A DNA stretch of 64,000 nucleotides from the NCBI GenBank assembly GCA_005223125.1, contig NJBH01000010.1:1-64000 (forward strand), in the 5' to 3' direction. The notes under the pieces are model-generated. The model was not told the DNA's origin, ran no database searches, and worked only from the letters and a program-made list of their open reading frames with translations. This stretch comes from Promethearchaeota archaeon Loki_b32 (GTDB lineage: Archaea; Asgardarchaeota; Lokiarchaeia; Sigyniarchaeales; SOKP01). Numbering within the stretch: the first letter of the stretch is position 1; every line of letters begins with the position of its first letter. Made by a program: the position numbers and the translations under genes. This document shows, piece after piece, positions 1 to 64,000 of the stretch.

Positions 1-1358
1 AAATATGATATAGATTCCTCTAATCTTCCTGAATCTTTAAGAATTTTAAGATTTATAAGTTTGGATTCAAGAGGTATATTTACTACTCGAGATTCTTTTT
101 CTTGTTTTTTATAAAAACGATATCCAAGTACTGCTAAAACTCCTATAATAACAGCTAATATCGGGAAAAATATTAAGGAAAATACCAAAAAAGGTGGCAG
201 TCCACCAGGTCCAGATGGATTATAAGCCGCCCCTGCAGTTATATTAATGTAATTTATGCTTCTTAGTTGTATTCCTGCGGTATTTACCAAATCCACCTGA
301 ATGGATTTATTACCAATCCCAGATGGAATTGTATAGGTATAAGTAAAAACACCATTAGCATCAGTTTCAGTAGTGTCAATCTGAGTTCCATCATAACGGA
401 TTACAAGAGTTCTATTATATATTTTTAGTGTATCATTATTTCTAGAGAAGATTTCTCCCGTAATTATGATATCATCTCCTTCAGATGCTTCAGATTTCAT
501 ATTCCAGACACAAGTTATATCTGAAAATAATATAACATTTGTTATAACAATTCCTGAATTTCCAATTATTCTTTCTAAACCTTGGAATTCCCCCGAATAA
601 CTTAAATTCAAATGAATTTTTGGGAGGTAAGCATCAAAAGGGATTTGTAAATCCATTGAAAAAAAGCCATCAAAAGAGTTCGTAATAAAAGAGCCAGTAA
701 GCCATATATTTGTACTGTTATACCAATTGTAATTTATTTGGGCATCTGGAATGCCATTGCCATTTATATTATCAAATCGCAAAAAACCCTCAATTCTAAA
801 ATCTTCTCCAGGGATTTTAAGGATATTCTCTCTATTTGTGATATCAAAAACTGAAGTAGCATTGGCAAAAATCGTTAAAAAGTTTTCTTTAAAAACATTT
901 CCTCTACTAGCATCTGTAACATTTGCTTGGATTTTATACCCTGAAAGGGAGAATACATCAAAGCTAAAAGGTATCCTAAAATTAATTTGAAAATCTCCAT
1001 TTAAGTTTGTTATGTTATTAAACTGAGGATATAAAACATTATCTACAAAAATTGCTACATCTGTAAAATTAACCCCGGTTCCATTATTATATTTGAGGTT
1101 TCCCTTAATTGTTATCGAATCATTATGTAAATGGCGAGTATTATTTAATTGATAATTTGTTATGTTTATACTAGCCCAAAACGCTGAAATTTTGGGAGTA
1201 TCTCTATTATCTATACTTCTTTGAGTATTATTTAAATCAACAAAATTAACACTTCTATTTATTAAACTAATTGAAACTGTAAAAATAATAGTAATTAAAA
1301 AGATTCCAATTGAGATATTTTTCCTTTTTTCCTTATTTCTCAATTTTATTTTTAACAT
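1..1358 (-). CDS. Membrane-anchored surface protein with Ig-like repeats (3' end outside window)
   Basis: The frame opens at an ATG at 1356-1358 and runs off the left edge of the window without a stop, giving at least 452 residues. A hydrophobic segment at about residues 15-32 is an uncleaved signal anchor or signal peptide. The central part is rich in Asn, Thr and aromatic residues and reads as several beta-sandwich (Ig/CARDB/filamin-like) repeats with phrases such as N-G-D-F and D-A-N-G-V-F. A strong membrane helix follows at about residues 387-412, then a Lys-Lys stop-transfer and a tail of at least 37 residues that continues outside the window. The architecture indicates an exported ectodomain, one membrane span and a cytosolic tail. 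It starts 38 bases after the stop of the transglutaminase-like surface gene on the same strand, so the two probably form one transcript. I recognise no enzyme motif, and the ligand is unknown. Confidence 0.7.
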   Translation of the reverse strand, partial: MLKIKLRNKEKRKNISIGIFLITIIFTVSISLINRSVNFVDLNNTQRSIDNRDTPKISAFWASINITNYQLNNTRHLHNDSITIKGNLKYNNGTGVNFTDVAIFVDNVLYPQFNNITNLNGDFQINFRIPFSFDVFSLSGYKIQANVTDASRGNVFKENFLTIFANATSVFDITNRENILKIPGEDFRIEGFLRFDNINGNGIPDAQINYNWYNSTNIWLTGSFITNSFDGFFSMDLQIPFDAYLPKIHLNLSYSGEFQGLERIIGNSGIVITNVILFSDITCVWNMKSEASEGDDIIITGEIFSRNNDTLKIYNRTLVIRYDGTQIDTTETDANGVFTYTYTIPSGIGNKSIQVDLVNTAGIQLRSINYINITAGAAYNPSGPGGLPPFLVFSLIFFPILAVIIGVLAVLGYRFYKKQEKESRVVNIPLESKLINLKILKDSGRLEESISY

Positions 1359-1396
1359 ATTTTACTAATTTTTTATCATGGAATTTTATTTATCTT

Positions 1397-4300
1397 TTAG
1401 GTGAATTCTAATTCATTTTCTTCTACATATTCAAGATTATTAGCTTCAGGATCGAAATAAACAACTATTTTAGTTTCATCAACATAATTAACCTCTGACC
1501 ATGCTTCGTCAATTAAGAAAGAAGCATTAAAACCTCCCCATTGATCTGTAATTACCTCATTGAATACGATTAATTCACCATTTAGCTTTTGAACAGTTAC
1601 ATTCACTTTCATACCCGCCTCCATTGCTGTTCCATTATCCCAAGTTAAATTCCCATAAACAAAAAGAGTGTCACCCTCCCACCATAAACCATCACTGATA
1701 TCATGAGGAGTAGTATGATAACCATCTTGAATAATTACTGTCCCGGCAGTAATATTTATTGGGATAAGAGAAGTACTTGAACTAACCATATAAGGATTGG
1801 ATAGAGTAATAGAAAGGGGGCCATCTGTATGTTGTATTCTTCCTGTGAAATTAATCAATAAATTATATTCTCCTTGGGAGCAATTTAGGAAAATTCTACT
1901 TGAAAATGAATAATCGCCAGCATCATTGATATATTGGGTTTTGGGACTGAATAAATTGAGATGGAAAGAAACATCACTTAATGAAGCATCAAGAAGTATG
2001 ATTTCTACTTGTAATCCCTTGAGATCTTCTCCACTCTCAGTTAATGTCCCTGAAATAGTAAAAAGATCATTGTCTCTCAATATAATATAATCGTTAAAGA
2101 TATAACCGATGCTAACTGTCTCATTTATAATAATATAAGTTGAATTATAAGGATATATTATAGAATTATATTCATACTCCACTTCAATATAATGCAATCC
2201 TGCATGAAGAGAGCTAGTGTCTATATTAAATTGATAATACCCATTCTCTGTGCCATTAAAAGTATAAGGATTACCTAATATATCATTCGTATATATATCC
2301 CTTAGTCTTACAATTGATTCTGCTGGGGCATAATTATCACTCTGATTTATATAAACTTCAAAATTAGCAATTTGTCCTGGAGTATAAGTTGCAGGAGGAT
2401 TTCCATCAACATAAGATAGAGATCTATGGTTTCCTTCAATTTTAAAAATAATTATAACCTCACCGGGATCATATACTTTTAATTGATAATCAGCATTAGC
2501 GAAACTGGAAAAATTAGTATATGCAAGTAAATTAAAGGTATGAGGTATTGGACTTGGATAGTAAAATGTACCATTGAACCAAACTTCTAGTGTATAGTTT
2601 TTAGTATTAATAAAGCTATCAACACTAAATTCAGTAAAAATCTCTCCATATTCATTAGATTCAAAAGACCCACTTTCCCATATCCAATTATAAATTTCTG
2701 TAGGTCCATCAAACATGTGAAAAGATATTTCACCATATTTAATAGGTTTTGAATTATCTGTATCGTTCAAATATCCTTGAATATAAAAAGTTCTGTTTGT
2801 TGGGCCTTTACTTATTTCACGATTAAGCGGCCATACATTGAGATTGATGCTAATTGACGCATTTAATATAAAATAGGAATAATTTGTTAATTTTCCATAT
2901 TTTACATAGAGTAAATTAGGACCAGCAGCACTACTATTAATATAATAATCTAATCTAGTTTCTCCATTTACGTTTGTTGTATTACTACCAATAAATATAC
3001 TGCTGGAATAGTCATAAAATTCAACAATCTCGCCTTGTACTGGATCTCCTGTTTCATTGGTAAGAATTGCCTTTAATTTAAGAGTTGAATACCTTGTAAC
3101 GCTAGGAGATTCATAATTATAGGCCTCAATGTTATTAATATAAAATAATAAATTGTATGTAGGTTCTTCAGTTATATTAAACTCAATTCTATTACTTGAA
3201 TCATTTATAATATCCCAAACCCAAGGCCATCCACTCCATGAACCATTAAAATCAACTCGGATTTCATATTTTCCTTTTGGAACCCAAGAATTTACATTTA
3301 CAAGTTCATTAAAATCACCATTATTGTCGGTATTAGTATAAATAATATCGAATGGAGATCCTATTTTATTATTTGTACCTTTTTGAAATAATAAAAATTC
3401 AACAGTAGCATCTTTCACACTTTGGTTTGCTATTGGATCGTATACATAGCCCTGGATATTAGTTGTATTGGTAATAGAGCGATTAACTTCTGTAGGACTA
3501 ACACTAACGAGATTTACATCAATATCACCAAATACTGTATAGTATGTAGAATTAACAGCTGAAAGATATGATGCTCCTATTAAATGTGGGCCTACAATTT
3601 GAGAGGTATCTATATCTACTAGTAATGAAGCTGTTCCATTTTGATTAGTAGTAACTTTACCAAGCTCTATTCCATAAGTATAATCTGTAAAAGTAATTTC
3701 TCTATTCTCTACAGAGATATTTGTGGGAGAACTTAAAGTTGCTGTTAAATTAGCAACTTGGTTTCTATAACCTTCGGTAAAGTTTGAATTAACTGTTATA
3801 TCAAAACTAGTTGGAAGGGGGGGCCCACCTCCATCTCCATAAGTATCCAAATTAACGTCCATTTGAACCCACATCCCATTTCCATAGATATCTGTTGGGA
3901 CATAGATTTCAGCCCAATTATAGAGATTTTTTAATTTTATTAAAATAGTATTTTGGCTTTCTTCAGAATCATAGATCTCTTCAACATCAAATGTTTGACT
4001 GATTAAATCAAAGGCTCGAGTTCTATATCCATCAACAAAGCGACTTGCGACACCAAAGGCTCTCGTAAATACACAAAAAGCAGAAGCAAAATCAGACCAA
4101 ATCCCTTTTCCTTGTAGACAGAACCAATCTACACTATCATGTCCTTCTGGAGCAGATTGATAATCATCGGGAGTCAATGGAAAAGAAAACTGGGTTTGAA
4201 GATAATTTCTTATTTTGTTTGCTATAACAAAAGCATTATCATTATCTTCAATAATCTGATCTAATGCGTTATAATGAGTTCTAAAATTTGCCCATGTAGC

Positions 4301-5221
4301 AATATAGGTTTCCACATCAGGGGGCAATTGGGTAAACTGATTTATTAAATCTTCATAATCTAATGTTGTTGAATTTGTTATTACTTTTATTGCACTGTTA
4401 TTAACTTCATCATTAGATGGCAAATTTAATCCAAATAATTCATATGTCATATTAACATCATTATCAGAGAAAAAAGTAAGATCTAAAAAAGAAGAATTAA
4501 AATCGTCTTTTAAAAGAGTTATTTTATCATAATCTAAATCATAAGCATTAATACTTCCTTCCATTATAAAAGGAATTGGGAAAAGTGATGGAATAATCAT
4601 TGAATTTGAGCCGATTTCAGGTGAAATATCCATCTTTACTTTTAAGAGTTCTGGATCAGGAAAATAATAATCATAATAATCTAATTGAGAATATAAAGGA
4701 TAAATAGTCTGAAATGCACTTGAAGTCCACTCGTTACTATCATAATTATCAAAACATTCATATTTCCATAAAACGTCTGACATTTCATTTAGATCTAAAT
4801 AATTGTATATTCTAAATACTTCAATCTCACCTGCGCCGGCAGCTAATAGAGCTAATAGTGCTGTAGGGAAATCCGATAAATCAAAATTCTCAACAACTCC
4901 ATCAGAAATCTGATCTAAAATAGCTGCCAAATCTTCAGGAGATATATTTTCAAGTAATTCTGATAATTGTTCAGGTGATAAAAAATCCATAATATCTTCA
5001 AACCAATTAAAAGGAAAAGGGGGAATTACTAATTCAACGGATTCATAATCGGTATTTGCTTTTTCTTTACTAGGCACTGGTCTTTGACTGCCAAAAAGAA
5101 AGCTGAAGAAAACAACTGAGAATGAAAAGACAGAAATTAATAGGACAGCTACCAAAACAATTCCTATAATTCTTTTCTTATCTATTTTAGTGGCGAGTAA
5201 TTCTTCCCTCAATTCTGACAT
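1397..5221 (-). CDS. Large exported protein with degenerate transglutaminase-like domain and Ig-like repeats
   Basis: The protein has 1274 residues. A short basic N-terminus is followed by a membrane helix at about 18-43, and the rest should lie outside the cell. Residues about 310-460 match the transglutaminase-like (TGc) fold: the segment S-D-F-A-S-A-F with R-A-F-G-V-A-S-R-F after it (376-395) and N-W-A-E-I-Y (435-440) followed by W-V-Q-M-D (451-455). In active members Cys precedes the D-F/H-F-A motif and His precedes W-x-E. Here those places hold Trp375 and Tyr434/Asn435, so only the Asp (455) of the triad remains. About 800 residues of Asn-rich, Ig/CARDB-like beta repeats follow, with many N-x-S/T sequons that suggest glycosylation. 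I infer a structural or binding surface protein, not an active cross-linking enzyme or protease. It probably shares a transcript with the smaller surface protein downstream. Confidence 0.75.
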   Translation of the reverse strand: MSELREELLATKIDKKRIIGIVLVAVLLISVFSFSVVFFSFLFGSQRPVPSKEKANTDYESVELVIPPFPFNWFEDIMDFLSPEQLSELLENISPEDLAAILDQISDGVVENFDLSDFPTALLALLAAGAGEIEVFRIYNYLDLNEMSDVLWKYECFDNYDSNEWTSSAFQTIYPLYSQLDYYDYYFPDPELLKVKMDISPEIGSNSMIIPSLFPIPFIMEGSINAYDLDYDKITLLKDDFNSSFLDLTFFSDNDVNMTYELFGLNLPSNDEVNNSAIKVITNSTTLDYEDLINQFTQLPPDVETYIATWANFRTHYNALDQIIEDNDNAFVIANKIRNYLQTQFSFPLTPDDYQSAPEGHDSVDWFCLQGKGIWSDFASAFCVFTRAFGVASRFVDGYRTRAFDLISQTFDVEEIYDSEESQNTILIKLKNLYNWAEIYVPTDIYGNGMWVQMDVNLDTYGDGGGPPLPTSFDITVNSNFTEGYRNQVANLTATLSSPTNISVENREITFTDYTYGIELGKVTTNQNGTASLLVDIDTSQIVGPHLIGASYLSAVNSTYYTVFGDIDVNLVSVSPTEVNRSITNTTNIQGYVYDPIANQSVKDATVEFLLFQKGTNNKIGSPFDIIYTNTDNNGDFNELVNVNSWVPKGKYEIRVDFNGSWSGWPWVWDIINDSSNRIEFNITEEPTYNLLFYINNIEAYNYESPSVTRYSTLKLKAILTNETGDPVQGEIVEFYDYSSSIFIGSNTTNVNGETRLDYYINSSAAGPNLLYVKYGKLTNYSYFILNASISINLNVWPLNREISKGPTNRTFYIQGYLNDTDNSKPIKYGEISFHMFDGPTEIYNWIWESGSFESNEYGEIFTEFSVDSFINTKNYTLEVWFNGTFYYPSPIPHTFNLLAYTNFSSFANADYQLKVYDPGEVIIIFKIEGNHRSLSYVDGNPPATYTPGQIANFEVYINQSDNYAPAESIVRLRDIYTNDILGNPYTFNGTENGYYQFNIDTSSLHAGLHYIEVEYEYNSIIYPYNSTYIIINETVSIGYIFNDYIILRDNDLFTISGTLTESGEDLKGLQVEIILLDASLSDVSFHLNLFSPKTQYINDAGDYSFSSRIFLNCSQGEYNLLINFTGRIQHTDGPLSITLSNPYMVSSSTSLIPINITAGTVIIQDGYHTTPHDISDGLWWEGDTLFVYGNLTWDNGTAMEAGMKVNVTVQKLNGELIVFNEVITDQWGGFNASFLIDEAWSEVNYVDETKIVVYFDPEANNLEYVEENELEFT

Positions 5222-5471
5222 ATTATACCAAAATAAACCTTTTTATTTACCAAAAAGATTTTAGAATAGTAATCAAAATTATTATATATATAATTTACCA
5301 CATCTTTTTTTAATTTTATAGGTTCTTTAAAAATAAATAATTGTGAAATATTTTATTGAATTTCATAGTTGAAGATGTAAATAAGAAAACTTATTGAATT
5401 AAATATAAACCAAATACGTCGAATAAATAGCTAAAAAATTATAAGAAGATTATAAGAATGTTAGAATTGAG

Positions 5472-6365
5472 TTAAAATTCAAATCCACATTTTGTGCATA
5501 CTAATTTTTTCGCATAAATAGGTTTTGGAATGTAACTAATAATTCGTGTTCTGTCTTCAACTTCTTTTACAGCAAATCCTGATGCTCCGCAATTAGGGCA
5601 CATTCTTCTTCCAGTCCCCATCTGAGCTGATGGAGCAGGAGTTGTTGATGTGGTAGGAGTCAGAGTTGGGCTTGTACTATAATTTGTCGTTTGATTTGTA
5701 ATACCTTGCGCTAAGCTAGAAGGCATTACTGCTTTAGGTTCTTTTAATTCTTCAATACGCCGTTCTTTATAAACAATTTCTTCCTGTAATTTTGTAATTT
5801 GAGCCTGTAATGGACCAATTTGTTGCTGTAATACGGAATTATGTTGCTGTAATTCTTGAACTTGTTGTTGTAACCCTGGTATATGGGCTTGTAGTTGTGC
5901 GTTTTCATCAGTTAATTGTTTTACTTGCTGTTGATAAGCCTCTGTTGTACTTTGAAGAGATTGGAATTGATTTGTTAATCGATTTACTTGACTTTCTTTT
6001 TCTCGAAGTTGAGCACTTATTAATGAACTTTGAGAACTTAAATCATTAATTTGAGATTGTAATTGATTCAAATTTGAATCTTTTTCTTGGAGTTGCATTA
6101 CAACTGAATTATATTCTTCTTCTGAAGGTCCTATTGAGATTGAAGGAGGTATTGGTTCAAATGTAGGTGGAGGTGTTGGTTCAAATACAGGTGAGGGGGG
6201 TGGGGTTGTCATTGGAGGTGGCGTTAAAGGTGGTGGAGTTGAAGGTGGTGGCATTGAAGGCGGAGGTGTAAGGGGAGTTACAGAAGGAGGTGGCATCGAT
6301 GGTATTGAGAATGGTTTTTTTTCCTTTTCTTTTTCGTCATTATTTCTCTCATATTCGTCTGACAT
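5472..6365 (-). CDS. Proline-rich / coiled-coil / C-terminal zinc-ribbon protein
   Basis: This 297-residue protein has three clear parts. Residues about 18-78 are almost all Pro with Ser, Thr and Met, in repeated P-P-P blocks. Residues about 82-210 form a Gln-rich heptad coiled coil with the phrase L-Q-Q-Q-I/V repeated. After a Ser/Thr/Pro linker, the last about 45 residues carry a C-P-N-C ... C-T-K-C pair, a treble-clef or zinc-ribbon type metal site. There is no signal peptide or membrane helix, so it is likely cytosolic. Asgard archaea encode profilins, and polyproline binding has been reported for a Heimdallarchaeal profilin. The polyproline blocks are therefore a plausible profilin or SH3-like ligand, but this is inference. 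I do not recognise a named family. It stands as a single gene, with 250 bases before the next minus-strand gene downstream. Confidence 0.7.
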   Translation of the reverse strand: MSDEYERNNDEKEKEKKPFSIPSMPPPSVTPLTPPPSMPPPSTPPPLTPPPMTTPPPSPVFEPTPPPTFEPIPPSISIGPSEEEYNSVVMQLQEKDSNLNQLQSQINDLSSQSSLISAQLREKESQVNRLTNQFQSLQSTTEAYQQQVKQLTDENAQLQAHIPGLQQQVQELQQHNSVLQQQIGPLQAQITKLQEEIVYKERRIEELKEPKAVMPSSLAQGITNQTTNYSTSPTLTPTTSTTPAPSAQMGTGRRMCPNCGASGFAVKEVEDRTRIISYIPKPIYAKKLVCTKCGFEF

Positions 6366-6473
6366 AATAATTCAACTTTTTTATTGTTAAATTAAAAATA
6401 ATTTCTATAACATTATAGGAGTAATTATGATTATAGCATAAACGTAAATATAAAAGTGTTTGTATGTTATTTC

Positions 6474-7565
6474 TTAAAAACAATTCCAATGTGGACTTAA
6501 TTTCTCCTTTAAGGCGGGAATTAATCTTCTATTAAAATAATCAAGCAATTTAGGGTCTGAAGTTCTTGATTCTTCTTGTATTATGTCATTATCCTCATCG
6601 TTAAGCACTTTTAAGCAATTATATACAGCTCGAGCTTGTTTATCTAATTCATACCCCCCTTCTAATGTAATTAAAATTCTATCATTAGCGTATTTTTGTG
6701 CTATTATTTTTAATTTTTTTAGATATTCTGCTGGTGCTTGATATGTCCAATTCATATTTGTTAATTGATCAGTCCAATGGGTATCAAATCCAGCAGAAAT
6801 TAGAATAAAATCTGGTTTGAATTCATTACAAATAGGAATAATTATTTCATCAAAATATAAAGGAATAACATCATCAGCAGAACCTGCGGGCATTGCATAA
6901 TTAATGATTTTACCAGCGCCTTTACCTGTGCCAATTTCATCGTAATTTCCCGTTCCAGGGTAAAAATATCCATATTGATGAGAATTAAACATTACTAATT
7001 CACCAGAATCTGATTTAGAACCTTGATAAAATATATCTTGAGTACCATTTCCATGATGACAATCCCAATCAAATATTGCAACTTTATTGATACCTTTTTC
7101 CCTGAAAAGATATTCTGCCGTAATAGCAACATTATTAAATATACAAAATCCTGCAAATCGATGAGAATTAGAGTGGTGTCCAGGAGGTCTTACTAAAGCA
7201 AATGCATTCTTTATATTTCCATTCAAAATTTCATCTGCTGCATGTAAATTTCCTCCAACCGAATACAACGAAGCTTCATAAGTTTTTGGTGATGCTGCAG
7301 TATCCATATCAATATATTGAATACGCTGTGTTTTAGCACTTAATTCACATATTTCTTGTATCTCTTTTATTAATCTTTCTCGATGGACATATCTTATCTG
7401 GTCTATAGTTGCCTTCCTTGGTTTAATGATTTTGAAACTTGGGTCTTCAAGTAACTTCTTTGTTTTTAAGAAATCCATAATAGCTATTAGTCTTTCATGG
7501 CTCTCTACATGAGTTCCAATGTTATGTTCTAGATATATATCATCATATACTATTCCCGTTGTCAT
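6474..7565 (-). CDS. Histone deacetylase-family (arginase-fold) zinc deacetylase
   Basis: The 363 residues span a complete HDAC/acetoin-utilisation (AcuC)-type domain. Visible motifs are R-P-P-G-H-H-S (126-132) with the two active-site histidines, D-W-D-C-H-H-G-N-G-T (166-175) with the zinc ligands Asp168 and His170, A-G-F-D (258-261) with the third ligand Asp261, and a Gly-rich L-E-G-G-Y near the C-terminus. All catalytic and metal residues are present, so it should be active. The family removes acetyl groups from lysine in histones and other proteins, or from small amines such as polyamines. The sequence alone does not give the substrate. Nothing in the protein suggests export. The gene is single, diverging from the small GTPase gene 112 bases upstream. 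Confidence 0.9.
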   Translation of the reverse strand: MTTGIVYDDIYLEHNIGTHVESHERLIAIMDFLKTKKLLEDPSFKIIKPRKATIDQIRYVHRERLIKEIQEICELSAKTQRIQYIDMDTAASPKTYEASLYSVGGNLHAADEILNGNIKNAFALVRPPGHHSNSHRFAGFCIFNNVAITAEYLFREKGINKVAIFDWDCHHGNGTQDIFYQGSKSDSGELVMFNSHQYGYFYPGTGNYDEIGTGKGAGKIINYAMPAGSADDVIPLYFDEIIIPICNEFKPDFILISAGFDTHWTDQLTNMNWTYQAPAEYLKKLKIIAQKYANDRILITLEGGYELDKQARAVYNCLKVLNDEDNDIIQEESRTSDPKLLDYFNRRLIPALKEKLSPHWNCF

Positions 7566-7631
7566 AAGATTTCATCTATATCCTGTTTTTAAAATTCTAA
7601 TTTCTTTTTTATAATATTAAACTATTTTAAT

Positions 7632-7642
7632 ATTTATATATA
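7632..7642 (+). promoter_or_regulatory. TATA box for the small GTPase gene
   Basis: The run ATTTATATATAG lies about 40 bases upstream of the ATG at 7678. With the usual archaeal spacing of about 25 bases, transcription would start near 7665 and leave a very short leader. Confidence 0.4.
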
Positions 7643-7677
7643 GACTTAAAAAATTTTCTTCATAAATTTAGTTATAT

Positions 7678-8199
7678 ATGAAAAAAATCAAATTTACATT
7701 AAAAATCATTATAGTGGGAGAGCCAGCTGTTGGTAAAACTAGTTTGGTTAAAAAGTTTGTATCAGGACAATTCACTAAAGATTATCGTTCAAGTATCGGA
7801 ACTAATATTTTTATTAAAAAAATTAATTTAGAGAACATCGGGGAAACGACTATTCAATTATGGGACATAGCTGGACAAGAACGCTGGATAAATATGAGAC
7901 GCTCTTATTATTCAGGAGCTAAAGGAGTGCTTATTGTAGGGGACTTGACGAGGAAAAATACATTTGATCAAATCGTCAAATTCTGGGTTCCAGATGTGAA
8001 ACAATACTGTGAACTTACCCCTATTGTTTTAATTGCTAATAAGAATGATTTAAAAGAGGAAATTAATGAAATTGAAATTAATACTTTAGGACAACAAATT
8101 AATGCCATTGGTATTTTTACTACATCAGCAAAAACTGGTGAAAACGTTGAAATGGCATTTAAAATAATATCTGAGTATGCCATAAAAGAATGCTATTAA
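7678..8199 (+). CDS. Ras/Rab-like small GTPase
   Basis: This 173-residue protein is a single GTPase domain of the Ras superfamily. The P-loop G-E-P-A-V-G-K-T-S is at about 14-22, the switch I Thr lies in the S-I-G-T-N segment, the G3 motif is W-D-I-A-G-Q-E, G4 is N-K-N-D and G5 is T-S-A-K. The Gln after D-x-A-G is present, so intrinsic hydrolysis should be normal. The C-terminus ends in E-C-Y, which is not a prenylation CaaX box, so membrane attachment as in eukaryotic Rabs is not evident. Asgard genomes encode dozens of such GTPases, and the partner of this one is unknown. It diverges from the HDAC-family gene and is convergent with the MCM gene. Confidence 0.93.
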   Translation: MKKIKFTLKIIIVGEPAVGKTSLVKKFVSGQFTKDYRSSIGTNIFIKKINLENIGETTIQLWDIAGQERWINMRRSYYSGAKGVLIVGDLTRKNTFDQIVKFWVPDVKQYCELTPIVLIANKNDLKEEINEIEINTLGQQINAIGIFTTSAKTGENVEMAFKIISEYAIKECY

Positions 8200-8285
8200 A
8201 AATATCTTCAGATTTGTGAAATCAAATTAAAAAAATCAAAGAGATTTTAATACCAAGTTATATTATAAAAGAAAATAAAAATTAA

Positions 8286-11200
8286 TTATACTTCTTTATT
8301 AGTGAATTTAATTTGATTACTTTTTGGTTCATAAATTGTTCCTTCTTTTAGTAATTCTTCTAGCGCACTTTCTATAAATTTTTTATCTAAACTTTCTTCT
8401 AATTCTAAAATTTGAATAACGTTGGATTTTTCTAATGCTTTCCAGTTATTTTCTTCAAATATCTCTTTCAATCTATTCATTAGACTTTCTAATTTATTTA
8501 GATTACTTCTAGATTGACCAACAAAAATTCTATCCATATCTATTTTTCCTGTTGTTTCATCATATCCTGTATCCTTGAGATATCTTTTGAAGATTTTAAT
8601 GATTGCTTCGACATCCTCTTTTAAGACTTTATCTCTTAACGCCATTTTAGCATAAGCTTCACTGAGCCTAACTAAAGCATCCAGATTTCTTGCTAATATT
8701 GAAATTATGGCATCTTCACTATCATATTGACCTCTTAATTCTAGATAAAATTCTTTAATTCTTTCTTTAGCTTCATCAGTTAATATAGGATTGCATGTCC
8801 TTCTTGCATGTTTGATATATTTTTTTAAAAGATCTCTTGAGATTGGTGCTATTGAAGTACTATTATCTTCAAGGGTTTCTTCTGGTTTCATCATTGAATT
8901 TTTTAAAATAAATTCAGCCATTTGAGCATCATCTGCGGGGTTAGGTTTGTCGACCACTATGAAAATTAAATCAAAACGGGATAAAAGAGACGGGGGTAGC
9001 CTAATATTTTGAGTAGGAGTTTTATATCTATCATATCTTCCAGAATAGGGATTAGCTGCTGCTATAATTGCAGTTTGGGCTTTTAAAGTAGCAACAATAC
9101 CGGCTTTGGCTATACTTACAGTATTATGTAAGATTACACCTTGGCTTATGAATGTATGATTTGGCTCGACTGTAATATCATAGACCCATGGTGTAAAATT
9201 CTTTCCTTTGTTTTGGATACACTCAATTGATTTAATTCTATCCCAATTAATCTCTGAATTTAATAATGAATTTAAATAACTAATTTTCTTTTCAACTATT
9301 TTGATTTTAGAGCTAAGAGCAGAATTGATCTTTAATTTCAATTTTTCTCTTTGTTTTTGACCATAGCCTCCTCTTTCATAATAATCAATATTACTTCTAT
9401 TAAATCCTGAAATATGACCTAAGATTTCTTGAGAATACCCAGATTCAATTCTAATTTCTTTAATATCGATCTTCTTATTGATAATGCTTTTAATTTTTAT
9501 ATATTTGTCTTTAATCATTGCTAACTCTTTTTGAAAGACATTCCGAGTAATCCCATGACGTTTTTTTAAATGACGGTAGAAATATCCATCATAAGCAATT
9601 GCTAAATCCTTTTTAAGACCAACAATCATTTCTATTATCGAAGTTGGAAATATTTCATGATGGTGTGTTTTGGGTATTTCAGGTTTAATAAGATTTCTTA
9701 TCTTCTTAATCCGATAATCATCATCTTCAACAATCTCCTTATAGAATTGAATTAATGACTGCGCACGAATGTAAACCTTATAGGAATCATTATATTTATC
9801 ATACGTTATTCTAGAATGAATGCCTAATTTCAATAGTAAATCTTGATAATCAACACTTAACCCTTTAGAAGCAGTACGATAACAGATTGCTGTAGATTCA
9901 ACACTCCCATCACCCTTGAAAGCACTAATCAATAATTCCTTAGCTATCCTACGACTACTTGATAAGACTTTATTAGGGATTCTTTTGTATTTTGAGATTG
10001 TCATAACTTCTGGAAAATTCTCCATCATCCAACCATATAAGTTAATTGATATATACCTAAGTGTTTTTAATCCATCGTCCCTTTGATTTATACAAGGCTT
10101 AATTTTGAATACATCTTTCATCAAATTATAAAAATCATCAAGTAAAGTGTCATTCATATTAGAAAATCCAATTTCTGCTCCAGATCCTTTATAACTATGT
10201 CCTTCACTGACTAGATATCCTAGTATTCTACCCACTTCAGGATTTAAATGTCTTGGTATAATTATATCTTTAGCTAAAGGATGATTTGAAGTTATTTTTC
10301 CATATAATTCAACAGCATCACTTGAATTTGGTAAGTATTTTGGTACAGGGATAAAATCACCTGGAATACAATTTTCGGCTTTGGTACAATTTAGAATTCC
10401 ATTTCGATATGTAAATAATGGGTGTTCAGGTGTAACTACTATTGATCTTCCATTAGTAAACATAATCTTATAATAATTTTCTGGAGATTTATGGCGACTT
10501 ACTCGATTAACATTAGTTTTGAATATTTTTTTAAAGTCTGTTGTAAAAAGTCTTAAATTATTATATTTTAAAATTTCACAATCTTTACCATATTTTATTT
10601 TTTCATTATTTTTTTCTATTAGATTATCAATAAATTCTCCGATAACAATTCTTTTACCATCTATACTTAATATTTCAGTATCATAATGATAAGATTGTTG
10701 CTCCATTGCCTCATGGAGTGCAGATCTATCAGCCGTATCCATTTTATCAAATTCATCTATTGCTGCTACCCCTCCATTGGCTAACACAACTACTCCTGCT
10801 TCAAGGTTCATTTGTCCCGTGTCAGGTTCTTTTATTACAGCAGCAGTTAGACCAACTGCTGTAGATCCTTTCCCAGATGTGTATAAACCCCGTGGAGATA
10901 CTTCTATTGCGGATTTCAGGATCTCAGACTTTCCAGTTCCTGGATCACCAACAAATAACACATGAATATCACCTCTTTTATAACTTCCTCCCGGTTTTTT
11001 TTTCCTTGTACCAGCAAACAGACTCAAAGCCGATGCCATTTTTAGATCTTCTCTCCCATATATGTCAGGAGCAATTGAACGTGCTATTTTTCTTTGAATT
11101 AATGGTTCTTTAGATAGATCTTCAATTTTTTTCCTATCTTCTTTGGTGAGATCAATCATATCTTCTGTTTTATCCTCAGGATCTATAAAATTGATATCAA

Positions 11201-11984
11201 AATATGTCTTAAATAATGTTGAATTATTACTTTTTGTTGATTGAGCTATTACTGATTTAAATATTCCCATTAATTTTAATCTATCTCCGGGTTTTACAGT
11301 ATCTACTAAATCATGTGTTAAAATTGCTTGAACAGATCTAGGAATTCTTCCAGGAGGTAAATCTTCAGGTATCTCTTGTATCATAATACTTTGCCAATCA
11401 ATAAATTCTGAATTTTTAGATATTAATCTAAAATCTGTTTGTGCTCTAGCTTTACACCGTTTATTTGTACAAAATTTTGGCCACCTTATTCTTGAAGTCA
11501 ACTGTAATACCTCAAATTGAGCCCCACATAAACTACATTCAAATAATGCTTTTATTATCTTTGGTCTGATAGTAGAACATCTGACCAAAATACCTTTTGA
11601 CCAAACAAGTGTACCAATATGCTTTGCTCTTAATCCTCTTAAGTGTATAAATAATGAACTATTTTTATCTTTAGTTGTTATTCTTACGAAATATTCTTGA
11701 TTACTCAATGTTGCACCTTGAAACTTTAATAAGTTCTTGAATGCATCGACAGCATCTTCAAGTAGAGCTTCAGGATCTTTAACAAACATCTCAGCAATAT
11801 CAGGATCGCTGGACAATAAATCCTCATAAAAAATAATTAGGGTATTTCCCCCTTTTGCATAAATATCATTGATTTGATCTTGGTATTTGTACACGCCGGG
11901 GTTCTCTTGAAACAACCGATAAAAATCCTCAAAACGCTGAGTCTTATTAATCGGTTGACTAGGGCTTGGTAATGGAGTTGTCAT
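8286..11984 (-). CDS. mcm: MCM replicative helicase precursor, interrupted by an intein
   Basis: MCM forms the hexameric ring that unwinds DNA at the archaeal fork. The 1232-residue precursor contains an N-terminal domain with a zinc finger (C-S-L-C at about 150-153 and C-T-N-K-R-C at about 172-177) and an OB fold. The AAA+ core has Walker A G-D-P-G-T-G-K-S (346-353) and Walker B A-I-D-E-F-D-K-M (408-415), with the arginine finger segment L-S-R-F-D after the intein. A C-terminal winged helix ends the protein. Residues 431-954 are an intein inserted after E-A-M-E-Q-Q; removing it leaves 708 residues, the normal MCM size. The helicase can only work after protein splicing, because the intein separates Walker B from sensor 1 and the arginine finger. 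GINS, topoVI and an Orc-like gene lie in the same window. Confidence 0.97.
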   Translation of the reverse strand: MTTPLPSPSQPINKTQRFEDFYRLFQENPGVYKYQDQINDIYAKGGNTLIIFYEDLLSSDPDIAEMFVKDPEALLEDAVDAFKNLLKFQGATLSNQEYFVRITTKDKNSSLFIHLRGLRAKHIGTLVWSKGILVRCSTIRPKIIKALFECSLCGAQFEVLQLTSRIRWPKFCTNKRCKARAQTDFRLISKNSEFIDWQSIMIQEIPEDLPPGRIPRSVQAILTHDLVDTVKPGDRLKLMGIFKSVIAQSTKSNNSTLFKTYFDINFIDPEDKTEDMIDLTKEDRKKIEDLSKEPLIQRKIARSIAPDIYGREDLKMASALSLFAGTRKKKPGGSYKRGDIHVLFVGDPGTGKSEILKSAIEVSPRGLYTSGKGSTAVGLTAAVIKEPDTGQMNLEAGVVVLANGGVAAIDEFDKMDTADRSALHEAMEQQSYHYDTEILSIDGKRIVIGEFIDNLIEKNNEKIKYGKDCEILKYNNLRLFTTDFKKIFKTNVNRVSRHKSPENYYKIMFTNGRSIVVTPEHPLFTYRNGILNCTKAENCIPGDFIPVPKYLPNSSDAVELYGKITSNHPLAKDIIIPRHLNPEVGRILGYLVSEGHSYKGSGAEIGFSNMNDTLLDDFYNLMKDVFKIKPCINQRDDGLKTLRYISINLYGWMMENFPEVMTISKYKRIPNKVLSSSRRIAKELLISAFKGDGSVESTAICYRTASKGLSVDYQDLLLKLGIHSRITYDKYNDSYKVYIRAQSLIQFYKEIVEDDDYRIKKIRNLIKPEIPKTHHHEIFPTSIIEMIVGLKKDLAIAYDGYFYRHLKKRHGITRNVFQKELAMIKDKYIKIKSIINKKIDIKEIRIESGYSQEILGHISGFNRSNIDYYERGGYGQKQREKLKLKINSALSSKIKIVEKKISYLNSLLNSEINWDRIKSIECIQNKGKNFTPWVYDITVEPNHTFISQGVILHNTVSIAKAGIVATLKAQTAIIAAANPYSGRYDRYKTPTQNIRLPPSLLSRFDLIFIVVDKPNPADDAQMAEFILKNSMMKPEETLEDNSTSIAPISRDLLKKYIKHARRTCNPILTDEAKERIKEFYLELRGQYDSEDAIISILARNLDALVRLSEAYAKMALRDKVLKEDVEAIIKIFKRYLKDTGYDETTGKIDMDRIFVGQSRSNLNKLESLMNRLKEIFEENNWKALEKSNVIQILELEESLDKKFIESALEELLKEGTIYEPKSNQIKFTNKEV
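9123..10694 (-). mobile_element. Intein in MCM with LAGLIDADG-type homing endonuclease
   Basis: The 524-residue insert starts at Ser431 and ends with His-Asn (953-954), followed by Thr955 as the first residue of the C-extein, which fits the splicing rules for a Ser/Thr intein. Block A is Y-D-T-E-I-L-S (434-440), block B contains V-V-T-P-E-H-P-L-F (516-524), and block F is V-Y-D-I-T-V-E-P-N-H-T-F (934-945). Between B and F are two dodecapeptide motifs, G-R-I-L-G-Y-L-V-S-E-G (585-595) and L-L-I-S-A-F-K-G-D-G-S (684-694). Each keeps its acidic residue, so the endonuclease may be active. Residues about 838-885 also look like an XRE-type helix-turn-helix. The insertion lies just after Walker B, at one of the most conserved stretches of the gene. 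Confidence 0.93.
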
Positions 11985-12089
11985 AATAAATCACATATAA
12001 TTCTTTTAATATACCTAAATGTTATTGTAGATTTTTAATCTATCTTATTAAACGAACTGACTTTTATTATAGGGTAAATAATAAATTGT

Positions 12090-12110
12090 AAAAAGAGCAA
12101 TGTGTCGCTC
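12090..12110 (-). terminator. Hairpin plus T5 downstream of the HEAT-repeat membrane gene
   Basis: On the minus strand GAGC pairs with GCTC across an 8-base loop and is followed at once by TTTTT. It lies about 45 bases after the stop codon at 12156 and before the MCM promoter region. The stem is only 4 bp. Confidence 0.3.
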
Positions 12111-12155
12111 GATTTACTGAATTGTTATTACTATTATATTAAAAACAGTAATATT

Positions 12156-15100
12156 CTAATTTTCTTTTAATTCTTGAAGGATTCCACATATAATAGGGTC
12201 TTGACTCATCTCACATCTTATTTTCAAAAGAGAAATCACCCGTTTTTTAATTTTTTCATTCTCATACTTTACTGTCCGTCCTAAAATTAATGCAATTGAA
12301 CGTTGCGTCTCTAAAGACCCTTGATCACTAAGATTCTGCAATAACCTTGTTAAGATACGATTAAGCCCAATTTCCTGAATTAAGTCAATAAAACTGTTTA
12401 TAGCACTAGTTCGTACTTCCTTTGACTCATCTTCTAATAAAATAATAAATTTTTCAAATAAATCTTCAATCTGATTGCTGTAAAGCCTTATTAATCTAGT
12501 TGAAGCTTCTCTAACTTTAGGATCAGAACTTTTTAGATTATCTTGTAAGTGTTCAAATGGAAGATCAGAATTATTTACTTCTTTTATATTTGAAAGGATA
12601 TTCATAGCAGACCTGCGAACCCAATTTTGAGCATCATTAAGGAGGGAAACAAGTCTCTCAATAATTTTTCCCTTATCATCAATATGATTAACAATTTTTC
12701 CTAAGCTTGTAACTGCGGCTTCTCTGACAATCCATTCATCATCGATCAACGATTTATTTATTAAAACATCAACAACAGAAAAGGGAAGCTTATATCCAAT
12801 AAATCCTAGAATATTAACACTTATTTCACGGATAAATGAGTCTTGGTCATCGAGAAAATTTAGAATTTCTTGGACGGGAATAATATCTGGGGATTCTTTA
12901 GCAATTTCTAATAGGGATTTAGAAAGTACAATTCTCACAGATAATTCTTGGTTAACTAGAATCTCTAAGAATTCAGACATATGTGGTTTTATCAAAGAAG
13001 AATCTTTTTGAGCTATTCTTGAAATTATACTTGATAATATCTTCTTAACTTGTTTGTTCTTATCTTTTTGCAATAGTAAAAGAACTGGTTTAATATCAAT
13101 ATATTCAATAAATTCTTCAATCAAGCCATCTATTGAGTTAACAGCATTTAGCCTAATATCATTGTTTTCATCAGAGAAGTATCTTATTAGAGTTTGAATT
13201 ACATTTTTTGGATTAGTTTTACCGATATTGATTAAAGTTTTTGATATTATTCCTTTTGTTAGAAATTTCGAAACGTCTGGTATTTTGATTAGATTCTGGA
13301 ATATTAAATCAGGATTATTTTTATAATTTTGTACTAAAATATCTGAAATATTCTCTCTTAATTGTTCATTTTCGAATTTTATAAATACTAAGAGAATAGT
13401 AAGTATTTTATCAGGATCATATAGCCATAATTTTCCAAGAAGAGATACAAAACTGTTTAATATGTTAAAATTAGATGGATCGATTTTACTAATGATATTA
13501 TCAATCTCTAATAAATTTGGTTGTTCCTTAAAATATTTCTCTAAGACTTTGATTGCTGCAAGTCTGGTTTCTTCATTTGAATCAGTTAAACCTTCTAAAA
13601 ATGGTAAAATTGGAATATTAAATTTTTTAAAATTACCAATTCTCGCAAAAACATCGAAAATTGATGCCCTCACTGAAGTAGATGGATCTTTGGTTAAAGG
13701 AATTATTTTAGAAATCATCTTCTTGTTGATTTGTTTAACAGCAAGTTTTTTTATATTTTTAATCGCTGCAGCACTGATATTAGTATTATAGTGAAAAATT
13801 TTATCAAGCATAATATCAACAGGTAAGATAAAAGAAGAATCTGCTAAAAGATTAAGAATTTCAACTTGAATAGTGCTATCTGGGTCATTTATTAATTTTT
13901 CAATATTTAAGTTAAGAATTAAGTCTTGATTTTTATCTACCAATCTATTTAAAATTTTAAGTCCTAATTTTCTTAATCTCCATTCTGAATCTTCAATAAA
14001 ATTAAGGATTAAATCTTCAGGTAATTTTTCTATAAATTCTATATCTGCTTTTATAAGTGATTTCGTTATAGGGATACATTTATCATAATTCGGAGATCTA
14101 ACTGCTTCCAATATCCATGGTAATATTATTTCTGGAGCATCTTTTTCCAATTGAATCAAAATCTTATTACAAATTTTCCTAGAATTTGGATTATAATCAG
14201 ATAAACCATCAAGTAATGAATTTTTAAATTTCCATTCATTAAGATTTATCTCATTTTTTAGAGGAATTCTTTCAAACATCAAAAATAGAGTTTCTTCGGC
14301 ATGTTTTCTTATCTTAGGATCATTATTCTTGATAAAATTAAATAAAGGAATTGGATCAAATGTTTGTCCGCATTCTGTAATTTTAGAATACCTAATATTT
14401 GTGATGAATTCATTATTTCTTGATAATATGAAATACGAAGTAAAAATTACTAATACAATTTCTTCAATCACAGCTGCCCAAGCAAACATATAAAAATTGG
14501 GATAAATTTGAGTAGTAAAAGTCCATAAATTAAAAGTATATTGCAATTTGTCTGGATTAACAATCAAAAAATTGACTAAAACATTTACTCCAATTGAAGC
14601 CATTAAATATGCTGCGAAATAAATATCTATTCCTCTATATTTAATTTTTCTCCCCCAAAAGCGCGTAAAATATCCTAAAATTCCAAATAAAAGGGTCACA
14701 AATACGAAAACAGAAGTCATTGTCGAAATTGCCAGTCTTTGAGTAAAAAAGAACATTACAGTTTGGAATAATGAAATCCATGCCCAAACAAATACAAATA
14801 ACATTAAACCCAATAAAATATAGGGGCCTGGATCAGACAAAAATTGTTTCATTCCCCTTTTACTGTCCTCAAAATTAATGAAAATAGATCGTCTTATATC
14901 CGGAATATGGTAATAAACATTTGAAATTCCAGCTATATATCCCTTAGATCCATAAAAAGTCAAAATCATTAAAGGGTATACAAGCATCCATGTTATCCAA
15001 ATCATTATAAAGGGTAAACCAAGTAAAGACAGTAATATAGGCGGGAAAATGAATACTAATAAATAAAAAACTAAAGCACATAAAATCTTTACAAGCTTAT

Positions 15101-15509
15101 TACTTGAAATATTTATAATTTTATTGCTAATAAATTTATGAAAAGGCGTTAATCCTTCATCTGATTCTTTACTTAAAGCTATAAAAAGGAAATCTATCAT
15201 CGGATAAAATGTAATATAACTTAAGCAACAAATAAAAGGTATTAGTAATGCTAGAGGATGAACTTCAGGTGGAGTAGTCTGTGGGTCCCAGAATTCGTCT
15301 GTTCTTACAGCATAGATAACAGCAACAGTGAAAACAACCAAGATGGATAAACTAAAAATAATTCCATAAAATATACATTGGATTCTATCTTTATTTCTAA
15401 ATTCCCCCTTTTTAACCAATGCAACTTGTTTATAAATGATGTAGAACCCTATTATAAAGAAAATTAAAAAGACTAAAAGAAGGATTATTTCTATTACCAA
15501 GATTTTCAC
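12156..15509 (-). CDS. Multi-pass membrane protein with long HEAT-repeat domain
   Basis: The 1117 residues divide into two halves. Residues 1 to about 370 hold about nine hydrophobic helices (for example about 2-28, 45-68, 86-113, 141-165, 230-255 and 338-360), so the N-terminus is a polytopic membrane domain. From about 385 to the end there are some 18-20 tandem two-helix units of 35-40 residues with the HEAT signature of a central D/N-x-x-x-x-V-R-x-x-A, as in W-V-R-R-S-A-M-N-I-L. HEAT solenoids in eukaryotes and Asgard archaea are scaffolds for protein or membrane-coat assemblies. This one should project into the cytosol from the membrane. I recognise no catalytic motif. The gene stands alone between the MCM and GINS genes. 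The link to trafficking is inference only. Confidence 0.75.
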   Translation of the reverse strand: MKILVIEIILLLVFLIFFIIGFYIIYKQVALVKKGEFRNKDRIQCIFYGIIFSLSILVVFTVAVIYAVRTDEFWDPQTTPPEVHPLALLIPFICCLSYITFYPMIDFLFIALSKESDEGLTPFHKFISNKIINISSNKLVKILCALVFYLLVFIFPPILLSLLGLPFIMIWITWMLVYPLMILTFYGSKGYIAGISNVYYHIPDIRRSIFINFEDSKRGMKQFLSDPGPYILLGLMLFVFVWAWISLFQTVMFFFTQRLAISTMTSVFVFVTLLFGILGYFTRFWGRKIKYRGIDIYFAAYLMASIGVNVLVNFLIVNPDKLQYTFNLWTFTTQIYPNFYMFAWAAVIEEIVLVIFTSYFILSRNNEFITNIRYSKITECGQTFDPIPLFNFIKNNDPKIRKHAEETLFLMFERIPLKNEINLNEWKFKNSLLDGLSDYNPNSRKICNKILIQLEKDAPEIILPWILEAVRSPNYDKCIPITKSLIKADIEFIEKLPEDLILNFIEDSEWRLRKLGLKILNRLVDKNQDLILNLNIEKLINDPDSTIQVEILNLLADSSFILPVDIMLDKIFHYNTNISAAAIKNIKKLAVKQINKKMISKIIPLTKDPSTSVRASIFDVFARIGNFKKFNIPILPFLEGLTDSNEETRLAAIKVLEKYFKEQPNLLEIDNIISKIDPSNFNILNSFVSLLGKLWLYDPDKILTILLVFIKFENEQLRENISDILVQNYKNNPDLIFQNLIKIPDVSKFLTKGIISKTLINIGKTNPKNVIQTLIRYFSDENNDIRLNAVNSIDGLIEEFIEYIDIKPVLLLLQKDKNKQVKKILSSIISRIAQKDSSLIKPHMSEFLEILVNQELSVRIVLSKSLLEIAKESPDIIPVQEILNFLDDQDSFIREISVNILGFIGYKLPFSVVDVLINKSLIDDEWIVREAAVTSLGKIVNHIDDKGKIIERLVSLLNDAQNWVRRSAMNILSNIKEVNNSDLPFEHLQDNLKSSDPKVREASTRLIRLYSNQIEDLFEKFIILLEDESKEVRTSAINSFIDLIQEIGLNRILTRLLQNLSDQGSLETQRSIALILGRTVKYENEKIKKRVISLLKIRCEMSQDPIICGILQELKEN

Positions 15510-15570
15510 GAGATTTTTAAATTATTAATAAAATTATAGTATGTTTATTTCTCTTGTATCACTTTTGTAT

Positions 15571-15580
15571 AGTATATAAA
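15571..15580 (+). promoter_or_regulatory. TATA box for the GINS gene
   Basis: AGTATATAAA lies about 50 bases upstream of the ATG at 15625. The expected start of transcription is near 15601, which favours the ATG at 15625 with a short leader over the in-frame GTG at 15604. Confidence 0.45.
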
Positions 15581-15624
15581 GATTTATTAATGTATTAAAT
15601 CTGGTGTATTTATTATTGGAAATA

Positions 15625-16164
15625 ATGGAAGAACGCTTAGCTAATTCCTTGAATAGGATAAATTTTATTTTTCGAAATGAAAAAATTATTGCTGAGTGCA
15701 TAAAGAATTCTGAGGGTTTTTCTCTTTTAGGAGAATCTTTTGGTCCTTTCGAGAAAGGAAAAAAATATAAATTAAAGCTATTTTCTGCCATTCAATTTAT
15801 TGAAAAAGACATTTTAAAAGTAGCACCTACAGAAAAATGTGATAATATTGATGTTCAGCGTTATGCCATAAGCGAGAGAGATGATCCAAAACTAATTAAA
15901 AGATCGAATAGCTATTTTTTAAATAAAATAAGGGAATTCAAAACATTCATGGAAAACGAAATAAATAAAAAAAATAAACCAGTAATAGATTTGGATAGAT
16001 ACAATTCATATACTTCAAATATTATTGACAGTCGGTTATTAAAACTATTAAAATTATCACGGGCAGAATTATCTTTAGAGGATGAGAGAATATTAACAAA
16101 TTCTGAGAAACTACTCTACGATTATTTATATCATCTCATTAAAATATGGAGAGATTTCTTTTAA
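15625..16164 (+). CDS. GINS complex subunit (Gins23-like)
   Basis: GINS joins MCM and Cdc45/GAN to form the archaeal CMG-like helicase. The 179-residue protein reads as a small beta domain first, with L-L-G-E-S-F-G-P-F-E-K-G and then a hydrophobic strand-helix (I-Q-F-I-E-K-D). An all-helical domain follows that starts at V-Q-R-Y-A-I and contains Y-F-L-N-K-I-R-E-F and L-L-K-L-S-R. The G-P-F-x-x-G phrase and the B-then-A domain order are those of the archaeal Gins23 (Psf2/Psf3-type) subunit, not of Gins51. I chose the ATG at 15625; an in-frame GTG at 15604 would add seven residues, but the TATA box places the transcript start near it. The gene converges with pyrE. The family call rests on recognised motifs and size, not on a search. 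Confidence 0.65.
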   Translation: MEERLANSLNRINFIFRNEKIIAECIKNSEGFSLLGESFGPFEKGKKYKLKLFSAIQFIEKDILKVAPTEKCDNIDVQRYAISERDDPKLIKRSNSYFLNKIREFKTFMENEINKKNKPVIDLDRYNSYTSNIIDSRLLKLLKLSRAELSLEDERILTNSEKLLYDYLYHLIKIWRDFF

Positions 16165-16208
16165 ATTCACTAGAGTTAAAACTATTTTTATATTTGATTG
16201 AAGATATA

Positions 16209-16883
16209 TTAGAATTTTATCCGGTTTGTCCCATATTTCTTGAAATATGCTTCAATATGATCTGCAATTTCTTTAGTAATTTCTAATTTAGGTAATAAAT
16301 CGAATGCATTGCTCATTGCATAATACTGAACATTATTTTCTAAGATTATCTCTTTTACACTTTTTCTATCATCTCTTAGTTCGTTTCTATTTGTTAAACC
16401 TATAGCTGCAATGATTTTCACGTTTAATTCCCTCAATTTTTTAATTGTATTGACTAGAGAATCCCCAGTAGTTGTAACATCCTCAATAATAACTGTTTCT
16501 CCATTAGGAACTCCTAGAAAGAATCTGTCTTTAGGATCTCCATGTTCTTTTTGTTTACCTCTCCCCATTGAGAGAATATAAACTCCAGATTTATAATTTT
16601 CCTGATTTTTTGCCCATTTATATTGTGTGATAATACCTATTTTTGTGGCGCCCTCTGGAACACCATAAAAACACTTTGGATTTAAACCTAAATAATTAAT
16701 ATATAAAAAAATATAATCAGTTAACTGATCAAGTAAGAAAACATCGGATGAAATATTCCTCCAATTTATATACCAAAAAGATAATCTGCCAGACTTCAGT
16801 TTTATAGGTTCTCTAAATAATCCGATGATATTATTATTAACTATGAAATTATAAAAATTTTCTTTTTCATTTTCCCAACTCAT
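16209..16883 (-). CDS. pyrE: Orotate phosphoribosyltransferase
   Basis: PyrE converts orotate and PRPP to orotidine 5'-phosphate in pyrimidine synthesis. The 224 residues show the N-terminal I-K-L-K-S-G-R-L-S (27-35), equivalent to the family's F-x-L-K-S-G-x-x-S, then Y-I-N-W-R. The flexible catalytic loop is G-R-G-K-Q-K-E-H-G (107-115) and the PRPP-binding motif is V-I-I-E-D-V-T-T-T-G-D-S (131-142). All key residues are present. It is the last gene of the topoVI operon, 11 bases after the HEAT-like gene. A pyrI gene is elsewhere in the window (60351-60860), but no other pyr gene is adjacent. Confidence 0.9.
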   Translation of the reverse strand: MSWENEKENFYNFIVNNNIIGLFREPIKLKSGRLSFWYINWRNISSDVFLLDQLTDYIFLYINYLGLNPKCFYGVPEGATKIGIITQYKWAKNQENYKSGVYILSMGRGKQKEHGDPKDRFFLGVPNGETVIIEDVTTTGDSLVNTIKKLRELNVKIIAAIGLTNRNELRDDRKSVKEIILENNVQYYAMSNAFDLLPKLEITKEIADHIEAYFKKYGTNRIKF

Positions 16884-16894
16884 AAGAAAGATCC

Positions 16895-17413
16895 TTACTC
16901 TTTTAATGTTAAATATTCTTTTCTCGCTTTAGCATATTCTTCTCCGCTAATTTTACCTTCTAGGAACAACTTTTCTTTTTCCCGCATGGATTTCCTTTTT
17001 TGAGCTAATTCTTTCTTTCTTTCAGCATTAGTAAAATTTTTTGAAATAGCCTGAGCTAATTTTACAATTTGTTTATTATTTTTCTTCAAAAGATTATTTA
17101 GATATTTTCTTATTGGTTTAGCCATTTCAATATCTTTTCTTGAAATTTCTTCAATGCGAGTCAGAGCCATTATTATTGTTTCGTTATCATCACCTTCCAA
17201 AACACTCACTAATCTTGGGATTGCCACATCAGTCATAATTTCATCGAGATATTTCTCAACTTCCTTTTTTGCATTTCCGTAGCTACCTAATTGCTTGGTT
17301 CTTATATATTCGATGAAAAGTAACGGTAATTCAATCGGCCACTCTGCCATATCTTCTTTGTCGATTAATTGTACAAATCCGCCATCTTTCTTTTTAAAGA
17401 TTCTTATATCCAA
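16895..17413 (-). CDS. Small HEAT-like protein with C-terminal SHOCT-like motif
   Basis: This 172-residue protein overlaps the 3' end of the topoVI-A gene by 10 bases. Residues about 45-130 form amphipathic helix pairs resembling HEAT/ARM units (A-I-P-R-L-V-S-V-L-E-G-D-D-N-E followed by I-I-M-A-L-T-R-I). The highly charged tail ends in L-F-L-E-G-K-I-S-G-E-E-Y-A-K-A, similar to the short C-terminal SHOCT motif (L-x-x-G-x-I-x-x-x-E-Y). No enzyme motif is visible. Translational coupling with topoVI-A suggests it may bind the topoisomerase or DNA, but this is inference. I do not recognise a named family. Confidence 0.65.
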   Translation of the reverse strand: MDIRIFKKKDGGFVQLIDKEDMAEWPIELPLLFIEYIRTKQLGSYGNAKKEVEKYLDEIMTDVAIPRLVSVLEGDDNETIIMALTRIEEISRKDIEMAKPIRKYLNNLLKKNNKQIVKLAQAISKNFTNAERKKELAQKRKSMREKEKLFLEGKISGEEYAKARKEYLTLKE

Positions 17414-18600
17414 TCACCTGTAGTTAGTTTTTCTGGCAAGTATTTATCTGTTAAAAATTTAAACCCGTGAGAAGCAAATGCTTGTATTTCAGCTTTTATT
17501 TTCATTTTAAGAGCTAACTTAAGATCAGCTTCCCATGCTTTATTTTTTTTAACGAAATCTTCGTTTAATAGATCCTTCGTGCGTTTTTCGTCTTGCTTAT
17601 TCATCTTTATCCGGACTTCTTGAGGGATATTATATTTGTCTAAATCTCTGGTCAAAACACCTAGGAGTTTTATATTCGGTGTTGCAAGAAAAGGTGATTC
17701 ATAACTTAACCTTTTAGAACCTCTCAAATATACTGAGTGAATGTAATGACCATAAGGATCACTATCAACTAAGCTAAAGATTGGAAGATTTAATTCTTTA
17801 CTTAATCTCTTTAAAAACATTCTTACTGCAACATTCCCAACACCCTGAGCGGTTAAAAGGATGCAAGGATACTTTCTCCAAAATCTAGCTTCAGCCAAGC
17901 GCATCATAGCAGCATCTTTTTCTATTACTAAGATAAATTCAGCATCAGATTCAATTATTTCAATATTATCGAGCATCGGCGAAATTGTCCATCCTCCACT
18001 ACCTAATCCTTCTAAATCAATAATATCACTTCGATCACGAATCCTTAGTCTTCCTACACATGTACCTTTGGGGGCCGCTACAATATGAGTTGAATTTCTG
18101 GTTGTATATAACATAGTAGCAACATCCTCAATGCTTTTATCACTATTTTTTTGTTCTTGAAACAAATTAACATCAGTATAGAAGATTTCCCTTTTTGTAG
18201 CATGAATATCTTCATTAAGAAGTTCATTTACAACCTCCAAAACTCTCATTAGTCTAGTAATATCTGCAACACTAGTAAGCGTATGAAATTGTTTTTCCAT
18301 AATTTGTTTACCAAGTAATAATAAATCATTCTCTTCGTCCCAAATGATATTTGAGCTTGATCTAGATGGTAACTCAATTGATGGTCGTCCAGTGCTGTAA
18401 ATCTTTTCAAGAACTTTATCAATTAATTTATATAATCGATCATGCATTTCTTTTCTATTAAGATCATCAATTTTTACTGTATCTGGTGGAAAATCAATAT
18501 TTCTTATTTCTTTTCCTTTTTCTAAATATTCTAGGTACAAATTTTTTGCTGCTCGTAAATCATAAACATTATTATTTTGCTTTTTAGCCATTTTTTTCAC
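17404..18600 (-). CDS. top6A: DNA topoisomerase VI subunit A (Spo11-like)
   Basis: Subunit A makes the double-strand break through a tyrosine and passes DNA with subunit B. Residues 137-149 read R-E-I-F-Y-T-D-V-N-L-F-Q-E, with Tyr141 at the catalytic position; yeast Spo11 has R-D-I-F-Y there. The Toprim domain follows with L-V-I-E-K-D-A (Glu227) and L-V-D-S-D-P-Y-G (Asp279 and Asp281 bind magnesium). The length of 398 residues is close to the usual 360-390. The start lies 1 base after the stop of subunit B, so the two are translated from one transcript in the usual B-then-A order. All catalytic residues are present and I expect an active enzyme. Confidence 0.95.
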   Translation of the reverse strand: MKKMAKKQNNNVYDLRAAKNLYLEYLEKGKEIRNIDFPPDTVKIDDLNRKEMHDRLYKLIDKVLEKIYSTGRPSIELPSRSSSNIIWDEENDLLLLGKQIMEKQFHTLTSVADITRLMRVLEVVNELLNEDIHATKREIFYTDVNLFQEQKNSDKSIEDVATMLYTTRNSTHIVAAPKGTCVGRLRIRDRSDIIDLEGLGSGGWTISPMLDNIEIIESDAEFILVIEKDAAMMRLAEARFWRKYPCILLTAQGVGNVAVRMFLKRLSKELNLPIFSLVDSDPYGHYIHSVYLRGSKRLSYESPFLATPNIKLLGVLTRDLDKYNIPQEVRIKMNKQDEKRTKDLLNEDFVKKNKAWEADLKLALKMKIKAEIQAFASHGFKFLTDKYLPEKLTTGDWI

Positions 18601-18601
18601 C

Positions 18602-21600
18602 TCAATTCAATTTCCAATGTTTTCTACCCATCTTAACTTCAACTTGCACTTGTCCTTTACGCTCTAATTCTTTTAATTTCAATTGAAGGTATCGAGCATC
18701 CATCATATCTTTAATTCTTAATTTAAAAATAAGGTGTTTTATGGTTTGCCATTCATTTGATAATACTGAAATTATTCTATCAGTGGTAATGAGAGGTAGT
18801 TTTGTTTGAGTTGATTTTCGTATTGAAGGTGCTTTTTGAGGTGCAGTTAGGATGGGTGCTTTCTTCACAGAAGTTATTAAAGGTTTAGGTGTTTCTGTAA
18901 TAGTTTCTAACACCTTGGGTTTAGGCTTCTCTGGCTTTTTTATAACTTTCTCCGTAGTAAATGAGTCTAGAATCTTTTCAATAATCTCATTTTTTCTTGC
19001 TTTTGAGAGTGTTTCAATATCTTGCTCCTTACAATAATCTTTGAGTTCTTTGATTGTCCAGTTAAGTAAAGTTTTTTTAGAAATCATTGCTTTTTTTAGT
19101 TTCGGTTTTTGCATGGTTATTACTTTTTCAGGAGGGATCGTTTCTTTAAGAGTCTCTACTTCCTTTTCATCTTCTTTTACGATTTCTGGTTTTTTTACCT
19201 CAGGTATTTCGGGTTTCAAATCCATTGCAATAACAGGAACTGGTTTTTTCCCAATTGCTCCCTTCATTAAATCTTCAATTTCTTTAATGTCTACTCTTGC
19301 TTTGTATTTACTCTCCCCTCGAGATGCTATATTATATACACTTTTAGCAAATAAAGGGATATATTTCTCTATTAAACTAGCTCTTTTTTCACTTTTATAT
19401 ATGCTAGCTCTTCTATTAATATATATTCGTAATCTTCTTCCTATTGCCTCAAGACAAACTTTAATTTCTTTAATTAATTCTTCATCATCAGCTAAAGCAT
19501 TTTTTGATTGTGATTTAAACATTAAATGCACAAAAGGACCCGAAACATTAACTAACAGCTTTATAGGTCCTCGTGGTAAGCCATTATCATAAGTTTCAAG
19601 ATTATAATTCTTCCAATTTACAGATTGAACTGCTTTTGTTATAGCACAATCAGCATTATCTCTTAATTTCGGAGTTCTATTTACAAATCGAGATAAAACA
19701 TCCCTTGATCGTTTTGGAACTTCAATATTTCTGGAATAAGCCAATACAGCCTCAACTACGTATGCTAATCCTTTTCCGCTAGTAGGCGTTCTTGTTTCTG
19801 CTGCTACAAAATCATCATCTTTAGTATATGTTTCAAGGAAATAGTCAAAAACATCGTGGTAGCTATCTATAGAATCAATATCTGAAAAGGTAAGAACATC
19901 ATCAATCGTTTGTTTTATTTGTCGGAATTCCAAAGTTTCATCGATGATATCAATAGTTCCCAATATTTCTGAATTTAAATCAATAATCTCTCCTGTATCT
20001 ATCTTAATATTAGCGATTGCATCCTTTAGATTCTCAGTTTCTTCCTCCAACAATGCGTTCTTTTTTTCATCGAATAATAATTCCGTTGTTTTACGAATAG
20101 TATCGATTGGTGCATCAAAATCATCATTATTATCTGAAATTCGTAATCCAATTTCTTTAATTAAAGTATTCTCCAAAATTGATTCTCCTACGGGAATTGC
20201 CGTGTCTGTTGGAGGGGCCATATATTTCATTGATTTGAAAGCAAGGAATAGAGAATTGAATTGCTCTTTTGTTAAGTCAATAGGTTTTACTTTAGATATT
20301 TGAACTTTTGTAACTAAATCTTCAAAATCTGTTCGTTTCTTAAATTTTTTTAATTCAATTAATCCATCTTTAGCATTTCGAAATAAATCATTTAAATTTC
20401 CCTTAGTTTTGTCTTTTTCTTTTCTAATACTCTCAATATTTTTCAAATATTTCCTGATTTCTCTTTCTAAAGCTTTAATTTCTTTTTGAGTTACAGTTTT
20501 TTCAATTTGATTATTTAATTTCTTAATCTCTTTATTTGAGTTTTCAATATCCTTTATGAATTTGCTATAGTCTGATATTAAATCCCCATATTTTTCCTTA
20601 AGTTCTTCTGATTCAACTTGATATATTATTAATTTATCTCGTGGTTTAGTTGAGCGCCCATATATCCTTTTTTCATGTCTAATGAAATAAATTTGATCTT
20701 CTTTTTTCTTTATTGAATTTACAAAACCATCTTTTAGAATTAGGAAATTATAGTTATCTTGTAAGTCTCTTTCGGCAATATCAACAATTTCTTTAGCTAT
20801 TTTTGAACTCATTCTGACAAAATTTTCTTGTAAAAACGCGGATATAGATTTATTTTCTGATTTTGTAATCAAATCTTGTAAATCTCCTATATTAACCGAA
20901 GAAGGATGAGGTTTGGCATATTTAGGTTCGGATGGAAAAGAAGTAGCCAATCTACGGTAAATTTTTTCCTTACCATATGGATCAATATATATAATTGTAA
21001 AATGAGGATTCATAAATGCAGTTTCTTCAATATATTTCTCAGTATATCCTCTAATATATCGTACATTTAAATAATTCAACTTGATATAGGTCCCATGTAA
21101 AAAGGGGCTATCAATTTTAGTCGGATGGATTAAATACTTTTTTTCATTTTTTGAAGTAGTGAAAAATTCAGAACAAGTGGCATAAACATTATCAATCGTT
21201 TTTGAAACCGTAATAATCGGTTTGCCTGTGGTATTTTGAGCGTCGCTAAAAGCACTTGGGGCTCCAAAGCCTTGACTACCTCTTGTTTGTTTTAGTTCCA
21301 TAGATTTTGATGACGCCAGATATTTTCCAAATTTTCTTAAATCAATTTTTGACATTCCGGTACCATTATCAAATATTTCAAAAGTGTAACTCATAATATT
21401 TTTCTGACTAATTTCAGAAGTTAAAAATGAAGGGGCTTCAAATTCTCTAATACGAACAATCACTATTGGTTCTACATCAATTATAAATTCTACAGGTTTA
21501 ATTATCTCATTCATGTCATCAATTATTCTTCTCACTTCTTCCTCAACTTCTAGTTCTTCCTTATCGGTTATTTCCCCAGACTCTTCTTCTTTTACTTCTA

Positions 21601-21955
21601 CCTCTTTTATAATAGAATTATCGGGTTCAGTAGATTCAATTCCTAATTCATGCATCAATGTTCGTTTTGCTTCATTATTTAAGTGTTGAGTTTTTTTTTC
21701 CTCCTTCGCAGCTTCAACTATAGAAAATTTCTCTAAGAATAATTCTTGATCTAACGAAAACATGAATTTTGAGTCTGGCTCCTTAAGTTCCTTCCATTGA
21801 AAACTTTCAATAGCGTCTAATGCATTATCGCTAAATTCAGCGCAATACTGAACATGTTTCCAATAGCCAAACTCAAATCCAACAAGTTGAGTTCTCTTTC
21901 GCATAAATTCTGCGATTGTACCTTGCTTTATCTTTCCTTCCTCTTTAGATGAAAT
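18602..21955 (-). CDS. top6B: DNA topoisomerase VI subunit B with acidic insert and C-terminal SAP-like domain
   Basis: Subunit B is the GHKL ATPase that gates DNA passage. Counting from the first ATG (21904), the N-box is E-F-S-D-N-A-L-D-A (23-31), G1 is D-N-G-T-G-M (179-184) and the lid is R-G-S-Q-G-F-G-A-P (208-216). The protein has about 1100 residues, against about 530-660 normally. The extra length is an acidic insert between N-box and G1 (about 40-135), a coiled coil near 430-520, a Pro/Lys-rich linker, a SAP-like helix pair around W949-T-I-K-E-L-K-D-Y and a C-terminal winged-helix-like end. The conserved N-terminal A-E-F-F motif of the family appears as G-T-I-A-E-F just before the ATG, so translation must start upstream. 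The only in-frame candidates are ATT at 21955 (AAGGTG 8 bases before) and ATA at 21931 (GAGG 8 bases before). I chose the ATT. Confidence 0.9.
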   Translation of the reverse strand: MSSKEEGKIKQGTIAEFMRKRTQLVGFEFGYWKHVQYCAEFSDNALDAIESFQWKELKEPDSKFMFSLDQELFLEKFSIVEAAKEEKKTQHLNNEAKRTLMHELGIESTEPDNSIIKEVEVKEEESGEITDKEELEVEEEVRRIIDDMNEIIKPVEFIIDVEPIVIVRIREFEAPSFLTSEISQKNIMSYTFEIFDNGTGMSKIDLRKFGKYLASSKSMELKQTRGSQGFGAPSAFSDAQNTTGKPIITVSKTIDNVYATCSEFFTTSKNEKKYLIHPTKIDSPFLHGTYIKLNYLNVRYIRGYTEKYIEETAFMNPHFTIIYIDPYGKEKIYRRLATSFPSEPKYAKPHPSSVNIGDLQDLITKSENKSISAFLQENFVRMSSKIAKEIVDIAERDLQDNYNFLILKDGFVNSIKKKEDQIYFIRHEKRIYGRSTKPRDKLIIYQVESEELKEKYGDLISDYSKFIKDIENSNKEIKKLNNQIEKTVTQKEIKALEREIRKYLKNIESIRKEKDKTKGNLNDLFRNAKDGLIELKKFKKRTDFEDLVTKVQISKVKPIDLTKEQFNSLFLAFKSMKYMAPPTDTAIPVGESILENTLIKEIGLRISDNNDDFDAPIDTIRKTTELLFDEKKNALLEEETENLKDAIANIKIDTGEIIDLNSEILGTIDIIDETLEFRQIKQTIDDVLTFSDIDSIDSYHDVFDYFLETYTKDDDFVAAETRTPTSGKGLAYVVEAVLAYSRNIEVPKRSRDVLSRFVNRTPKLRDNADCAITKAVQSVNWKNYNLETYDNGLPRGPIKLLVNVSGPFVHLMFKSQSKNALADDEELIKEIKVCLEAIGRRLRIYINRRASIYKSEKRASLIEKYIPLFAKSVYNIASRGESKYKARVDIKEIEDLMKGAIGKKPVPVIAMDLKPEIPEVKKPEIVKEDEKEVETLKETIPPEKVITMQKPKLKKAMISKKTLLNWTIKELKDYCKEQDIETLSKARKNEIIEKILDSFTTEKVIKKPEKPKPKVLETITETPKPLITSVKKAPILTAPQKAPSIRKSTQTKLPLITTDRIISVLSNEWQTIKHLIFKLRIKDMMDARYLQLKLKELERKGQVQVEVKMGRKHWKLN

Positions 21956-21963
21956 TTATGATA

Positions 21964-21969
21964 CACCTT
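21964..21969 (-). promoter_or_regulatory. Ribosome binding site AAGGTG before an ATT start of topoVI-B
   Basis: AAGGTG is followed by 8 bases and then ATT at 21955. GGTG is complementary to the CACC of the 16S rRNA tail. It supports an upstream start that includes the conserved A-E-F motif of subunit B. Confidence 0.4.
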
Positions 21970-22227
21970 TTTGTTATTTTATTTTATTAAATTTTTTAAT
22001 TAAATTATAAACTTATACGTAAATATTCTTAAATCTTTTTATAGTGTAATAATATATAGGATCAATACTCTATTGTTTTAACCTTTCAATCTAATTAGCA
22101 AAACTTTTACTAATTCCTTCATTTTTTACAGTAATTAAATTACTATTTAAATATTTTGATTAGGTTCTTAATTTTATAAATTTTAGGAGAACAAAGAAAA
22201 GGAAATTTAGTATTCCATTTAATATAA
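21970..22227. other. AT-rich intergenic region between coaBC and topoVI-B
   Basis: This stretch lies upstream of the topoVI operon and downstream of coaBC, both on the minus strand. A run reading CTATAAAAAG on the minus strand near 22040 is a possible TATA box for the topoVI operon. I see no open frame, repeat or stable hairpin. Confidence 0.4.
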
Positions 22228-23514
22228 TTAAGCTAAAGATTCCCTTTTTTTAAAAGTCTCTAAAGCGACGTCAAGTATTTTAGAAGCAATAAATCGTTTA
22301 GTATTTCTCTCAACGTGTTGTATATATTTTTTCTTATCTATAATATATACTTCATTGTATTTACTACTGAAACCAATATCATCCCTTCCTATATCATTGG
22401 CTACAATTAAATCTGCCTCAGATTTAACAAGTCGATTGTATGCACGGTCTATTAATTCACTTTTAGAAACATTTATTTCTGCTTTAAACGCAACAATAAA
22501 TAAATTATAATCTTTTTTTCTTGCGATATCTATTATTTTTGGTGTCAACTTCATATTAACTTGTAATTCTTCTACATTATCAGATGATATTTTTCCCTCA
22601 ATATATTCAGTGGGTTTATAATCACTTACCGCTGCTGCTGAAATGAAAAAATCATAATTGTTATATGAAACTTCCTCTTTAACAGTTTTTATAAAATCAG
22701 CAATAGAAACAACATGTTTTGTGGTTATGTAATCAGGAAGTTTTGTTGTGCATTCTCCGGCAATTAGTAATACATCAGCACCTCTAGCAGAAGCTTCTTT
22801 AGCTAATTCAATACCCATTTTTCCCGATGATTTATTTGAGACAAATCGAACAGAATCTATAGCTTCTCTTGTAGGACCCGCTGTAATGAGTATTTTTTTC
22901 CCCTCTAAATCTTTCTCAGAAATTAATAAATCAATAACTCTATCAATTATATCATCAATTCTAGCAATTTTAGCCTTTCCTTCAGAAATTCTTGGACCTA
23001 GGATTTCAACACCATACTCACGTAATTTTCGCTCATTCTGTTTTAAAATAGGATGTCTATACATACTTTCATGCATTGCTGGTACAATTACAATAGGTAT
23101 GGAAGATCCAAATGCTGTTGATGCTACTGTTGTAACGGGTGTATCATCAATTCCATATGCAATTTTTGAAATTGTGTTTGCAGTAGCAGGACATATTAGA
23201 ATTAAATCAGCTTTTCCAACACTTCTAGGTCTATCCCCTGCTAGATAAACATGTTCGACAGCACCAGTTAAATTAGTGATAACCTTATTTCCTGTTGCCC
23301 ATTCCATTAAAGCAGGGGTAATTAATTCTGTGGCTGCTTTAGACATAATACAGATTACTTCAGCACCTAATCTCATTAGTTCCCTAGCTACAATAGGAGA
23401 GGAAACTACAGCTACTGATCCCGTTAAACACATACATATTGTTTTCCCCCTAAGAATTGTTCCCTTACTTTCAACAATATCCTTTGAGGGGTGTTGAAAA
23501 TTATTTTTTTTCAT
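22228..23514 (-). CDS. coaBC: Phosphopantothenoylcysteine decarboxylase / phosphopantothenate-cysteine ligase
   Basis: CoaBC (Dfp) carries out two steps of coenzyme A synthesis: CTP-dependent joining of cysteine to phosphopantothenate, then FMN-dependent decarboxylation. The N-terminal flavoprotein domain has L-T-G-S-V-A-V-V (30-37), the active-site His88 in V-E-H-V-Y-L-A, and the P-A-M-H-E-S-M-Y substrate loop, a variant of P-A-M-N-x-x-M. The C-terminal ligase starts at about 205 with I-L-I-T-A-G-P-T-R-E, has N-K-S-S-G-K-M-G and A-A-A-V-S-D-Y, and ends with the lysine-rich V-A-F-K-A-E segment. The length of 428 is normal for a fused enzyme. It is a single gene; a broken transposase gene lies just upstream. 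Confidence 0.95.
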   Translation of the reverse strand: MKKNNFQHPSKDIVESKGTILRGKTICMCLTGSVAVVSSPIVARELMRLGAEVICIMSKAATELITPALMEWATGNKVITNLTGAVEHVYLAGDRPRSVGKADLILICPATANTISKIAYGIDDTPVTTVASTAFGSSIPIVIVPAMHESMYRHPILKQNERKLREYGVEILGPRISEGKAKIARIDDIIDRVIDLLISEKDLEGKKILITAGPTREAIDSVRFVSNKSSGKMGIELAKEASARGADVLLIAGECTTKLPDYITTKHVVSIADFIKTVKEEVSYNNYDFFISAAAVSDYKPTEYIEGKISSDNVEELQVNMKLTPKIIDIARKKDYNLFIVAFKAEINVSKSELIDRAYNRLVKSEADLIVANDIGRDDIGFSSKYNEVYIIDKKKYIQHVERNTKRFIASKILDVALETFKKRESLA

Positions 23515-23660
23515 AATCTACAATTTTCGTTTACTAATTATCAATTAAACTTATAGCATTATTATTTTTTTATTTATGCAAAAATTTTATAAAATAAGTA
23601 TTTTTTCTCTCTGCATAAATTTTAATTGTATAAACTTTCAGATTCTATTTGAACCACTAA

Positions 23661-23672
23661 TGTCTAAAGACA
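23661..23672 (-). repeat. Terminal hairpin at the 3' end of the TnpB element
   Basis: TGTCTAAAGACA is a perfect inverted repeat that overlaps the tnpB stop codon at 23664-23666. IS200/IS605-family elements end in small hairpins just after tnpB, and this region also forms the guide RNA scaffold. The hairpin is a candidate right end; I could not find the matching left end. Confidence 0.3.
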
Positions 23673-24920
23673 AGTAGCTTCTTTTTTCCTCAAGAATTGC
23701 TGAGTAATCAGTCTTAAATTCTCTCTAAAAGCGACCCCCGTAGGCCCTACGGTTGTATCATTATTCTTAATGATCTTGATCTGATTTTCTTTTAAAATTT
23801 CTAGACCTTTATTTCTAATATTAATGGAAGCATTAATATCTCGATCAAGCTCAGTGCTACAATCTGGGCAAACCCACTTCCGCTCATTTAACAATAATTG
23901 ACTATTTATATGCCCACAATTTGAACATGTTTTGCTTGATGGGAAAAATCTATCTATAAAGATTAAATGCTTACCTTTTTGCTCCAATTTATATCTTAGA
24001 ATGGCAGTAAATTGATGCCATGAAAAATCTAAAGTGACTGATTTAGATATCCCTGAATTAAATTGTTGCATTCCTTTAATGTTTAAATCTTCTAAAATTA
24101 TACAATCAAAATGTTCGGATAATAAATGGGTTATCTTATGTATCCAATCTTTTTTTCTATTATTAATTTTACTATAGAATCTGGCTAATTTATATTGACC
24201 CTTAAGTTTATTATTAGATCCTTTTTGCTTTCTACTTAACTTTCTATGCTTTCTTTTCAATCTCTCTTCTTCCATCCTATAAAATCTAGGATTCATAAAC
24301 TCAATTTCTTTGGTTATCAGAAATTTAGAAGCGCTCATATCAAATCCAATTATTTTATTATCTTCTATCTCTTGTCTAGGTCTAATATTATTTTTTCTCT
24401 CGATCAAAATGGAGACATAATACTTTTCAGATCTATCTTTAGAAACAGTTAGATGTTTTATTTCTTCTGTAAATCTTCTATTATCTCTGTATTTTATCCA
24501 AGATTTAATATTTGGTAGTTTGATTTTTCTATTTTCAAAATCTACTTTACAATTATTATTTATGTTAAAAGTAGTATAAGATTGTCTCGCTCTCTTTGAT
24601 TTAAATTTAGGAAATCCAATCTATCTCTTTTTTTTTAAACCTTTAAAAAAATTTTGATATGCTGATTGTAAATTCCTCCATTCCGATTGTATAGCTTTAG
24701 AATCCACTTCTTTTAGAAAATCAAATTCTTCTTTATAATCCTTTTCTGTTTTATATTTATAATTATAGAGAGCTTTTTTATCATGTTTAAGTAATTTATA
24801 AACAATTTTTCGCTCTTCCAACATTTTATTATAAATAAATCTGTAACACCCAAATGACTTATCTAACAGTTCTTTTTGCCTTTGATTAGGATAAATCCGG
24901 AATTTATATGCTCTATTCAT
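23664..24920 (-). pseudogene. tnpB: TnpB (IS200/IS605 OrfB) RNA-guided nuclease gene broken by one in-frame amber codon
   Basis: The gene starts at 24920 with the OrfB N-terminal helix-turn-helix (Y-K-F-R-I-Y-P-N-Q-R-Q) and reaches K-K-K-R at residue 99. It then meets TAG at 24621-24623 and continues in the same frame as I-G-F-P-K-F-K-S-K-R to a normal stop at 23664. Apart from that codon the 418-codon frame is intact. The RuvC residues are present: Asp in I-I-G-F-D-M-S-A, Glu in L-E-D-L-N-I-K-G and Asp in L-D-R-D-I-N-A-S. So is the zinc finger C-S-N-C ... C-P-D-C. TnpB cuts DNA guided by an RNA from the element's own right end and helps the element persist. A single nonsense change suggests recent inactivation, unless the amber codon is read through. 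No tnpA transposase gene is nearby. Confidence 0.85.
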
Positions 24921-24993
24921 CTAACACTCTTAAGAATATGTATAGATTTAAATTCAGAGATACTCAATAATTAATAATTTATTTTCATGTTTA

Positions 24994-25116
24994 AAAACAC
25001 AGATATTTTTAAAAAAGCCCTTAAATGTAATATGAGAGGATCCATAGTAAATTTTCAGGAGGCGCAAGCAAAAACATAGACATTTTTAAAATAGCTTATA
25101 ATTGCAATATAAAAGG
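24994..25116 (+). repeat. Imperfect 46-bp direct repeat, 77-bp spacing
   Basis: Copy 1 at 24994-25039 and copy 2 at 25071-25116 share AAAAACA-AGA-ATTTTTAAAA with AGC, AATAT and AGG blocks in the same order. Copy 2 lies inside the PHP-domain remnant and encodes K-N-I-D-I-F-K-I-A-Y-N-C-N-I-K-G. Copy 1 encodes K-N-T-D-I-F-K-K-A-L-K-C-N-M-R-G in a frame that does not join the remnant. Confidence 0.6.
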
Positions 25117-25273
25117 TGTTAATACAGTAGGAACAGGTGATTGTCTTCATCCAATGTGGTTAAGCGAATTATTTGATAATTTAATTGAAGCAATTCAAAA
25201 AGTAAGGAAAGGTAAATTCTGGTTTATTCCGGGTCATGACACGGTTTATGGGAAATTACAATTTGAAAATTAG
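25040..25273 (+). pseudogene. Remnant of a PHP-domain phosphoesterase
   Basis: An open stretch of 77 codons plus TAG has no start codon; an in-frame TAA lies at 25028-25030. It reads I-H-S-K-F-S-G-G-A-S-K-N-I-D-I-F-K and then N-T-V-G-T-G-D-C-L-H-P-M-W-L and F-W-F-I-P-G-H-D. This is the N-terminal part of the PHP-like phosphoesterase proteins found beside or fused to UvrD-type helicases (D-L-H-I-H-S-x-F-S, then V-G-T-G-D-x-x-H-P-x-W-L). About three quarters of a normal protein is missing. It lies between the broken tnpB gene and the SWIM-finger gene, in a spot that appears to have been rearranged. Confidence 0.65.
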
Positions 25274-25282
25274 ATTAAACCA

Positions 25283-27637
25283 TTAATTATTGCTATTTAC
25301 AATTTTAATTTTTAAATTTAATTTTGAACTATAGGTTTGAAATTTCTTAAAATCTTTTGATTTTATTGTTAAATTCCCCTCTAATTTGAGAATCTCTAAG
25401 AATTTTTTTCCATAATATGTCTTATTAATTCTAGGCATATCATATAAGACTTCATCTTTATCATAAACTTTATAGATTTCGGATGATTCAAATTCTTCTT
25501 TTCTAATCTCGAGGATTTCATTAGAATATTTAAAAAATGGAGTATGCTGTAATTTTTTCAAATCAAACATAATTGTACTTCCGAAATCACGTTGATTTAG
25601 TATATTTCTTACAATAGAATGAACTTCATTTAAAAAACTGGATTTAAATTCTTTTAAATCTATATTTGGATATAAAATTCTCTTTAATATCTCAGAATAG
25701 GGTAGATCTAATCCAGCTAATTCGTTATTTAAATTTAATAAAGTTAAAATTTGATTTGTATTAGGAGTTATATCATTCTTTAACTCTTCAAATATATAAT
25801 TTCTTTCTTTAAAAATATAATTCAACAGAAATTCATTAAATGCTTTGATAAGGGAATTATATTTTGGAACAAACAAACTATTTGGGTTATTTACTATTAT
25901 TTCATTTGCGTGAAAGGGATTAATTTCTCTATTTAATACTGCTTTTACAAGAGATAATGGATAATAACCTTCTATAAATTCCATACCTTTAGAAATACTT
26001 TTTATAGCATCTTTAAATGAACATTTCTTAGTTACATTAATTGTTTTAATAATATTACTCTCAATTTTTACAGGAGTTTTTTTACAATAACACAGATCAA
26101 ATGGTTTTAAATCATGAAATAATGGGTTATTGTAATCCGGAATTAAAATTTGAGAGCCGTAGGCATTAACTAGACTTCCTTGAAATGGATTATGAGCTAA
26201 ATCCCACTCAATAACCATTAAATCTTCTGTATTTTTGTGATCAATATCATAATTATATTCAATATTCTCACTAATTAAAGACAATCCATCAATTGATTTT
26301 ATTTCATAATGTTCCATTTCTCCCCAGAACTGTTGTCTATAGTAAAATACATCTTGAAAACTACTTATATCGTCCAAAAATAACTCTCTCATTATGAAAT
26401 AATTAATCCCAATTTCAGAGGATTTAATTGTTTGTTCATTTACTCCAAAAAATCCAATACGAGATATAATATAATTATAAACTGGATTTTCTAAATTATC
26501 TTCATCATGTTTTACAATATATGTATTTCTTTTTTTTCTGAATTCACCTTTAGTTCTTTTTATATTGTATTTCTCCATCAATAATTTTAGAAATGCAAAT
26601 TTCTTGAGATGTACTTTTTTCTCTAATTCTTGTATTTCTCTTTTATATCTCTTATATTCATCATGAAAGGCTTCATTAGGAATATTAATAACTTGAAATT
26701 GTTTTTTCAACAATTTTAATTTCTCTATCACACAGAAATTATCAATTTCAGAGTAGAAGTAATCTATAAGTTTACTTTTTAAAGATTCTAGTTGAAATTG
26801 AGAAAATATTTCTTTAAAACCTGAATGTAAATTGACAAACTCATCGAAATTACGTTTTACTATATAAATAGAAAAGTAATTTTCATTAAAGTTTGAGGAA
26901 TTTACCAATTCCTTTAATTTATCAAACTGTGACACTAGAAATGAATTATCTTTAAATTCAAATATTTTATCTATAGATTCAATGATTTTAAGAAGATCAA
27001 AAAAAGGATATTCAGATATAATATTTAAAAATTTTATAAAACCATTTTCGATATAACTATTAAATTTTGAGAAATAAATCTCTAATTCATTCTCATACCC
27101 AATTTTTAAAAATTCAAAAAATTCAATAAATAAATTATTGGCAATCGCAGTGTCCAAATAGGTCTTAATTATTTCTTCACTCTCGAACTGATTGATAATT
27201 GCCTTATTTAAGTAACTTAAAGCCTCAACACAATTATTATTATCAAAACAACTATTAGCTAATATTAGAAAATTTTCACTTTTCTTATGTGAACCAATAT
27301 CTTCAGATGTCAAGCTATAAGAGTTTAAATTTTCTAAAATATTCTGAGCAATATTATTTTTAACAATTAATAATAATTTAATTAAATGAACACAAACTTT
27401 TTTTTCTCTTTCAGAATGAATCAGAAATGATGGACAATCATGAAAGATTTCATTATTCTTTTCATCTATAATAAGATGAAATTCACGCTCATTATCTAGA
27501 ATAATACTTCTTATTTTTATTGGATCTTCTCCAATATCAATGATATTAATTTTATTTGTTAGAAATTTAAGTGATTTTTGATATAAATTTAAACCAAATT
27601 TATCAATTATAAGACTTGATATCGATTTTTTTACCAT
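25283..27637 (-). CDS. SWIM-type zinc-finger protein of the MoxR-VWA operon
   Basis: This 784-residue protein has a short N-terminal beta segment followed by H66-D-C68 ... V-C82-V-H84, which fits the SWIM finger pattern C-x-C-x(n)-C-x-H with His in place of the first Cys. The finger is followed by several hundred residues of mostly helical sequence with TPR-like pieces (for example C-V-E-A-L-S-Y-L-N-K-A near 135-145). No enzyme motif is evident. The gene starts 3 bases after the stop of the VWA gene, so it belongs to the same transcript as the MoxR ATPase and VWA protein. MoxR, VWA and SWIM proteins are often encoded together in bacteria, where such sets have been proposed to be chaperone-like or conflict systems. 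I infer it is the substrate or nucleic-acid-sensing partner. Confidence 0.7.
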   Translation of the reverse strand: MVKKSISSLIIDKFGLNLYQKSLKFLTNKINIIDIGEDPIKIRSIILDNEREFHLIIDEKNNEIFHDCPSFLIHSEREKKVCVHLIKLLLIVKNNIAQNILENLNSYSLTSEDIGSHKKSENFLILANSCFDNNNCVEALSYLNKAIINQFESEEIIKTYLDTAIANNLFIEFFEFLKIGYENELEIYFSKFNSYIENGFIKFLNIISEYPFFDLLKIIESIDKIFEFKDNSFLVSQFDKLKELVNSSNFNENYFSIYIVKRNFDEFVNLHSGFKEIFSQFQLESLKSKLIDYFYSEIDNFCVIEKLKLLKKQFQVINIPNEAFHDEYKRYKREIQELEKKVHLKKFAFLKLLMEKYNIKRTKGEFRKKRNTYIVKHDEDNLENPVYNYIISRIGFFGVNEQTIKSSEIGINYFIMRELFLDDISSFQDVFYYRQQFWGEMEHYEIKSIDGLSLISENIEYNYDIDHKNTEDLMVIEWDLAHNPFQGSLVNAYGSQILIPDYNNPLFHDLKPFDLCYCKKTPVKIESNIIKTINVTKKCSFKDAIKSISKGMEFIEGYYPLSLVKAVLNREINPFHANEIIVNNPNSLFVPKYNSLIKAFNEFLLNYIFKERNYIFEELKNDITPNTNQILTLLNLNNELAGLDLPYSEILKRILYPNIDLKEFKSSFLNEVHSIVRNILNQRDFGSTIMFDLKKLQHTPFFKYSNEILEIRKEEFESSEIYKVYDKDEVLYDMPRINKTYYGKKFLEILKLEGNLTIKSKDFKKFQTYSSKLNLKIKIVNSNN

Positions 27638-27640
27638 TTT

Positions 27641-30127
27641 TTAAAATCTTGATTTAATTATTTCAGAAATTAATTTGGGAAATTCATTCCAATCCTTTAT
27701 TGTAAGCAATTGTCCTCCTGCTACTTTTACCATTTTTTTTGCCTCATTTAAATTGTAGGAAGCTTCAGGACAAATTAAAATAAAATCAACCCCGAGAGAT
27801 CGCATTTTTCTAAATTCTTGCAGTACTTCCTTGAGATCAAAAATTTCTGCATCAGTAAACAACACATTTAATTTTTCACGTGAATTTGAGTGTTCTTTAA
27901 ATTGTTTATTTGCCCATTCAATAGCACTTTGAAGTCGTGTCCCTCCTCGAGCAGTAACTGAAAGTAAATCATCAGCCAGCTTTTCTAAATCGATTTTTTG
28001 ATTAAGTTCTTTTAAAACATGTGTATTAGACTCAAAAAAGGTAATGCCAATTTCGTCCTTACGCATTCCATAACACAACATGGTTACACAAATGCTCATA
28101 TAAGCAAGTTTATCGCCAGTCATACTACCTGAAATATCTAATTCGAAGCAAGCAGTTCTAAGACCTTTGGCAGTTTCAAAGACAAAGAAATCATCATATT
28201 TTATGTGATCTAATTTTTTACCTTTTTCTAATATATTATTAATAGTTTCCTCAAGATCTATATTTTCAAAATCATCACCGATTGAATATGGTCTTACTAT
28301 ATTAATTGGAATTGGCCCTGTTGTAGAGCTGCCTAAACGTGCTCGTGAATAATAAATACCTAGTTCAATTAACATCTTTTTTGCTAATTCTTTTACTTTT
28401 TGTTTAGTTGTTTCTGTTAAATTTTTACGATGAATAAACCACTGTTTTAATAGATTTTCTCCACTACCCGCAGATAAACAAGAAATCATCTTATTTTCAC
28501 CTTCTTGACCTCCTATTTGTTGAGCACTTTTTACGGCATCACTTAAATTAAAATTTCCAAGAGCACCTAATGCATCTCTATTATCAGAAGCTAAAGCACT
28601 AGCAGTTAATTCTTTTATTCTCTCATAATTTAATTGATCTTGAATTTGGTTCATTAAATTACTCAATCTTTGAAAATCTGCGTTTTTATTCTCAACTAAC
28701 TTTTTTAACAACTGATAAGTTGGTTCAATTAATTCAAAAATTTGATCTTCAGGCATATCAAGCTTCTTTCCAAATTTTTTTATATCATCCGACTCGGGGT
28801 TTAATCCTATCTTTCTTAAAAATTCAGTAGCATTTCTAAGTTGGTAAGGGGTTTCACACGATTCTAAAGTTAAGGATGTAAGATTTGGAATGTTTTGAGC
28901 CATTTTTTGGCTACAATGTATATTTTGACAACTATTCATAAGTTGCTGCAAATTATGAGTTAGTGATTTGAAAGCCTCAAATTTCTTGTTCTGAGACATT
29001 GCATCATCTATAGCATTTTTCAGTACCTGTTTAAATAAGGAATTCCAAGATTTGTTTGCAAATGCTGTTTTAGTTAGATTCTCTAGTGAAAGAAACATTT
29101 GGGAGTTTTCACTCTGTTGATCAAATTTATCTAATAACGATGATCTAAGATTAGTACCATAAAATTGGTCAAGCGAATTTGCTAAATTAAAGTTATGTTC
29201 AAATGAAGCCCTTTTTATACTATTATTTAAAATTTCATCTTGATTAAATTTAGGAGTTTCACCTAATTGTTTTGATGCTTGAAATAATTGATCTAGATTA
29301 TTAATCTTATTATAAAGTTCATTTTTTAGATTCTCGAATTTTTCTTTAGAAATGGCATTAGTATCTTTTAAAAATTTCATAGATTGAAGCAAATCTTCTA
29401 AACTCCCTGAGCTTAATAATTTATTTAAATCTTCCTCAATATTTTGATTATTTAGAGCTTTACTTGTGATTCTTTCCCATTCTCTCAAAGTTCGTTCTTG
29501 TATTAAATCATTTAATCCTAAGTTAGTTCCATCTTTGAGATCTTTTGGATCTAAAGAATTAATCTTTTGAAGCATTCTGTTTTTAGCTTCTTCAAGTAAT
29601 TTCTCAAATGAAGTTATTTCCTCTTTATATAACTCAGAATTATCATTAAATAAATTAAGTGCTGATTTATAGGGTTCCTTATTTCTCTTTTGATTCAATT
29701 CTTCCATGAATTCTTCCAATTGTTGAATCATGTCTGTATCAAATGATTTTGAAAGTTCAATCTCATCTATTAGATCTTGTAATTGGTCGAATTCTGATTT
29801 AATTCCCGAATTTGCTAATTCATCTTCAAATCCATCATCTTTCTCAATAAAAAATGATTTTATTAGATCTTTTTTATAATTCGGAAAGAGTATCTCAAAT
29901 GCCATATCTTTAGCTAATGTTTGGTTATCTGGAAAGGACGTAACAGTACTAATTTCTATAAAATCATTCGGAGTAATTGATCCTTTACGGTAATATCTAG
30001 ATAAGATTAATTTTGGTATTGACAACACTTGCCGTGGGGAGGGTATTTGAATTATATCTGGATGATTCCTCATCCGTCTTATAAACTCTACAGCAAATTC
30101 GCATGGGTTTTCTGGAAAAACACCCAA
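27641..30127 (-). CDS. VWA-domain protein (CoxE/MoxR-partner type)
   Basis: The 828 residues have a long, highly charged, helical N-terminal part (1 to about 600) with coiled-coil character, then a VWA domain. The MIDAS metal site is complete: D664-I-S-G-S-M-T (D-x-S-x-S), then the Thr in A-R-G-G-T-R-L and the Asp in L-F-T-D-A-E. In MoxR/VWA pairs the VWA protein bridges the AAA+ ring and its client through this magnesium site. The gene starts 4 bases after the stop of the MoxR ATPase gene and is followed 3 bases later by the SWIM gene. No signal peptide is present, so the complex should be cytosolic. The client is unknown. Confidence 0.85.
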   Translation of the reverse strand: MGVFPENPCEFAVEFIRRMRNHPDIIQIPSPRQVLSIPKLILSRYYRKGSITPNDFIEISTVTSFPDNQTLAKDMAFEILFPNYKKDLIKSFFIEKDDGFEDELANSGIKSEFDQLQDLIDEIELSKSFDTDMIQQLEEFMEELNQKRNKEPYKSALNLFNDNSELYKEEITSFEKLLEEAKNRMLQKINSLDPKDLKDGTNLGLNDLIQERTLREWERITSKALNNQNIEEDLNKLLSSGSLEDLLQSMKFLKDTNAISKEKFENLKNELYNKINNLDQLFQASKQLGETPKFNQDEILNNSIKRASFEHNFNLANSLDQFYGTNLRSSLLDKFDQQSENSQMFLSLENLTKTAFANKSWNSLFKQVLKNAIDDAMSQNKKFEAFKSLTHNLQQLMNSCQNIHCSQKMAQNIPNLTSLTLESCETPYQLRNATEFLRKIGLNPESDDIKKFGKKLDMPEDQIFELIEPTYQLLKKLVENKNADFQRLSNLMNQIQDQLNYERIKELTASALASDNRDALGALGNFNLSDAVKSAQQIGGQEGENKMISCLSAGSGENLLKQWFIHRKNLTETTKQKVKELAKKMLIELGIYYSRARLGSSTTGPIPINIVRPYSIGDDFENIDLEETINNILEKGKKLDHIKYDDFFVFETAKGLRTACFELDISGSMTGDKLAYMSICVTMLCYGMRKDEIGITFFESNTHVLKELNQKIDLEKLADDLLSVTARGGTRLQSAIEWANKQFKEHSNSREKLNVLFTDAEIFDLKEVLQEFRKMRSLGVDFILICPEASYNLNEAKKMVKVAGGQLLTIKDWNEFPKLISEIIKSRF

Positions 30128-30131
30128 AAAA

Positions 30132-31073
30132 TTAACCTCCTAAAGTTTTATGAATAATATTTTCAATAATATTTTCAACTTTTATTCCAGGCTTAGGTTT
30201 TAAACTTCCTAAGAGAACATGACGGGCGATGTCAGAGAGATAAACATATACAGATTCTTTTTCTTTCAGTTTTTTTTCTTTTTCTTGGATTCTTTTTCTT
30301 GCTAATAATTTAGCAATAGCAATTCCTGCTCTTATAGATGCGGGAATTTCGATATCAATTTTATTTTGTCTTGTCTCTTTAATAATTGAATATATTAATT
30401 CTAATTCAGATTCCTCTATAATAAAATGTTCAGGTAAATTAATTCTTATAATATCTAGTTCGGTAGATTTATCTGGGTAAGTTAATTTGATCCAAACTTT
30501 TATTCTATCCTTTAAAGCTTCAGATAAACGATGGGTTCCTGATAATTCTTCAGGATTCATTGCACATATAAAGAAAAAATCTTTGTTAGCTTTAATTCGC
30601 CCTAGATGAGGAATCCCGATAGAAGTTTCTTCTAATGGCTCTAATAAAGTATTTTGAGAGTATTCTGTAGCTCGATTAATTTCATTAGCTAGAAATGTAC
30701 CTCCCTCTAGCATTGCGTTTAATAAAGGTCCTGGATTAAAGGCTTCCAATACAAAACCTTTTTTTAAAGTAATTGCTGGATCAAAAGAACCAACAAAATG
30801 AGACGGTTTGATACTTTCATCCATAGTAAGCCATTGAAAACTCTTATTTTTCTTTTCTTTTGCTCTTAAACTGGCAAAATATCGACATAAAATTGTTTTT
30901 CCAACACCGGGTGGACCCACAAGAGCCGGAAACAACCCAGTCGATTCTGCATCTCTTAATAATTCTAATGCTTTACCATATTGACCTGAAAGAACTATAT
31001 CAATTTGTTCTTCAGTAATATCTTTAATAACATGTTGGTTAAATAGCTCTTCAAACCTTTGTTTATTTATCAT
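30132..31073 (-). CDS. MoxR-family AAA+ ATPase
   Basis: The 313-residue protein is one AAA+ module. Walker A is V-G-P-P-G-V-G-K-T (52-60), and Walker B is F-L-A-N-E-I-N-R-A, with Asn where most MoxR proteins have Asp but with the catalytic Glu kept. Sensor 1 is in F-I-C-A-M-N-P-E-E. The helical lid contains L-L-A-R-K-R. MoxR ATPases remodel or activate client complexes together with a VWA partner, encoded here immediately downstream. It is the first gene of the three-gene operon and diverges from the methyltransferase gene 160 bases away. The Asp-to-Asn change may lower metal binding, but ATPase activity is still likely. Confidence 0.85.
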   Translation of the reverse strand: MINKQRFEELFNQHVIKDITEEQIDIVLSGQYGKALELLRDAESTGLFPALVGPPGVGKTILCRYFASLRAKEKKNKSFQWLTMDESIKPSHFVGSFDPAITLKKGFVLEAFNPGPLLNAMLEGGTFLANEINRATEYSQNTLLEPLEETSIGIPHLGRIKANKDFFFICAMNPEELSGTHRLSEALKDRIKVWIKLTYPDKSTELDIIRINLPEHFIIEESELELIYSIIKETRQNKIDIEIPASIRAGIAIAKLLARKRIQEKEKKLKEKESVYVYLSDIARHVLLGSLKPKPGIKVENIIENIIHKTLGG

Positions 31074-31233
31074 GTTTATATCTCTAAAGCATTTTTAATA
31101 AGGTTACGATTTTCTTACATGAATATTAAGTGTTTGTTAATATTAAACTTTAAAGTTAATAATTAAAAGATATTATATTTTCTTAACCAGTTTGATTGAA
31201 TTTTTATAGTTCCTAAGAGATATTTATCTAGAT

Positions 31234-32070
31234 ATGATAAAGCCTTATTTTGACGAGAAAGATTTTACTTTGTATCATGGAGACATTTTAGAGGTACTTA
31301 ATCAATTTGAAGATAGAAAATTTGATTTAATTTTTGCTGATCCACCTTATTTCTTATCAAATGATGGAATTACGTGTAAATCAGGAAAGATGGTTTCGGT
31401 TAATAAAGGGAAATGGGATAAATCAAAAGGTTTCGATGAAGATATTAATTTTATTGATTCTTGGTTAAAAGCGTGTAAAAGAGTTTTAAATAAAAATGGT
31501 AGTATATGGGTTTCTGGAACTTTGCATATTATCTACAAAGTGGGTTATCTATTAGAGAAAAATGGTTATGATATAATTAATGATATCGTGATGTATAAAC
31601 CGAATGCTCCACCTAATTTATCATGTAAATACTTTACCCATAGCCATGAAATAATATTATGGGCTCGTAAATCTAAAAAATCACACCATACATTTAACTA
31701 TGAGAAAATGAAGTCTTGGAATAACCCTAAAGATAAATTGAAGAATAAAGATAAGCAAATGAGAAGTGTCTGGTCAATCCCTTTAATGCCTAAGGATGAG
31801 AAAGAATTTGGCAAACATCCAACACAAAAACCAATGGAATTATTAAATAGAATAATATCATCTTCTTCGAATAAGGATGATTGGGTATTAGATCCTTTTG
31901 TTGGTTCTGGTACAACCGGAATTGTATGCAGTATTTTAAATCGAAAATTTATTGGAATTGACTCGAATAAAGAATATTTAGACGTAGCTATTAAAAGATT
32001 TCAAGATAAAAAAAAAAGTGAGCTTCTATTTTCTTCTAAATCTAAGAATCATTTAATGAAATTTATTTAA
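31234..32070 (+). CDS. Orphan DNA adenine methyltransferase, DpnA-like (likely GATC)
   Basis: The 278 residues carry motif IV D-P-P-Y (36-39) before motif I D-P-F-V-G-S-G-T-T-G (220-229), the order of beta-class N6-adenine (or N4-cytosine) methyltransferases. The surroundings of D-P-P-Y-F-L-S-N, the V-S-V-N-K-G-K-W-D segment, the P-N-L-S-C-K-Y-F-T-H-S segment and the H-P-T-Q-K-P motif resemble DpnA (M.DpnIIB), which methylates adenine in GATC, including single-stranded DNA. No restriction endonuclease gene is next to it, so it is an orphan enzyme that may mark the chromosome. The specificity is inferred from memory of the DpnA sequence. Confidence 0.85.
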   Translation: MIKPYFDEKDFTLYHGDILEVLNQFEDRKFDLIFADPPYFLSNDGITCKSGKMVSVNKGKWDKSKGFDEDINFIDSWLKACKRVLNKNGSIWVSGTLHIIYKVGYLLEKNGYDIINDIVMYKPNAPPNLSCKYFTHSHEIILWARKSKKSHHTFNYEKMKSWNNPKDKLKNKDKQMRSVWSIPLMPKDEKEFGKHPTQKPMELLNRIISSSSNKDDWVLDPFVGSGTTGIVCSILNRKFIGIDSNKEYLDVAIKRFQDKKKSELLFSSKSKNHLMKFI

Positions 32071-32171
32071 ATCTTTGAAATTCTTTTAAAAAAATATAGT
32101 AAAAACGTTTATTAGATAAGGCAATTATAATTTTAATTAAAATGAATGATTGATAAGATTTAGGGATATAA

Positions 32172-34550
32172 ATGCAATTAGAACAAAAAACCATCTCAAA
32201 CTATAAAGAACGCACGTTAAGAATGAAAGATAAGCTTATAAAGGCACCACATGAAATATGTGTGGAAAGAGCTAAATTATTTACAGATTTCTACAAAAAA
32301 TCTAAAGGGGAAAACCCAATTATTAGATTCGCAAAAGCTATGGATTATTATTTAACAAATATGGCAATTAAAATTTGGGATGATGAATTTATTGTCGGTA
32401 ATAGATGTACAAAATACGTGGGTACACCAATGTATCCTGAAGCCCGGATAGATACAATAGAGCAAGATATTGACAATTATGACTCTCGTCCTGTGCAAAA
32501 GCTTTTCCTAACAAATGAAGAAAAACAGTTTATAAAAGAAAAAATAATTCCTTATTGGAAAGACGAAGAAATTACTGTAGAAGAGCGCTTTCAATCGTAT
32601 TTAGATTCAGATTTAAGAGATATGAGGGAAAAAATAGTTTATACTGTAGATGTAGAAATATCTAGTGGAATTGGTCATTTTTTTCCTGGTCATGAAAATA
32701 TATTAAAAACCGGAATTGATGGCTTAATTCAAAAAGCAAGTGAGAATTTAGAAAAATTTTCCAATGACATTAATAAAAAGATATTTTTAGAATCTGTAAT
32801 CATTTTATTGAATGCAGGTAAGAAATTTATACAAAGGTTTTCACTTTTAGCGAAAGATATGGCTCAAGGTGAAATAAATCTTGAACGTCAAAAAGAACTT
32901 TATGAAATCTCTGAGATTTGTCACAATATCTCTGGAAATCCACCAAATAATTTTAAAGAAGCCTTACAATTAATTTATTTTACACATCTAATTTGTGGAT
33001 TAGAGGATGGTGGTTTTGCTATTTCTGTGGGTCGGTTGGATCAGTATTTATATCCATACTATTTAAAAGAAACAAATGAACTGACTATTACTAACAAGGA
33101 AATTCAGTTTCTTATTGAATGCTTTTTCATCAAACTTTCTACTTTATGGAACTATGTTATTTCAAAAGGAGTAATTACTTCCGAAGGACCTCCTATTGCT
33201 GAAAATGTGGTAATTGGGGGATTAGATCGGGAAGGAAAAGACGCAACAAATGAATTATCATCGATAATTTTAGATGCTTATACTCATATAAAAACTGTGC
33301 AACCCACTTTTTGTGTTAGGATTCATAAAGATACTACAGAAGAATTTCTTATAAAAGTTGGAGAATCTATAAAAAGTGGTTGTAGTATTGCCTTACTTAA
33401 TGATCATGTAATGATCCCCGGCCTTATTAATCTAGGATTTACTCTTGAAGATGCTCGAGAATATGCACCAATTGGATGTGTTGAACCTCAACATCCATGT
33501 AAATCATTTGGATCTACAAATTCAAATCAATTAAATGTAGTGAAATGTTTAGAATTAGCATTGAATAATGGAGTAGATATGTTAACTAGGAAAGAATATG
33601 GACTTAAGCCTGCTAAAGAGATTACTTCTTATGAAGATCTTTGGGATCAATTTAAGAATCACGTGAAATATTTCATTAAATACATGGTAAAGTCAATGTT
33701 TTTTCTTGATAAAGCAATTGCTGAACTTGCACCCCAACCATTTTTATCTGCAACTATAGATGATTGTATAGAGCGTGGACTAGATATAACTAAAGGTGGA
33801 GCAATCTACAATTTTACAGGACCTCAACTAATTGGTCTAGCTACAGTTGCAGACAGTCTTGCTGTAATTAAAAAAGTTGTTTTTGAAGATAAACTTCTTA
33901 GATTTGAAGAAATAGTTCAAATGCTTGCTAAAAATTTCAGAGGTACATATCAAGGAAAAAAAGGGACGGAATGGCAAGAAATTTTTATTAATAAAGTACC
34001 AAAATTCGGAAATGATGATGATTATGTTGATCAGATTGCTACTGATGTAGCAAGATTTTATTGTGAAGAAATTTCAAAGCATTCAAATTATCGAGGAGGG
34101 AAATTTAATCCTGGAATTTATTCCACAACTTTTCATTTAGCATTTGGTATTTTCACAGGGGCTTCGGCTGATGGTAGAAGAAAAACAGAACCTCTTTCAA
34201 ATGGTCTTGGTCCAACGAGTGGCATGGATAAAAATGGCCCCACAGCTATTCTTAATTCTATTAAAAAGCTTAAAAACGAATTGATGACTAACGGTAATTC
34301 ATTAATTTTAGCTTTTCATCCAAATACATTAAAATTAGAGGTTTTAATTCCACTAATTCGAACCTTTTTTGAACCTGAAGGCGGTTATCAAGTTCAATTT
34401 AATATCGCGGGAAAAGAAACACTGTGTAATGCTCAAGTTAATCCTGATGATTATAAAGGGTTAGTTGTTAGAGTTGCTGGTTATTCTGTATATTTTACAG
34501 AATTATCGAAAATTGCTCAAGATGAAATCATTGCTCGAACAGAATATTAA
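32172..34550 (+). CDS. Glycyl radical enzyme (dehydratase/lyase group)
   Basis: This 792-residue protein is a full-length member of the pyruvate formate-lyase superfamily. The active-site loop is A-P-I-G-C436-V-E438-P, with the Cys-x-Glu pair typical of the diol/glycerol dehydratase, choline lyase and related group, not of PFL (Cys-Cys). The glycyl radical loop is R-V-A-G770-Y-S near the C-terminus, and N-F-T-G-P-Q is also conserved. The substrate cannot be read from the sequence. Such enzymes need a radical-SAM activase, and none is in this window, so activation must come from elsewhere. The enzyme is destroyed by oxygen, which implies an anaerobic cell. The gene is single and ends in a T-tract. 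Confidence 0.9.
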   Translation: MQLEQKTISNYKERTLRMKDKLIKAPHEICVERAKLFTDFYKKSKGENPIIRFAKAMDYYLTNMAIKIWDDEFIVGNRCTKYVGTPMYPEARIDTIEQDIDNYDSRPVQKLFLTNEEKQFIKEKIIPYWKDEEITVEERFQSYLDSDLRDMREKIVYTVDVEISSGIGHFFPGHENILKTGIDGLIQKASENLEKFSNDINKKIFLESVIILLNAGKKFIQRFSLLAKDMAQGEINLERQKELYEISEICHNISGNPPNNFKEALQLIYFTHLICGLEDGGFAISVGRLDQYLYPYYLKETNELTITNKEIQFLIECFFIKLSTLWNYVISKGVITSEGPPIAENVVIGGLDREGKDATNELSSIILDAYTHIKTVQPTFCVRIHKDTTEEFLIKVGESIKSGCSIALLNDHVMIPGLINLGFTLEDAREYAPIGCVEPQHPCKSFGSTNSNQLNVVKCLELALNNGVDMLTRKEYGLKPAKEITSYEDLWDQFKNHVKYFIKYMVKSMFFLDKAIAELAPQPFLSATIDDCIERGLDITKGGAIYNFTGPQLIGLATVADSLAVIKKVVFEDKLLRFEEIVQMLAKNFRGTYQGKKGTEWQEIFINKVPKFGNDDDYVDQIATDVARFYCEEISKHSNYRGGKFNPGIYSTTFHLAFGIFTGASADGRRKTEPLSNGLGPTSGMDKNGPTAILNSIKKLKNELMTNGNSLILAFHPNTLKLEVLIPLIRTFFEPEGGYQVQFNIAGKETLCNAQVNPDDYKGLVVRVAGYSVYFTELSKIAQDEIIARTEY

Positions 34551-34552
34551 TC

Positions 34553-34562
34553 TTTTTTTTTT
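34553..34562 (+). terminator. T10 tract after the glycyl radical enzyme gene
   Basis: Ten consecutive T residues begin 3 bases after the stop codon. Archaeal RNA polymerase terminates at such tracts without needing a hairpin, and the tRNA gene follows. Confidence 0.5.
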
Positions 34563-34636
34563 AAATATCGTTGAAAAACAATAAAAAATTTTAGTTATTC
34601 TGATTTTAAAAATATAAATATAAAATAAATATAGTT

Positions 34637-34738
34637 GGGCCTGTAGATCAGTGGAAGATCGCTTGATTTTATTAAGCAGGACGCTTAATTCCAAGATTCG
34701 CATTCAAGAGGTCACGGGTTCAATTCCCGTCAGGTCCA
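34637..34738 (+). tRNA. tRNA-Ala(CGC) with a 30-nt intron at position 32/33
   Basis: The acceptor stem GGGCCUG pairs with CAGGUCC and includes the G3-U70 pair that defines alanine tRNAs, with discriminator A73. The D stem is GAUC/GAUC, the T stem ACGGG/CCCGU with loop UUCAAUU, and the anticodon stem CUUGA/UCAAG. Removing 30 bases gives the loop U-U-C-G-C-A-U, anticodon CGC, and a 72-nt tRNA. CCA is not encoded. A splice site one base further on would give UGC, but only the 32/33 position gives a good bulge-helix-bulge. The valS gene starts 32 bases downstream. Confidence 0.85.
34668..34697 (+). other. tRNA intron with bulge-helix-bulge splice motif
   Basis: CUUG (34662-34665) pairs with CAAG (34692-34695) as a 4-bp core. 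Each side is followed by a 3-nt bulge AUU (34666-34668 and 34696-34698), the classic substrate of the archaeal splicing endonuclease. Cutting after the second base of each bulge removes 34668-34697. Inside, AUUAAGC and GCUUAAU form a 7-bp hairpin with a 5-nt loop. Confidence 0.65.
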
Positions 34739-34770
34739 TTCTACTAATACACATCTGAAGAGGATTTTAA

Positions 34771-37371
34771 ATGGCACAAGAAACAACTTATCCAAAACGG
34801 TTTAATTTTAAAGTAGTTCAAGAGAAGTGGATGAAATATTGGGATAAACATAAAATATATGCATTTGATATAAGCAGAAAAGATGAAATTTTCACAATTG
34901 ATACACCACCTCCATTTGTTAGTGGAGTATTGCATATTGGACAGTATTTAAATTATGCTTGGATAGATTTTGTAGCAAGATATCGGCGATTGAGAGGAGA
35001 AAATGTATATTTTCCTCAAGGATGGGATTGTCATGGACTACCTGTTGAGTTGGCAGTAACAAAAAACTATGGTATATCTAAAGATGATCGAAAAATTTTC
35101 TTAGAAAAATGTAGAGAATGGGTAGAAAACAATATTAAAAATATGACAAGACAATTAGACGAGTTAGGATATTCTACAGATTGGGATTATACATATCGGA
35201 CAATGAATGATGATTATAAACGAAAAGTTCAACTATCACTTTTAGATTTTTATGAAAAAGGTATGCTTTATAGAGATAAATTCCCTACTCATTTCTGTGT
35301 TAATTGTGAAACTTCAGTAGCAAAAGCAGAAGTAGGATATCATGAAGAACAGGGAAAATTATGGTACTTAAAATTACCAATTGTAGGTAGAAAGGATGAA
35401 TTTGTTACTATAGCTACCACACGACCTGAATATATGGAAGCCTGTGTTGCTGTAATAGTTCATCCAAATGATGAACGTTATTATGATATTTCTGCTGCTG
35501 AAATAGAAATTCCTCTAACAAACCGTACTGTAAGAGTTTATATGGATAATACAATTGATATGAATTTTGGTACCGGTGTTGTTTATGTTTGTACTTATGG
35601 AGATGAAATGGATATTAAGTGGAAACTTGAATATGATCTAGATGAGATTCAAATTTTTACTGAAGATGGTCATATGAATGAAAATTCCAAATATCAAGGT
35701 TTAACTATTATGGAAGCACGAGAACAAATAGTTAAAGATCTTGATGATTTAGGTTTAATAGCAAAAATTGAAGATTATGAACATAATTTGATAATACACT
35801 CAGAACGTTCATCTTGTAGAAAGCCAATAGAGTATTTACCAGTTTATCAGTGGTTTATTAATGTTAAAGATTTCACAGAAGATATTATAGAATCTGGAGA
35901 ATCAATGAAATGGTATCCTGAAAAACAAAAACAAAGATTAATAGATTGGGCAAAAGGTTTAGATTGGAATTGGGTGATTTCACGTCAGCGTTTTTTTGGT
36001 ACTCCCATCCCATTTTGGTATTGTAAAGATTGTAGCGAAATAATCCCACCAAATAGGGAAGATTTACCATTAGATCCCACGAAGTTTTCATCTCCATTAA
36101 AAGAATGTCCAAAATGTAAAAGTAAAAATATTATTGGTGAAAAAGATGTATGTGATTGTTGGATTGACTCTAGTATAACTCCTTTAGAAATATCAAGATG
36201 GACAGAGGATGACGAATTTTTTAAAAGGACATATTTGAACGCTAAAGTACATCGCCCACAAGGTTATGAAATTATTCGTACATGGTTGTTTTATACCTTA
36301 TTTCGATGTAAAATTTTAACTGGAAAACCTCCTTTTTACGAAGCAATGATTAATGGAATGGTGGCGGGTCCAGATGGAAGGCATATGTCAAAAAGTCTTG
36401 GTAACTATATTGCACCAGAGGAGGTAATGCCTGAATTTGGTACAGATGCAATAAGATATTGGACAGCAATGGGTTCTTTAGGAGATGATTATCCATTTGA
36501 TTTTACTTGGATAAATTTACAAACCAAACAACCGTTGTCAAACGAATTTATTTTAAAAGAAAGAGAAGAACTTCCAGAAAATAAATTTAACAAAAAATAT
36601 CGTAGGAGGTTCGAACAATTAATTGGTGCATCGAGATTTTTAACTAAGATTTGGAATGCGTATAGATTTTTATATTTAAATCTAAATAGAATAAAATTAG
36701 ATAATATTGATATTAATTCAAAGGAATTATCTGCAATTGATAGTTATTTCTTTTCAGAATTTAATAAAAATCTAAAGTTAATTTCTAATTACTTTGATGG
36801 ATATAATTGGCATGGATCAACAATGAATTTACGTACTTTCTTTTGGAGTGAAATCTGCGATAATTATGTAGAAGCAATAAAACACAAATTCTATGCTGAG
36901 GACCAAAAATTAAGAGAAAGTTCCTTAAGAAATGCTTTAAACCTTTTTTACAAATTATTAACCATATTATCTGTCATAATGCCTTATATTTCAGAAGAAA
37001 TATATTCTATTCTATTTAGGCAATTCAAAGATTTAGAGTCTATACATTTAGAAAATTGGCCAATACCTTACGAGACTATATCAGAAGAATTAACCGAGCA
37101 GGGTAAATTATGTATTGAAATCATTAAAGGTCTAAGGATGTTAAAATCAAAACTTCAAATACCTTTGAATCAAGCTGTTGAGAAAGTTATTTTAGTATCA
37201 GAATCAAAGCAACTAAAAAATATTGAGATTATAAAAGAGGATATACAAAAAACTATTAGATTAGATAATCTTGAGATAATTGAGAAATCCCTCGAGAAAT
37301 CTATTAAAGAAAAACCCGATTCAAAGGAAAATTTTGAAGATTTGAATATTGTTGCTTATTTTTTTAAATAA
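34771..37371 (+). CDS. valS: Valyl-tRNA synthetase
   Basis: ValRS charges tRNA-Val and edits threonine. The 866-residue protein has the class I signatures H-I-G-Q (55-58) after P-P-P-F-V-S-G-V-L and H-M-S-K-S (538-542). The editing domain lies between them (T-T-R-P-E at about 215), and C-D-C-W-I-D-S-S-I-T-P-L matches the valyl rather than the isoleucyl pattern at this position. C-x-x-C pairs (C-V-N-C, C-K-D-C, C-P-K-C) can bind zinc. The anticodon-binding helical domain and a short C-terminal tail follow. GAGG lies 7 bases before the ATG, a good ribosome site. The gene may be co-transcribed with the tRNA-Ala gene just upstream. Confidence 0.9.
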   Translation: MAQETTYPKRFNFKVVQEKWMKYWDKHKIYAFDISRKDEIFTIDTPPPFVSGVLHIGQYLNYAWIDFVARYRRLRGENVYFPQGWDCHGLPVELAVTKNYGISKDDRKIFLEKCREWVENNIKNMTRQLDELGYSTDWDYTYRTMNDDYKRKVQLSLLDFYEKGMLYRDKFPTHFCVNCETSVAKAEVGYHEEQGKLWYLKLPIVGRKDEFVTIATTRPEYMEACVAVIVHPNDERYYDISAAEIEIPLTNRTVRVYMDNTIDMNFGTGVVYVCTYGDEMDIKWKLEYDLDEIQIFTEDGHMNENSKYQGLTIMEAREQIVKDLDDLGLIAKIEDYEHNLIIHSERSSCRKPIEYLPVYQWFINVKDFTEDIIESGESMKWYPEKQKQRLIDWAKGLDWNWVISRQRFFGTPIPFWYCKDCSEIIPPNREDLPLDPTKFSSPLKECPKCKSKNIIGEKDVCDCWIDSSITPLEISRWTEDDEFFKRTYLNAKVHRPQGYEIIRTWLFYTLFRCKILTGKPPFYEAMINGMVAGPDGRHMSKSLGNYIAPEEVMPEFGTDAIRYWTAMGSLGDDYPFDFTWINLQTKQPLSNEFILKEREELPENKFNKKYRRRFEQLIGASRFLTKIWNAYRFLYLNLNRIKLDNIDINSKELSAIDSYFFSEFNKNLKLISNYFDGYNWHGSTMNLRTFFWSEICDNYVEAIKHKFYAEDQKLRESSLRNALNLFYKLLTILSVIMPYISEEIYSILFRQFKDLESIHLENWPIPYETISEELTEQGKLCIEIIKGLRMLKSKLQIPLNQAVEKVILVSESKQLKNIEIIKEDIQKTIRLDNLEIIEKSLEKSIKEKPDSKENFEDLNIVAYFFK

Positions 37372-37392
37372 TAAAGGATTTTATAATTATAA

Positions 37393-38415
37393 TTATTCTT
37401 CTACTTCTTTATTTTCGTCCATGTGTTCACTAAGATCCTCTTCTTCAATTTCACTTATTGGTACGCTATGACTATCCTCTTCAATTTCAACAGGAGGCTC
37501 ACCTTGTCCTTCTTCTTCTAAACCTAATTGAGTAATCATAACACTTTTCAATTGTCTTATGTCTTTGGGCAACCCAAACATATCTGCATACTTATCTGTG
37601 GTAGTTAATTCGTGAGACCTTCCCTTTTTTAAGGCATTTATAAATCCGTAATCTATTAGATATTTCACATGTTCATAAGCTCCACTACCTCTTAATTTAA
37701 TAACCATAGATTTTAAGATCGGTTGTTTTAAAGCAATTATGGTTAAAGTTCTTAGGTATCTTTCAGCAATTGCACCTCCTTTTGCAAATTTTGAAACTTT
37801 TTCTGTGTATTCTGGTCTAATCTGCATTTGATATCGATCTCCAATTTGGGCGATGATTAGAGCTGTAGTGCGCTCTAAATAATCGAAAGCTAATTCATTT
37901 ACTAAATTTTCTACTTCTTTTTTAGGAAATTCTAATCTAGTTGACAATTCTTCTATTGTTAAAGGTCCTCCCGCAGCATAGAGAGCCGCTTCAATTAAAT
38001 TTCGATGAAATGCCCTAACTTCAAGTTTTAATGATTTTTCGTCAATATCTATACTTTCTGATGTGGTTTCAACCATATTTGGTCTGTCTTCGACATTTTG
38101 CTCTTCCAACAATTCTTCGATTAATAGACTTTCAGGTTCTTGACCTAATTCTTCAAGAATTTCAAGACTTTCTTTTTCTTCGGAATCTTCTTCTTGTTCT
38201 CCTATGATTTCACCTTTGTCTTTCTTTGTTAAATCATTTGAATCTATTTTTTCAACTTCTTTAATAGGTTCTTCTTCAGTAAAATGTTCTACCTCTTCTT
38301 CATCAATTCTTTCTATCTCTTCTTCCTCAGGGAGATCTTCAGAGATATCTTCAATTTCCTCTTCAATTTCTTCATCCGTATTTTCTTCCATATTTTCACC
38401 AAAAACGTTAAACAT
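37393..38415 (-). CDS. scpB: ScpB, winged-helix subunit of the SMC complex, with acidic extensions
   Basis: ScpB is the dimeric winged-helix (KITE) partner that binds the kleisin ScpA in the SMC condensin. Residues about 131-300 are a typical two-winged-helix ScpB core (F-H-R-N-L-I-E-A-A-L-Y-A-A-G-G-P-L, then R-Y-L-R-T-L-T-I-I-A-L-K-Q-P and R-G-S-G-A-Y-E-H-V-K-Y-L). It is preceded by about 125 residues that are very rich in Glu and Asp and followed by a 40-residue acidic tail; bacterial ScpB lacks both. The gene is the last of the smc-scpA-scpB operon, 17 bases after scpA. The acidic extensions could mimic DNA or hold the complex off DNA; this is inference. Confidence 0.88.
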   Translation of the reverse strand: MFNVFGENMEENTDEEIEEEIEDISEDLPEEEEIERIDEEEVEHFTEEEPIKEVEKIDSNDLTKKDKGEIIGEQEEDSEEKESLEILEELGQEPESLLIEELLEEQNVEDRPNMVETTSESIDIDEKSLKLEVRAFHRNLIEAALYAAGGPLTIEELSTRLEFPKKEVENLVNELAFDYLERTTALIIAQIGDRYQMQIRPEYTEKVSKFAKGGAIAERYLRTLTIIALKQPILKSMVIKLRGSGAYEHVKYLIDYGFINALKKGRSHELTTTDKYADMFGLPKDIRQLKSVMITQLGLEEEGQGEPPVEIEEDSHSVPISEIEEEDLSEHMDENKEVEE

Positions 38416-38432
38416 TCTTTAAGATTTGATTT

Positions 38433-39440
38433 TTATTTAATATCAATTGAAATATTTTGAAAATCTTCATCTTGACTTAAAATCAATTTATTTCCTGTAG
38501 AAAGGAACATCAGCGCTAAAAACATCCTTACTAAAGAAAATTTCCGCCCTAACCTGCTTTTTTCTTCATCTTTAATAATATTTGCTAAATCAAAAAAATT
38601 AGATTCATTATTGTTTAACTTAATTGTAGCTTTTATTCGATTATACCAAGATTCATGCAATTCTTCAACTGTTTGTTCCCTTCCACTAATATGTTTCAAA
38701 AGTTCTTTAGGCAATTGAGCTTTAGACTTCATTTGGATCTTTTGTTGTTTTAGATCATCTCTTCTTATCTTCCTTCTTCTTAACTTTTCTTTATTCTGCA
38801 TAACTTCTATAATAGCGGATCTCATTGCATCAAATAGTTCTTCTTTTGTGGCAATTTGCATTTTAGGTGAGATTGGCTGAGGTAATGCCTTTGGAATTGT
38901 TCTAGAATGTTTTCGTCTGAACCTTTCTAATTCCTCTCTTTTCTGAATTTGTTCTTCTTCTTTTATAATACTAGAGATTTTATAATGATGCAAAGTTGCG
39001 GAAGTTTTAAGCGCAATTCCAGATATTTTATAATTAATCAAGTCTTCGTGAAGCATATTATCAAAAAAAGTATCAACTAATTTTGCTAAATCATAAAAAG
39101 CAATTTCTGATTCTTTAGCTAATTCAGAATCTAGTAGACTTGAAAATGGGGGTTTCTGCCAAAATTTTAAAGCAACTTTTTCTTTTCTTAATAAAGCAAG
39201 ATCTTCCTCATCATCAAAACCAGCAACAAGTTCTTCTTCTAATTTCTCTGGTTCCTGAGATCGATCGATAAAGTCAGGATGAGATACTACATTTTGAAGT
39301 AACTCCACAATATCTTTTTTCTTAGCCTTTGAAGGAATTTTTATATTATTGTTCGAAGCAAATTCCCTTAAATCTTTAACAGTCCATTCATTAAATTTAT
39401 ATTCTTTGTTAGAATTTTGTTCATTATTCGAAATTCTCAC
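38433..39440 (-). CDS. scpA: ScpA kleisin with N-terminal SAP-like domain
   Basis: ScpA bridges the SMC heads and binds ScpB. Of 335 residues, about 14-52 form a helix-extended loop-helix with W-T-V-K-D-L-R-E-F-A and A-K-K-K-D-I-V-E-L-L, a SAP/Rho-N-type DNA-binding module not found in standard ScpA. The kleisin part starts at about 90 with F-W-Q-K-P-P-F-S-S-L and contains F-Y-D-L-A-K-L-V-D-T-F. It ends in a winged helix (F-S-L-V-R-M-F-L-A-L-M-F-L-S) that should bind the SMC head. The start is 22 bases after the smc stop. A similar SAP-like module is present in topoVI-B. Confidence 0.85.
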   Translation of the reverse strand: MRISNNEQNSNKEYKFNEWTVKDLREFASNNNIKIPSKAKKKDIVELLQNVVSHPDFIDRSQEPEKLEEELVAGFDDEEDLALLRKEKVALKFWQKPPFSSLLDSELAKESEIAFYDLAKLVDTFFDNMLHEDLINYKISGIALKTSATLHHYKISSIIKEEEQIQKREELERFRRKHSRTIPKALPQPISPKMQIATKEELFDAMRSAIIEVMQNKEKLRRRKIRRDDLKQQKIQMKSKAQLPKELLKHISGREQTVEELHESWYNRIKATIKLNNNESNFFDLANIIKDEEKSRLGRKFSLVRMFLALMFLSTGNKLILSQDEDFQNISIDIK

Positions 39441-39462
39441 TCACCTTTTAGTATTATAATTA

Positions 39463-42400
39463 CTACTCTGTAATAATTGGCTCGATATCTTCAAGTTCAA
39501 GAAGTCTTTTAGCTTCTTCTTCCAAGTCAACACTAAATATATCAGTTATTCCACTTTGTTGCATTGACACACCGTATATCCTATCCGAATTTACAATATT
39601 CTCCTCTCGATGACTTATAACTAAGAATTGTGCTTGCGTGGCAAATTCTTTCAGGAGCATGGAGACTCTGTGTACATTAGGACCATCGAGGGCCGCATCA
39701 ATCTCATCTAAAACGTAAAAGGGTGCTGGGTAAAATTCCTGAACGGCAAAAATAAACGAGAGCGCTACGAGTGTTTTTTCTCCTCCGCTTAGAATCTCTA
39801 AACTCGAGATTTTTTTCCCACGAGGTCTAGCTTCAATACTAATTCCCCCCTCGAAAGGCTTATCAGGACGATCTAAGATCATTTTTGCTGAACCCCCAGG
39901 ACTAAGCTTTTGAAAAATTCTACTAAATTCTCTGTTAATTTCATGATAAGCTTTCATGAAAGTTCGTGTTTTTTCAAGTTCAATTTTATCGATTGCATCA
40001 AGAATTGATTTTCTCTCTCGCTGAATGGTTTGTCGTCTCATATCAATCTCATCAAATCTTTCTTTTACTGCATCATACTGTTCAATTGCTTTTAGATTCA
40101 CTGGTTCAAGAGCTTTTTTCTTCTTTTTGGATTCCATGATATCGGATTGTAATTCTGCTTCTGAAAGATCATCTGTTACAGGAGGCAATGAACCAAATTC
40201 TTTGGAACGTTGAAACAGAGTTTCAATTTGGTCAGTACACATTATTTTTTTTGATTCAAAGTTGTTTACTTTGGAGTTTTCCATAGATAGATCTGATTTT
40301 AGATCTGTTATGGTTTTTTGATATTGTTTTTGTTTTTTCCATGATTCATCCTTTTCTTGGCTAAATTTATCAATTTCTTTTTGTTTTTCGTTTTTCTTCA
40401 TATCCTCGTTATTTAAATCTTCTTTGAAAACTTCTAACTCTTTTGTGATTGATTCTACTTGTTCTTCTGTATCTCTAATATCTTGTCCTAACTCAATTAT
40501 CTTTTGTTCTCTTTCTTTATTTTTATTCAGCTCATTTAGTTTTCCTTGAGATTTTTGCAAATCTTTATTCAATTTATTTAATTTTTTTTGTGCTGCTTTT
40601 TGTGATTCTAATTCTTCACTTTTTTCATTTCTTAGAGAATCTATTACCTGTTGCTTTTGATCCACATTCTTTTGAATTTCATCAACTTGAGAATTTAATC
40701 CTTCAATATCTTTTTGACAGTTTTCAATTTTATTATTTGCCTCAATGTTTTCTTTTTTTATATCTTCGATAGAGGTGATTATCCTCATTACATTTTCAAG
40801 TGCTCTTAAACGATCCATAGTATCTTCAAGCGTTTTATTTTCATCATCAATTTGTTTTCGTATGTTTTCCGTTTTATCCCAAAAATTCTCTTTTTGCAAA
40901 ATAAGCTCATCAATGTTTTTCTGTAATGAATCTTGTTCCGATCGAATAGTTTTAATGTGTTCCTCTGTGTTTATGATTAAATCTTTCTTTTCTCTGATAA
41001 GATTGTTTAACTTTTCTATATTATCGTCAATTTCAATAATATTATCAAATAAATTTTGAATTCCATGTAATTCTTGCAATTTCTCTCTCAGATTTTCTAA
41101 TTCTTTTTGCTTGATATCAATATCGTCTTGGATCTTAGATATTTTATCCCAATATGTATCCTTAACCTCTTTGAGTTTAATAATTTCATTATCCAAATTG
41201 TCAACTTCCAATTGTCTATTACTTATAGTTTTGTCTCTTTCAGCAATTTCTTCCTCTGCTTTTTTAATTCTTTCATTTAACTCGGTAGTTCTTTTATTAA
41301 TTTCCTCGAGTCTCTTATTATAAGCTGAAAGATTCTCAGAAAAATGCTTTTCTTGAATATTACTTTCAGATAGCTGTTTCTCAATTTTGTTATAATCCTC
41401 ACTTTGAGAATTAATATTTTCTGAGATTTCTTCCAATTGCTTATATAATTCTTGACTTTTAGACATTGTTAATTTTCTTAAAGAGAGATAGACGTTTTCA
41501 AGAATTTCCATTAGATCTTGAACAAAACTATCGAATGTAGAGGTTGAACTTTGTACTTCCACATCAGCTGATTCTTTTACTTTATCAATTAATTGAATAA
41601 TTGTGTCATCAGCATTATCTGTAAACAATCTTAAAGTTTGCATGATAGAACTGAGCATTTCTGTCATTTCAGTAGGTTTTTCTTCATCACCACCAATGGC
41701 CTCAACTGATTTCATAATATCAATTATATCGAGAATAAATTTTTTAAAATCTTCAGCTGACGACTCAATTGCTTCTGCATTTGATTGTTGTATATTACTT
41801 TTAATAGATTCAACTGAGATGTTAATATTTTGAGTAAGCATGTTCAAAATCTGTAGAATTCCTGTAATATCTTTTGTATTTTTCTCATATTCTTCTTCAG
41901 ATGATTCAATTTTTTTAGAAAGATTTTCTCTTTCTTGAGAAAGCTCTTCTAAACGTCTTTGAACATTCTCTTTTTTGTATTCAGATTTTTCTGCTTCACT
42001 CTTAATATTAGTAATGTTTTTATTTAAGGAATCAACTTGTAGTTCTAAATTGTTCTTCTCTCGATCTAATTTTGTTAATTCTTTTGATAGAATTCTTAAT
42101 TCTGTATTAATATTATCAGTTTTTGCCCTGTTATCGTTGATTTCAGATTCATAAGAATACCTCTTCATTTTTATCAATTCTAGGTCTTGCTCGTTTTTCC
42201 GATAAACTGAATTTTCTTGCTTAAATTTTGTCCTTAATTCGTTTAAATCTTTGTTATAATCCTCATTTTCCTTCAGTAATTCTTTTACCGCTTTCTCAGC
42301 ATCTTTACCTTTACTTAAATCCGCGATTTTATTCTCAATAGAAATTTTCTTTTGATTTAATTCCTGTATATTATCTTGATTCATTTTAATTTCTGTGTTT

Positions 42401-43917
42401 AATGATGATAAAGAAGCTTGAAAATTGGTCATTTTAGAGTTCAATTGATTTTTCTCAAGTTGAATAGCATTTATATTATTTTCTAAATCTTTTTGGTTCT
42501 GATTTTCTTTAGAAATTTTAGTGTTTAACTCGTTTATTCGTTTTCTTATTTCCGATTCTGCTTTTTTAGTGGCTTCAATGGCTTCGTCAATACTTTCTGC
42601 ATCTCTTTTTAATTTTTGAAGCTCATTTTCTAATTTATCCTTCTTTTCTTCATTCTTTTTAATAGTGCCTCTGAGCATCTTAATTTGGGCGTTATTAGAT
42701 GAAATGCTTTGTTGGATCTTAGAAATATCTGCTTTAAAAAGAGATTTTTCATCTTCAGTATTTTTTATTTTAACATCCAATTCAGCTTGATTTTGATGCT
42801 TTTTTTCAATTTCAATTTTAGTTTCTTCAATAAGATTCTCGAATTCCGAAATTTCATTTGTTACATTTTCTATTAGTGAATCAAATGATTGTCCTTCCTC
42901 AAGTTCCATTTGCTGACTTTCTAAAGTTTCAATTTCTTTAGTTAATTTATCAATTGACTTTTTAGCTAAATTTAATGTTGTCTGACTTGAAGAAATTTGT
43001 GTTTTTACTTGAGTTATTTTTTCCGTGATCTGCTCTCTTTCCTTTTCTTTATCTGTAATGGTTTTTTGAATATTATCCATAACAAGAGATTCTTGTTTTA
43101 ATATGTCTTCTTGTCGGTTTATTTTTTCTTGCAATTCTTCAGTAATTTTTAATGAATTTTCGATCTTCTTTTCCAATTCATCTTCTTCTTCTCTCAATTT
43201 TGATATATTTAATGCAATCAGCTGTGAATTTAAAAAATTTATTTGTTCATCTAATTCTTTCCAAGCTAATGCATCATTTTTCTCTTTTTCAACCTTTTTC
43301 AATTGTGCTGACACTTCTTTGAAGATAGCCTCAAATTGTCCTAAATCTCTTTCTGCTTTTTCTAGCTCCTTTAATGTCGCATCTTTCATTTCGTCATATT
43401 TTTGAAGACCTATTAATTCCTCGATAAATCTCCTACGATTTTCTGTATTCATATGAGTTAACTCTACTATTTTTCCCTGAAGAACAAATTGATTACTTCC
43501 ATCAGGATCAATATTTGCTGCTGCTAATGCATTAAGAATTTGTTGTCGGGTTGATTTTTTTCCATTCATTTTATACCCCCCCCCGCCACCTCTCTTAACT
43601 ACACGTGTAATTTCAAAATCATTGGTGGAACCTCCCGGGAAAAGATTCTCAGAATTATCGAAATATAATGTAACAGACGCTCTTTGAGAGGGATTTTTTC
43701 CTCGTGAACCAGCAAAGATCAAATCTTCTAAACTCTTAGCCCTCATCGTTTTTTTACTTAGTCTTCCTAAAGCAAAACAAAGTGCATCAATAATATTTGA
43801 TTTTCCCGCACCATTAGGTCCTACAATGCATGTAAATCCACTAGAAAGCCGAATGGTTACCGTTCTATCTCCAAAGCTTTTAAAACCACTCATAGAAATT
43901 TTCTTAATGTAAGTCAA
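39463..43917 (-). CDS. smc: SMC chromosome-condensation ATPase with long arms and no canonical hinge
   Basis: SMC dimers extrude DNA loops and organise the chromosome. The heads are standard: Walker A G-P-N-G-A-G-K-S (33-40), the signature L-S-G-G-E-K-T, Walker B F-Y-V-L-D-E-I-D-A-A-L-D and the D-loop, near the C-terminus. Two coiled-coil arms of about 510 residues each (about 170-683 and 820-1330) make the protein 1484 residues, against about 1180 normally. Between them, about 683-820 is a helical segment, not the Gly-rich hinge domain, and there is no Rad50 C-x-x-C hook. The start is a TTG, with GGAG 7 bases upstream. Residues 110-114 are a glycine run encoded by nine consecutive G. It is the first gene of the smc-scpA-scpB operon. 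Confidence 0.95.
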   Translation of the reverse strand: MTYIKKISMSGFKSFGDRTVTIRLSSGFTCIVGPNGAGKSNIIDALCFALGRLSKKTMRAKSLEDLIFAGSRGKNPSQRASVTLYFDNSENLFPGGSTNDFEITRVVKRGGGGGYKMNGKKSTRQQILNALAAANIDPDGSNQFVLQGKIVELTHMNTENRRRFIEELIGLQKYDEMKDATLKELEKAERDLGQFEAIFKEVSAQLKKVEKEKNDALAWKELDEQINFLNSQLIALNISKLREEEDELEKKIENSLKITEELQEKINRQEDILKQESLVMDNIQKTITDKEKEREQITEKITQVKTQISSSQTTLNLAKKSIDKLTKEIETLESQQMELEEGQSFDSLIENVTNEISEFENLIEETKIEIEKKHQNQAELDVKIKNTEDEKSLFKADISKIQQSISSNNAQIKMLRGTIKKNEEKKDKLENELQKLKRDAESIDEAIEATKKAESEIRKRINELNTKISKENQNQKDLENNINAIQLEKNQLNSKMTNFQASLSSLNTEIKMNQDNIQELNQKKISIENKIADLSKGKDAEKAVKELLKENEDYNKDLNELRTKFKQENSVYRKNEQDLELIKMKRYSYESEINDNRAKTDNINTELRILSKELTKLDREKNNLELQVDSLNKNITNIKSEAEKSEYKKENVQRRLEELSQERENLSKKIESSEEEYEKNTKDITGILQILNMLTQNINISVESIKSNIQQSNAEAIESSAEDFKKFILDIIDIMKSVEAIGGDEEKPTEMTEMLSSIMQTLRLFTDNADDTIIQLIDKVKESADVEVQSSTSTFDSFVQDLMEILENVYLSLRKLTMSKSQELYKQLEEISENINSQSEDYNKIEKQLSESNIQEKHFSENLSAYNKRLEEINKRTTELNERIKKAEEEIAERDKTISNRQLEVDNLDNEIIKLKEVKDTYWDKISKIQDDIDIKQKELENLREKLQELHGIQNLFDNIIEIDDNIEKLNNLIREKKDLIINTEEHIKTIRSEQDSLQKNIDELILQKENFWDKTENIRKQIDDENKTLEDTMDRLRALENVMRIITSIEDIKKENIEANNKIENCQKDIEGLNSQVDEIQKNVDQKQQVIDSLRNEKSEELESQKAAQKKLNKLNKDLQKSQGKLNELNKNKEREQKIIELGQDIRDTEEQVESITKELEVFKEDLNNEDMKKNEKQKEIDKFSQEKDESWKKQKQYQKTITDLKSDLSMENSKVNNFESKKIMCTDQIETLFQRSKEFGSLPPVTDDLSEAELQSDIMESKKKKKALEPVNLKAIEQYDAVKERFDEIDMRRQTIQRERKSILDAIDKIELEKTRTFMKAYHEINREFSRIFQKLSPGGSAKMILDRPDKPFEGGISIEARPRGKKISSLEILSGGEKTLVALSFIFAVQEFYPAPFYVLDEIDAALDGPNVHRVSMLLKEFATQAQFLVISHREENIVNSDRIYGVSMQQSGITDIFSVDLEEEAKRLLELEDIEPIITE

Positions 43918-44093
43918 AATTTATCTCCCTTTCTACTCTTTATTATTAAAAAAATAGTGTGATTACACCTATAAATATATAATATTCCCTATTAAAAAAA
44001 TCTGTTTTACATTTTCTGATTTTCGAAATCGTCCATAATTGGTTTTTTCTATTGAAACTAGCAATCAATCAGATTAAGGCTTAAAAAAGATAA

Positions 44094-45284
44094 TTATTGA
44101 TTAAATATTGTGTCAATTATAACCTTGATTTGTTTAGGATTTATCAATATAAAAAATAAATTATTATTTACATTGGTAAGACTGTTATGAGTATTTAATT
44201 TGCTTAATATTTGTTTTGAGGTTTTTATAATTCCAATATTTAATAATTCTTCAGTTAATTTACGAAATTCATTAAAATTTTTATTATATTCTAATATCTC
44301 ACAGGAAATTTCATATAACTCTTGTAGTTCTTCTAAAGAAATATAATAATTCATTTTACGCATAAAATAATTTGAGAGGTTGTCTAAGAATATAACAGTT
44401 AAGATATCTTCTTCTGAAAGATAATAAAACATGCTAAACTCATCAGAAATTTGAAAATTATCAAACTCATTCTGACAAATTTCTAAAAGTTCAAAATTAC
44501 TAATATTATTTTTGTTTTTTAATATTGGATATATATCTCGAAGAATGTCAATCCCTTTGCCAGGAACAGGCACATATTGTTCACAAATTAAATCTGTTAT
44601 ATATTGAATTAATTGATTATCAATTTCATGTGAAAAACTTAATAGGACTCTTTGTTTAAGAATAGCATAAAGCTCATGATAAGTGAAAAAATTTAATCTA
44701 TTTTTAAAATCAAATTCAGAAAGCAAATCTATTGTTCCTGGGCGAATAATTTTATTTGCAGTAGAGATTAAAGTTATATTCGCCTCTCTACTGAATTGTA
44801 GGAATTTATTAAAAATTTCGGGTTCTAAATATTCGATGTTATTAAATATAAAAAACAAATGAGAATCGACCTTATTGCTAATAAATTTAAAAGTGTTCCA
44901 TAAGTTGGAGATATCTGAATTTAAAATCGATCGTAAATCGATATTGATATTAGAAAAGGTAATTATTTCACTTAACAATGAAAATATTACTTCTTCAATG
45001 TTTTTTTCCTTACAATCCACAAAAACGTTATTAATTTGAATGAAATCTTTATTTTGATTTAAAAGATCATTTAATACTTTATTTATTACTGCTTTCTTTC
45101 CGATTCCATTAATCCCTTGATATAATATATTAAGGCAAAACTCATCAGAAATTGAATCATTTAAAATCGAAAATAAAGAATCTTCTTCTTTTTTTCTGTA
45201 TAATAGACGTGGTGGGATAAAATTTGGATCAAACAAAGCTTTAGTTCCTATATAGTTATTATTTAGATTGGATTTTGCTATCAT
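44094..45284 (-). CDS. Orc1/Cdc6-like protein with degenerate ATPase site
   Basis: The start of the domain, F-I-P-P-R-L-L-Y-R-K-K-E-E-D, corresponds to the conserved P-x-x-L-x-H-R-x-x-x-x of Orc1/Cdc6 initiators. A P-loop-like Y-Q-G-I-N-G-I-G-K-K follows, with Lys where Thr/Ser binds magnesium, and then L-F-F-I-F-N-N-I-E-Y-L in the Walker B place, with Asn-Asn for Asp-Glu. A sensor 1-like I-S-T-A-N-K and a C-terminal winged helix are recognisable. I expect an ATPase-dead paralogue that may bind DNA or a partner. I chose ATG 45284 (396 residues). A GTG at 45350 is in frame, but TTTAAATATATATG between the two looks like the TATA box of this gene. Confidence 0.55.
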   Translation of the reverse strand: MIAKSNLNNNYIGTKALFDPNFIPPRLLYRKKEEDSLFSILNDSISDEFCLNILYQGINGIGKKAVINKVLNDLLNQNKDFIQINNVFVDCKEKNIEEVIFSLLSEIITFSNINIDLRSILNSDISNLWNTFKFISNKVDSHLFFIFNNIEYLEPEIFNKFLQFSREANITLISTANKIIRPGTIDLLSEFDFKNRLNFFTYHELYAILKQRVLLSFSHEIDNQLIQYITDLICEQYVPVPGKGIDILRDIYPILKNKNNISNFELLEICQNEFDNFQISDEFSMFYYLSEEDILTVIFLDNLSNYFMRKMNYYISLEELQELYEISCEILEYNKNFNEFRKLTEELLNIGIIKTSKQILSKLNTHNSLTNVNNNLFFILINPKQIKVIIDTIFNQ

Positions 45285-45315
45285 ATTTTTAACCTTAGTT
45301 TTAATTGATTTTAGA

Positions 45316-45329
45316 CATATATATTTAAA
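45316..45329 (-). promoter_or_regulatory. TATA box and G-rich BRE-like element for the Orc-like gene
   Basis: TTTAAATATATATG on the minus strand is preceded by GTGGGTGGGG (45339-45330), which is striking in this AT-rich DNA. The expected transcript start is near 45298, 14 bases before the chosen ATG. The G-tract may be a BRE or an initiator-binding site. Confidence 0.4.
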
Positions 45330-45500
45330 CCCCACCCACAGAGAGGTCACTAAAAGTAAAACTAAATTTAATATTAGAGGAAAATTATAGTAGAAATATA
45401 ATCTTTTAAAAATGTGAGGATTTAAATATAGCTTGGGTTAAAAATTCCTTTAAAACAAGATTGGAAGATCCAGAAGAGAATTTCAATTTATAAATGAGAT

Positions 45501-46457
45501 CTATTCAAAACTTTCTAGTAAATTTTTTAAATTGGTAGCTAATAATGGCAAATATTCATAGGATTTAATTTTCACTTTCTTATTTAAACAGAGTGCCACC
45601 AAATAAAGTCTGGTATCACCAATATCCAATTTCCTAAGAAAAATTATTCCTTCCTTTTGAAATTTTGATTGTTTCTCTGGAAATTCTACATTTGTTACTA
45701 TATCGATTGTATTTATATCCCATTCTTCTAATTTTTCTAATGCTTGAGTCAATCTGGGTGCTATGGCTTCACAAATTTTCTGATAATTCTCATTTGTAGT
45801 TCTACTAGCAATTATAAAACAATTCTGATCTAATAGAAGCATCGAACTATTGTAAGTTTTACCCATATACTCTTTCAATAAAGATTCAAACATTTTGGAT
45901 TTGTGTGTTGCATAAAAAACACCATCAGAAAAAGCCTTTAATAAGCTTGGTTCATCATAAATAGACGTCCTAAAAATAGAAAACTTGACATCCTCTATTA
46001 CAGAGGAAATTTCATTTTCTAAATAATTAATGTGAGTTAAAACATCTTTATTATTTTTAATATCAGGATCATATTTGTGGAGTAATATTAAGAATTGGAA
46101 ATTATCAAGATGTGAATCTGAGGTGATATTTATAATATCTTTAAGAAAAGTTAAAGACTCTTCAAATTTCTCAGGTGCTTGAATGTCAATTACATAAAAT
46201 ATCGATTGCATTTCAGTAAAATATTTGCTTTTATCACCTAAATATATTTTTCTGTAATTCTTTTGACCACCTAAGTCCCAACGGACAATTGAAGTTCCCA
46301 ATAATGAGTTTGTATGAAAAGTTCTTTTTGCTTTGATTGTCGGTTTGACTGTAGGTAATAGGCTAAATTTTTTATCTAGTAAAAGTAAAATTGATGTCTT
46401 TCCACCACTTTCTAAACCACAGAAAAGTATTTTTTTAAGCTCTCTTGATCCTTTCAT
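45501..46457 (-). CDS. Rag/Gtr-like GTPase fused to a roadblock-like domain
   Basis: Residues 1 to about 190 are a GTPase domain: P-loop G-L-E-S-G-G-K-T (14-21), switch I Thr at about 40, W-D-L-G-G-Q (60-65), and G4 as L-H-K-Y-D (126-130). The H-K-x-D form of G4 is the mark of Rag/Gtr GTPases, where Ras and Arf proteins have N-K-x-D. Residues about 196-318 form an alpha-beta domain with S-M-L-L-L-D-Q-N-C-F-I-I-A-S, resembling the roadblock/longin domain that follows the GTPase in eukaryotic Rag proteins. The arrangement suggests a dimeric switch related to the Rag-Ragulator system. It is the third gene after a HAD hydrolase and a nitrilase, 25 bases after the latter. Confidence 0.75.
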   Translation of the reverse strand: MKGSRELKKILFCGLESGGKTSILLLLDKKFSLLPTVKPTIKAKRTFHTNSLLGTSIVRWDLGGQKNYRKIYLGDKSKYFTEMQSIFYVIDIQAPEKFEESLTFLKDIINITSDSHLDNFQFLILLHKYDPDIKNNKDVLTHINYLENEISSVIEDVKFSIFRTSIYDEPSLLKAFSDGVFYATHKSKMFESLLKEYMGKTYNSSMLLLDQNCFIIASRTTNENYQKICEAIAPRLTQALEKLEEWDINTIDIVTNVEFPEKQSKFQKEGIIFLRKLDIGDTRLYLVALCLNKKVKIKSYEYLPLLATNLKNLLESFE

Positions 46458-46482
46458 ATCAATTTACAGTATCACATTTAAT

Positions 46483-47301
46483 TTATTTATTAATGATTTT
46501 GACTTTGATATTATTTTTTTCAATTTTTTCATTAAAACGAATTTCTCTTAATTTTCTCGGAAATTGTAAATCTATCTTATCAAAAATAAATCCACTTGAG
46601 TTTATTGGCCCTTCTACAATTTTTAATTTTGATGGAGATATATGTCCTTCATAAAAAGATATTATCTTGCTGTTTCCAAGAAAATTCCTTTTAAGATACT
46701 TACCTAACGTATTACATGCTACAATAGGTACTCTATTTTCAAGAGCTCGTGCTTTTAGATATATATACCAATTTTTCATTCCATCATCTCTTATTTGAGT
46801 TGGTGAAAACAAGATATCTGCTCCATTTTCAACAGACAGTCTAGGAGTTTCAAAAAAAGCCATATCAAAACATATAAGAATTGTAAAATTATAAGAGTTA
46901 TTTAGTTTAAATAACTTTAATTCTTTACCGGGCTCAAATAATTCACGTTCATAAGCGTACAGATGTATTTTATCTTGTCTACCAATTTCTTCACCATTTT
47001 CATTAATAAAATAACATGTTATAGCAGGTTTTTTTGAATTAGTTCTTTTTTCCCAGATTGCGCCAGAAATGAATTTTATATTATATTTTTTCGCTAAATT
47101 CTTAATAAAAAAGTAATCATTACCCCTTTGATCTTGAAAATTTTGAGCTGAATCTCTAAAAAAAGGAACCCATCTTTCTGGTAAGCATATAATATCACAT
47201 TTATTATGTTCCTTCAACAATTCTTTTAAAATCCGTTCAATTTCGTTGTAACATTTTGTTCTATTTTCAAAAATTTGAGGTTGAATACAAGCTATATTCA
47301 T
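46483..47301 (-). CDS. Carbon-nitrogen hydrolase (nitrilase superfamily)
   Basis: The enzyme hydrolyses amides or nitriles through a Glu-Lys-Cys triad. The 272 residues show Glu42 in C-L-P-E-R-W, Lys111 in R-Q-D-K-I-H-L-Y and Cys144 in I-L-I-C-F-D-M-A, all in the normal positions and order. The length fits a single-domain member. The substrate is not evident; archaeal relatives include omega-amidases and N-carbamoyl hydrolases. It lies 8 bases after the HAD gene and just before the Rag-like GTPase, probably in one transcript. Confidence 0.9.
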   Translation of the reverse strand: MNIACIQPQIFENRTKCYNEIERILKELLKEHNKCDIICLPERWVPFFRDSAQNFQDQRGNDYFFIKNLAKKYNIKFISGAIWEKRTNSKKPAITCYFINENGEEIGRQDKIHLYAYERELFEPGKELKLFKLNNSYNFTILICFDMAFFETPRLSVENGADILFSPTQIRDDGMKNWYIYLKARALENRVPIVACNTLGKYLKRNFLGNSKIISFYEGHISPSKLKIVEGPINSSGFIFDKIDLQFPRKLREIRFNEKIEKNNIKVKIINK

Positions 47302-47309
47302 TTTATGCT

Positions 47310-48065
47310 TTACTCCAAAATTTCTTTATTGTTAATTTGATCAATTACATCAAATAATTCATCCAAACTAGAGATTTCATAATTTGGCTTGAAATCTTTT
47401 TGAAAATTGAAATTGGTTTTATAATTATCATATTTTCCTCCTCTATGAAGATATACACTATGAATTTTATTTGCATTAGCTGGAATCATATCTTTTTCAA
47501 TTCTATCTCCAACATATATAGTCTCCTGACCTTTAACCCCAAATTTTTTCAAACAGTAATTAAATAGTTCTGGATTGGGTTTTTTAATTCCTATTTCATC
47601 TGAAATAACAACTAAATCAATTGAACTCTCAATTTTAAGTCTTAAAATCTTTTCATACTGTTTTATTGGTATTCCATCTGTAATAATTGCCGTTTTTATT
47701 GATAATTCCTTTATTCTCCTTAAATTATTTTTAACATCATCATATAATTTTATTGAATTAACTTTTTCTTCGTGGTATGCCATAACAGCTGCAGCTATAT
47801 ATTTATATCGATTATTATATGAGACATATTCTATATTTTCATCCACCTGATTCAATCTTCTAATAAAGATATTATAATGTTTTGAAAAATTTGAACCGTA
47901 TTCTTTTACAATTTCTCTTAATATCTGTTTTGCTTTCTCCTTATCTATTTTCAAGCCTAAATTAATCATTGCGTTAAGTCCATTAATTCTGGCTCTTTCA
48001 GATAAGCCCGTCGAGTCAAAGAGACAATCATCTAAATCAAATCCAATCAATTTTATGGGACTCAT
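47310..48065 (-). CDS. HAD-superfamily hydrolase
   Basis: The 251-residue protein has the HAD motif I at residues 8-13 (G-F-D10-L-D12-D), motif II in I-I-T-D-G-I-P, motif III Lys in I-K-K-P-N-P-E-L-F, and motif IV in I-Y-V-G-D-R-I-E-K-D. The C1-type helical cap lies between motifs I and II. These are all residues needed for phosphatase or phosphonatase activity. The substrate cannot be inferred. It is the first gene in a three-gene operon with a nitrilase and a Rag-like GTPase. Confidence 0.9.
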   Translation of the reverse strand: MSPIKLIGFDLDDCLFDSTGLSERARINGLNAMINLGLKIDKEKAKQILREIVKEYGSNFSKHYNIFIRRLNQVDENIEYVSYNNRYKYIAAAVMAYHEEKVNSIKLYDDVKNNLRRIKELSIKTAIITDGIPIKQYEKILRLKIESSIDLVVISDEIGIKKPNPELFNYCLKKFGVKGQETIYVGDRIEKDMIPANANKIHSVYLHRGGKYDNYKTNFNFQKDFKPNYEISSLDELFDVIDQINNKEILE

Positions 48066-48257
48066 TATCAGATTCCTTTTTTATCTTTAACTCATTAAAA
48101 TAATTTAAGTTGATTGCTTATATTAATTATCCTAAGATATTAGAGGTTAAGTTAAGATAAATTTATTTATCTTTAATAATATATAATCTTCAATATTAAT
48201 TTATTTTAGGTTAAACAGAAAAAAAAGCTGTTCTTGTTATTTAACAAATAAACCGTA

Positions 48258-49484
48258 ATGGAGATTCATTATTTGAAAACAATCGTCGCCTTATCATATT
48301 TTCATCGCAAAATTGGTCCTTTAGTATTTTATTCTTATCCAAAAAATATTTTAGATAAGGAATTATCATTAAAAATTGCTAACATCATGGATCAGCAATT
48401 TAGTGAAGGTTTTTTTACACATTCGTTTGAAAATCTAAAATCAATGAATTATTACTTTGAAATTCATTCAGATTGGGCTCGAGGAAATAAGGAAATGCTC
48501 ATGATTTCAATAATTTTAGATCAGCAAATTTCGCTCGAAATCGAAGAAAAAATCTCAATTTTATGTAATGAATTTTCAGAACAGTTACAATCAAATGAAG
48601 AGATTTATACAGCATTTTATATTAATGATATGAATAATTTTGAAGAAGATGATCAGGAAAACATAGTTAAAAACGAATCTTTAATCAATTTATGGGTAAC
48701 TAATTTATACTGGAATGTCATAGAATATACAAGAGAGAAAACGGAAGAAGAAAAAATCGGTTTTTTATTAAAGGATAAACAAATATTTAAAACCTTAGAA
48801 AAGTTATCAAAAGGCCCAATCCCTTTAGAATGGTTAAGAGAATGGTTTATCGAAAAATTCCCTGAAAAAGATTTTAATGAGATTATTGAAACTTTAGATG
48901 ATCGACAATTTATTTTTATTAATCAAATAGGTTTAGTAGAAAAATATGTACTTTTAGTTAAAGAAGTTAATGCTGAAAGAATCCCACCAGACAGTGTCAT
49001 TGAATATATTGATGATAAACCAGAATTAATTGAATTACTTCTCCCAAAAGTTCAAGAATACTTCAGTGAATACGAAAGGAAAACTAAGGAAGATATAAAG
49101 GATGATGCCTTTACATTATATCAAATTATGGCAGACCCCAAAAAATATAATGTTCTTTCCGAATTAAGAAATGGACTAATTTCAAAGGATAAATTACCAA
49201 AATTAGTATCAAAAAAATCTCTGGATTCATTAATGGAAAACATTGAATTCTTAAAGAATTTTGATGTAATTGAAGAATTAAATTACAACGGGGAAACTTA
49301 TATAGTTTTAAAGACAAATTTACAAATTACTACAGCTTTTCCAGAATGGATGAGAAAATTGTTACCCAAAGAATCAGAACCCGTAGTAGCAAATAAATAT
49401 CTCACTAAGGTTAAAGAAGGTAAAGAGACGTCAAAAAGTAGGAGAAGTAAAAATTCAAAAAAAAGAGCAACACCTAAAAAATAA
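48258..49484 (+). CDS. Longin-like N-terminal domain with winged helices and basic tail
   Basis: The 408-residue protein begins with Y-F-H-R-K-I-G-P-L-V-F-Y-S-Y-P, a pattern seen at the start of longin/roadblock-type domains in archaea. The domain ends at about 130. Residues about 160-370 hold at least two winged-helix-like units (I-F-K-T-L-E-K-L-S-K-G-P-I-P-L-E-W and N-V-L-S-E-L-R-N-G). The tail of about 25 residues is very rich in Lys, Arg and Ser, so it may contact DNA, RNA or membrane. No enzyme motif is visible. A small winged-helix gene follows 23 bases later. The family call for the first domain is tentative. Confidence 0.65.
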   Translation: MEIHYLKTIVALSYFHRKIGPLVFYSYPKNILDKELSLKIANIMDQQFSEGFFTHSFENLKSMNYYFEIHSDWARGNKEMLMISIILDQQISLEIEEKISILCNEFSEQLQSNEEIYTAFYINDMNNFEEDDQENIVKNESLINLWVTNLYWNVIEYTREKTEEEKIGFLLKDKQIFKTLEKLSKGPIPLEWLREWFIEKFPEKDFNEIIETLDDRQFIFINQIGLVEKYVLLVKEVNAERIPPDSVIEYIDDKPELIELLLPKVQEYFSEYERKTKEDIKDDAFTLYQIMADPKKYNVLSELRNGLISKDKLPKLVSKKSLDSLMENIEFLKNFDVIEELNYNGETYIVLKTNLQITTAFPEWMRKLLPKESEPVVANKYLTKVKEGKETSKSRRSKNSKKRATPKK

Positions 49485-49507
49485 TTTTAATACAAACGAT
49501 TTGGGCT

Positions 49508-49753
49508 ATGTCTAAAGAAGAAACTCAAGAGGATTTAAAAAATCTTTTAGGTTATATGGGAATCGAAATACTAGTAGCAATCGATAATGGAGCAAAAACT
49601 TATGAAACAATTAAATTATTCTCTGGATTACCAATTTCATGTATAAACGGGAGAGTACCCGTCTTACTTGATTTAGGCCTTATTAAAAAGAATAATAATG
49701 AATATTTTTTAACAGATAAAGGAATTCTTTTTAGAAAAAGATTAGACGAATAG
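49508..49753 (+). CDS. Small winged-helix DNA-binding protein
   Basis: The 81 residues form one winged helix: helix 1 I-E-I-L-V-A-I-D-N-G-A, helix 2 T-Y-E-T-I-K-L-F-S-G, recognition helix N-G-R-V-P-V-L-L-D-L-G-L-I, and a wing of K-K-N-N-N-E-Y-F-L-T-D-K-G. Archaeal proteins of this size are often transcription regulators. It follows the longin-like gene by 23 bases and is likely co-transcribed. Confidence 0.75.
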   Translation: MSKEETQEDLKNLLGYMGIEILVAIDNGAKTYETIKLFSGLPISCINGRVPVLLDLGLIKKNNNEYFLTDKGILFRKRLDE

Positions 49754-49766
49754 CTTTTAAAAAGGG

Positions 49767-49849
49767 ATGACATCAGTTTGGGGCGACAGTGTCATTGCTA
49801 CCGAGCAAGTAGCTAACTTTGTCATAAGTTCATCATTTGTCAAATGATG
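49767..49849 (+). terminator. Hairpins between two convergent genes
   Basis: The 97-base gap between the plus-strand winged-helix gene and the minus-strand archaeal gene holds ATGACA/TGTCAT (49767-49772 with 49790-49795), GCTA/TAGC (49797-49800 with 49810-49813) and CATCATT/AATGATG around a 5-base loop (49831-49849). The last is the strongest and abuts the minus-strand stop, so it may end both transcripts. The first 60 bases are unusually GC-rich for this DNA. Confidence 0.35.
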
Positions 49850-50365
49850 CTAATTATCATTACTATTTAATTTTTGATTTTTAGTGGCTTTTTTATAATA
49901 TTTTCTCATATAATATCCTGGTCGTTTTAATCCGCCGCTCTCAGCAATGAGTCTCTCTAACCCACCTTCTTTTAATATAATATTTCTGTAAGTGTTATAA
50001 TCATTATTACTAATTTCATTCCTTCTTAATAGATAGTTTAAAAGATTTATTGCATCCTCCTTTTTTGTGCATCTCCTTATAAAATCAATCACATCTGGAT
50101 TATATAATTCATTCGGATATAATTTATTGGATTTCTGAGATTTTTCTTTATAATTCTTCTCAATTTCATAATCAACGGAATCAATTTTTATTGATTTCTT
50201 CTTTTCAAACATTTCTTTTGTCAAATGTGGGAAACGCTCATCTAATTCTTCCCTATTATACGATAACGTTAGTCCTTCATTGTCCTCAACTTTAATTTTA
50301 TTTTTAGGTTTTCTTTTTTTTTCTTCATCTCCCATGGATTTAATAACTCCTATAAGATGATTCAT
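49850..50365 (-). CDS. Conserved archaeal protein, DUF2095-like
   Basis: The 171-residue protein contains D-E-R-F-P-H-L-T-K-E-M near 39-49, then N-P-D-V-I-D-F-I-R-R-C and A-I-N-L-L-N-Y-L-L-R-R-N-E-I. It ends with G-G-L-K-R-P-G-Y-Y followed by a basic tail. I recall this combination from the small archaeal family DUF2095, whose function is unknown. An ATG at residue 11 (M-G-D-E-E-K-K) is an alternative start. No catalytic motif is evident, and it is convergent with its neighbour. Confidence 0.6.
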   Translation of the reverse strand: MNHLIGVIKSMGDEEKKRKPKNKIKVEDNEGLTLSYNREELDERFPHLTKEMFEKKKSIKIDSVDYEIEKNYKEKSQKSNKLYPNELYNPDVIDFIRRCTKKEDAINLLNYLLRRNEISNNDYNTYRNIILKEGGLERLIAESGGLKRPGYYMRKYYKKATKNQKLNSNDN

Positions 50366-50640
50366 ACAATCTATTTAATTAACGTTTATATATTCTAAGT
50401 CCGTTTTAGCCATATTATATATAATATATAAGTTAAATAATTATTTAATTTTTAAAAATTTAAAAGATTTTTATGAAGGGTTTTGCTTTAAATTAACATA
50501 GGGTAAGTTGAGTAAAGCTTTTTTAAAAAATTAATAATTTGTTAACATATTCTTTTTAATAAATGATATTCTTTAAGTAAATTTAGGACTTATATTTATT
50601 ATAATATCTAGATTTGATAAATTAAAGGAGAGTGTTAATC

Positions 50641-51363
50641 TTGCTTAAGAAAAAGACATTCATACATCGAAATATTCCCTATTCTTTTAACTGGAATAAG
50701 ATGCACCATAAAGAAAAATACTCTCAATTAACTGTTAATAGAGAAGAATTAAATAGTCTTAAAGAACATTTTAAAAAAGTTTACGAAGGATTAATCCCTA
50801 ATAATCTATTTAATTCAAGAGATTTTCCTAGGGTATCTCAATTTAAAATCAAGGGTATTAAATCTGCTTTTATTAGAAGTTTTAGCAAAAATTTACTCAG
50901 ATCTGGTAAAGTTCAATATCACAATTCTAATTCAAAACTACCTAAGTATGCTCAAAAAGTATTTGATATTTATCGAAAAAATAATTTTATGGGTATCCCT
51001 GGACATGATCCGATTTTAAAAAATATTTTAATTAAAGATAAAGATGCTATTGCGATAGAAGTACCGATTTGGAGTGAAAAAGAGAATAAAGAAATTACAG
51101 GTCATATTGATTTGATTCAAATTGAGAATGATTCTGTTAAAGTGATTGATTATAAACCTGAAGGTAATTTTTTGCTTTCTCTCCCTCAAGTTGCCATGTA
51201 TGGGGTTTTAGTTAAATCTAAATTGAATTTAAATAAAGTTAAATGTATTTCATTTAACAAACAGGGTGCTTGGGAATATGATCCAACAATATTAAAAATG
51301 GATATAAAAGATTATTTGATCTCCCATCAAATTGATGAACGTCCATGGGAATTATTTATTTAA
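50641..51363 (+). CDS. PD-(D/E)XK nuclease (Cas4/RecB-like)
   Basis: The nuclease core is visible as Glu140 (I-A-I-E-V-P), Asp157 (G-H-I-D-L-I) and D170-Y-K172 (V-I-D-Y-K-P), the E...D...D-x-K set of PD-(D/E)XK enzymes. Q-V-A-M-Y-G follows, like the Q-x-x-x-Y motif of RecB/Cas4 nucleases. I see no Cys cluster for the iron-sulphur site of Cas4, and no CRISPR array or cas gene is in the window. I chose TTG at 50641 (240 residues): AAAGGAG ends 10 bases before it, whereas the in-frame GTG at 50632 is almost inside that ribosome site. It is a single gene, likely in DNA repair or processing. Confidence 0.75.
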   Translation: MLKKKTFIHRNIPYSFNWNKMHHKEKYSQLTVNREELNSLKEHFKKVYEGLIPNNLFNSRDFPRVSQFKIKGIKSAFIRSFSKNLLRSGKVQYHNSNSKLPKYAQKVFDIYRKNNFMGIPGHDPILKNILIKDKDAIAIEVPIWSEKENKEITGHIDLIQIENDSVKVIDYKPEGNFLLSLPQVAMYGVLVKSKLNLNKVKCISFNKQGAWEYDPTILKMDIKDYLISHQIDERPWELFI

Positions 51364-51375
51364 ATTTATCAATAT

Positions 51376-51651
51376 TTAGAATTTTTTACCTTTAGGCTTA
51401 GATATTTCGGTTTTCTCCTCTGTTTTTAAATATCCCCTCAATAGGAAATAAACTAAAAGTAAAGAGATAATTTCAGTAATAACACCAAAAAAAGTAATTG
51501 TTGTTCCATTAAATCCTAAATATCTTAACAATAAAGCACACCCCAAACCGGCAGATGCTAAAAATACAATAATAATTCCCTTAATAATTTCAAAAAAAGA
51601 GTCTTTTAAATACGCAAGTTCATTTTTAATCCATGAAAATATTACGACCAT
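51376..51651 (-). CDS. Small two-helix membrane protein
   Basis: The 91-residue protein has two hydrophobic segments, about 23-43 (I-K-G-I-I-I-V-F-L-A-S-A-G-L-G) and 50-72 (T-T-I-T-F-F-G-V-I-T-E-I-I-S), and a Lys-rich C-terminal tail ending K-G-K-K-F. Both ends are likely cytosolic. I recognise no family. It is convergent with the nuclease gene, 12 bases away. Confidence 0.6.
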   Translation of the reverse strand: MVVIFSWIKNELAYLKDSFFEIIKGIIIVFLASAGLGCALLLRYLGFNGTTITFFGVITEIISLLLVYFLLRGYLKTEEKTEISKPKGKKF

Positions 51652-51807
51652 GAGAATCTACTTGTTCTATCTATTCTATGAATAAATTAAAGAAAGAATA
51701 TTTTAATATCTTTCTGATTTCTAAAAGAAAAGTTAAAAATAATGAGTTCAAAACAATGACTACAGATTTTATCTGGAAACAAATACTTTAAAAAAAAGAA
51801 TTTACTA

Positions 51808-54207
51808 CTAAATGGATTTCTGTTTACTTTTGAATTTTGTATATAATGCTTTATCTAATAAACGACCAATTTTAATAGCAATTTGATTTCCAATTTCATA
51901 CCTTTCTCCATCGATTAAATTTCTTTTTTGTTCAGCAGTGGGAATTTTTCCCAGTCTCTTCATCAAAGTTTTTTCAATAATATTATTTACAATCTCCATA
52001 ATTTTCTCGTTATCTGGTAATTTAATCTCTGAAGTGAAATTCCTAATTTTTTCCATAGCAAAATTAAAAAATTGGCTGATCAATTCAACTGGATCTCCTC
52101 TTAATTCACTATGAAGTTTTATATTATCAGTAGCTATTTTTGTATCTTTTTCTTGCCAATACAACTGATTTGGATTAATCCCTGGACTATTTATTCTCAT
52201 TAGGGAACTTGTGATTCTGCGTTCAATCCAATTTAAAGTACTTAATTCTTGTTCCTCACGGAGTTTTTTAGCTTTTTCTTCTTTTTCTTTCTCTTTAGAC
52301 TCAATGATGCGTTCTACTTCTGATTTCCGGATTTCTTCAAACTTTTCAAATCGTTTAATTATATCATATCCTATACAATATGAAATTGGAGATATTAAAT
52401 CAGATTTCAACTTTAATTGAGCAATATCTTCATATATTGGACTAGGTTTGTTTTTTAATTCAGAACTTGCTTCTTTTAAAGATATTTCCATGAGTCGTGC
52501 TAAAATGAATCCATTAACTAAAAAGGGTTGGTTATTTGCGTTAAATACAGTAACTAATTCTTCTTGTCTTCTAATTAAACGTTTTATAATCAATTCTTCG
52601 AGTTTAATTTTAATCCAATCTTCTGAATCAGTAGTTCCATCTATTTTCTTTAATGCTAATAAATATAAAGATCTATCATTAGAAACCTTAAGATATAATT
52701 CTATTATCCTACTTAGTTGTCTCAATATCTTTGATAAAATATAAAAGAAAATATCTTTTGCTAATTCATTTATAATCTCGTCAAACTCTAAAATAAATAA
52801 TAATTGAGAATAATTTTTTAATTTTAATTCATCTAAAAAGACTTTATCAATGGCTTGTTTTTTTCTAATGTATTGCCTTAGATTATTTATAGTTATTCCT
52901 GTTTTCTCTTCCAAAATTCTTGGTAAATTCGGATATTTATCAATGTCTTGATTTATAAGGTTTAATAGGCCAAATTCAGAGGTTGCGTTTGATTCATCAA
53001 CAATATCTCTAAGATCTTGAAAATTTAACTGAGATAATGCTTTTTTTGCTACAAATATTAAATTCTTTTTATTGTCATTTAAAGATACAATATCGAGTTT
53101 CTTAATATTATATCTTACCATATTTCTTTTCACTTTTTCTGCAAGATCTTCATCCACATTAAAGAAATGTAAAATATTATACACTCCATATTTTTGTAAT
53201 GTGTAGATTATATCATCAAAACCACATTCATTTATACATTGTAAAAAATAGATGAAATCATTTGGATTTTTTTTTAATTTTTTAATTAATACGAATTTTA
53301 AAAAGTTTAAAATTTTTAATTCGAATTGATCATAATCTATTTTTTCTTTTAGACCATCTTCAATTTTTTTTATTAAGTCTTTTTTTAGGTTATTCGCCTC
53401 TATAAATGTATTCAAACCGGGGATAGATATCGGAAATCGGTCTAAATTGAAATCTAGTACCTTTCTTTTTATCATTCTTACTGGCATTGCTTCAATTTGT
53501 AATTCTTTATATGATTTAAATTCAAAATCAGTTTGTGTTTTATTGATTAATCGATCTAAAGTTGCTAATTCGATGAATTTATCTTCTTTTTCCTCTAATT
53601 CTAATTTCTTCTCTAATTCAACAGAGATGTCCTTAAAAGCAGCAGTTTCTTCTAATATTTCCTTTTTTATTTTATTACTTAGACCTATCAAATCACCTAT
53701 TAAATCATAAAAGTAGAATGGGGGATAATTCCTTATGATTTCTTGTAACTCTTGTTCAATTTGAACCTCAATGTCTTTAATCATTTGTTCTTTTTGAATC
53801 TCTTGGGTTTTTTCATTTCTTACTTCAATTAAAAAAGATATAAATTTATTCTCTAAATCAATTATCTTATTGAGAAGATTAACTTCTAAATTTAAAGAGT
53901 TTTTTAATATTGAGTTAACCTCCTCAATTAGGATCTTTTTTTCTGCAATCTCTAAATTTTTAGTGGAATCGAAAGTAAATTTATCCATATCTAAGAGTTT
54001 CTGAACTCGAATTCCTAAACTGTGATAGATATGAATAGTAGCGGTAGCTATTAACAAATCATTAAAGTTAGTTTTCTGACTAATAAGTTCAAAGATTTTA
54101 TTTTTATCAGCTTCCCTTTTAAAATGAGAAATTATTAAATCAACAGTCTGAAAAAATCTAAACGTACTTTCAACTGCTGTTGTTTTTCTTTTTACTCCAC
54201 TAATCAT
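51808..54207 (-). CDS. Long helical protein of unknown function (downstream member of a pair)
   Basis: The 799 residues are almost wholly helical and charged, with coiled-coil stretches near 120-170 and about 640-670 (E-R-I-I-E-S-K-E-K-E-K-E-E-K-A-K). There is no signal peptide, membrane helix, P-loop or zinc motif. I do not recognise a family. Its ATG overlaps the stop of the 768-residue gene upstream (ATGA), so translation of the two is coupled and they probably form one complex. A large helical pair of this kind could be a tether or scaffold; that is conjecture. Confidence 0.65.
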   Translation of the reverse strand: MISGVKRKTTAVESTFRFFQTVDLIISHFKREADKNKIFELISQKTNFNDLLIATATIHIYHSLGIRVQKLLDMDKFTFDSTKNLEIAEKKILIEEVNSILKNSLNLEVNLLNKIIDLENKFISFLIEVRNEKTQEIQKEQMIKDIEVQIEQELQEIIRNYPPFYFYDLIGDLIGLSNKIKKEILEETAAFKDISVELEKKLELEEKEDKFIELATLDRLINKTQTDFEFKSYKELQIEAMPVRMIKRKVLDFNLDRFPISIPGLNTFIEANNLKKDLIKKIEDGLKEKIDYDQFELKILNFLKFVLIKKLKKNPNDFIYFLQCINECGFDDIIYTLQKYGVYNILHFFNVDEDLAEKVKRNMVRYNIKKLDIVSLNDNKKNLIFVAKKALSQLNFQDLRDIVDESNATSEFGLLNLINQDIDKYPNLPRILEEKTGITINNLRQYIRKKQAIDKVFLDELKLKNYSQLLFILEFDEIINELAKDIFFYILSKILRQLSRIIELYLKVSNDRSLYLLALKKIDGTTDSEDWIKIKLEELIIKRLIRRQEELVTVFNANNQPFLVNGFILARLMEISLKEASSELKNKPSPIYEDIAQLKLKSDLISPISYCIGYDIIKRFEKFEEIRKSEVERIIESKEKEKEEKAKKLREEQELSTLNWIERRITSSLMRINSPGINPNQLYWQEKDTKIATDNIKLHSELRGDPVELISQFFNFAMEKIRNFTSEIKLPDNEKIMEIVNNIIEKTLMKRLGKIPTAEQKRNLIDGERYEIGNQIAIKIGRLLDKALYTKFKSKQKSI

Positions 54208-56510
54208 AAATCACTCACCCATTCTCTATATACTTCTTTAAAATTATTTGATATTTCGAATCTAGCATTATTATGCCAAAATTTAAAATCTATTATGTGA
54301 AATAAATCACCCTTAAACTGTTCTTTTTCTTCATTTGTTAAAATATGCTTTAGTGTTACTGTTAAAGGTCTTGGAATTAATTTTGAAAAATATTTTTGTT
54401 CAGTATTTTTAACATAATCATAAAATGTCTCAGCCCCATCTAGATTAAAATAATTGAAAGGAAGAGTATTCTCTAATTGTGGATTTAAATTATCTAATTC
54501 ACTTTTAACATTTATTTTAACGTACTTCGGAAATTCGGTATTGATATCAATACTTAGTTCAAATTTTTTATAGAATTCAAATAACAAGTTTTTTTCTTCA
54601 GAATCAGTTATTTTTGCTATATATACATTCAAAAATTTTAGGAAATTTTCAATTTTTTGTTCATTTAATTCTCTCTCTTCAAAATATCCAATAAAATCAT
54701 TGTAGACTTCTGTCAATGTCCATTTTCTTTGTTCTTCCGGTTTTAGATATTTCTTAGAATAATCTTTAATCCAATCAAGAATATAAAATTTCCATTCAAG
54801 ATTTATACCTCCAATTCTCTTTTCTAAAAATCTATGAAATCTATTTGAAAAAGTCACAGGATCACTGATTTCTTTATCAGGTTCCTCCTTAATATAGCGA
54901 TTTATTGTAGAGTGCCTTAAAACATAGCTTATTAAATAATTTAATTCTCTTGAAAATTTCTTAAATTTATCTATATGAATATTTATTTTATTTATGCTTG
55001 TTTCCATCTGGATCTCGGTAAAAGATACTAAATCATCTATCTTTAATTCAATATCATCAAAGAAAGTATCAATATTTTCATTAATTAAGAAATAAAATTC
55101 TTTAATTATCTCTTTTTCATTAAATATAAGATTTTTTTCAAGAAGAATTGAATGTGTTTCAATTTGGTTGAAAAGAGATTCTTTAAATTCACTTATTAAT
55201 TTCTGTCCTAATATTTTTGCTGGTTTTTGTTCTAAGTTAAATTTTGCATATAAATTATTCATTAATTTTATAGTTAGAGATTTCAATCGACGATAAGAAA
55301 GATATTTTGGCAGTGATATTTTAACTAAATTAAGACTTTTAGTGATAATTTCTGAAAAATAACTAAAAATAGAACTCAATTCTATAATTCGTAAACTTTC
55401 TTTTTGAGTTATTGTTTGTTCGATAAATCTTTTTGCTATATTACATATATTTTCGAAATCTTCGTTTTCTAATTTTCCTTTACTCAAAATAAAATGAATG
55501 TATTTAGTTAGTAATTCGTTTAAATCCCCCATTTCTCCTGTACTCAGAAAAGCTCTAGAATATTCCAAAAATTTATTTAAATATCCTTGTAAATTAATTA
55601 TCAATTTATTTACATTAGAAATTAGCCATTCTGCTGTATGAGCATCACTATATTCATTTATTTTATTGTTAATATTATTAATAATAAAAATTATTATTTC
55701 ATCTTGGGATTCATCTAAAGTACCTGTGTTTGCTAAATTGATGAGATTAGTTCCTAAATTTAAAGTTTTATCTACGATAAAATTCGCACTTGGTTCTGAT
55801 ATTGAATACTTAAGATGTTCAATAGCTTGTTGCCCGCTAAATGGTGTTTTAATCTTTTGAAACTTAGGTTTTGAAAAAATAATCTCCATAGGTTTTTTAT
55901 ACCATAAAATCTCAACATTAGAGATGACTTTTGCATATGTATTCAACATATCCTTTTCTGTAGGGAGAGTTCTGCTTAAACCAATCAACTTTTTATTCCA
56001 TTTGTCTTCAATTAGTTCTCCATAGAGTTTTTTACTAAATCTAGAAGCATATTTGTTATATACTAATTGCTTTTCCTCATTTTTTAATTCTGGTCGATCA
56101 GAAAATTCTTCTACCTCAAAAAATAATTTACTTATGTTATTAAGTGATTCTCTAGATTTATGAATGTCTAATACTCCTGTTTCTGGTTTTAAAGCAAGTA
56201 ATAAACTTTCACAATCTTTAAATTTGCCTGGAATAAAAATCATTGATTGAGGGTATATGTTAATTCGAGCACTTTTTTCATCTATATTATATAGTTCAAA
56301 CTCAATACTAAACAACTCTGCTCCCGTGTAATCCCGTAATATTGCATTATACATGGTCAAGAATTTAATCACTTCTTGGGCAAGTTCATTTACTCTTTTT
56401 CTTGTTAACCTTCCTGGACCAATTACATCTCCAGCAATAACATCATTAGGAGACGAATATCCGAATATTATTGAAAATTGGTAACTTATTGATTCGCGTG
56501 TTGTTATCAT
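54204..56510 (-). CDS. Long helical protein of unknown function (upstream member of a pair)
   Basis: The protein has 768 residues. The first about 130 look alpha-beta (S-I-E-F-E-L-Y-N-I-D-E, then M-I-F-I-P-G-K-F-K), and the rest is helical with no membrane segment. No catalytic or metal motif is visible, and I do not recognise a family. Its last codons overlap the start of the 799-residue gene, so they act together. The gene is first in this transcript, with 400 bases of AT-rich DNA before it. Confidence 0.65.
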   Translation of the reverse strand: MITTRESISYQFSIIFGYSSPNDVIAGDVIGPGRLTRKRVNELAQEVIKFLTMYNAILRDYTGAELFSIEFELYNIDEKSARINIYPQSMIFIPGKFKDCESLLLALKPETGVLDIHKSRESLNNISKLFFEVEEFSDRPELKNEEKQLVYNKYASRFSKKLYGELIEDKWNKKLIGLSRTLPTEKDMLNTYAKVISNVEILWYKKPMEIIFSKPKFQKIKTPFSGQQAIEHLKYSISEPSANFIVDKTLNLGTNLINLANTGTLDESQDEIIIFIINNINNKINEYSDAHTAEWLISNVNKLIINLQGYLNKFLEYSRAFLSTGEMGDLNELLTKYIHFILSKGKLENEDFENICNIAKRFIEQTITQKESLRIIELSSIFSYFSEIITKSLNLVKISLPKYLSYRRLKSLTIKLMNNLYAKFNLEQKPAKILGQKLISEFKESLFNQIETHSILLEKNLIFNEKEIIKEFYFLINENIDTFFDDIELKIDDLVSFTEIQMETSINKINIHIDKFKKFSRELNYLISYVLRHSTINRYIKEEPDKEISDPVTFSNRFHRFLEKRIGGINLEWKFYILDWIKDYSKKYLKPEEQRKWTLTEVYNDFIGYFEERELNEQKIENFLKFLNVYIAKITDSEEKNLLFEFYKKFELSIDINTEFPKYVKINVKSELDNLNPQLENTLPFNYFNLDGAETFYDYVKNTEQKYFSKLIPRPLTVTLKHILTNEEKEQFKGDLFHIIDFKFWHNNARFEISNNFKEVYREWVSDL

Positions 56511-56911
56511 ATTCTAGTTTCATTAACCATATGTAATTCCTAAATTAATAAATAATTGGTTTTAAATATTTAACCCAACTTTAAAAAAATTAAATGGTTG
56601 ATTTAAATATTTTTAAGTTTATAAAGTATTAAAATTTACTTTTGAATTGTATATAAAGTCCTCGTATAAAAATATTATAGTAGGAATGAGATAATTGAAA
56701 AAAAAGCTATTTAACAACATAATTTTTTTAGATTATGCAAAACTTGAAGTCTGAGAGATATTAAGAATAGAATTTACCGCAAATTTCAAATTTAAGTGAA
56801 TTTATAAACCTTGATTATTAATTTCATATTATCAAGAAAGTTCATGTTTTAAAAATAAAAATATAATAAGAAAAAAATTATTATATTTATAATAATAAAT
56901 ATAAAAGCTAA
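56511..56911. other. AT-rich intergenic region before the roadblock gene
   Basis: This region carries the divergent upstream sequences of the helical-pair operon (minus) and the roadblock gene (plus). AAATATAAAAG at 56897-56907 is a candidate TATA box for the latter. I see no other open frame or repeat. Confidence 0.4.
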
Positions 56912-56932
56912 AAGCACTTAAGGTGTAAGCTT

Positions 56933-57337
56933 ATTCAATTCGGGTCTGATTTAGGAATCAATCAAGAGGATATCGAGAAGATAAGTCCTCAAATTACATT
57001 TATTACCTCTAACGCAGATATTGAAGCGATTGCGCTTGTAAGTTTTGAAGGATATCAAATTGCTTTCTCTGCTTTACCACAATATCATGTTGATGGGGAC
57101 CAATTTTGCGGGCTTGCTAGCGCATTATTAATGACAGGTAGATCTACAATTCAAACTGTATTTCAAGAAGATCTAAGTGAAATAATAGTAAGAGCTGAAA
57201 ATGGATATATTATTATTACAAATGCGGGAAGGTTAGTAATTGTTTGTGCTGGGACTATAATTGATACCCTAATGAAGACTGTAAAAGTTATGAGAATAGC
57301 GGCGAAAAACCTCTATAAAATTTTTGAAAGCCGTTAA
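56933..57337 (+). CDS. Roadblock/LC7-domain protein with a probable ATT start
   Basis: The frame is open from 56912 (after a TAA at 56909-56911) to the TAA ending at 57337. It reads Q-F-G-S-D-L-G-I-N-Q-E-D-I-E-K-I and then A-I-A-L-V-S-F-E-G-Y-Q-I-A, D-Q-F-C-G-L-A-S-A-L-L and G-Y-I-I-I-T-N-A-G, the beta-helix-beta pattern of roadblock (MglB-like) proteins that regulate small GTPases. The first ATG, at 57131, would cut the domain in half, and there is no ATG, GTG or TTG before it. ATT at 56933 is preceded by AAGGTG (56920-56925) with 7 bases between, giving 134 residues. Either ATT is the start, or the gene has lost its start and is decaying. The body shows no frameshift or stop. Confidence 0.6.
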   Translation: MQFGSDLGINQEDIEKISPQITFITSNADIEAIALVSFEGYQIAFSALPQYHVDGDQFCGLASALLMTGRSTIQTVFQEDLSEIIVRAENGYIIITNAGRLVIVCAGTIIDTLMKTVKVMRIAAKNLYKIFESR

Positions 57338-57500
57338 ATTTAATTATTCATTTTAGTTCCTTTAAAATTCTTGTCTAAGTTTAATTCTAAAGAAAAAATT
57401 TTGAATATTCAAACTATTTTTACCAAATAACAATAGATTTTTATTTATTAATGTATGTATAATTGAAATAAAATAAAGAATTAGTTATTTTTTTGTTATA

Positions 57501-57551
57501 ATGGCAACTGTAAAAAATATCACTTGGCAGTGGCCTTGGCGTTGGCAATAG
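57501..57551 (+). CDS. Tryptophan-rich leader peptide upstream of trpB2
   Basis: A 16-codon frame, ATG to TAG, encodes M-A-T-V-K-N-I-T-W-Q-W-P-W-R-W-Q. Four of the last eight codons are TGG (57525, 57531, 57537 and 57543), each followed by C. Trp is the rarest amino acid, so such a run is very unlikely by chance. The next gene on the strand, 150 bases on, is tryptophan synthase beta. In bacteria this is the layout of the trp leader peptide, where a ribosome stalling on Trp codons controls termination. I infer the same role here. Translation is not proven, and I see no strong ribosome site; the message may be nearly leaderless. Confidence 0.6.
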   Translation: MATVKNITWQWPWRWQ

Positions 57552-57604
57552 AGCCAATTGCAATGGAGTTTACTTAAATTTATTTTTTCATTTTAATATT
57601 TTTT
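57541..57604 (+). promoter_or_regulatory. Candidate attenuator: hairpin over the leader stop codon followed by T-tracts
   Basis: GTTGGC (57541-57546) pairs with GCCAAT (57553-57558), a stem of 6 bp including one G-U, with the leader stop codon in the loop. The strand GCCA can also pair with the TGGC at each earlier Trp codon, so alternative structures depend on where a ribosome sits. Two T6 tracts (57583-57588 and 57599-57604) follow and could be archaeal termination sites. Confidence 0.4.
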
Positions 57605-57635
57605 CTTTAAATATTAAAACCTCTTTCTAAATGAG

Positions 57636-57686
57636 CATTAATCATATTGGTCTCCAATATTTTAATGATACACATCTTAAGATGTG
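57636..57686 (+). repeat. Stem-loop and perfect 16-bp palindrome just upstream of trpB2
   Basis: CATTAA/TTAATG (57636-57641 with 57662-57667) encloses ATATTGG-TCT-CCAATAT (57644-57660), together about 13 bp of stem. CACATCTTAAGATGTG (57671-57686) is a perfect palindrome. Either could be an operator for a dimeric regulator or an RNA element near the trpB2 start at 57702. Confidence 0.5.
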
Positions 57687-57701
57687 AAAAAATGATTAAA
57701 A

Positions 57702-59117
57702 ATGGGAACCAAAATGATGGATTATTATAACGGTAGAATTTTATTACAACCAAATGAAATTCCAAAAGAGTGGGTGAATATTTTACCAGATTTACCCTCA
57801 TCTATGACGCCCTTGATAAACCCAATGGATGGGAAGCCAGTTCCACCAGAAATGGCATTCGCTATATTTCCTAAAGAATGTGTTTTACAGGAAGTTTCGC
57901 AAGAACCTACTATTCCTATTCCTAATGAATTAAGGGAATTTTTTGCTAAAACTTATCGACCAAGTCCACTCCACCGTGCTTTGGGATTAGAAAAAGACTT
58001 AGGATTAGAAGGAGATAAAATAAAGATTTTTTATAAAAATGAATCTGTATCTCCAACTGGATCACACAAACCAAATACGGCAATAACCCAAGCATTTTAT
58101 GCGAAAAAGGAAGGAACGGAAGAATTAGTCACCGAGACGGGAGCAGGGCAATGGGGTTCCGGATTGGCATATGGATGCAATTTATACGAACTTAAATGCA
58201 CTGTATATATGGTAAGAGCGAGTTTTATCCAAAAACCAGGAAGAAAAATTCTTATGAGAATTTATAATGCTGAAGTACATGCAAGTCCTTCTAAATTTAC
58301 TGAATCTGGAAGAAAATTTTTAGAAGAGGATCCAGAGCATGATGGAAGTTTAGGTATTGCTATATCTGAAGCATTAGAACATAGTATGCGAAGTGATAAA
58401 ATTAAATACTCTCTTGGAAGTGTAGTCAATTTTGTTCTTCTACATCAAACTATTATAGGACAAGAAGCAAAAATGCAACTAGCGAAAATAGGTATTGAAA
58501 AGCCCGATATTGTAATTGGATGCATGGGAGGAGGATCTAATTTTTCAGGTTTAATGATTCCATTTGTAAAAGATAAAATCAATGGCGTTCATCCAGATAT
58601 AGAAATAATCGGTGCAGAACCCCGTGCTTGTCCAAGTATTTGTAAGGGAGAATATAGATGGGATTATGGAGATACAGCTATGAAAGGCCCTATTGTAAAG
58701 ATGCATACATTAGGACATACCTTTATACCAACTCCAATCCATGCAGGAGGATTAAGATATCACGGAATGGCACCAATAGTCTCAATATTATACAACAATA
58801 AATTAATTAAAGCAACAATGCATCATCAAACAGAAGTTATAAGAGCGGGAATTAAATTTACTCATACTGAAGGAATAATTCCCGCCCCAGAATCTGCTCA
58901 TGCTATAAAAGAAGCAATTGATCAAGCTTTAAAAGCTAAAGAAAATAATGAAAAGAAAGTCATTCTATTCAATCTCAGTGGTCATGGCTTTTTTGATTTA
59001 TTAGCTTATAAAGAATATATGACTGGAAATCTTGTGGATTATGAATTGCCTACTGAAGAAATTCAGAAAGCCTTAGCTTCTATTGAGATGCCAAAAATCG
59101 ACGATACTCAATTTTAA
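57702..59117 (+). CDS. trpB2: Tryptophan synthase beta subunit, TrpB2 type
   Basis: The PLP enzyme joins serine and indole to form tryptophan. The 471 residues have the PLP lysine in T-G-S-H-K-P-N-T-A, the E-T-G-A-G-Q-W-G-S loop, and the phosphate-binding G-C-M-G-G-G-S-N. The N-terminal W-V-N-I-L-P-D-L-P and the length are those of TrpB2, the long archaeal form that often acts without TrpA. No trpA or other trp gene is next to it, so it may salvage indole or use a partner encoded elsewhere. The ATG at 57714 is an alternative start that keeps all conserved parts. The Trp-codon leader and hairpins upstream suggest control by tryptophan. A T10 tract follows the gene. Confidence 0.92.
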   Translation: MGTKMMDYYNGRILLQPNEIPKEWVNILPDLPSSMTPLINPMDGKPVPPEMAFAIFPKECVLQEVSQEPTIPIPNELREFFAKTYRPSPLHRALGLEKDLGLEGDKIKIFYKNESVSPTGSHKPNTAITQAFYAKKEGTEELVTETGAGQWGSGLAYGCNLYELKCTVYMVRASFIQKPGRKILMRIYNAEVHASPSKFTESGRKFLEEDPEHDGSLGIAISEALEHSMRSDKIKYSLGSVVNFVLLHQTIIGQEAKMQLAKIGIEKPDIVIGCMGGGSNFSGLMIPFVKDKINGVHPDIEIIGAEPRACPSICKGEYRWDYGDTAMKGPIVKMHTLGHTFIPTPIHAGGLRYHGMAPIVSILYNNKLIKATMHHQTEVIRAGIKFTHTEGIIPAPESAHAIKEAIDQALKAKENNEKKVILFNLSGHGFFDLLAYKEYMTGNLVDYELPTEEIQKALASIEMPKIDDTQF

Positions 59118-59134
59118 ATTAAATTTTACTTCGC

Positions 59135-59144
59135 TTTTTTTTTT
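59135..59144 (+). terminator. T10 tract after trpB2
   Basis: Ten consecutive T residues begin 18 bases after the stop codon, a typical archaeal termination signal. Confidence 0.45.
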
Positions 59145-59224
59145 AATAAACATTACCAATCAACGAGAAAATCTTAAAATCAAAGAATCTTTTAAATAGT
59201 AAAACCTCTTGAGATTGGCTGTTA

Positions 59225-60295
59225 TTGAACGTTCTTTCAATACTAATTTTGAGTATTTTATATTCTTATGGAATTATACTTCTTTATATAACCTATTTGG
59301 CGAGAAAGAAACGAGAAATGGGTGCATTTACCAATAATTTAGCTAATGCTATAATTCTAATAATTTCAATTACAATTAATGTTATTTTGATTACAGTTTT
59401 TAATCTTTCAGACGAAGAGTTCATAATTTTTCCTTTCAATGCTTTAATGATTGGATTTGTTATAGTTTTTTTTCCTTTGTTTTTTCTTTTTGTTAGACGT
59501 GAGAATATAAAAATAAAAAAACACATAGAGAACTCAAATAAGACTGAAATTCAATCGTTAAAAGAATTACCTCTTAAATATGATATTTATAGAAAATTAA
59601 CTCATTTAGTGGCGCTAGGAGTAATTTTCTTCTATTTTACTCTTGGATTTTTAATCCAAAATGTATTTGTGGATCTACTAGAATTTATTCCAGGATTCAT
59701 TTCCAGAATATTTCAAATTGGAGGTGATATTATGATCTTTACTCAAAATTTAGTTGTATTTTTAGTTGGAATTTCATTAATTGGATTATTAACAGCGGAT
59801 ATTGTAAGAATATTAGCACCAAAGATATATCCTTTGAAGCAAGTCAATCAAATACTACGAGAAAAAGAATTACATTTAAGGTTAGGACCTCATATTTCTA
59901 TGGGGATTGGATGTTTTTCAATCATTTTGCTATATGGTTTAATTCAACCGATAGGGCCTGTATTAATTTGTACTTCGATGGCAATGTCTATTTTTGGAGA
60001 TACATCGTCTAATTTAGTCGGTAGGATGATAGGGCGTAGAAAAATTAGGAAAATAAACAAAACTTATGAGGGATTAGTTGCTGGCATTATTGTCTCCTTT
60101 TTCTCTGGAATCTCAGTATTATATCTACTAAGAAATTTTTATAGTTTCAATATTTTAGGATTGTTATTAATTCCTTTTATAGGAGCAATGATTATTGGTT
60201 TATTGGATTATATAGACTTAGAGATTGATGACAATCTATCTTTTAACTTCTGTTTGTCAACAATATTCTTTACTATTTCGGTTTCATTTTTTTGA
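59225..60295 (+). CDS. Dolichol kinase / CTP-dependent polyprenol or diacylglycerol kinase-like membrane protein
   Basis: The 356-residue integral membrane protein has about eight or nine hydrophobic helices. Y-R-K-L-T-H-L near the middle and F-G-D-T-S-S-N-L-V-G-R-M-I-G-R with K-T-Y-E-G-L-V-A-G towards the C-terminus are the two conserved parts of the SEC59/DGK1 family. That family shares its fold with phosphatidate cytidylyltransferases and phosphorylates dolichol, phytol or diacylglycerol using CTP. In archaea such enzymes serve polyprenol recycling for glycosylation or lipid salvage. The start is TTG at 59225, chosen because the first membrane helix begins at once; no strong ribosome site is visible. 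Confidence 0.75.
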   Translation: MNVLSILILSILYSYGIILLYITYLARKKREMGAFTNNLANAIILIISITINVILITVFNLSDEEFIIFPFNALMIGFVIVFFPLFFLFVRRENIKIKKHIENSNKTEIQSLKELPLKYDIYRKLTHLVALGVIFFYFTLGFLIQNVFVDLLEFIPGFISRIFQIGGDIMIFTQNLVVFLVGISLIGLLTADIVRILAPKIYPLKQVNQILREKELHLRLGPHISMGIGCFSIILLYGLIQPIGPVLICTSMAMSIFGDTSSNLVGRMIGRRKIRKINKTYEGLVAGIIVSFFSGISVLYLLRNFYSFNILGLLLIPFIGAMIIGLLDYIDLEIDDNLSFNFCLSTIFFTISVSFF

Positions 60296-60350
60296 ATAAG
60301 TTGTATTTATATGACTATCATAACTTTTTTCAATCAAGATAATTTCTTTA

Positions 60351-60860
60351 ATGAAGATGTTAGAAGAAAAATTAAAAATTGATAAAATATCCAAAGGATC
60401 CGTTATTGACCATATAGATGCGGGATATGCTTTAACTATTCTAAATCTTACAGGGATAGATGAATCTAAAAATTTAATGACAATTGGAGTTAACGTTTCG
60501 TCAAAAAAATATACAACAAAAGATATAATAAAAATTGAAAATGTTTTTCTAAACGAAACTCAAATGCAGCAAATATCTATACTTTCTCCTAATGCTACTA
60601 TTTCTTTAATTGAAAATTATAAAGTTATTGAAAAGAAAAAAGTGAAACTTCCACAGATAATTAAAAAATTAATTTTATGCATTAATCAGACATGCATTTC
60701 AAATTCGGATGAACCAATTGATACTGAATTTTTAGTATTAGAAGAAAAACCCTTGAAAATACAGTGTGTTTATTGTGAACGTATATATAAGTTAGAAGAA
60801 ATAGTTTTTACCTCAAAAGAAAAGAAAGAGAAAAAAGTAATACAAAGAATTAATCTATAA
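60351..60860 (+). CDS. pyrI: Aspartate carbamoyltransferase regulatory chain
   Basis: PyrI binds CTP/ATP and regulates the catalytic chain PyrB. The 169 residues match throughout: G-S-V-I-D-H-I-D-A-G-Y-A-L (16-28), the nucleotide-binding segment I-G-V-N-V-S-S-K-K, K-D-I-I-K-I-E-N, and P-N-A-T-I-S-L-I. The C-terminal zinc site has four Cys in C-I-N-Q-T-C and C-V-Y-C. All expected residues are present. No pyrB gene is in the window, so it must lie elsewhere. The gene follows the kinase-like gene by 55 bases. Confidence 0.93.
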   Translation: MKMLEEKLKIDKISKGSVIDHIDAGYALTILNLTGIDESKNLMTIGVNVSSKKYTTKDIIKIENVFLNETQMQQISILSPNATISLIENYKVIEKKKVKLPQIIKKLILCINQTCISNSDEPIDTEFLVLEEKPLKIQCVYCERIYKLEEIVFTSKEKKEKKVIQRINL

Positions 60861-60875
60861 AAAAAATTCTTATTT

Positions 60876-61316
60876 TTATGTAAAGAGCTCAAGAACGGAT
60901 GAAAAACCGGGAATAAAATATAGAGTTGTGTGAATAAAAACCCCAACAATCATAAATAAAAAGAAATAAATTCCAATCCCGGGTAAGATTATATTTTTCC
61001 AATACCATTCTTCTTTATCATATTCATATCTAAAAATTATAAAACTAACAACAAAAGGAAATAGAAACCACCACGCTAGCATCCATAAGAATAAAAACCA
61101 GCCGATAAATCCAAAGATAAGTCTTCCTAGCAAAGCACTAAGTGCTCCAGTCAGTGCGCGAATCCAATATAATTTTGTTTCCTTTTCTAAACGAATATCT
61201 AATGCTTTTGTTGGTTTTTTTTCAGTTTTAATTGATTTTTGTTGTAGTTCTTTCCTCTTCTCTTTTAATAGTCGTTGTCTCCTTTTTCTAATATCTACCT
61301 TCTTATGCTTTCCCAT
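60876..61316 (-). CDS. Small membrane protein with basic N-terminus
   Basis: The 146 residues begin with about 45 very basic residues (K-K-V-D-I-R-K-R-R-Q-R-L-L-K). They are followed by three hydrophobic helices at about 54-75, 76-98 and 110-135, the second rich in Trp and Phe. The basic end should face the cytosol and could touch RNA, ribosomes or lipid. I recognise no family. It diverges from the rqcH gene, 71 bases away. Confidence 0.6.
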   Translation of the reverse strand: MGKHKKVDIRKRRQRLLKEKRKELQQKSIKTEKKPTKALDIRLEKETKLYWIRALTGALSALLGRLIFGFIGWFLFLWMLAWWFLFPFVVSFIIFRYEYDKEEWYWKNIILPGIGIYFFLFMIVGVFIHTTLYFIPGFSSVLELFT

Positions 61317-61387
61317 AATTATTATTATAAATATTATTTATTATAAAAATCATTATATATCTTGACAAACTAAAAATTAAACGTAAA

Positions 61388-63439
61388 ATGATAAAAGCTG
61401 CGAGAGAATTTTCGAATTTTGATGTATTCGTAATTGTTAAAGAATTAGATTTGATCTTGAGTAATGGTACAATTTTAAACATATATGAGATAGAGGATTT
61501 ATTGATTGTTAAAATCAACACCACTTCTGGAAAGAAAAATTTAATTGTTAAAAAAGATGCTCGAGTTAATTTAACTGAATATGATTATCCTATTCCTAAT
61601 TATCCCAGTCAATATATTAGTTCTTTAAGGAAATTTTTAAAAAATCGACGGATTTTAAAAATTTTCCAACACCAATTTGATAGAATTATCATATTTGAAT
61701 TAAGTAATAAGGATGGCCAACCTTGGAAATTCGTCATAGAATTATTTAATAAAGGGAACTTCTTGTTGTTAGATGAAGAAAATATCATTAAAATAGCCAA
61801 AAAGTATAGGAAATTTAGAGATAGAGAAATTTTGGCTAAAAAAAAGTACTCCTTTCCCAAATCTCAAGGTCAGAATTTTTTAACGATGAATAAAGATGAA
61901 TTTAAAGATTTATTTAAAAACTCTGATGTAGAGATTGTTAGAGATCTTTCTAGAAAAATTCACATTTCTGGTCTTTATAGTGAGGAAATATGTCATAGAG
62001 GAAAAATTGATAAAAGTGAGATTGGGAAAAACCTTACTGATGAGGACTATGAAATTTTATATGATTCTTTCAAACATTTAAGAAATCAATTATTATTTGG
62101 CCAAATAAATGCCCAGATTATCTTTGATCAACACGGGAAACAAATTTCAGTACTTCCATTTGAAATTGAAATTCTAAAAGAAAATGATAAAAAGCAGTTT
62201 ACTTCGTTTAATGAAGCTGTTGATGAATTTTTTTCAAAGATTGATTCTGAGATTTTAAAAAGTCCAGAAGATCAAAAAATTGATGAGAAAATTAAAACTC
62301 ATGAAAAAATATTAAAAAATCAAAATGAATATCTTATAGAGCTTAAGAGTAAAAAGGAAAAATATTATAGAATTGGAGAATTAATTTTTGCGAATTTAGA
62401 TTCATTAGAAAAATTGAAATCTGTAATTCTAGAGGCAAAATCAAAAGGTTATACTTGGGAGGAAATTAACAATAAACTAAAAATAGCAAAACTGGAAAAT
62501 TTAAATGGAACGGAATTCTTCGAAAAAGCTATTCCGTCTACTAATCAAATGTTAATCAGGATTAACAATGGTGATGTTTATATTGATTTAAGGAAAAGCA
62601 TAGGGGAAAATGCAAATATTATTTATTCTAAGGGGAAAAAAGCGGAAAAAAAAATTACTGGAACAATTGATGCTATTGCTAAAATCCAAAAAAAACTTAA
62701 TAAACTAAAACTTGAGAAAGAATCAAAAGAAAATGAAGTCGACTTTCTCATAAAAAAGCCAAAGAAAAAATGGTATGAGAAATTCAGATGGTTTATTTCT
62801 TCCGATCATTATCTGATTATCGGAGGAAGAGATGCTACATCTAACGAAATCATTTTTAAAAAATATATTGATCCCCACGATTTAGTTTTTCATACAAATA
62901 TCCCGGGTTCTCCATTAGCGGTAATCAAAAATCTTGAAAATAAGAAAATCCCTTTAAGTACTATCCAAGAGACCGCTGATTTTGTCGCAAGTTATTCACG
63001 TGCATGGAAAGAGACCTGGGGGATTGTAGATATCTTTTATATCCTCCCAGATCAAATTTCCAGAAGTCCTCCATCAGGTGAGTTTTTACCAAAGGGATCC
63101 TTTATAATTTCTGGTAAAAAAAATTTTATCAAGAATGCAAAAACAAAGTTAACAATTGGATTAAAAATCATTGAATTAGAAACAGACTCCAATAATAATC
63201 GTAGAATTTTTTACCCTAAAATTATTTCTGGTCCAGAGTTTGCAATAAAAAAGCAAACGGAAAATTTTATTACTATTATTCCATCAAAATCTGGTGGTTT
63301 AACAAAAGGAAAATTAGCTAAAGAGATTAAATCAATATTTATTAGAAATAGTGTTAAAGATTTAAGAATGTGGGTAAAATTGTTATCCATAGATGAAATA
63401 ATCCTCTATTTACCAAGTGGAATTTCAAAGATTGAGTGA
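61388..63439 (+). CDS. rqcH: RqcH / NEMF (Rqc2)-family ribosome quality-control factor
   Basis: This protein binds split large ribosomal subunits and recruits tRNA to add tails to stalled nascent chains. The 683 residues have the NFACT-N domain (1 to about 230), helix-hairpin-helix and coiled-coil parts (about 270-470), and the NFACT-R domain with K-F-R-W-F-I-S-S, I-I-G-G-R-D-A-T-S-N-E and H-T-N-I-P-G-S-P-L-A-V-I. A short C-terminal part follows. This matches archaeal and eukaryotic NEMF/Rqc2 and bacterial RqcH. The length is normal, so it should be functional. Confidence 0.92.
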   Translation: MIKAAREFSNFDVFVIVKELDLILSNGTILNIYEIEDLLIVKINTTSGKKNLIVKKDARVNLTEYDYPIPNYPSQYISSLRKFLKNRRILKIFQHQFDRIIIFELSNKDGQPWKFVIELFNKGNFLLLDEENIIKIAKKYRKFRDREILAKKKYSFPKSQGQNFLTMNKDEFKDLFKNSDVEIVRDLSRKIHISGLYSEEICHRGKIDKSEIGKNLTDEDYEILYDSFKHLRNQLLFGQINAQIIFDQHGKQISVLPFEIEILKENDKKQFTSFNEAVDEFFSKIDSEILKSPEDQKIDEKIKTHEKILKNQNEYLIELKSKKEKYYRIGELIFANLDSLEKLKSVILEAKSKGYTWEEINNKLKIAKLENLNGTEFFEKAIPSTNQMLIRINNGDVYIDLRKSIGENANIIYSKGKKAEKKITGTIDAIAKIQKKLNKLKLEKESKENEVDFLIKKPKKKWYEKFRWFISSDHYLIIGGRDATSNEIIFKKYIDPHDLVFHTNIPGSPLAVIKNLENKKIPLSTIQETADFVASYSRAWKETWGIVDIFYILPDQISRSPPSGEFLPKGSFIISGKKNFIKNAKTKLTIGLKIIELETDSNNNRRIFYPKIISGPEFAIKKQTENFITIIPSKSGGLTKGKLAKEIKSIFIRNSVKDLRMWVKLLSIDEIILYLPSGISKIE

Positions 63440-63444
63440 AAAAA

Positions 63445-64000
63445 TTAAGCTTTATTTAACCAACGTCTAATTTTAACTATATTTCTATAGTCATCAAATA
63501 ATATACCATCAATTTTCATATTAATCAGAGATTTAATATTAAAAATTGGATTTTTATATGAAATGAAGTCCCAGACTAAACATTTTACATTATTTATATG
63601 ACATGTTTCGATGAATTCAACATTTACTAAATTGGATCTTAAACTTATCATATCTGGTTTGAACTTTAACTTTTTAAGTTTCCCTAATTTCAAAAATTCA
63701 TTAAATCTAAGTTCTATTCCTTTTGTAATATTATAACAAATTCTACTGTTAGAGTAAACAGATTTTATATATTCCAAATCTGTTAAGTTCCTCCCACTAA
63801 AAATGCAATCTTCTAATAAATCATACTTTTTAACCAAATTTGGTACTATATTTCTCAAATTATACTCTTTTAATTCTATCATGAATTTGATTTTACCCTT
63901 AAAATCTTTTAAAACTTGGGACAAAAGAGGGACTTTAAAATTATATTTTATGGTTCCATATTTCATTATTTCATTGTAATTATAATTCTTTATTAATCCA
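63445..64000 (-). CDS. Glycerophosphodiester phosphodiesterase, 5' end outside window
   Basis: The frame runs from the window edge to a stop at 63445; an internal ATG at 63966 is not the true start. Before it the frame reads G-L-I-K-N-Y-N-Y-N-E-I, like the segment before the vP-L-L-E-V-L motif of GDPD enzymes. The rest has P-L-L-S-Q-V-L, F-M-I-E-L-K-E (the conserved I-E-x-K), and I-D-G-I-L-F-D-D-Y near the C-terminus. The N-terminal catalytic H-R-G ... H-D part lies outside. The family hydrolyses glycerophosphodiesters from lipids. Confidence 0.8.
   Translation of the reverse strand, partial: GLIKNYNYNEIMKYGTIKYNFKVPLLSQVLKDFKGKIKFMIELKEYNLRNIVPNLVKKYDLLEDCIFSGRNLTDLEYIKSVYSNSRICYNITKGIELRFNEFLKLGKLKKLKFKPDMISLRSNLVNVEFIETCHINNVKCLVWDFISYKNPIFNIKSLINMKIDGILFDDYRNIVKIRRWLNKA

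Follow-up and report, generated by a model that had tools for sequence, protein, structure and literature searches.

The window, a stretch of 64,000 nucleotides from Promethearchaeota archaeon Loki_b32 (contig NJBH01000010.1), carries trpB2, a gene for tryptophan synthase beta (57702..59117), preceded by a short leader frame at 57501..57551; these and all features of the element described below lie on the + strand. The trpB2 frame is 471 aa long; its homologues align from residue 3-5 onward, so 57714 or 57717 is a possible true start. The leader, MATVKNITWQWPWRWQ followed by a stop, reads ATG GCA ACT GTA AAA AAT ATC ACT TGG CAG TGG CCT TGG CGT TGG CAA TAG, i.e. 16 codons including four TGG (57525, 57531, 57537 and 57543), with TAG at 57549-57551 and 150 nt from this stop to the start of the trpB2 frame. 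Around and beyond the stop are a hairpin whose loop contains the stop codon (GTTGGC-AATAGA-GCCAAT, 57541-57558), two T6 tracts (57583-57588 and 57599-57604) and a second strong stem-loop before trpB2 (57636-57667; fold z = -3.0). All of these, the leader frame with its four TGG codons and its distance included, had been listed in an initial annotation and agree with our reading of the DNA. The RNA from 57460-57700 is more stable than any of its shuffles (z = -3.69; 0/200 as stable). The 60-nt hairpin region alone is of unremarkable stability in this species (z = -0.44), so what supports it is the comparison of species, not the folding energy.

A TATA-like promoter element (TTTTTATT, 57438..57445) was assigned by sequence motif only and would place the transcription start ~25 nt downstream; an RTTAAC-TTTTTAWA-like motif occurs 47–63 nt before the leader ATG at 23/26 Lokiarchaeal loci. 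Directly upstream of the leader, a frame at 56930-57337 ending ...TVKVMRIAAKNLYKIFESR appears to be of roadblock/LC7 type, and similar sequence is also found upstream of trpB2 in relatives (L046 and L047). In the window genome (G000, 95.5% complete) neither trpA nor trpD was detected; the trpB2 is an orphan that probably makes Trp from indole. In the same genome the ilvC (KARI C-terminal) match falls in two pieces (G000:C3:22861-23279), which suggests a broken or misassembled gene.

Trp-rich leaders were scored as frames of 8–60 aa within 520 nt upstream that have W.W or WW in their last 16 residues, and expected counts were taken from dinucleotide shuffles. Such a frame precedes trpB2 at 19 of 25 Lokiarchaeal loci (0.65 expected) and at 11 of 16 loci from other Asgards (0.43 expected), counts that, like those for trpD, are not independent trials because the loci share descent. 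A pattern search located the same motif on contigs also bearing trpB1, which hold trpD-trpC-trpF-trpB(-trpA) operons (gene names are based on length, order, recognisable sequence, trpD and trpB matches and a trpA family hit). At trpD, the head of this separate operon, a leader was found at 7/9 Lokiarchaeal loci versus 0.12 expected, and a Trp-rich frame at 5/12 other loci versus 0.5 expected. The leader heads two unlinked Trp loci, and one genome, G007, has it on both trpB2 and the trp operon (L031, L072). Upstream regions of control genes qualified in 11 of 231 cases (1/35 in the window and 10/196 in the loci). Most of the statistical weight lies with the loci from other Asgards and with the occurrence in two unlinked gene contexts. 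The initial annotation had staked its reading on relatives keeping a Trp-rich frame at this place; the frame is kept at trpB2 across Lokiarchaeia and other Asgard families and also at trpDCFBA, and the leader is a genuine phenomenon, far wider than a single locus and larger than was first supposed.

The hisG, ilvC and pheA loci yielded no W-rich frame (0/34) and no convincing cognate-rich leader in the 900 nt scanned before the domain match, a span that could miss farther operon heads. No such leader lies near the gene in a small sample of non-Asgard archaeal trpB2 loci (L019-L021, L024-L026), and trpE-led operons in several Asgard families have no clear leader. In family f17, short frames with multiple Trp codons (e.g. 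MFFVRLYVWFGLWEWKC...) were seen ~160–200 nt before trpE at L117 and L120. A record labelled Chloroflexi (L022) has a short frame, MSTMSWAWPREGHAQP, 117-66 nt upstream of a trpB2 relative, which could be a comparable leader in a bacterium. Five genomes with a leaderless trpB2 (L004/L036, L008/L043, L044, L046, L047) retain a trp operon, whose leader has Trp codons. Frames of ~85–100 aa were observed between the leader and trpD at L093 (-259..-1), L094 (-253..-1) and L090 (-301..-1, all relative to trpD).

The relatives are Lokiarchaeia. Leader frames read upstream of trpB2 at loci from Lokiarchaeia and other Asgards include MATVNNWAWRWQWPWRWR, MATLQTFGWQWPWCWQ, MTLAKNLAWRWQWPWRWR, MVTENNCFCWQWPWRS and MPLFLINNRAWQWPWRA. 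Beyond f1, the Lokiarchaeal family, the frames differ and W-x-W near the stop is retained (..RTFSWSWRE, ..TFPWAWRP, ..YGYWAWREL, ..CEFWPWQ, ..SSFWAWRWLTWP, ..LFWRWQWCWRWQ and ..FIWPWNN), and leaders of trpD operons include MTISFANHFGWQWPWRWQ, MATENNCFWSWQWPWRWQ, MATEKIILFRWQWLWRA, MTTAKNFVWRWQWSWWRWQ, MAIAPRTFSWVWRG, ..LFLWRSWWWI and ..WFCWLFWYW. The Trp codons are constant, and the positions separating the first TGG from the last hold 29 different codons. The DNA between the Trp codons is unrelated in distant Asgards, yet an in-frame start, the Trp codons and a nearby stop persist. Leader length changes mostly by whole codons, the exception being L007, where the frame changes close to the end of the leader. 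Since the Trp codons stay while others change, and start and stop stay in frame, these comparisons argue for selection on the Trp codons within a read frame.

The regulatory codons lie within a covariation-supported RNA hairpin, P2, in which the Trp-codon block (5' arm) is paired with sequence after the stop (3' arm). In the window, cross-species pairing identifies an upper stem between GUUGGC, which includes the last Trp codon (57541..57546), and GCCAAU, directly after the stop codon (57553..57558). A lower stem joins CCUUG, from Pro and Trp codons (57534..57538), to CAA-U-GG within the conserved CAWWGG segment (57561..57566), the latter defined by sequence conservation and pairing. The arms of P2 read GTTGGC/GCCAAT in the window, AGTGGC/GCCACT at L032, GGCGTT/AACGCC at L003, L009 and L041, GGTCTTG/TAAGACC at L002, GGCGCG/CGCGCT at L087, GCACGC/GCGTGC at L088 and, in an 11-pair version, TGGGTCTGGCG/CGCCAGGCTCG at L111. 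The lower stem pairs as CAGTG/CATTG or as CCTTG/CAA-T-GG, and at L039 CCT has become CCC, a change that is synonymous for Pro and goes together with a compensatory CAG-T-GG. The register of P2 also varies: some species use the last Trp codon (GTTGGC/GCCAAT) and others pair in the Arg-codon register before it (GGCGTT/AACGCC), which bears out the original suggestion that several TGGC units are able to pair with the same post-stop GCC.

A further stem, P1, is formed by the 5' UTR and the sequence after P2 (TGGTTTA/TAAACCA, AAATATGGTTTAA/TTAAATCATATTT, TCCTAT/ATAGGA); it is not evident in the window (leader domain z = 0.2). When arms were exchanged between species, in a test that counts related species as independent, cognate partners were more stable than swapped ones for both P1 (-9.58 versus -7.57 kcal/mol, p = 0.00015) and P2 (-11.21 versus -10.36 kcal/mol, p = 0.0026). 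Leader-end hairpins beat their shuffles (z < -1) at 23 of 28 Lokiarchaeal and 11 of 17 other loci. Compensatory pairing, put forward initially as a check on the leader, is present in the P2 and P1 arms across species; together with the conserved frame it backs the original interpretation of a Trp leader-peptide attenuator. The covariation indicates that pairing of the leader with the post-stop region is under selection.

Downstream of the leader, the zone from stop+25 to stop+50 is enriched in T at 29 Lokiarchaeal loci (T 0.55 / A 0.24, versus T 0.37–0.40 / A 0.43–0.44 upstream), and a T run of at least 4 is present in this zone at all 29. On this base composition, the U-rich tract of the window, which comprises both T6 runs (57583..57604), is a candidate termination zone. 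An A/U hairpin (UUUUAAUAUUU...AAAUAUUAAAA, 57591..57619) overlaps the second T tract; it is clear in the nearest relatives and not general. Only in some other Asgards does a hairpin run straight into a U run (L100, GGTGGA..TCCACC-TTTTT; L057). In Lokiarchaeia a gap separates the U tract from P2, and termination in archaea does not require a hairpin, which leaves the part played by the hairpin in termination uncertain. U-tracts and aCPSF1/FttA serve archaeal termination; a published suggestion has ribosomes competing with aCPSF1 for Spt4/5 bound to RNA polymerase (PMC8116511).

With a probability of roughly 0.6, we read the element as a ribosome-operated tryptophan attenuator. The promoter ~60 nt upstream would yield a leader RNA whose 16-codon frame is read by a ribosome. 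With ample charged tRNA-Trp, the ribosome would get to the stop codon and depart; the Trp-codon block would then pair with the post-stop sequence to form P2, just ahead of the U-rich tract and closed in many species by the P1 stem to the 5' UTR, and RNA polymerase would halt at the U-rich tract, by intrinsic termination or through FttA/aCPSF1. Under Trp shortage, the ribosome would be stalled on the Trp codons, and since these make up the 5' arm of P2, its formation would be prevented; the stalled ribosome would cover the RNA behind the polymerase, and the polymerase would continue into trpB2 (or trpDCFBA). We infer that starvation is the ON state because the controlled genes are biosynthetic.

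Shortly upstream of the first gene of the unit (trpB2 or trpD) lies another conserved hairpin, P3 (model R1; 57629..57676 in the window, and loci L146-L175), identified by covariation, covariance-model search and fold. Its 48 nt include a bulge of 3 nt that precedes CACA, and its tip reads UUG-RNNUC-CAA. In its alignment, for which eight rows received an N in their internal loop to hold register, 10 of 17 pairs have changed on both sides, with a covariation score of 0.197 versus 0.113 for shuffles and at most 0.085 for slid alignments. A covariance model run over 46 family genomes gave strong matches, among the loci opened, only upstream of trpB2 or trpD, which rules out P3 as a general element. 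Because P3 is retained at L004, where the leader is lost, it has a role of its own, possibly as a separate regulatory element.

Cognate partners had no advantage in the arm-swap test between P3 and either the leader block (p = 0.86) or the 5' UTR (p = 0.70). The post-stop segment and P3 likewise show no covariation (p = 0.66), though their near-invariant CATTGG and near-invariant CCAAT may conceivably pair. An antiterminator pairing of the two, CATTGG/TCCAAT, looked attractive but gained no support, the cognate being no better than the swapped version and the P3 tip differing at L054 and L055; the same test gave no support for a bacterial-type terminator/antiterminator switch through the second stem-loop. 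These results bear on a post-transcriptional alternative, which we regard as unlikely, in which the stalled ribosome would alter the translation or stability of the trpB2 or trpD message, perhaps via P3 near the gene start. The conservation of P3, its restriction to trp loci and its place just before the first gene would suit such a role, as would the hairpin-independence of archaeal termination and the gap that P2 of the window leaves before the U tract. Against it stand the failure of P3 to co-vary with the leader block or the post-stop segment, the position of the U-rich zone directly after the leader domain, and a leader-to-gene distance that ranges from 55 to >500 nt, with another frame intervening before trpD at L093 and L094.

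It is improbable that the element is instead a structured, riboswitch-like RNA with Trp or tRNA-Trp as ligand, its frame incidental and its TGG repeats kept for pairing. The repeats do lie within P2, and nucleotide conservation of the leader is strong within Lokiarchaeia, but the other Asgard families keep the in-frame start, Trp codons and stop amid unrelated inter-Trp DNA, and comparison with Rfam returned nothing at gathering level, the bacterial Trp leader included. T-box and TRAP also control trp genes at the RNA level, in bacteria; the element has no T-box motif, specifier stem or Rfam match, and no TRAP-type array of (G/U)AG repeats 2-3 nt apart (longest chain 1), and both were rejected.

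Still less credence is given to a TnaC-like arrest peptide, whose nascent chain would sense free Trp in the ribosome. The well-conserved WQWPW of Lokiarchaeia would accord with it, as Trp and Pro residues occur in TnaC. E. coli tnaC, a Rho-linked arrest peptide, resembles the Asgard element in having a short Trp-bearing leader and a ribosome whose stalling is proposed to block a termination factor. TnaC, however, senses free Trp via specific nascent-chain residues and switches on a degradative operon, whereas here the genes are biosynthetic, for which Trp-induced expression has the wrong sign, and only the Trp codons are constant: their neighbouring residues differ without constraint among Asgards (S, A, V, Q, L, C, M), and no residue other than Trp was found to be invariant. 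That the frame is a stand-alone small protein there by chance, e.g. a Trp/Arg-rich antimicrobial-like peptide, is scarcely credible, since, for all that Trp-rich antimicrobial peptides have a composition like its WRWQWPWRW, the TGGCAGTGGC-type motif occurs solely ahead of trp genes in the Lokiarchaeal genomes searched and RNA pairing with the post-stop region is selected.

Leader-peptide Trp attenuation is established in bacteria. Like Escherichia coli trpL, the Asgard element places tandem Trp codons in a short frame upstream of genes for Trp synthesis, and it has a Trp-codon block that pairs just past the leader stop (as segments 1:2 do) and a U-rich zone downstream. Unlike trpL, it is archaeal, encodes another peptide, lacks a supported 2:3 antiterminator and a GC-rich 3:4 terminator hairpin, has a P1 stem to the 5' UTR and an extra P3, and also precedes an orphan trpB2. 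The Asgard leader would work like trpL in the proposed model; homology to trpL has no Rfam match to rest on. In archaea, the trp control named is by Methanothermobacter TrpY and Thermococcus Tar, which, like the Asgard element, control Trp-synthesis genes in response to aromatic amino acids, but which are promoter-acting DNA-binding proteins without a reported leader peptide or RNA element (PMC6737238). Our literature search, which most subscription journals lay outside and which does not prove absence, found no description of leader-peptide attenuation in archaea or Asgards; as far as found, a ribosome-operated Trp sensor is apparently undescribed in archaea. We tentatively propose, at somewhat less than even odds, that leader-peptide attenuation exists in archaea and is old within the Asgards, being spread over several families and present at trpB2 as well as trpDCFBA, and that it would operate without the bacterial terminator/antiterminator pair, the stalled ribosome directly occluding the hairpin along with the RNA on which a U-tract/FttA-type terminator depends.

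If this is true, the lineage nearest to eukaryotes controls transcription through the position of the ribosome. Such control would bear on archaeal transcription-translation coupling and on the competition between the ribosome and aCPSF1/FttA, which a review has posed as an open question (PMC8116511). The element would also be a compact reporter system, and it hints at where further archaeal RNA-based control may be sought.
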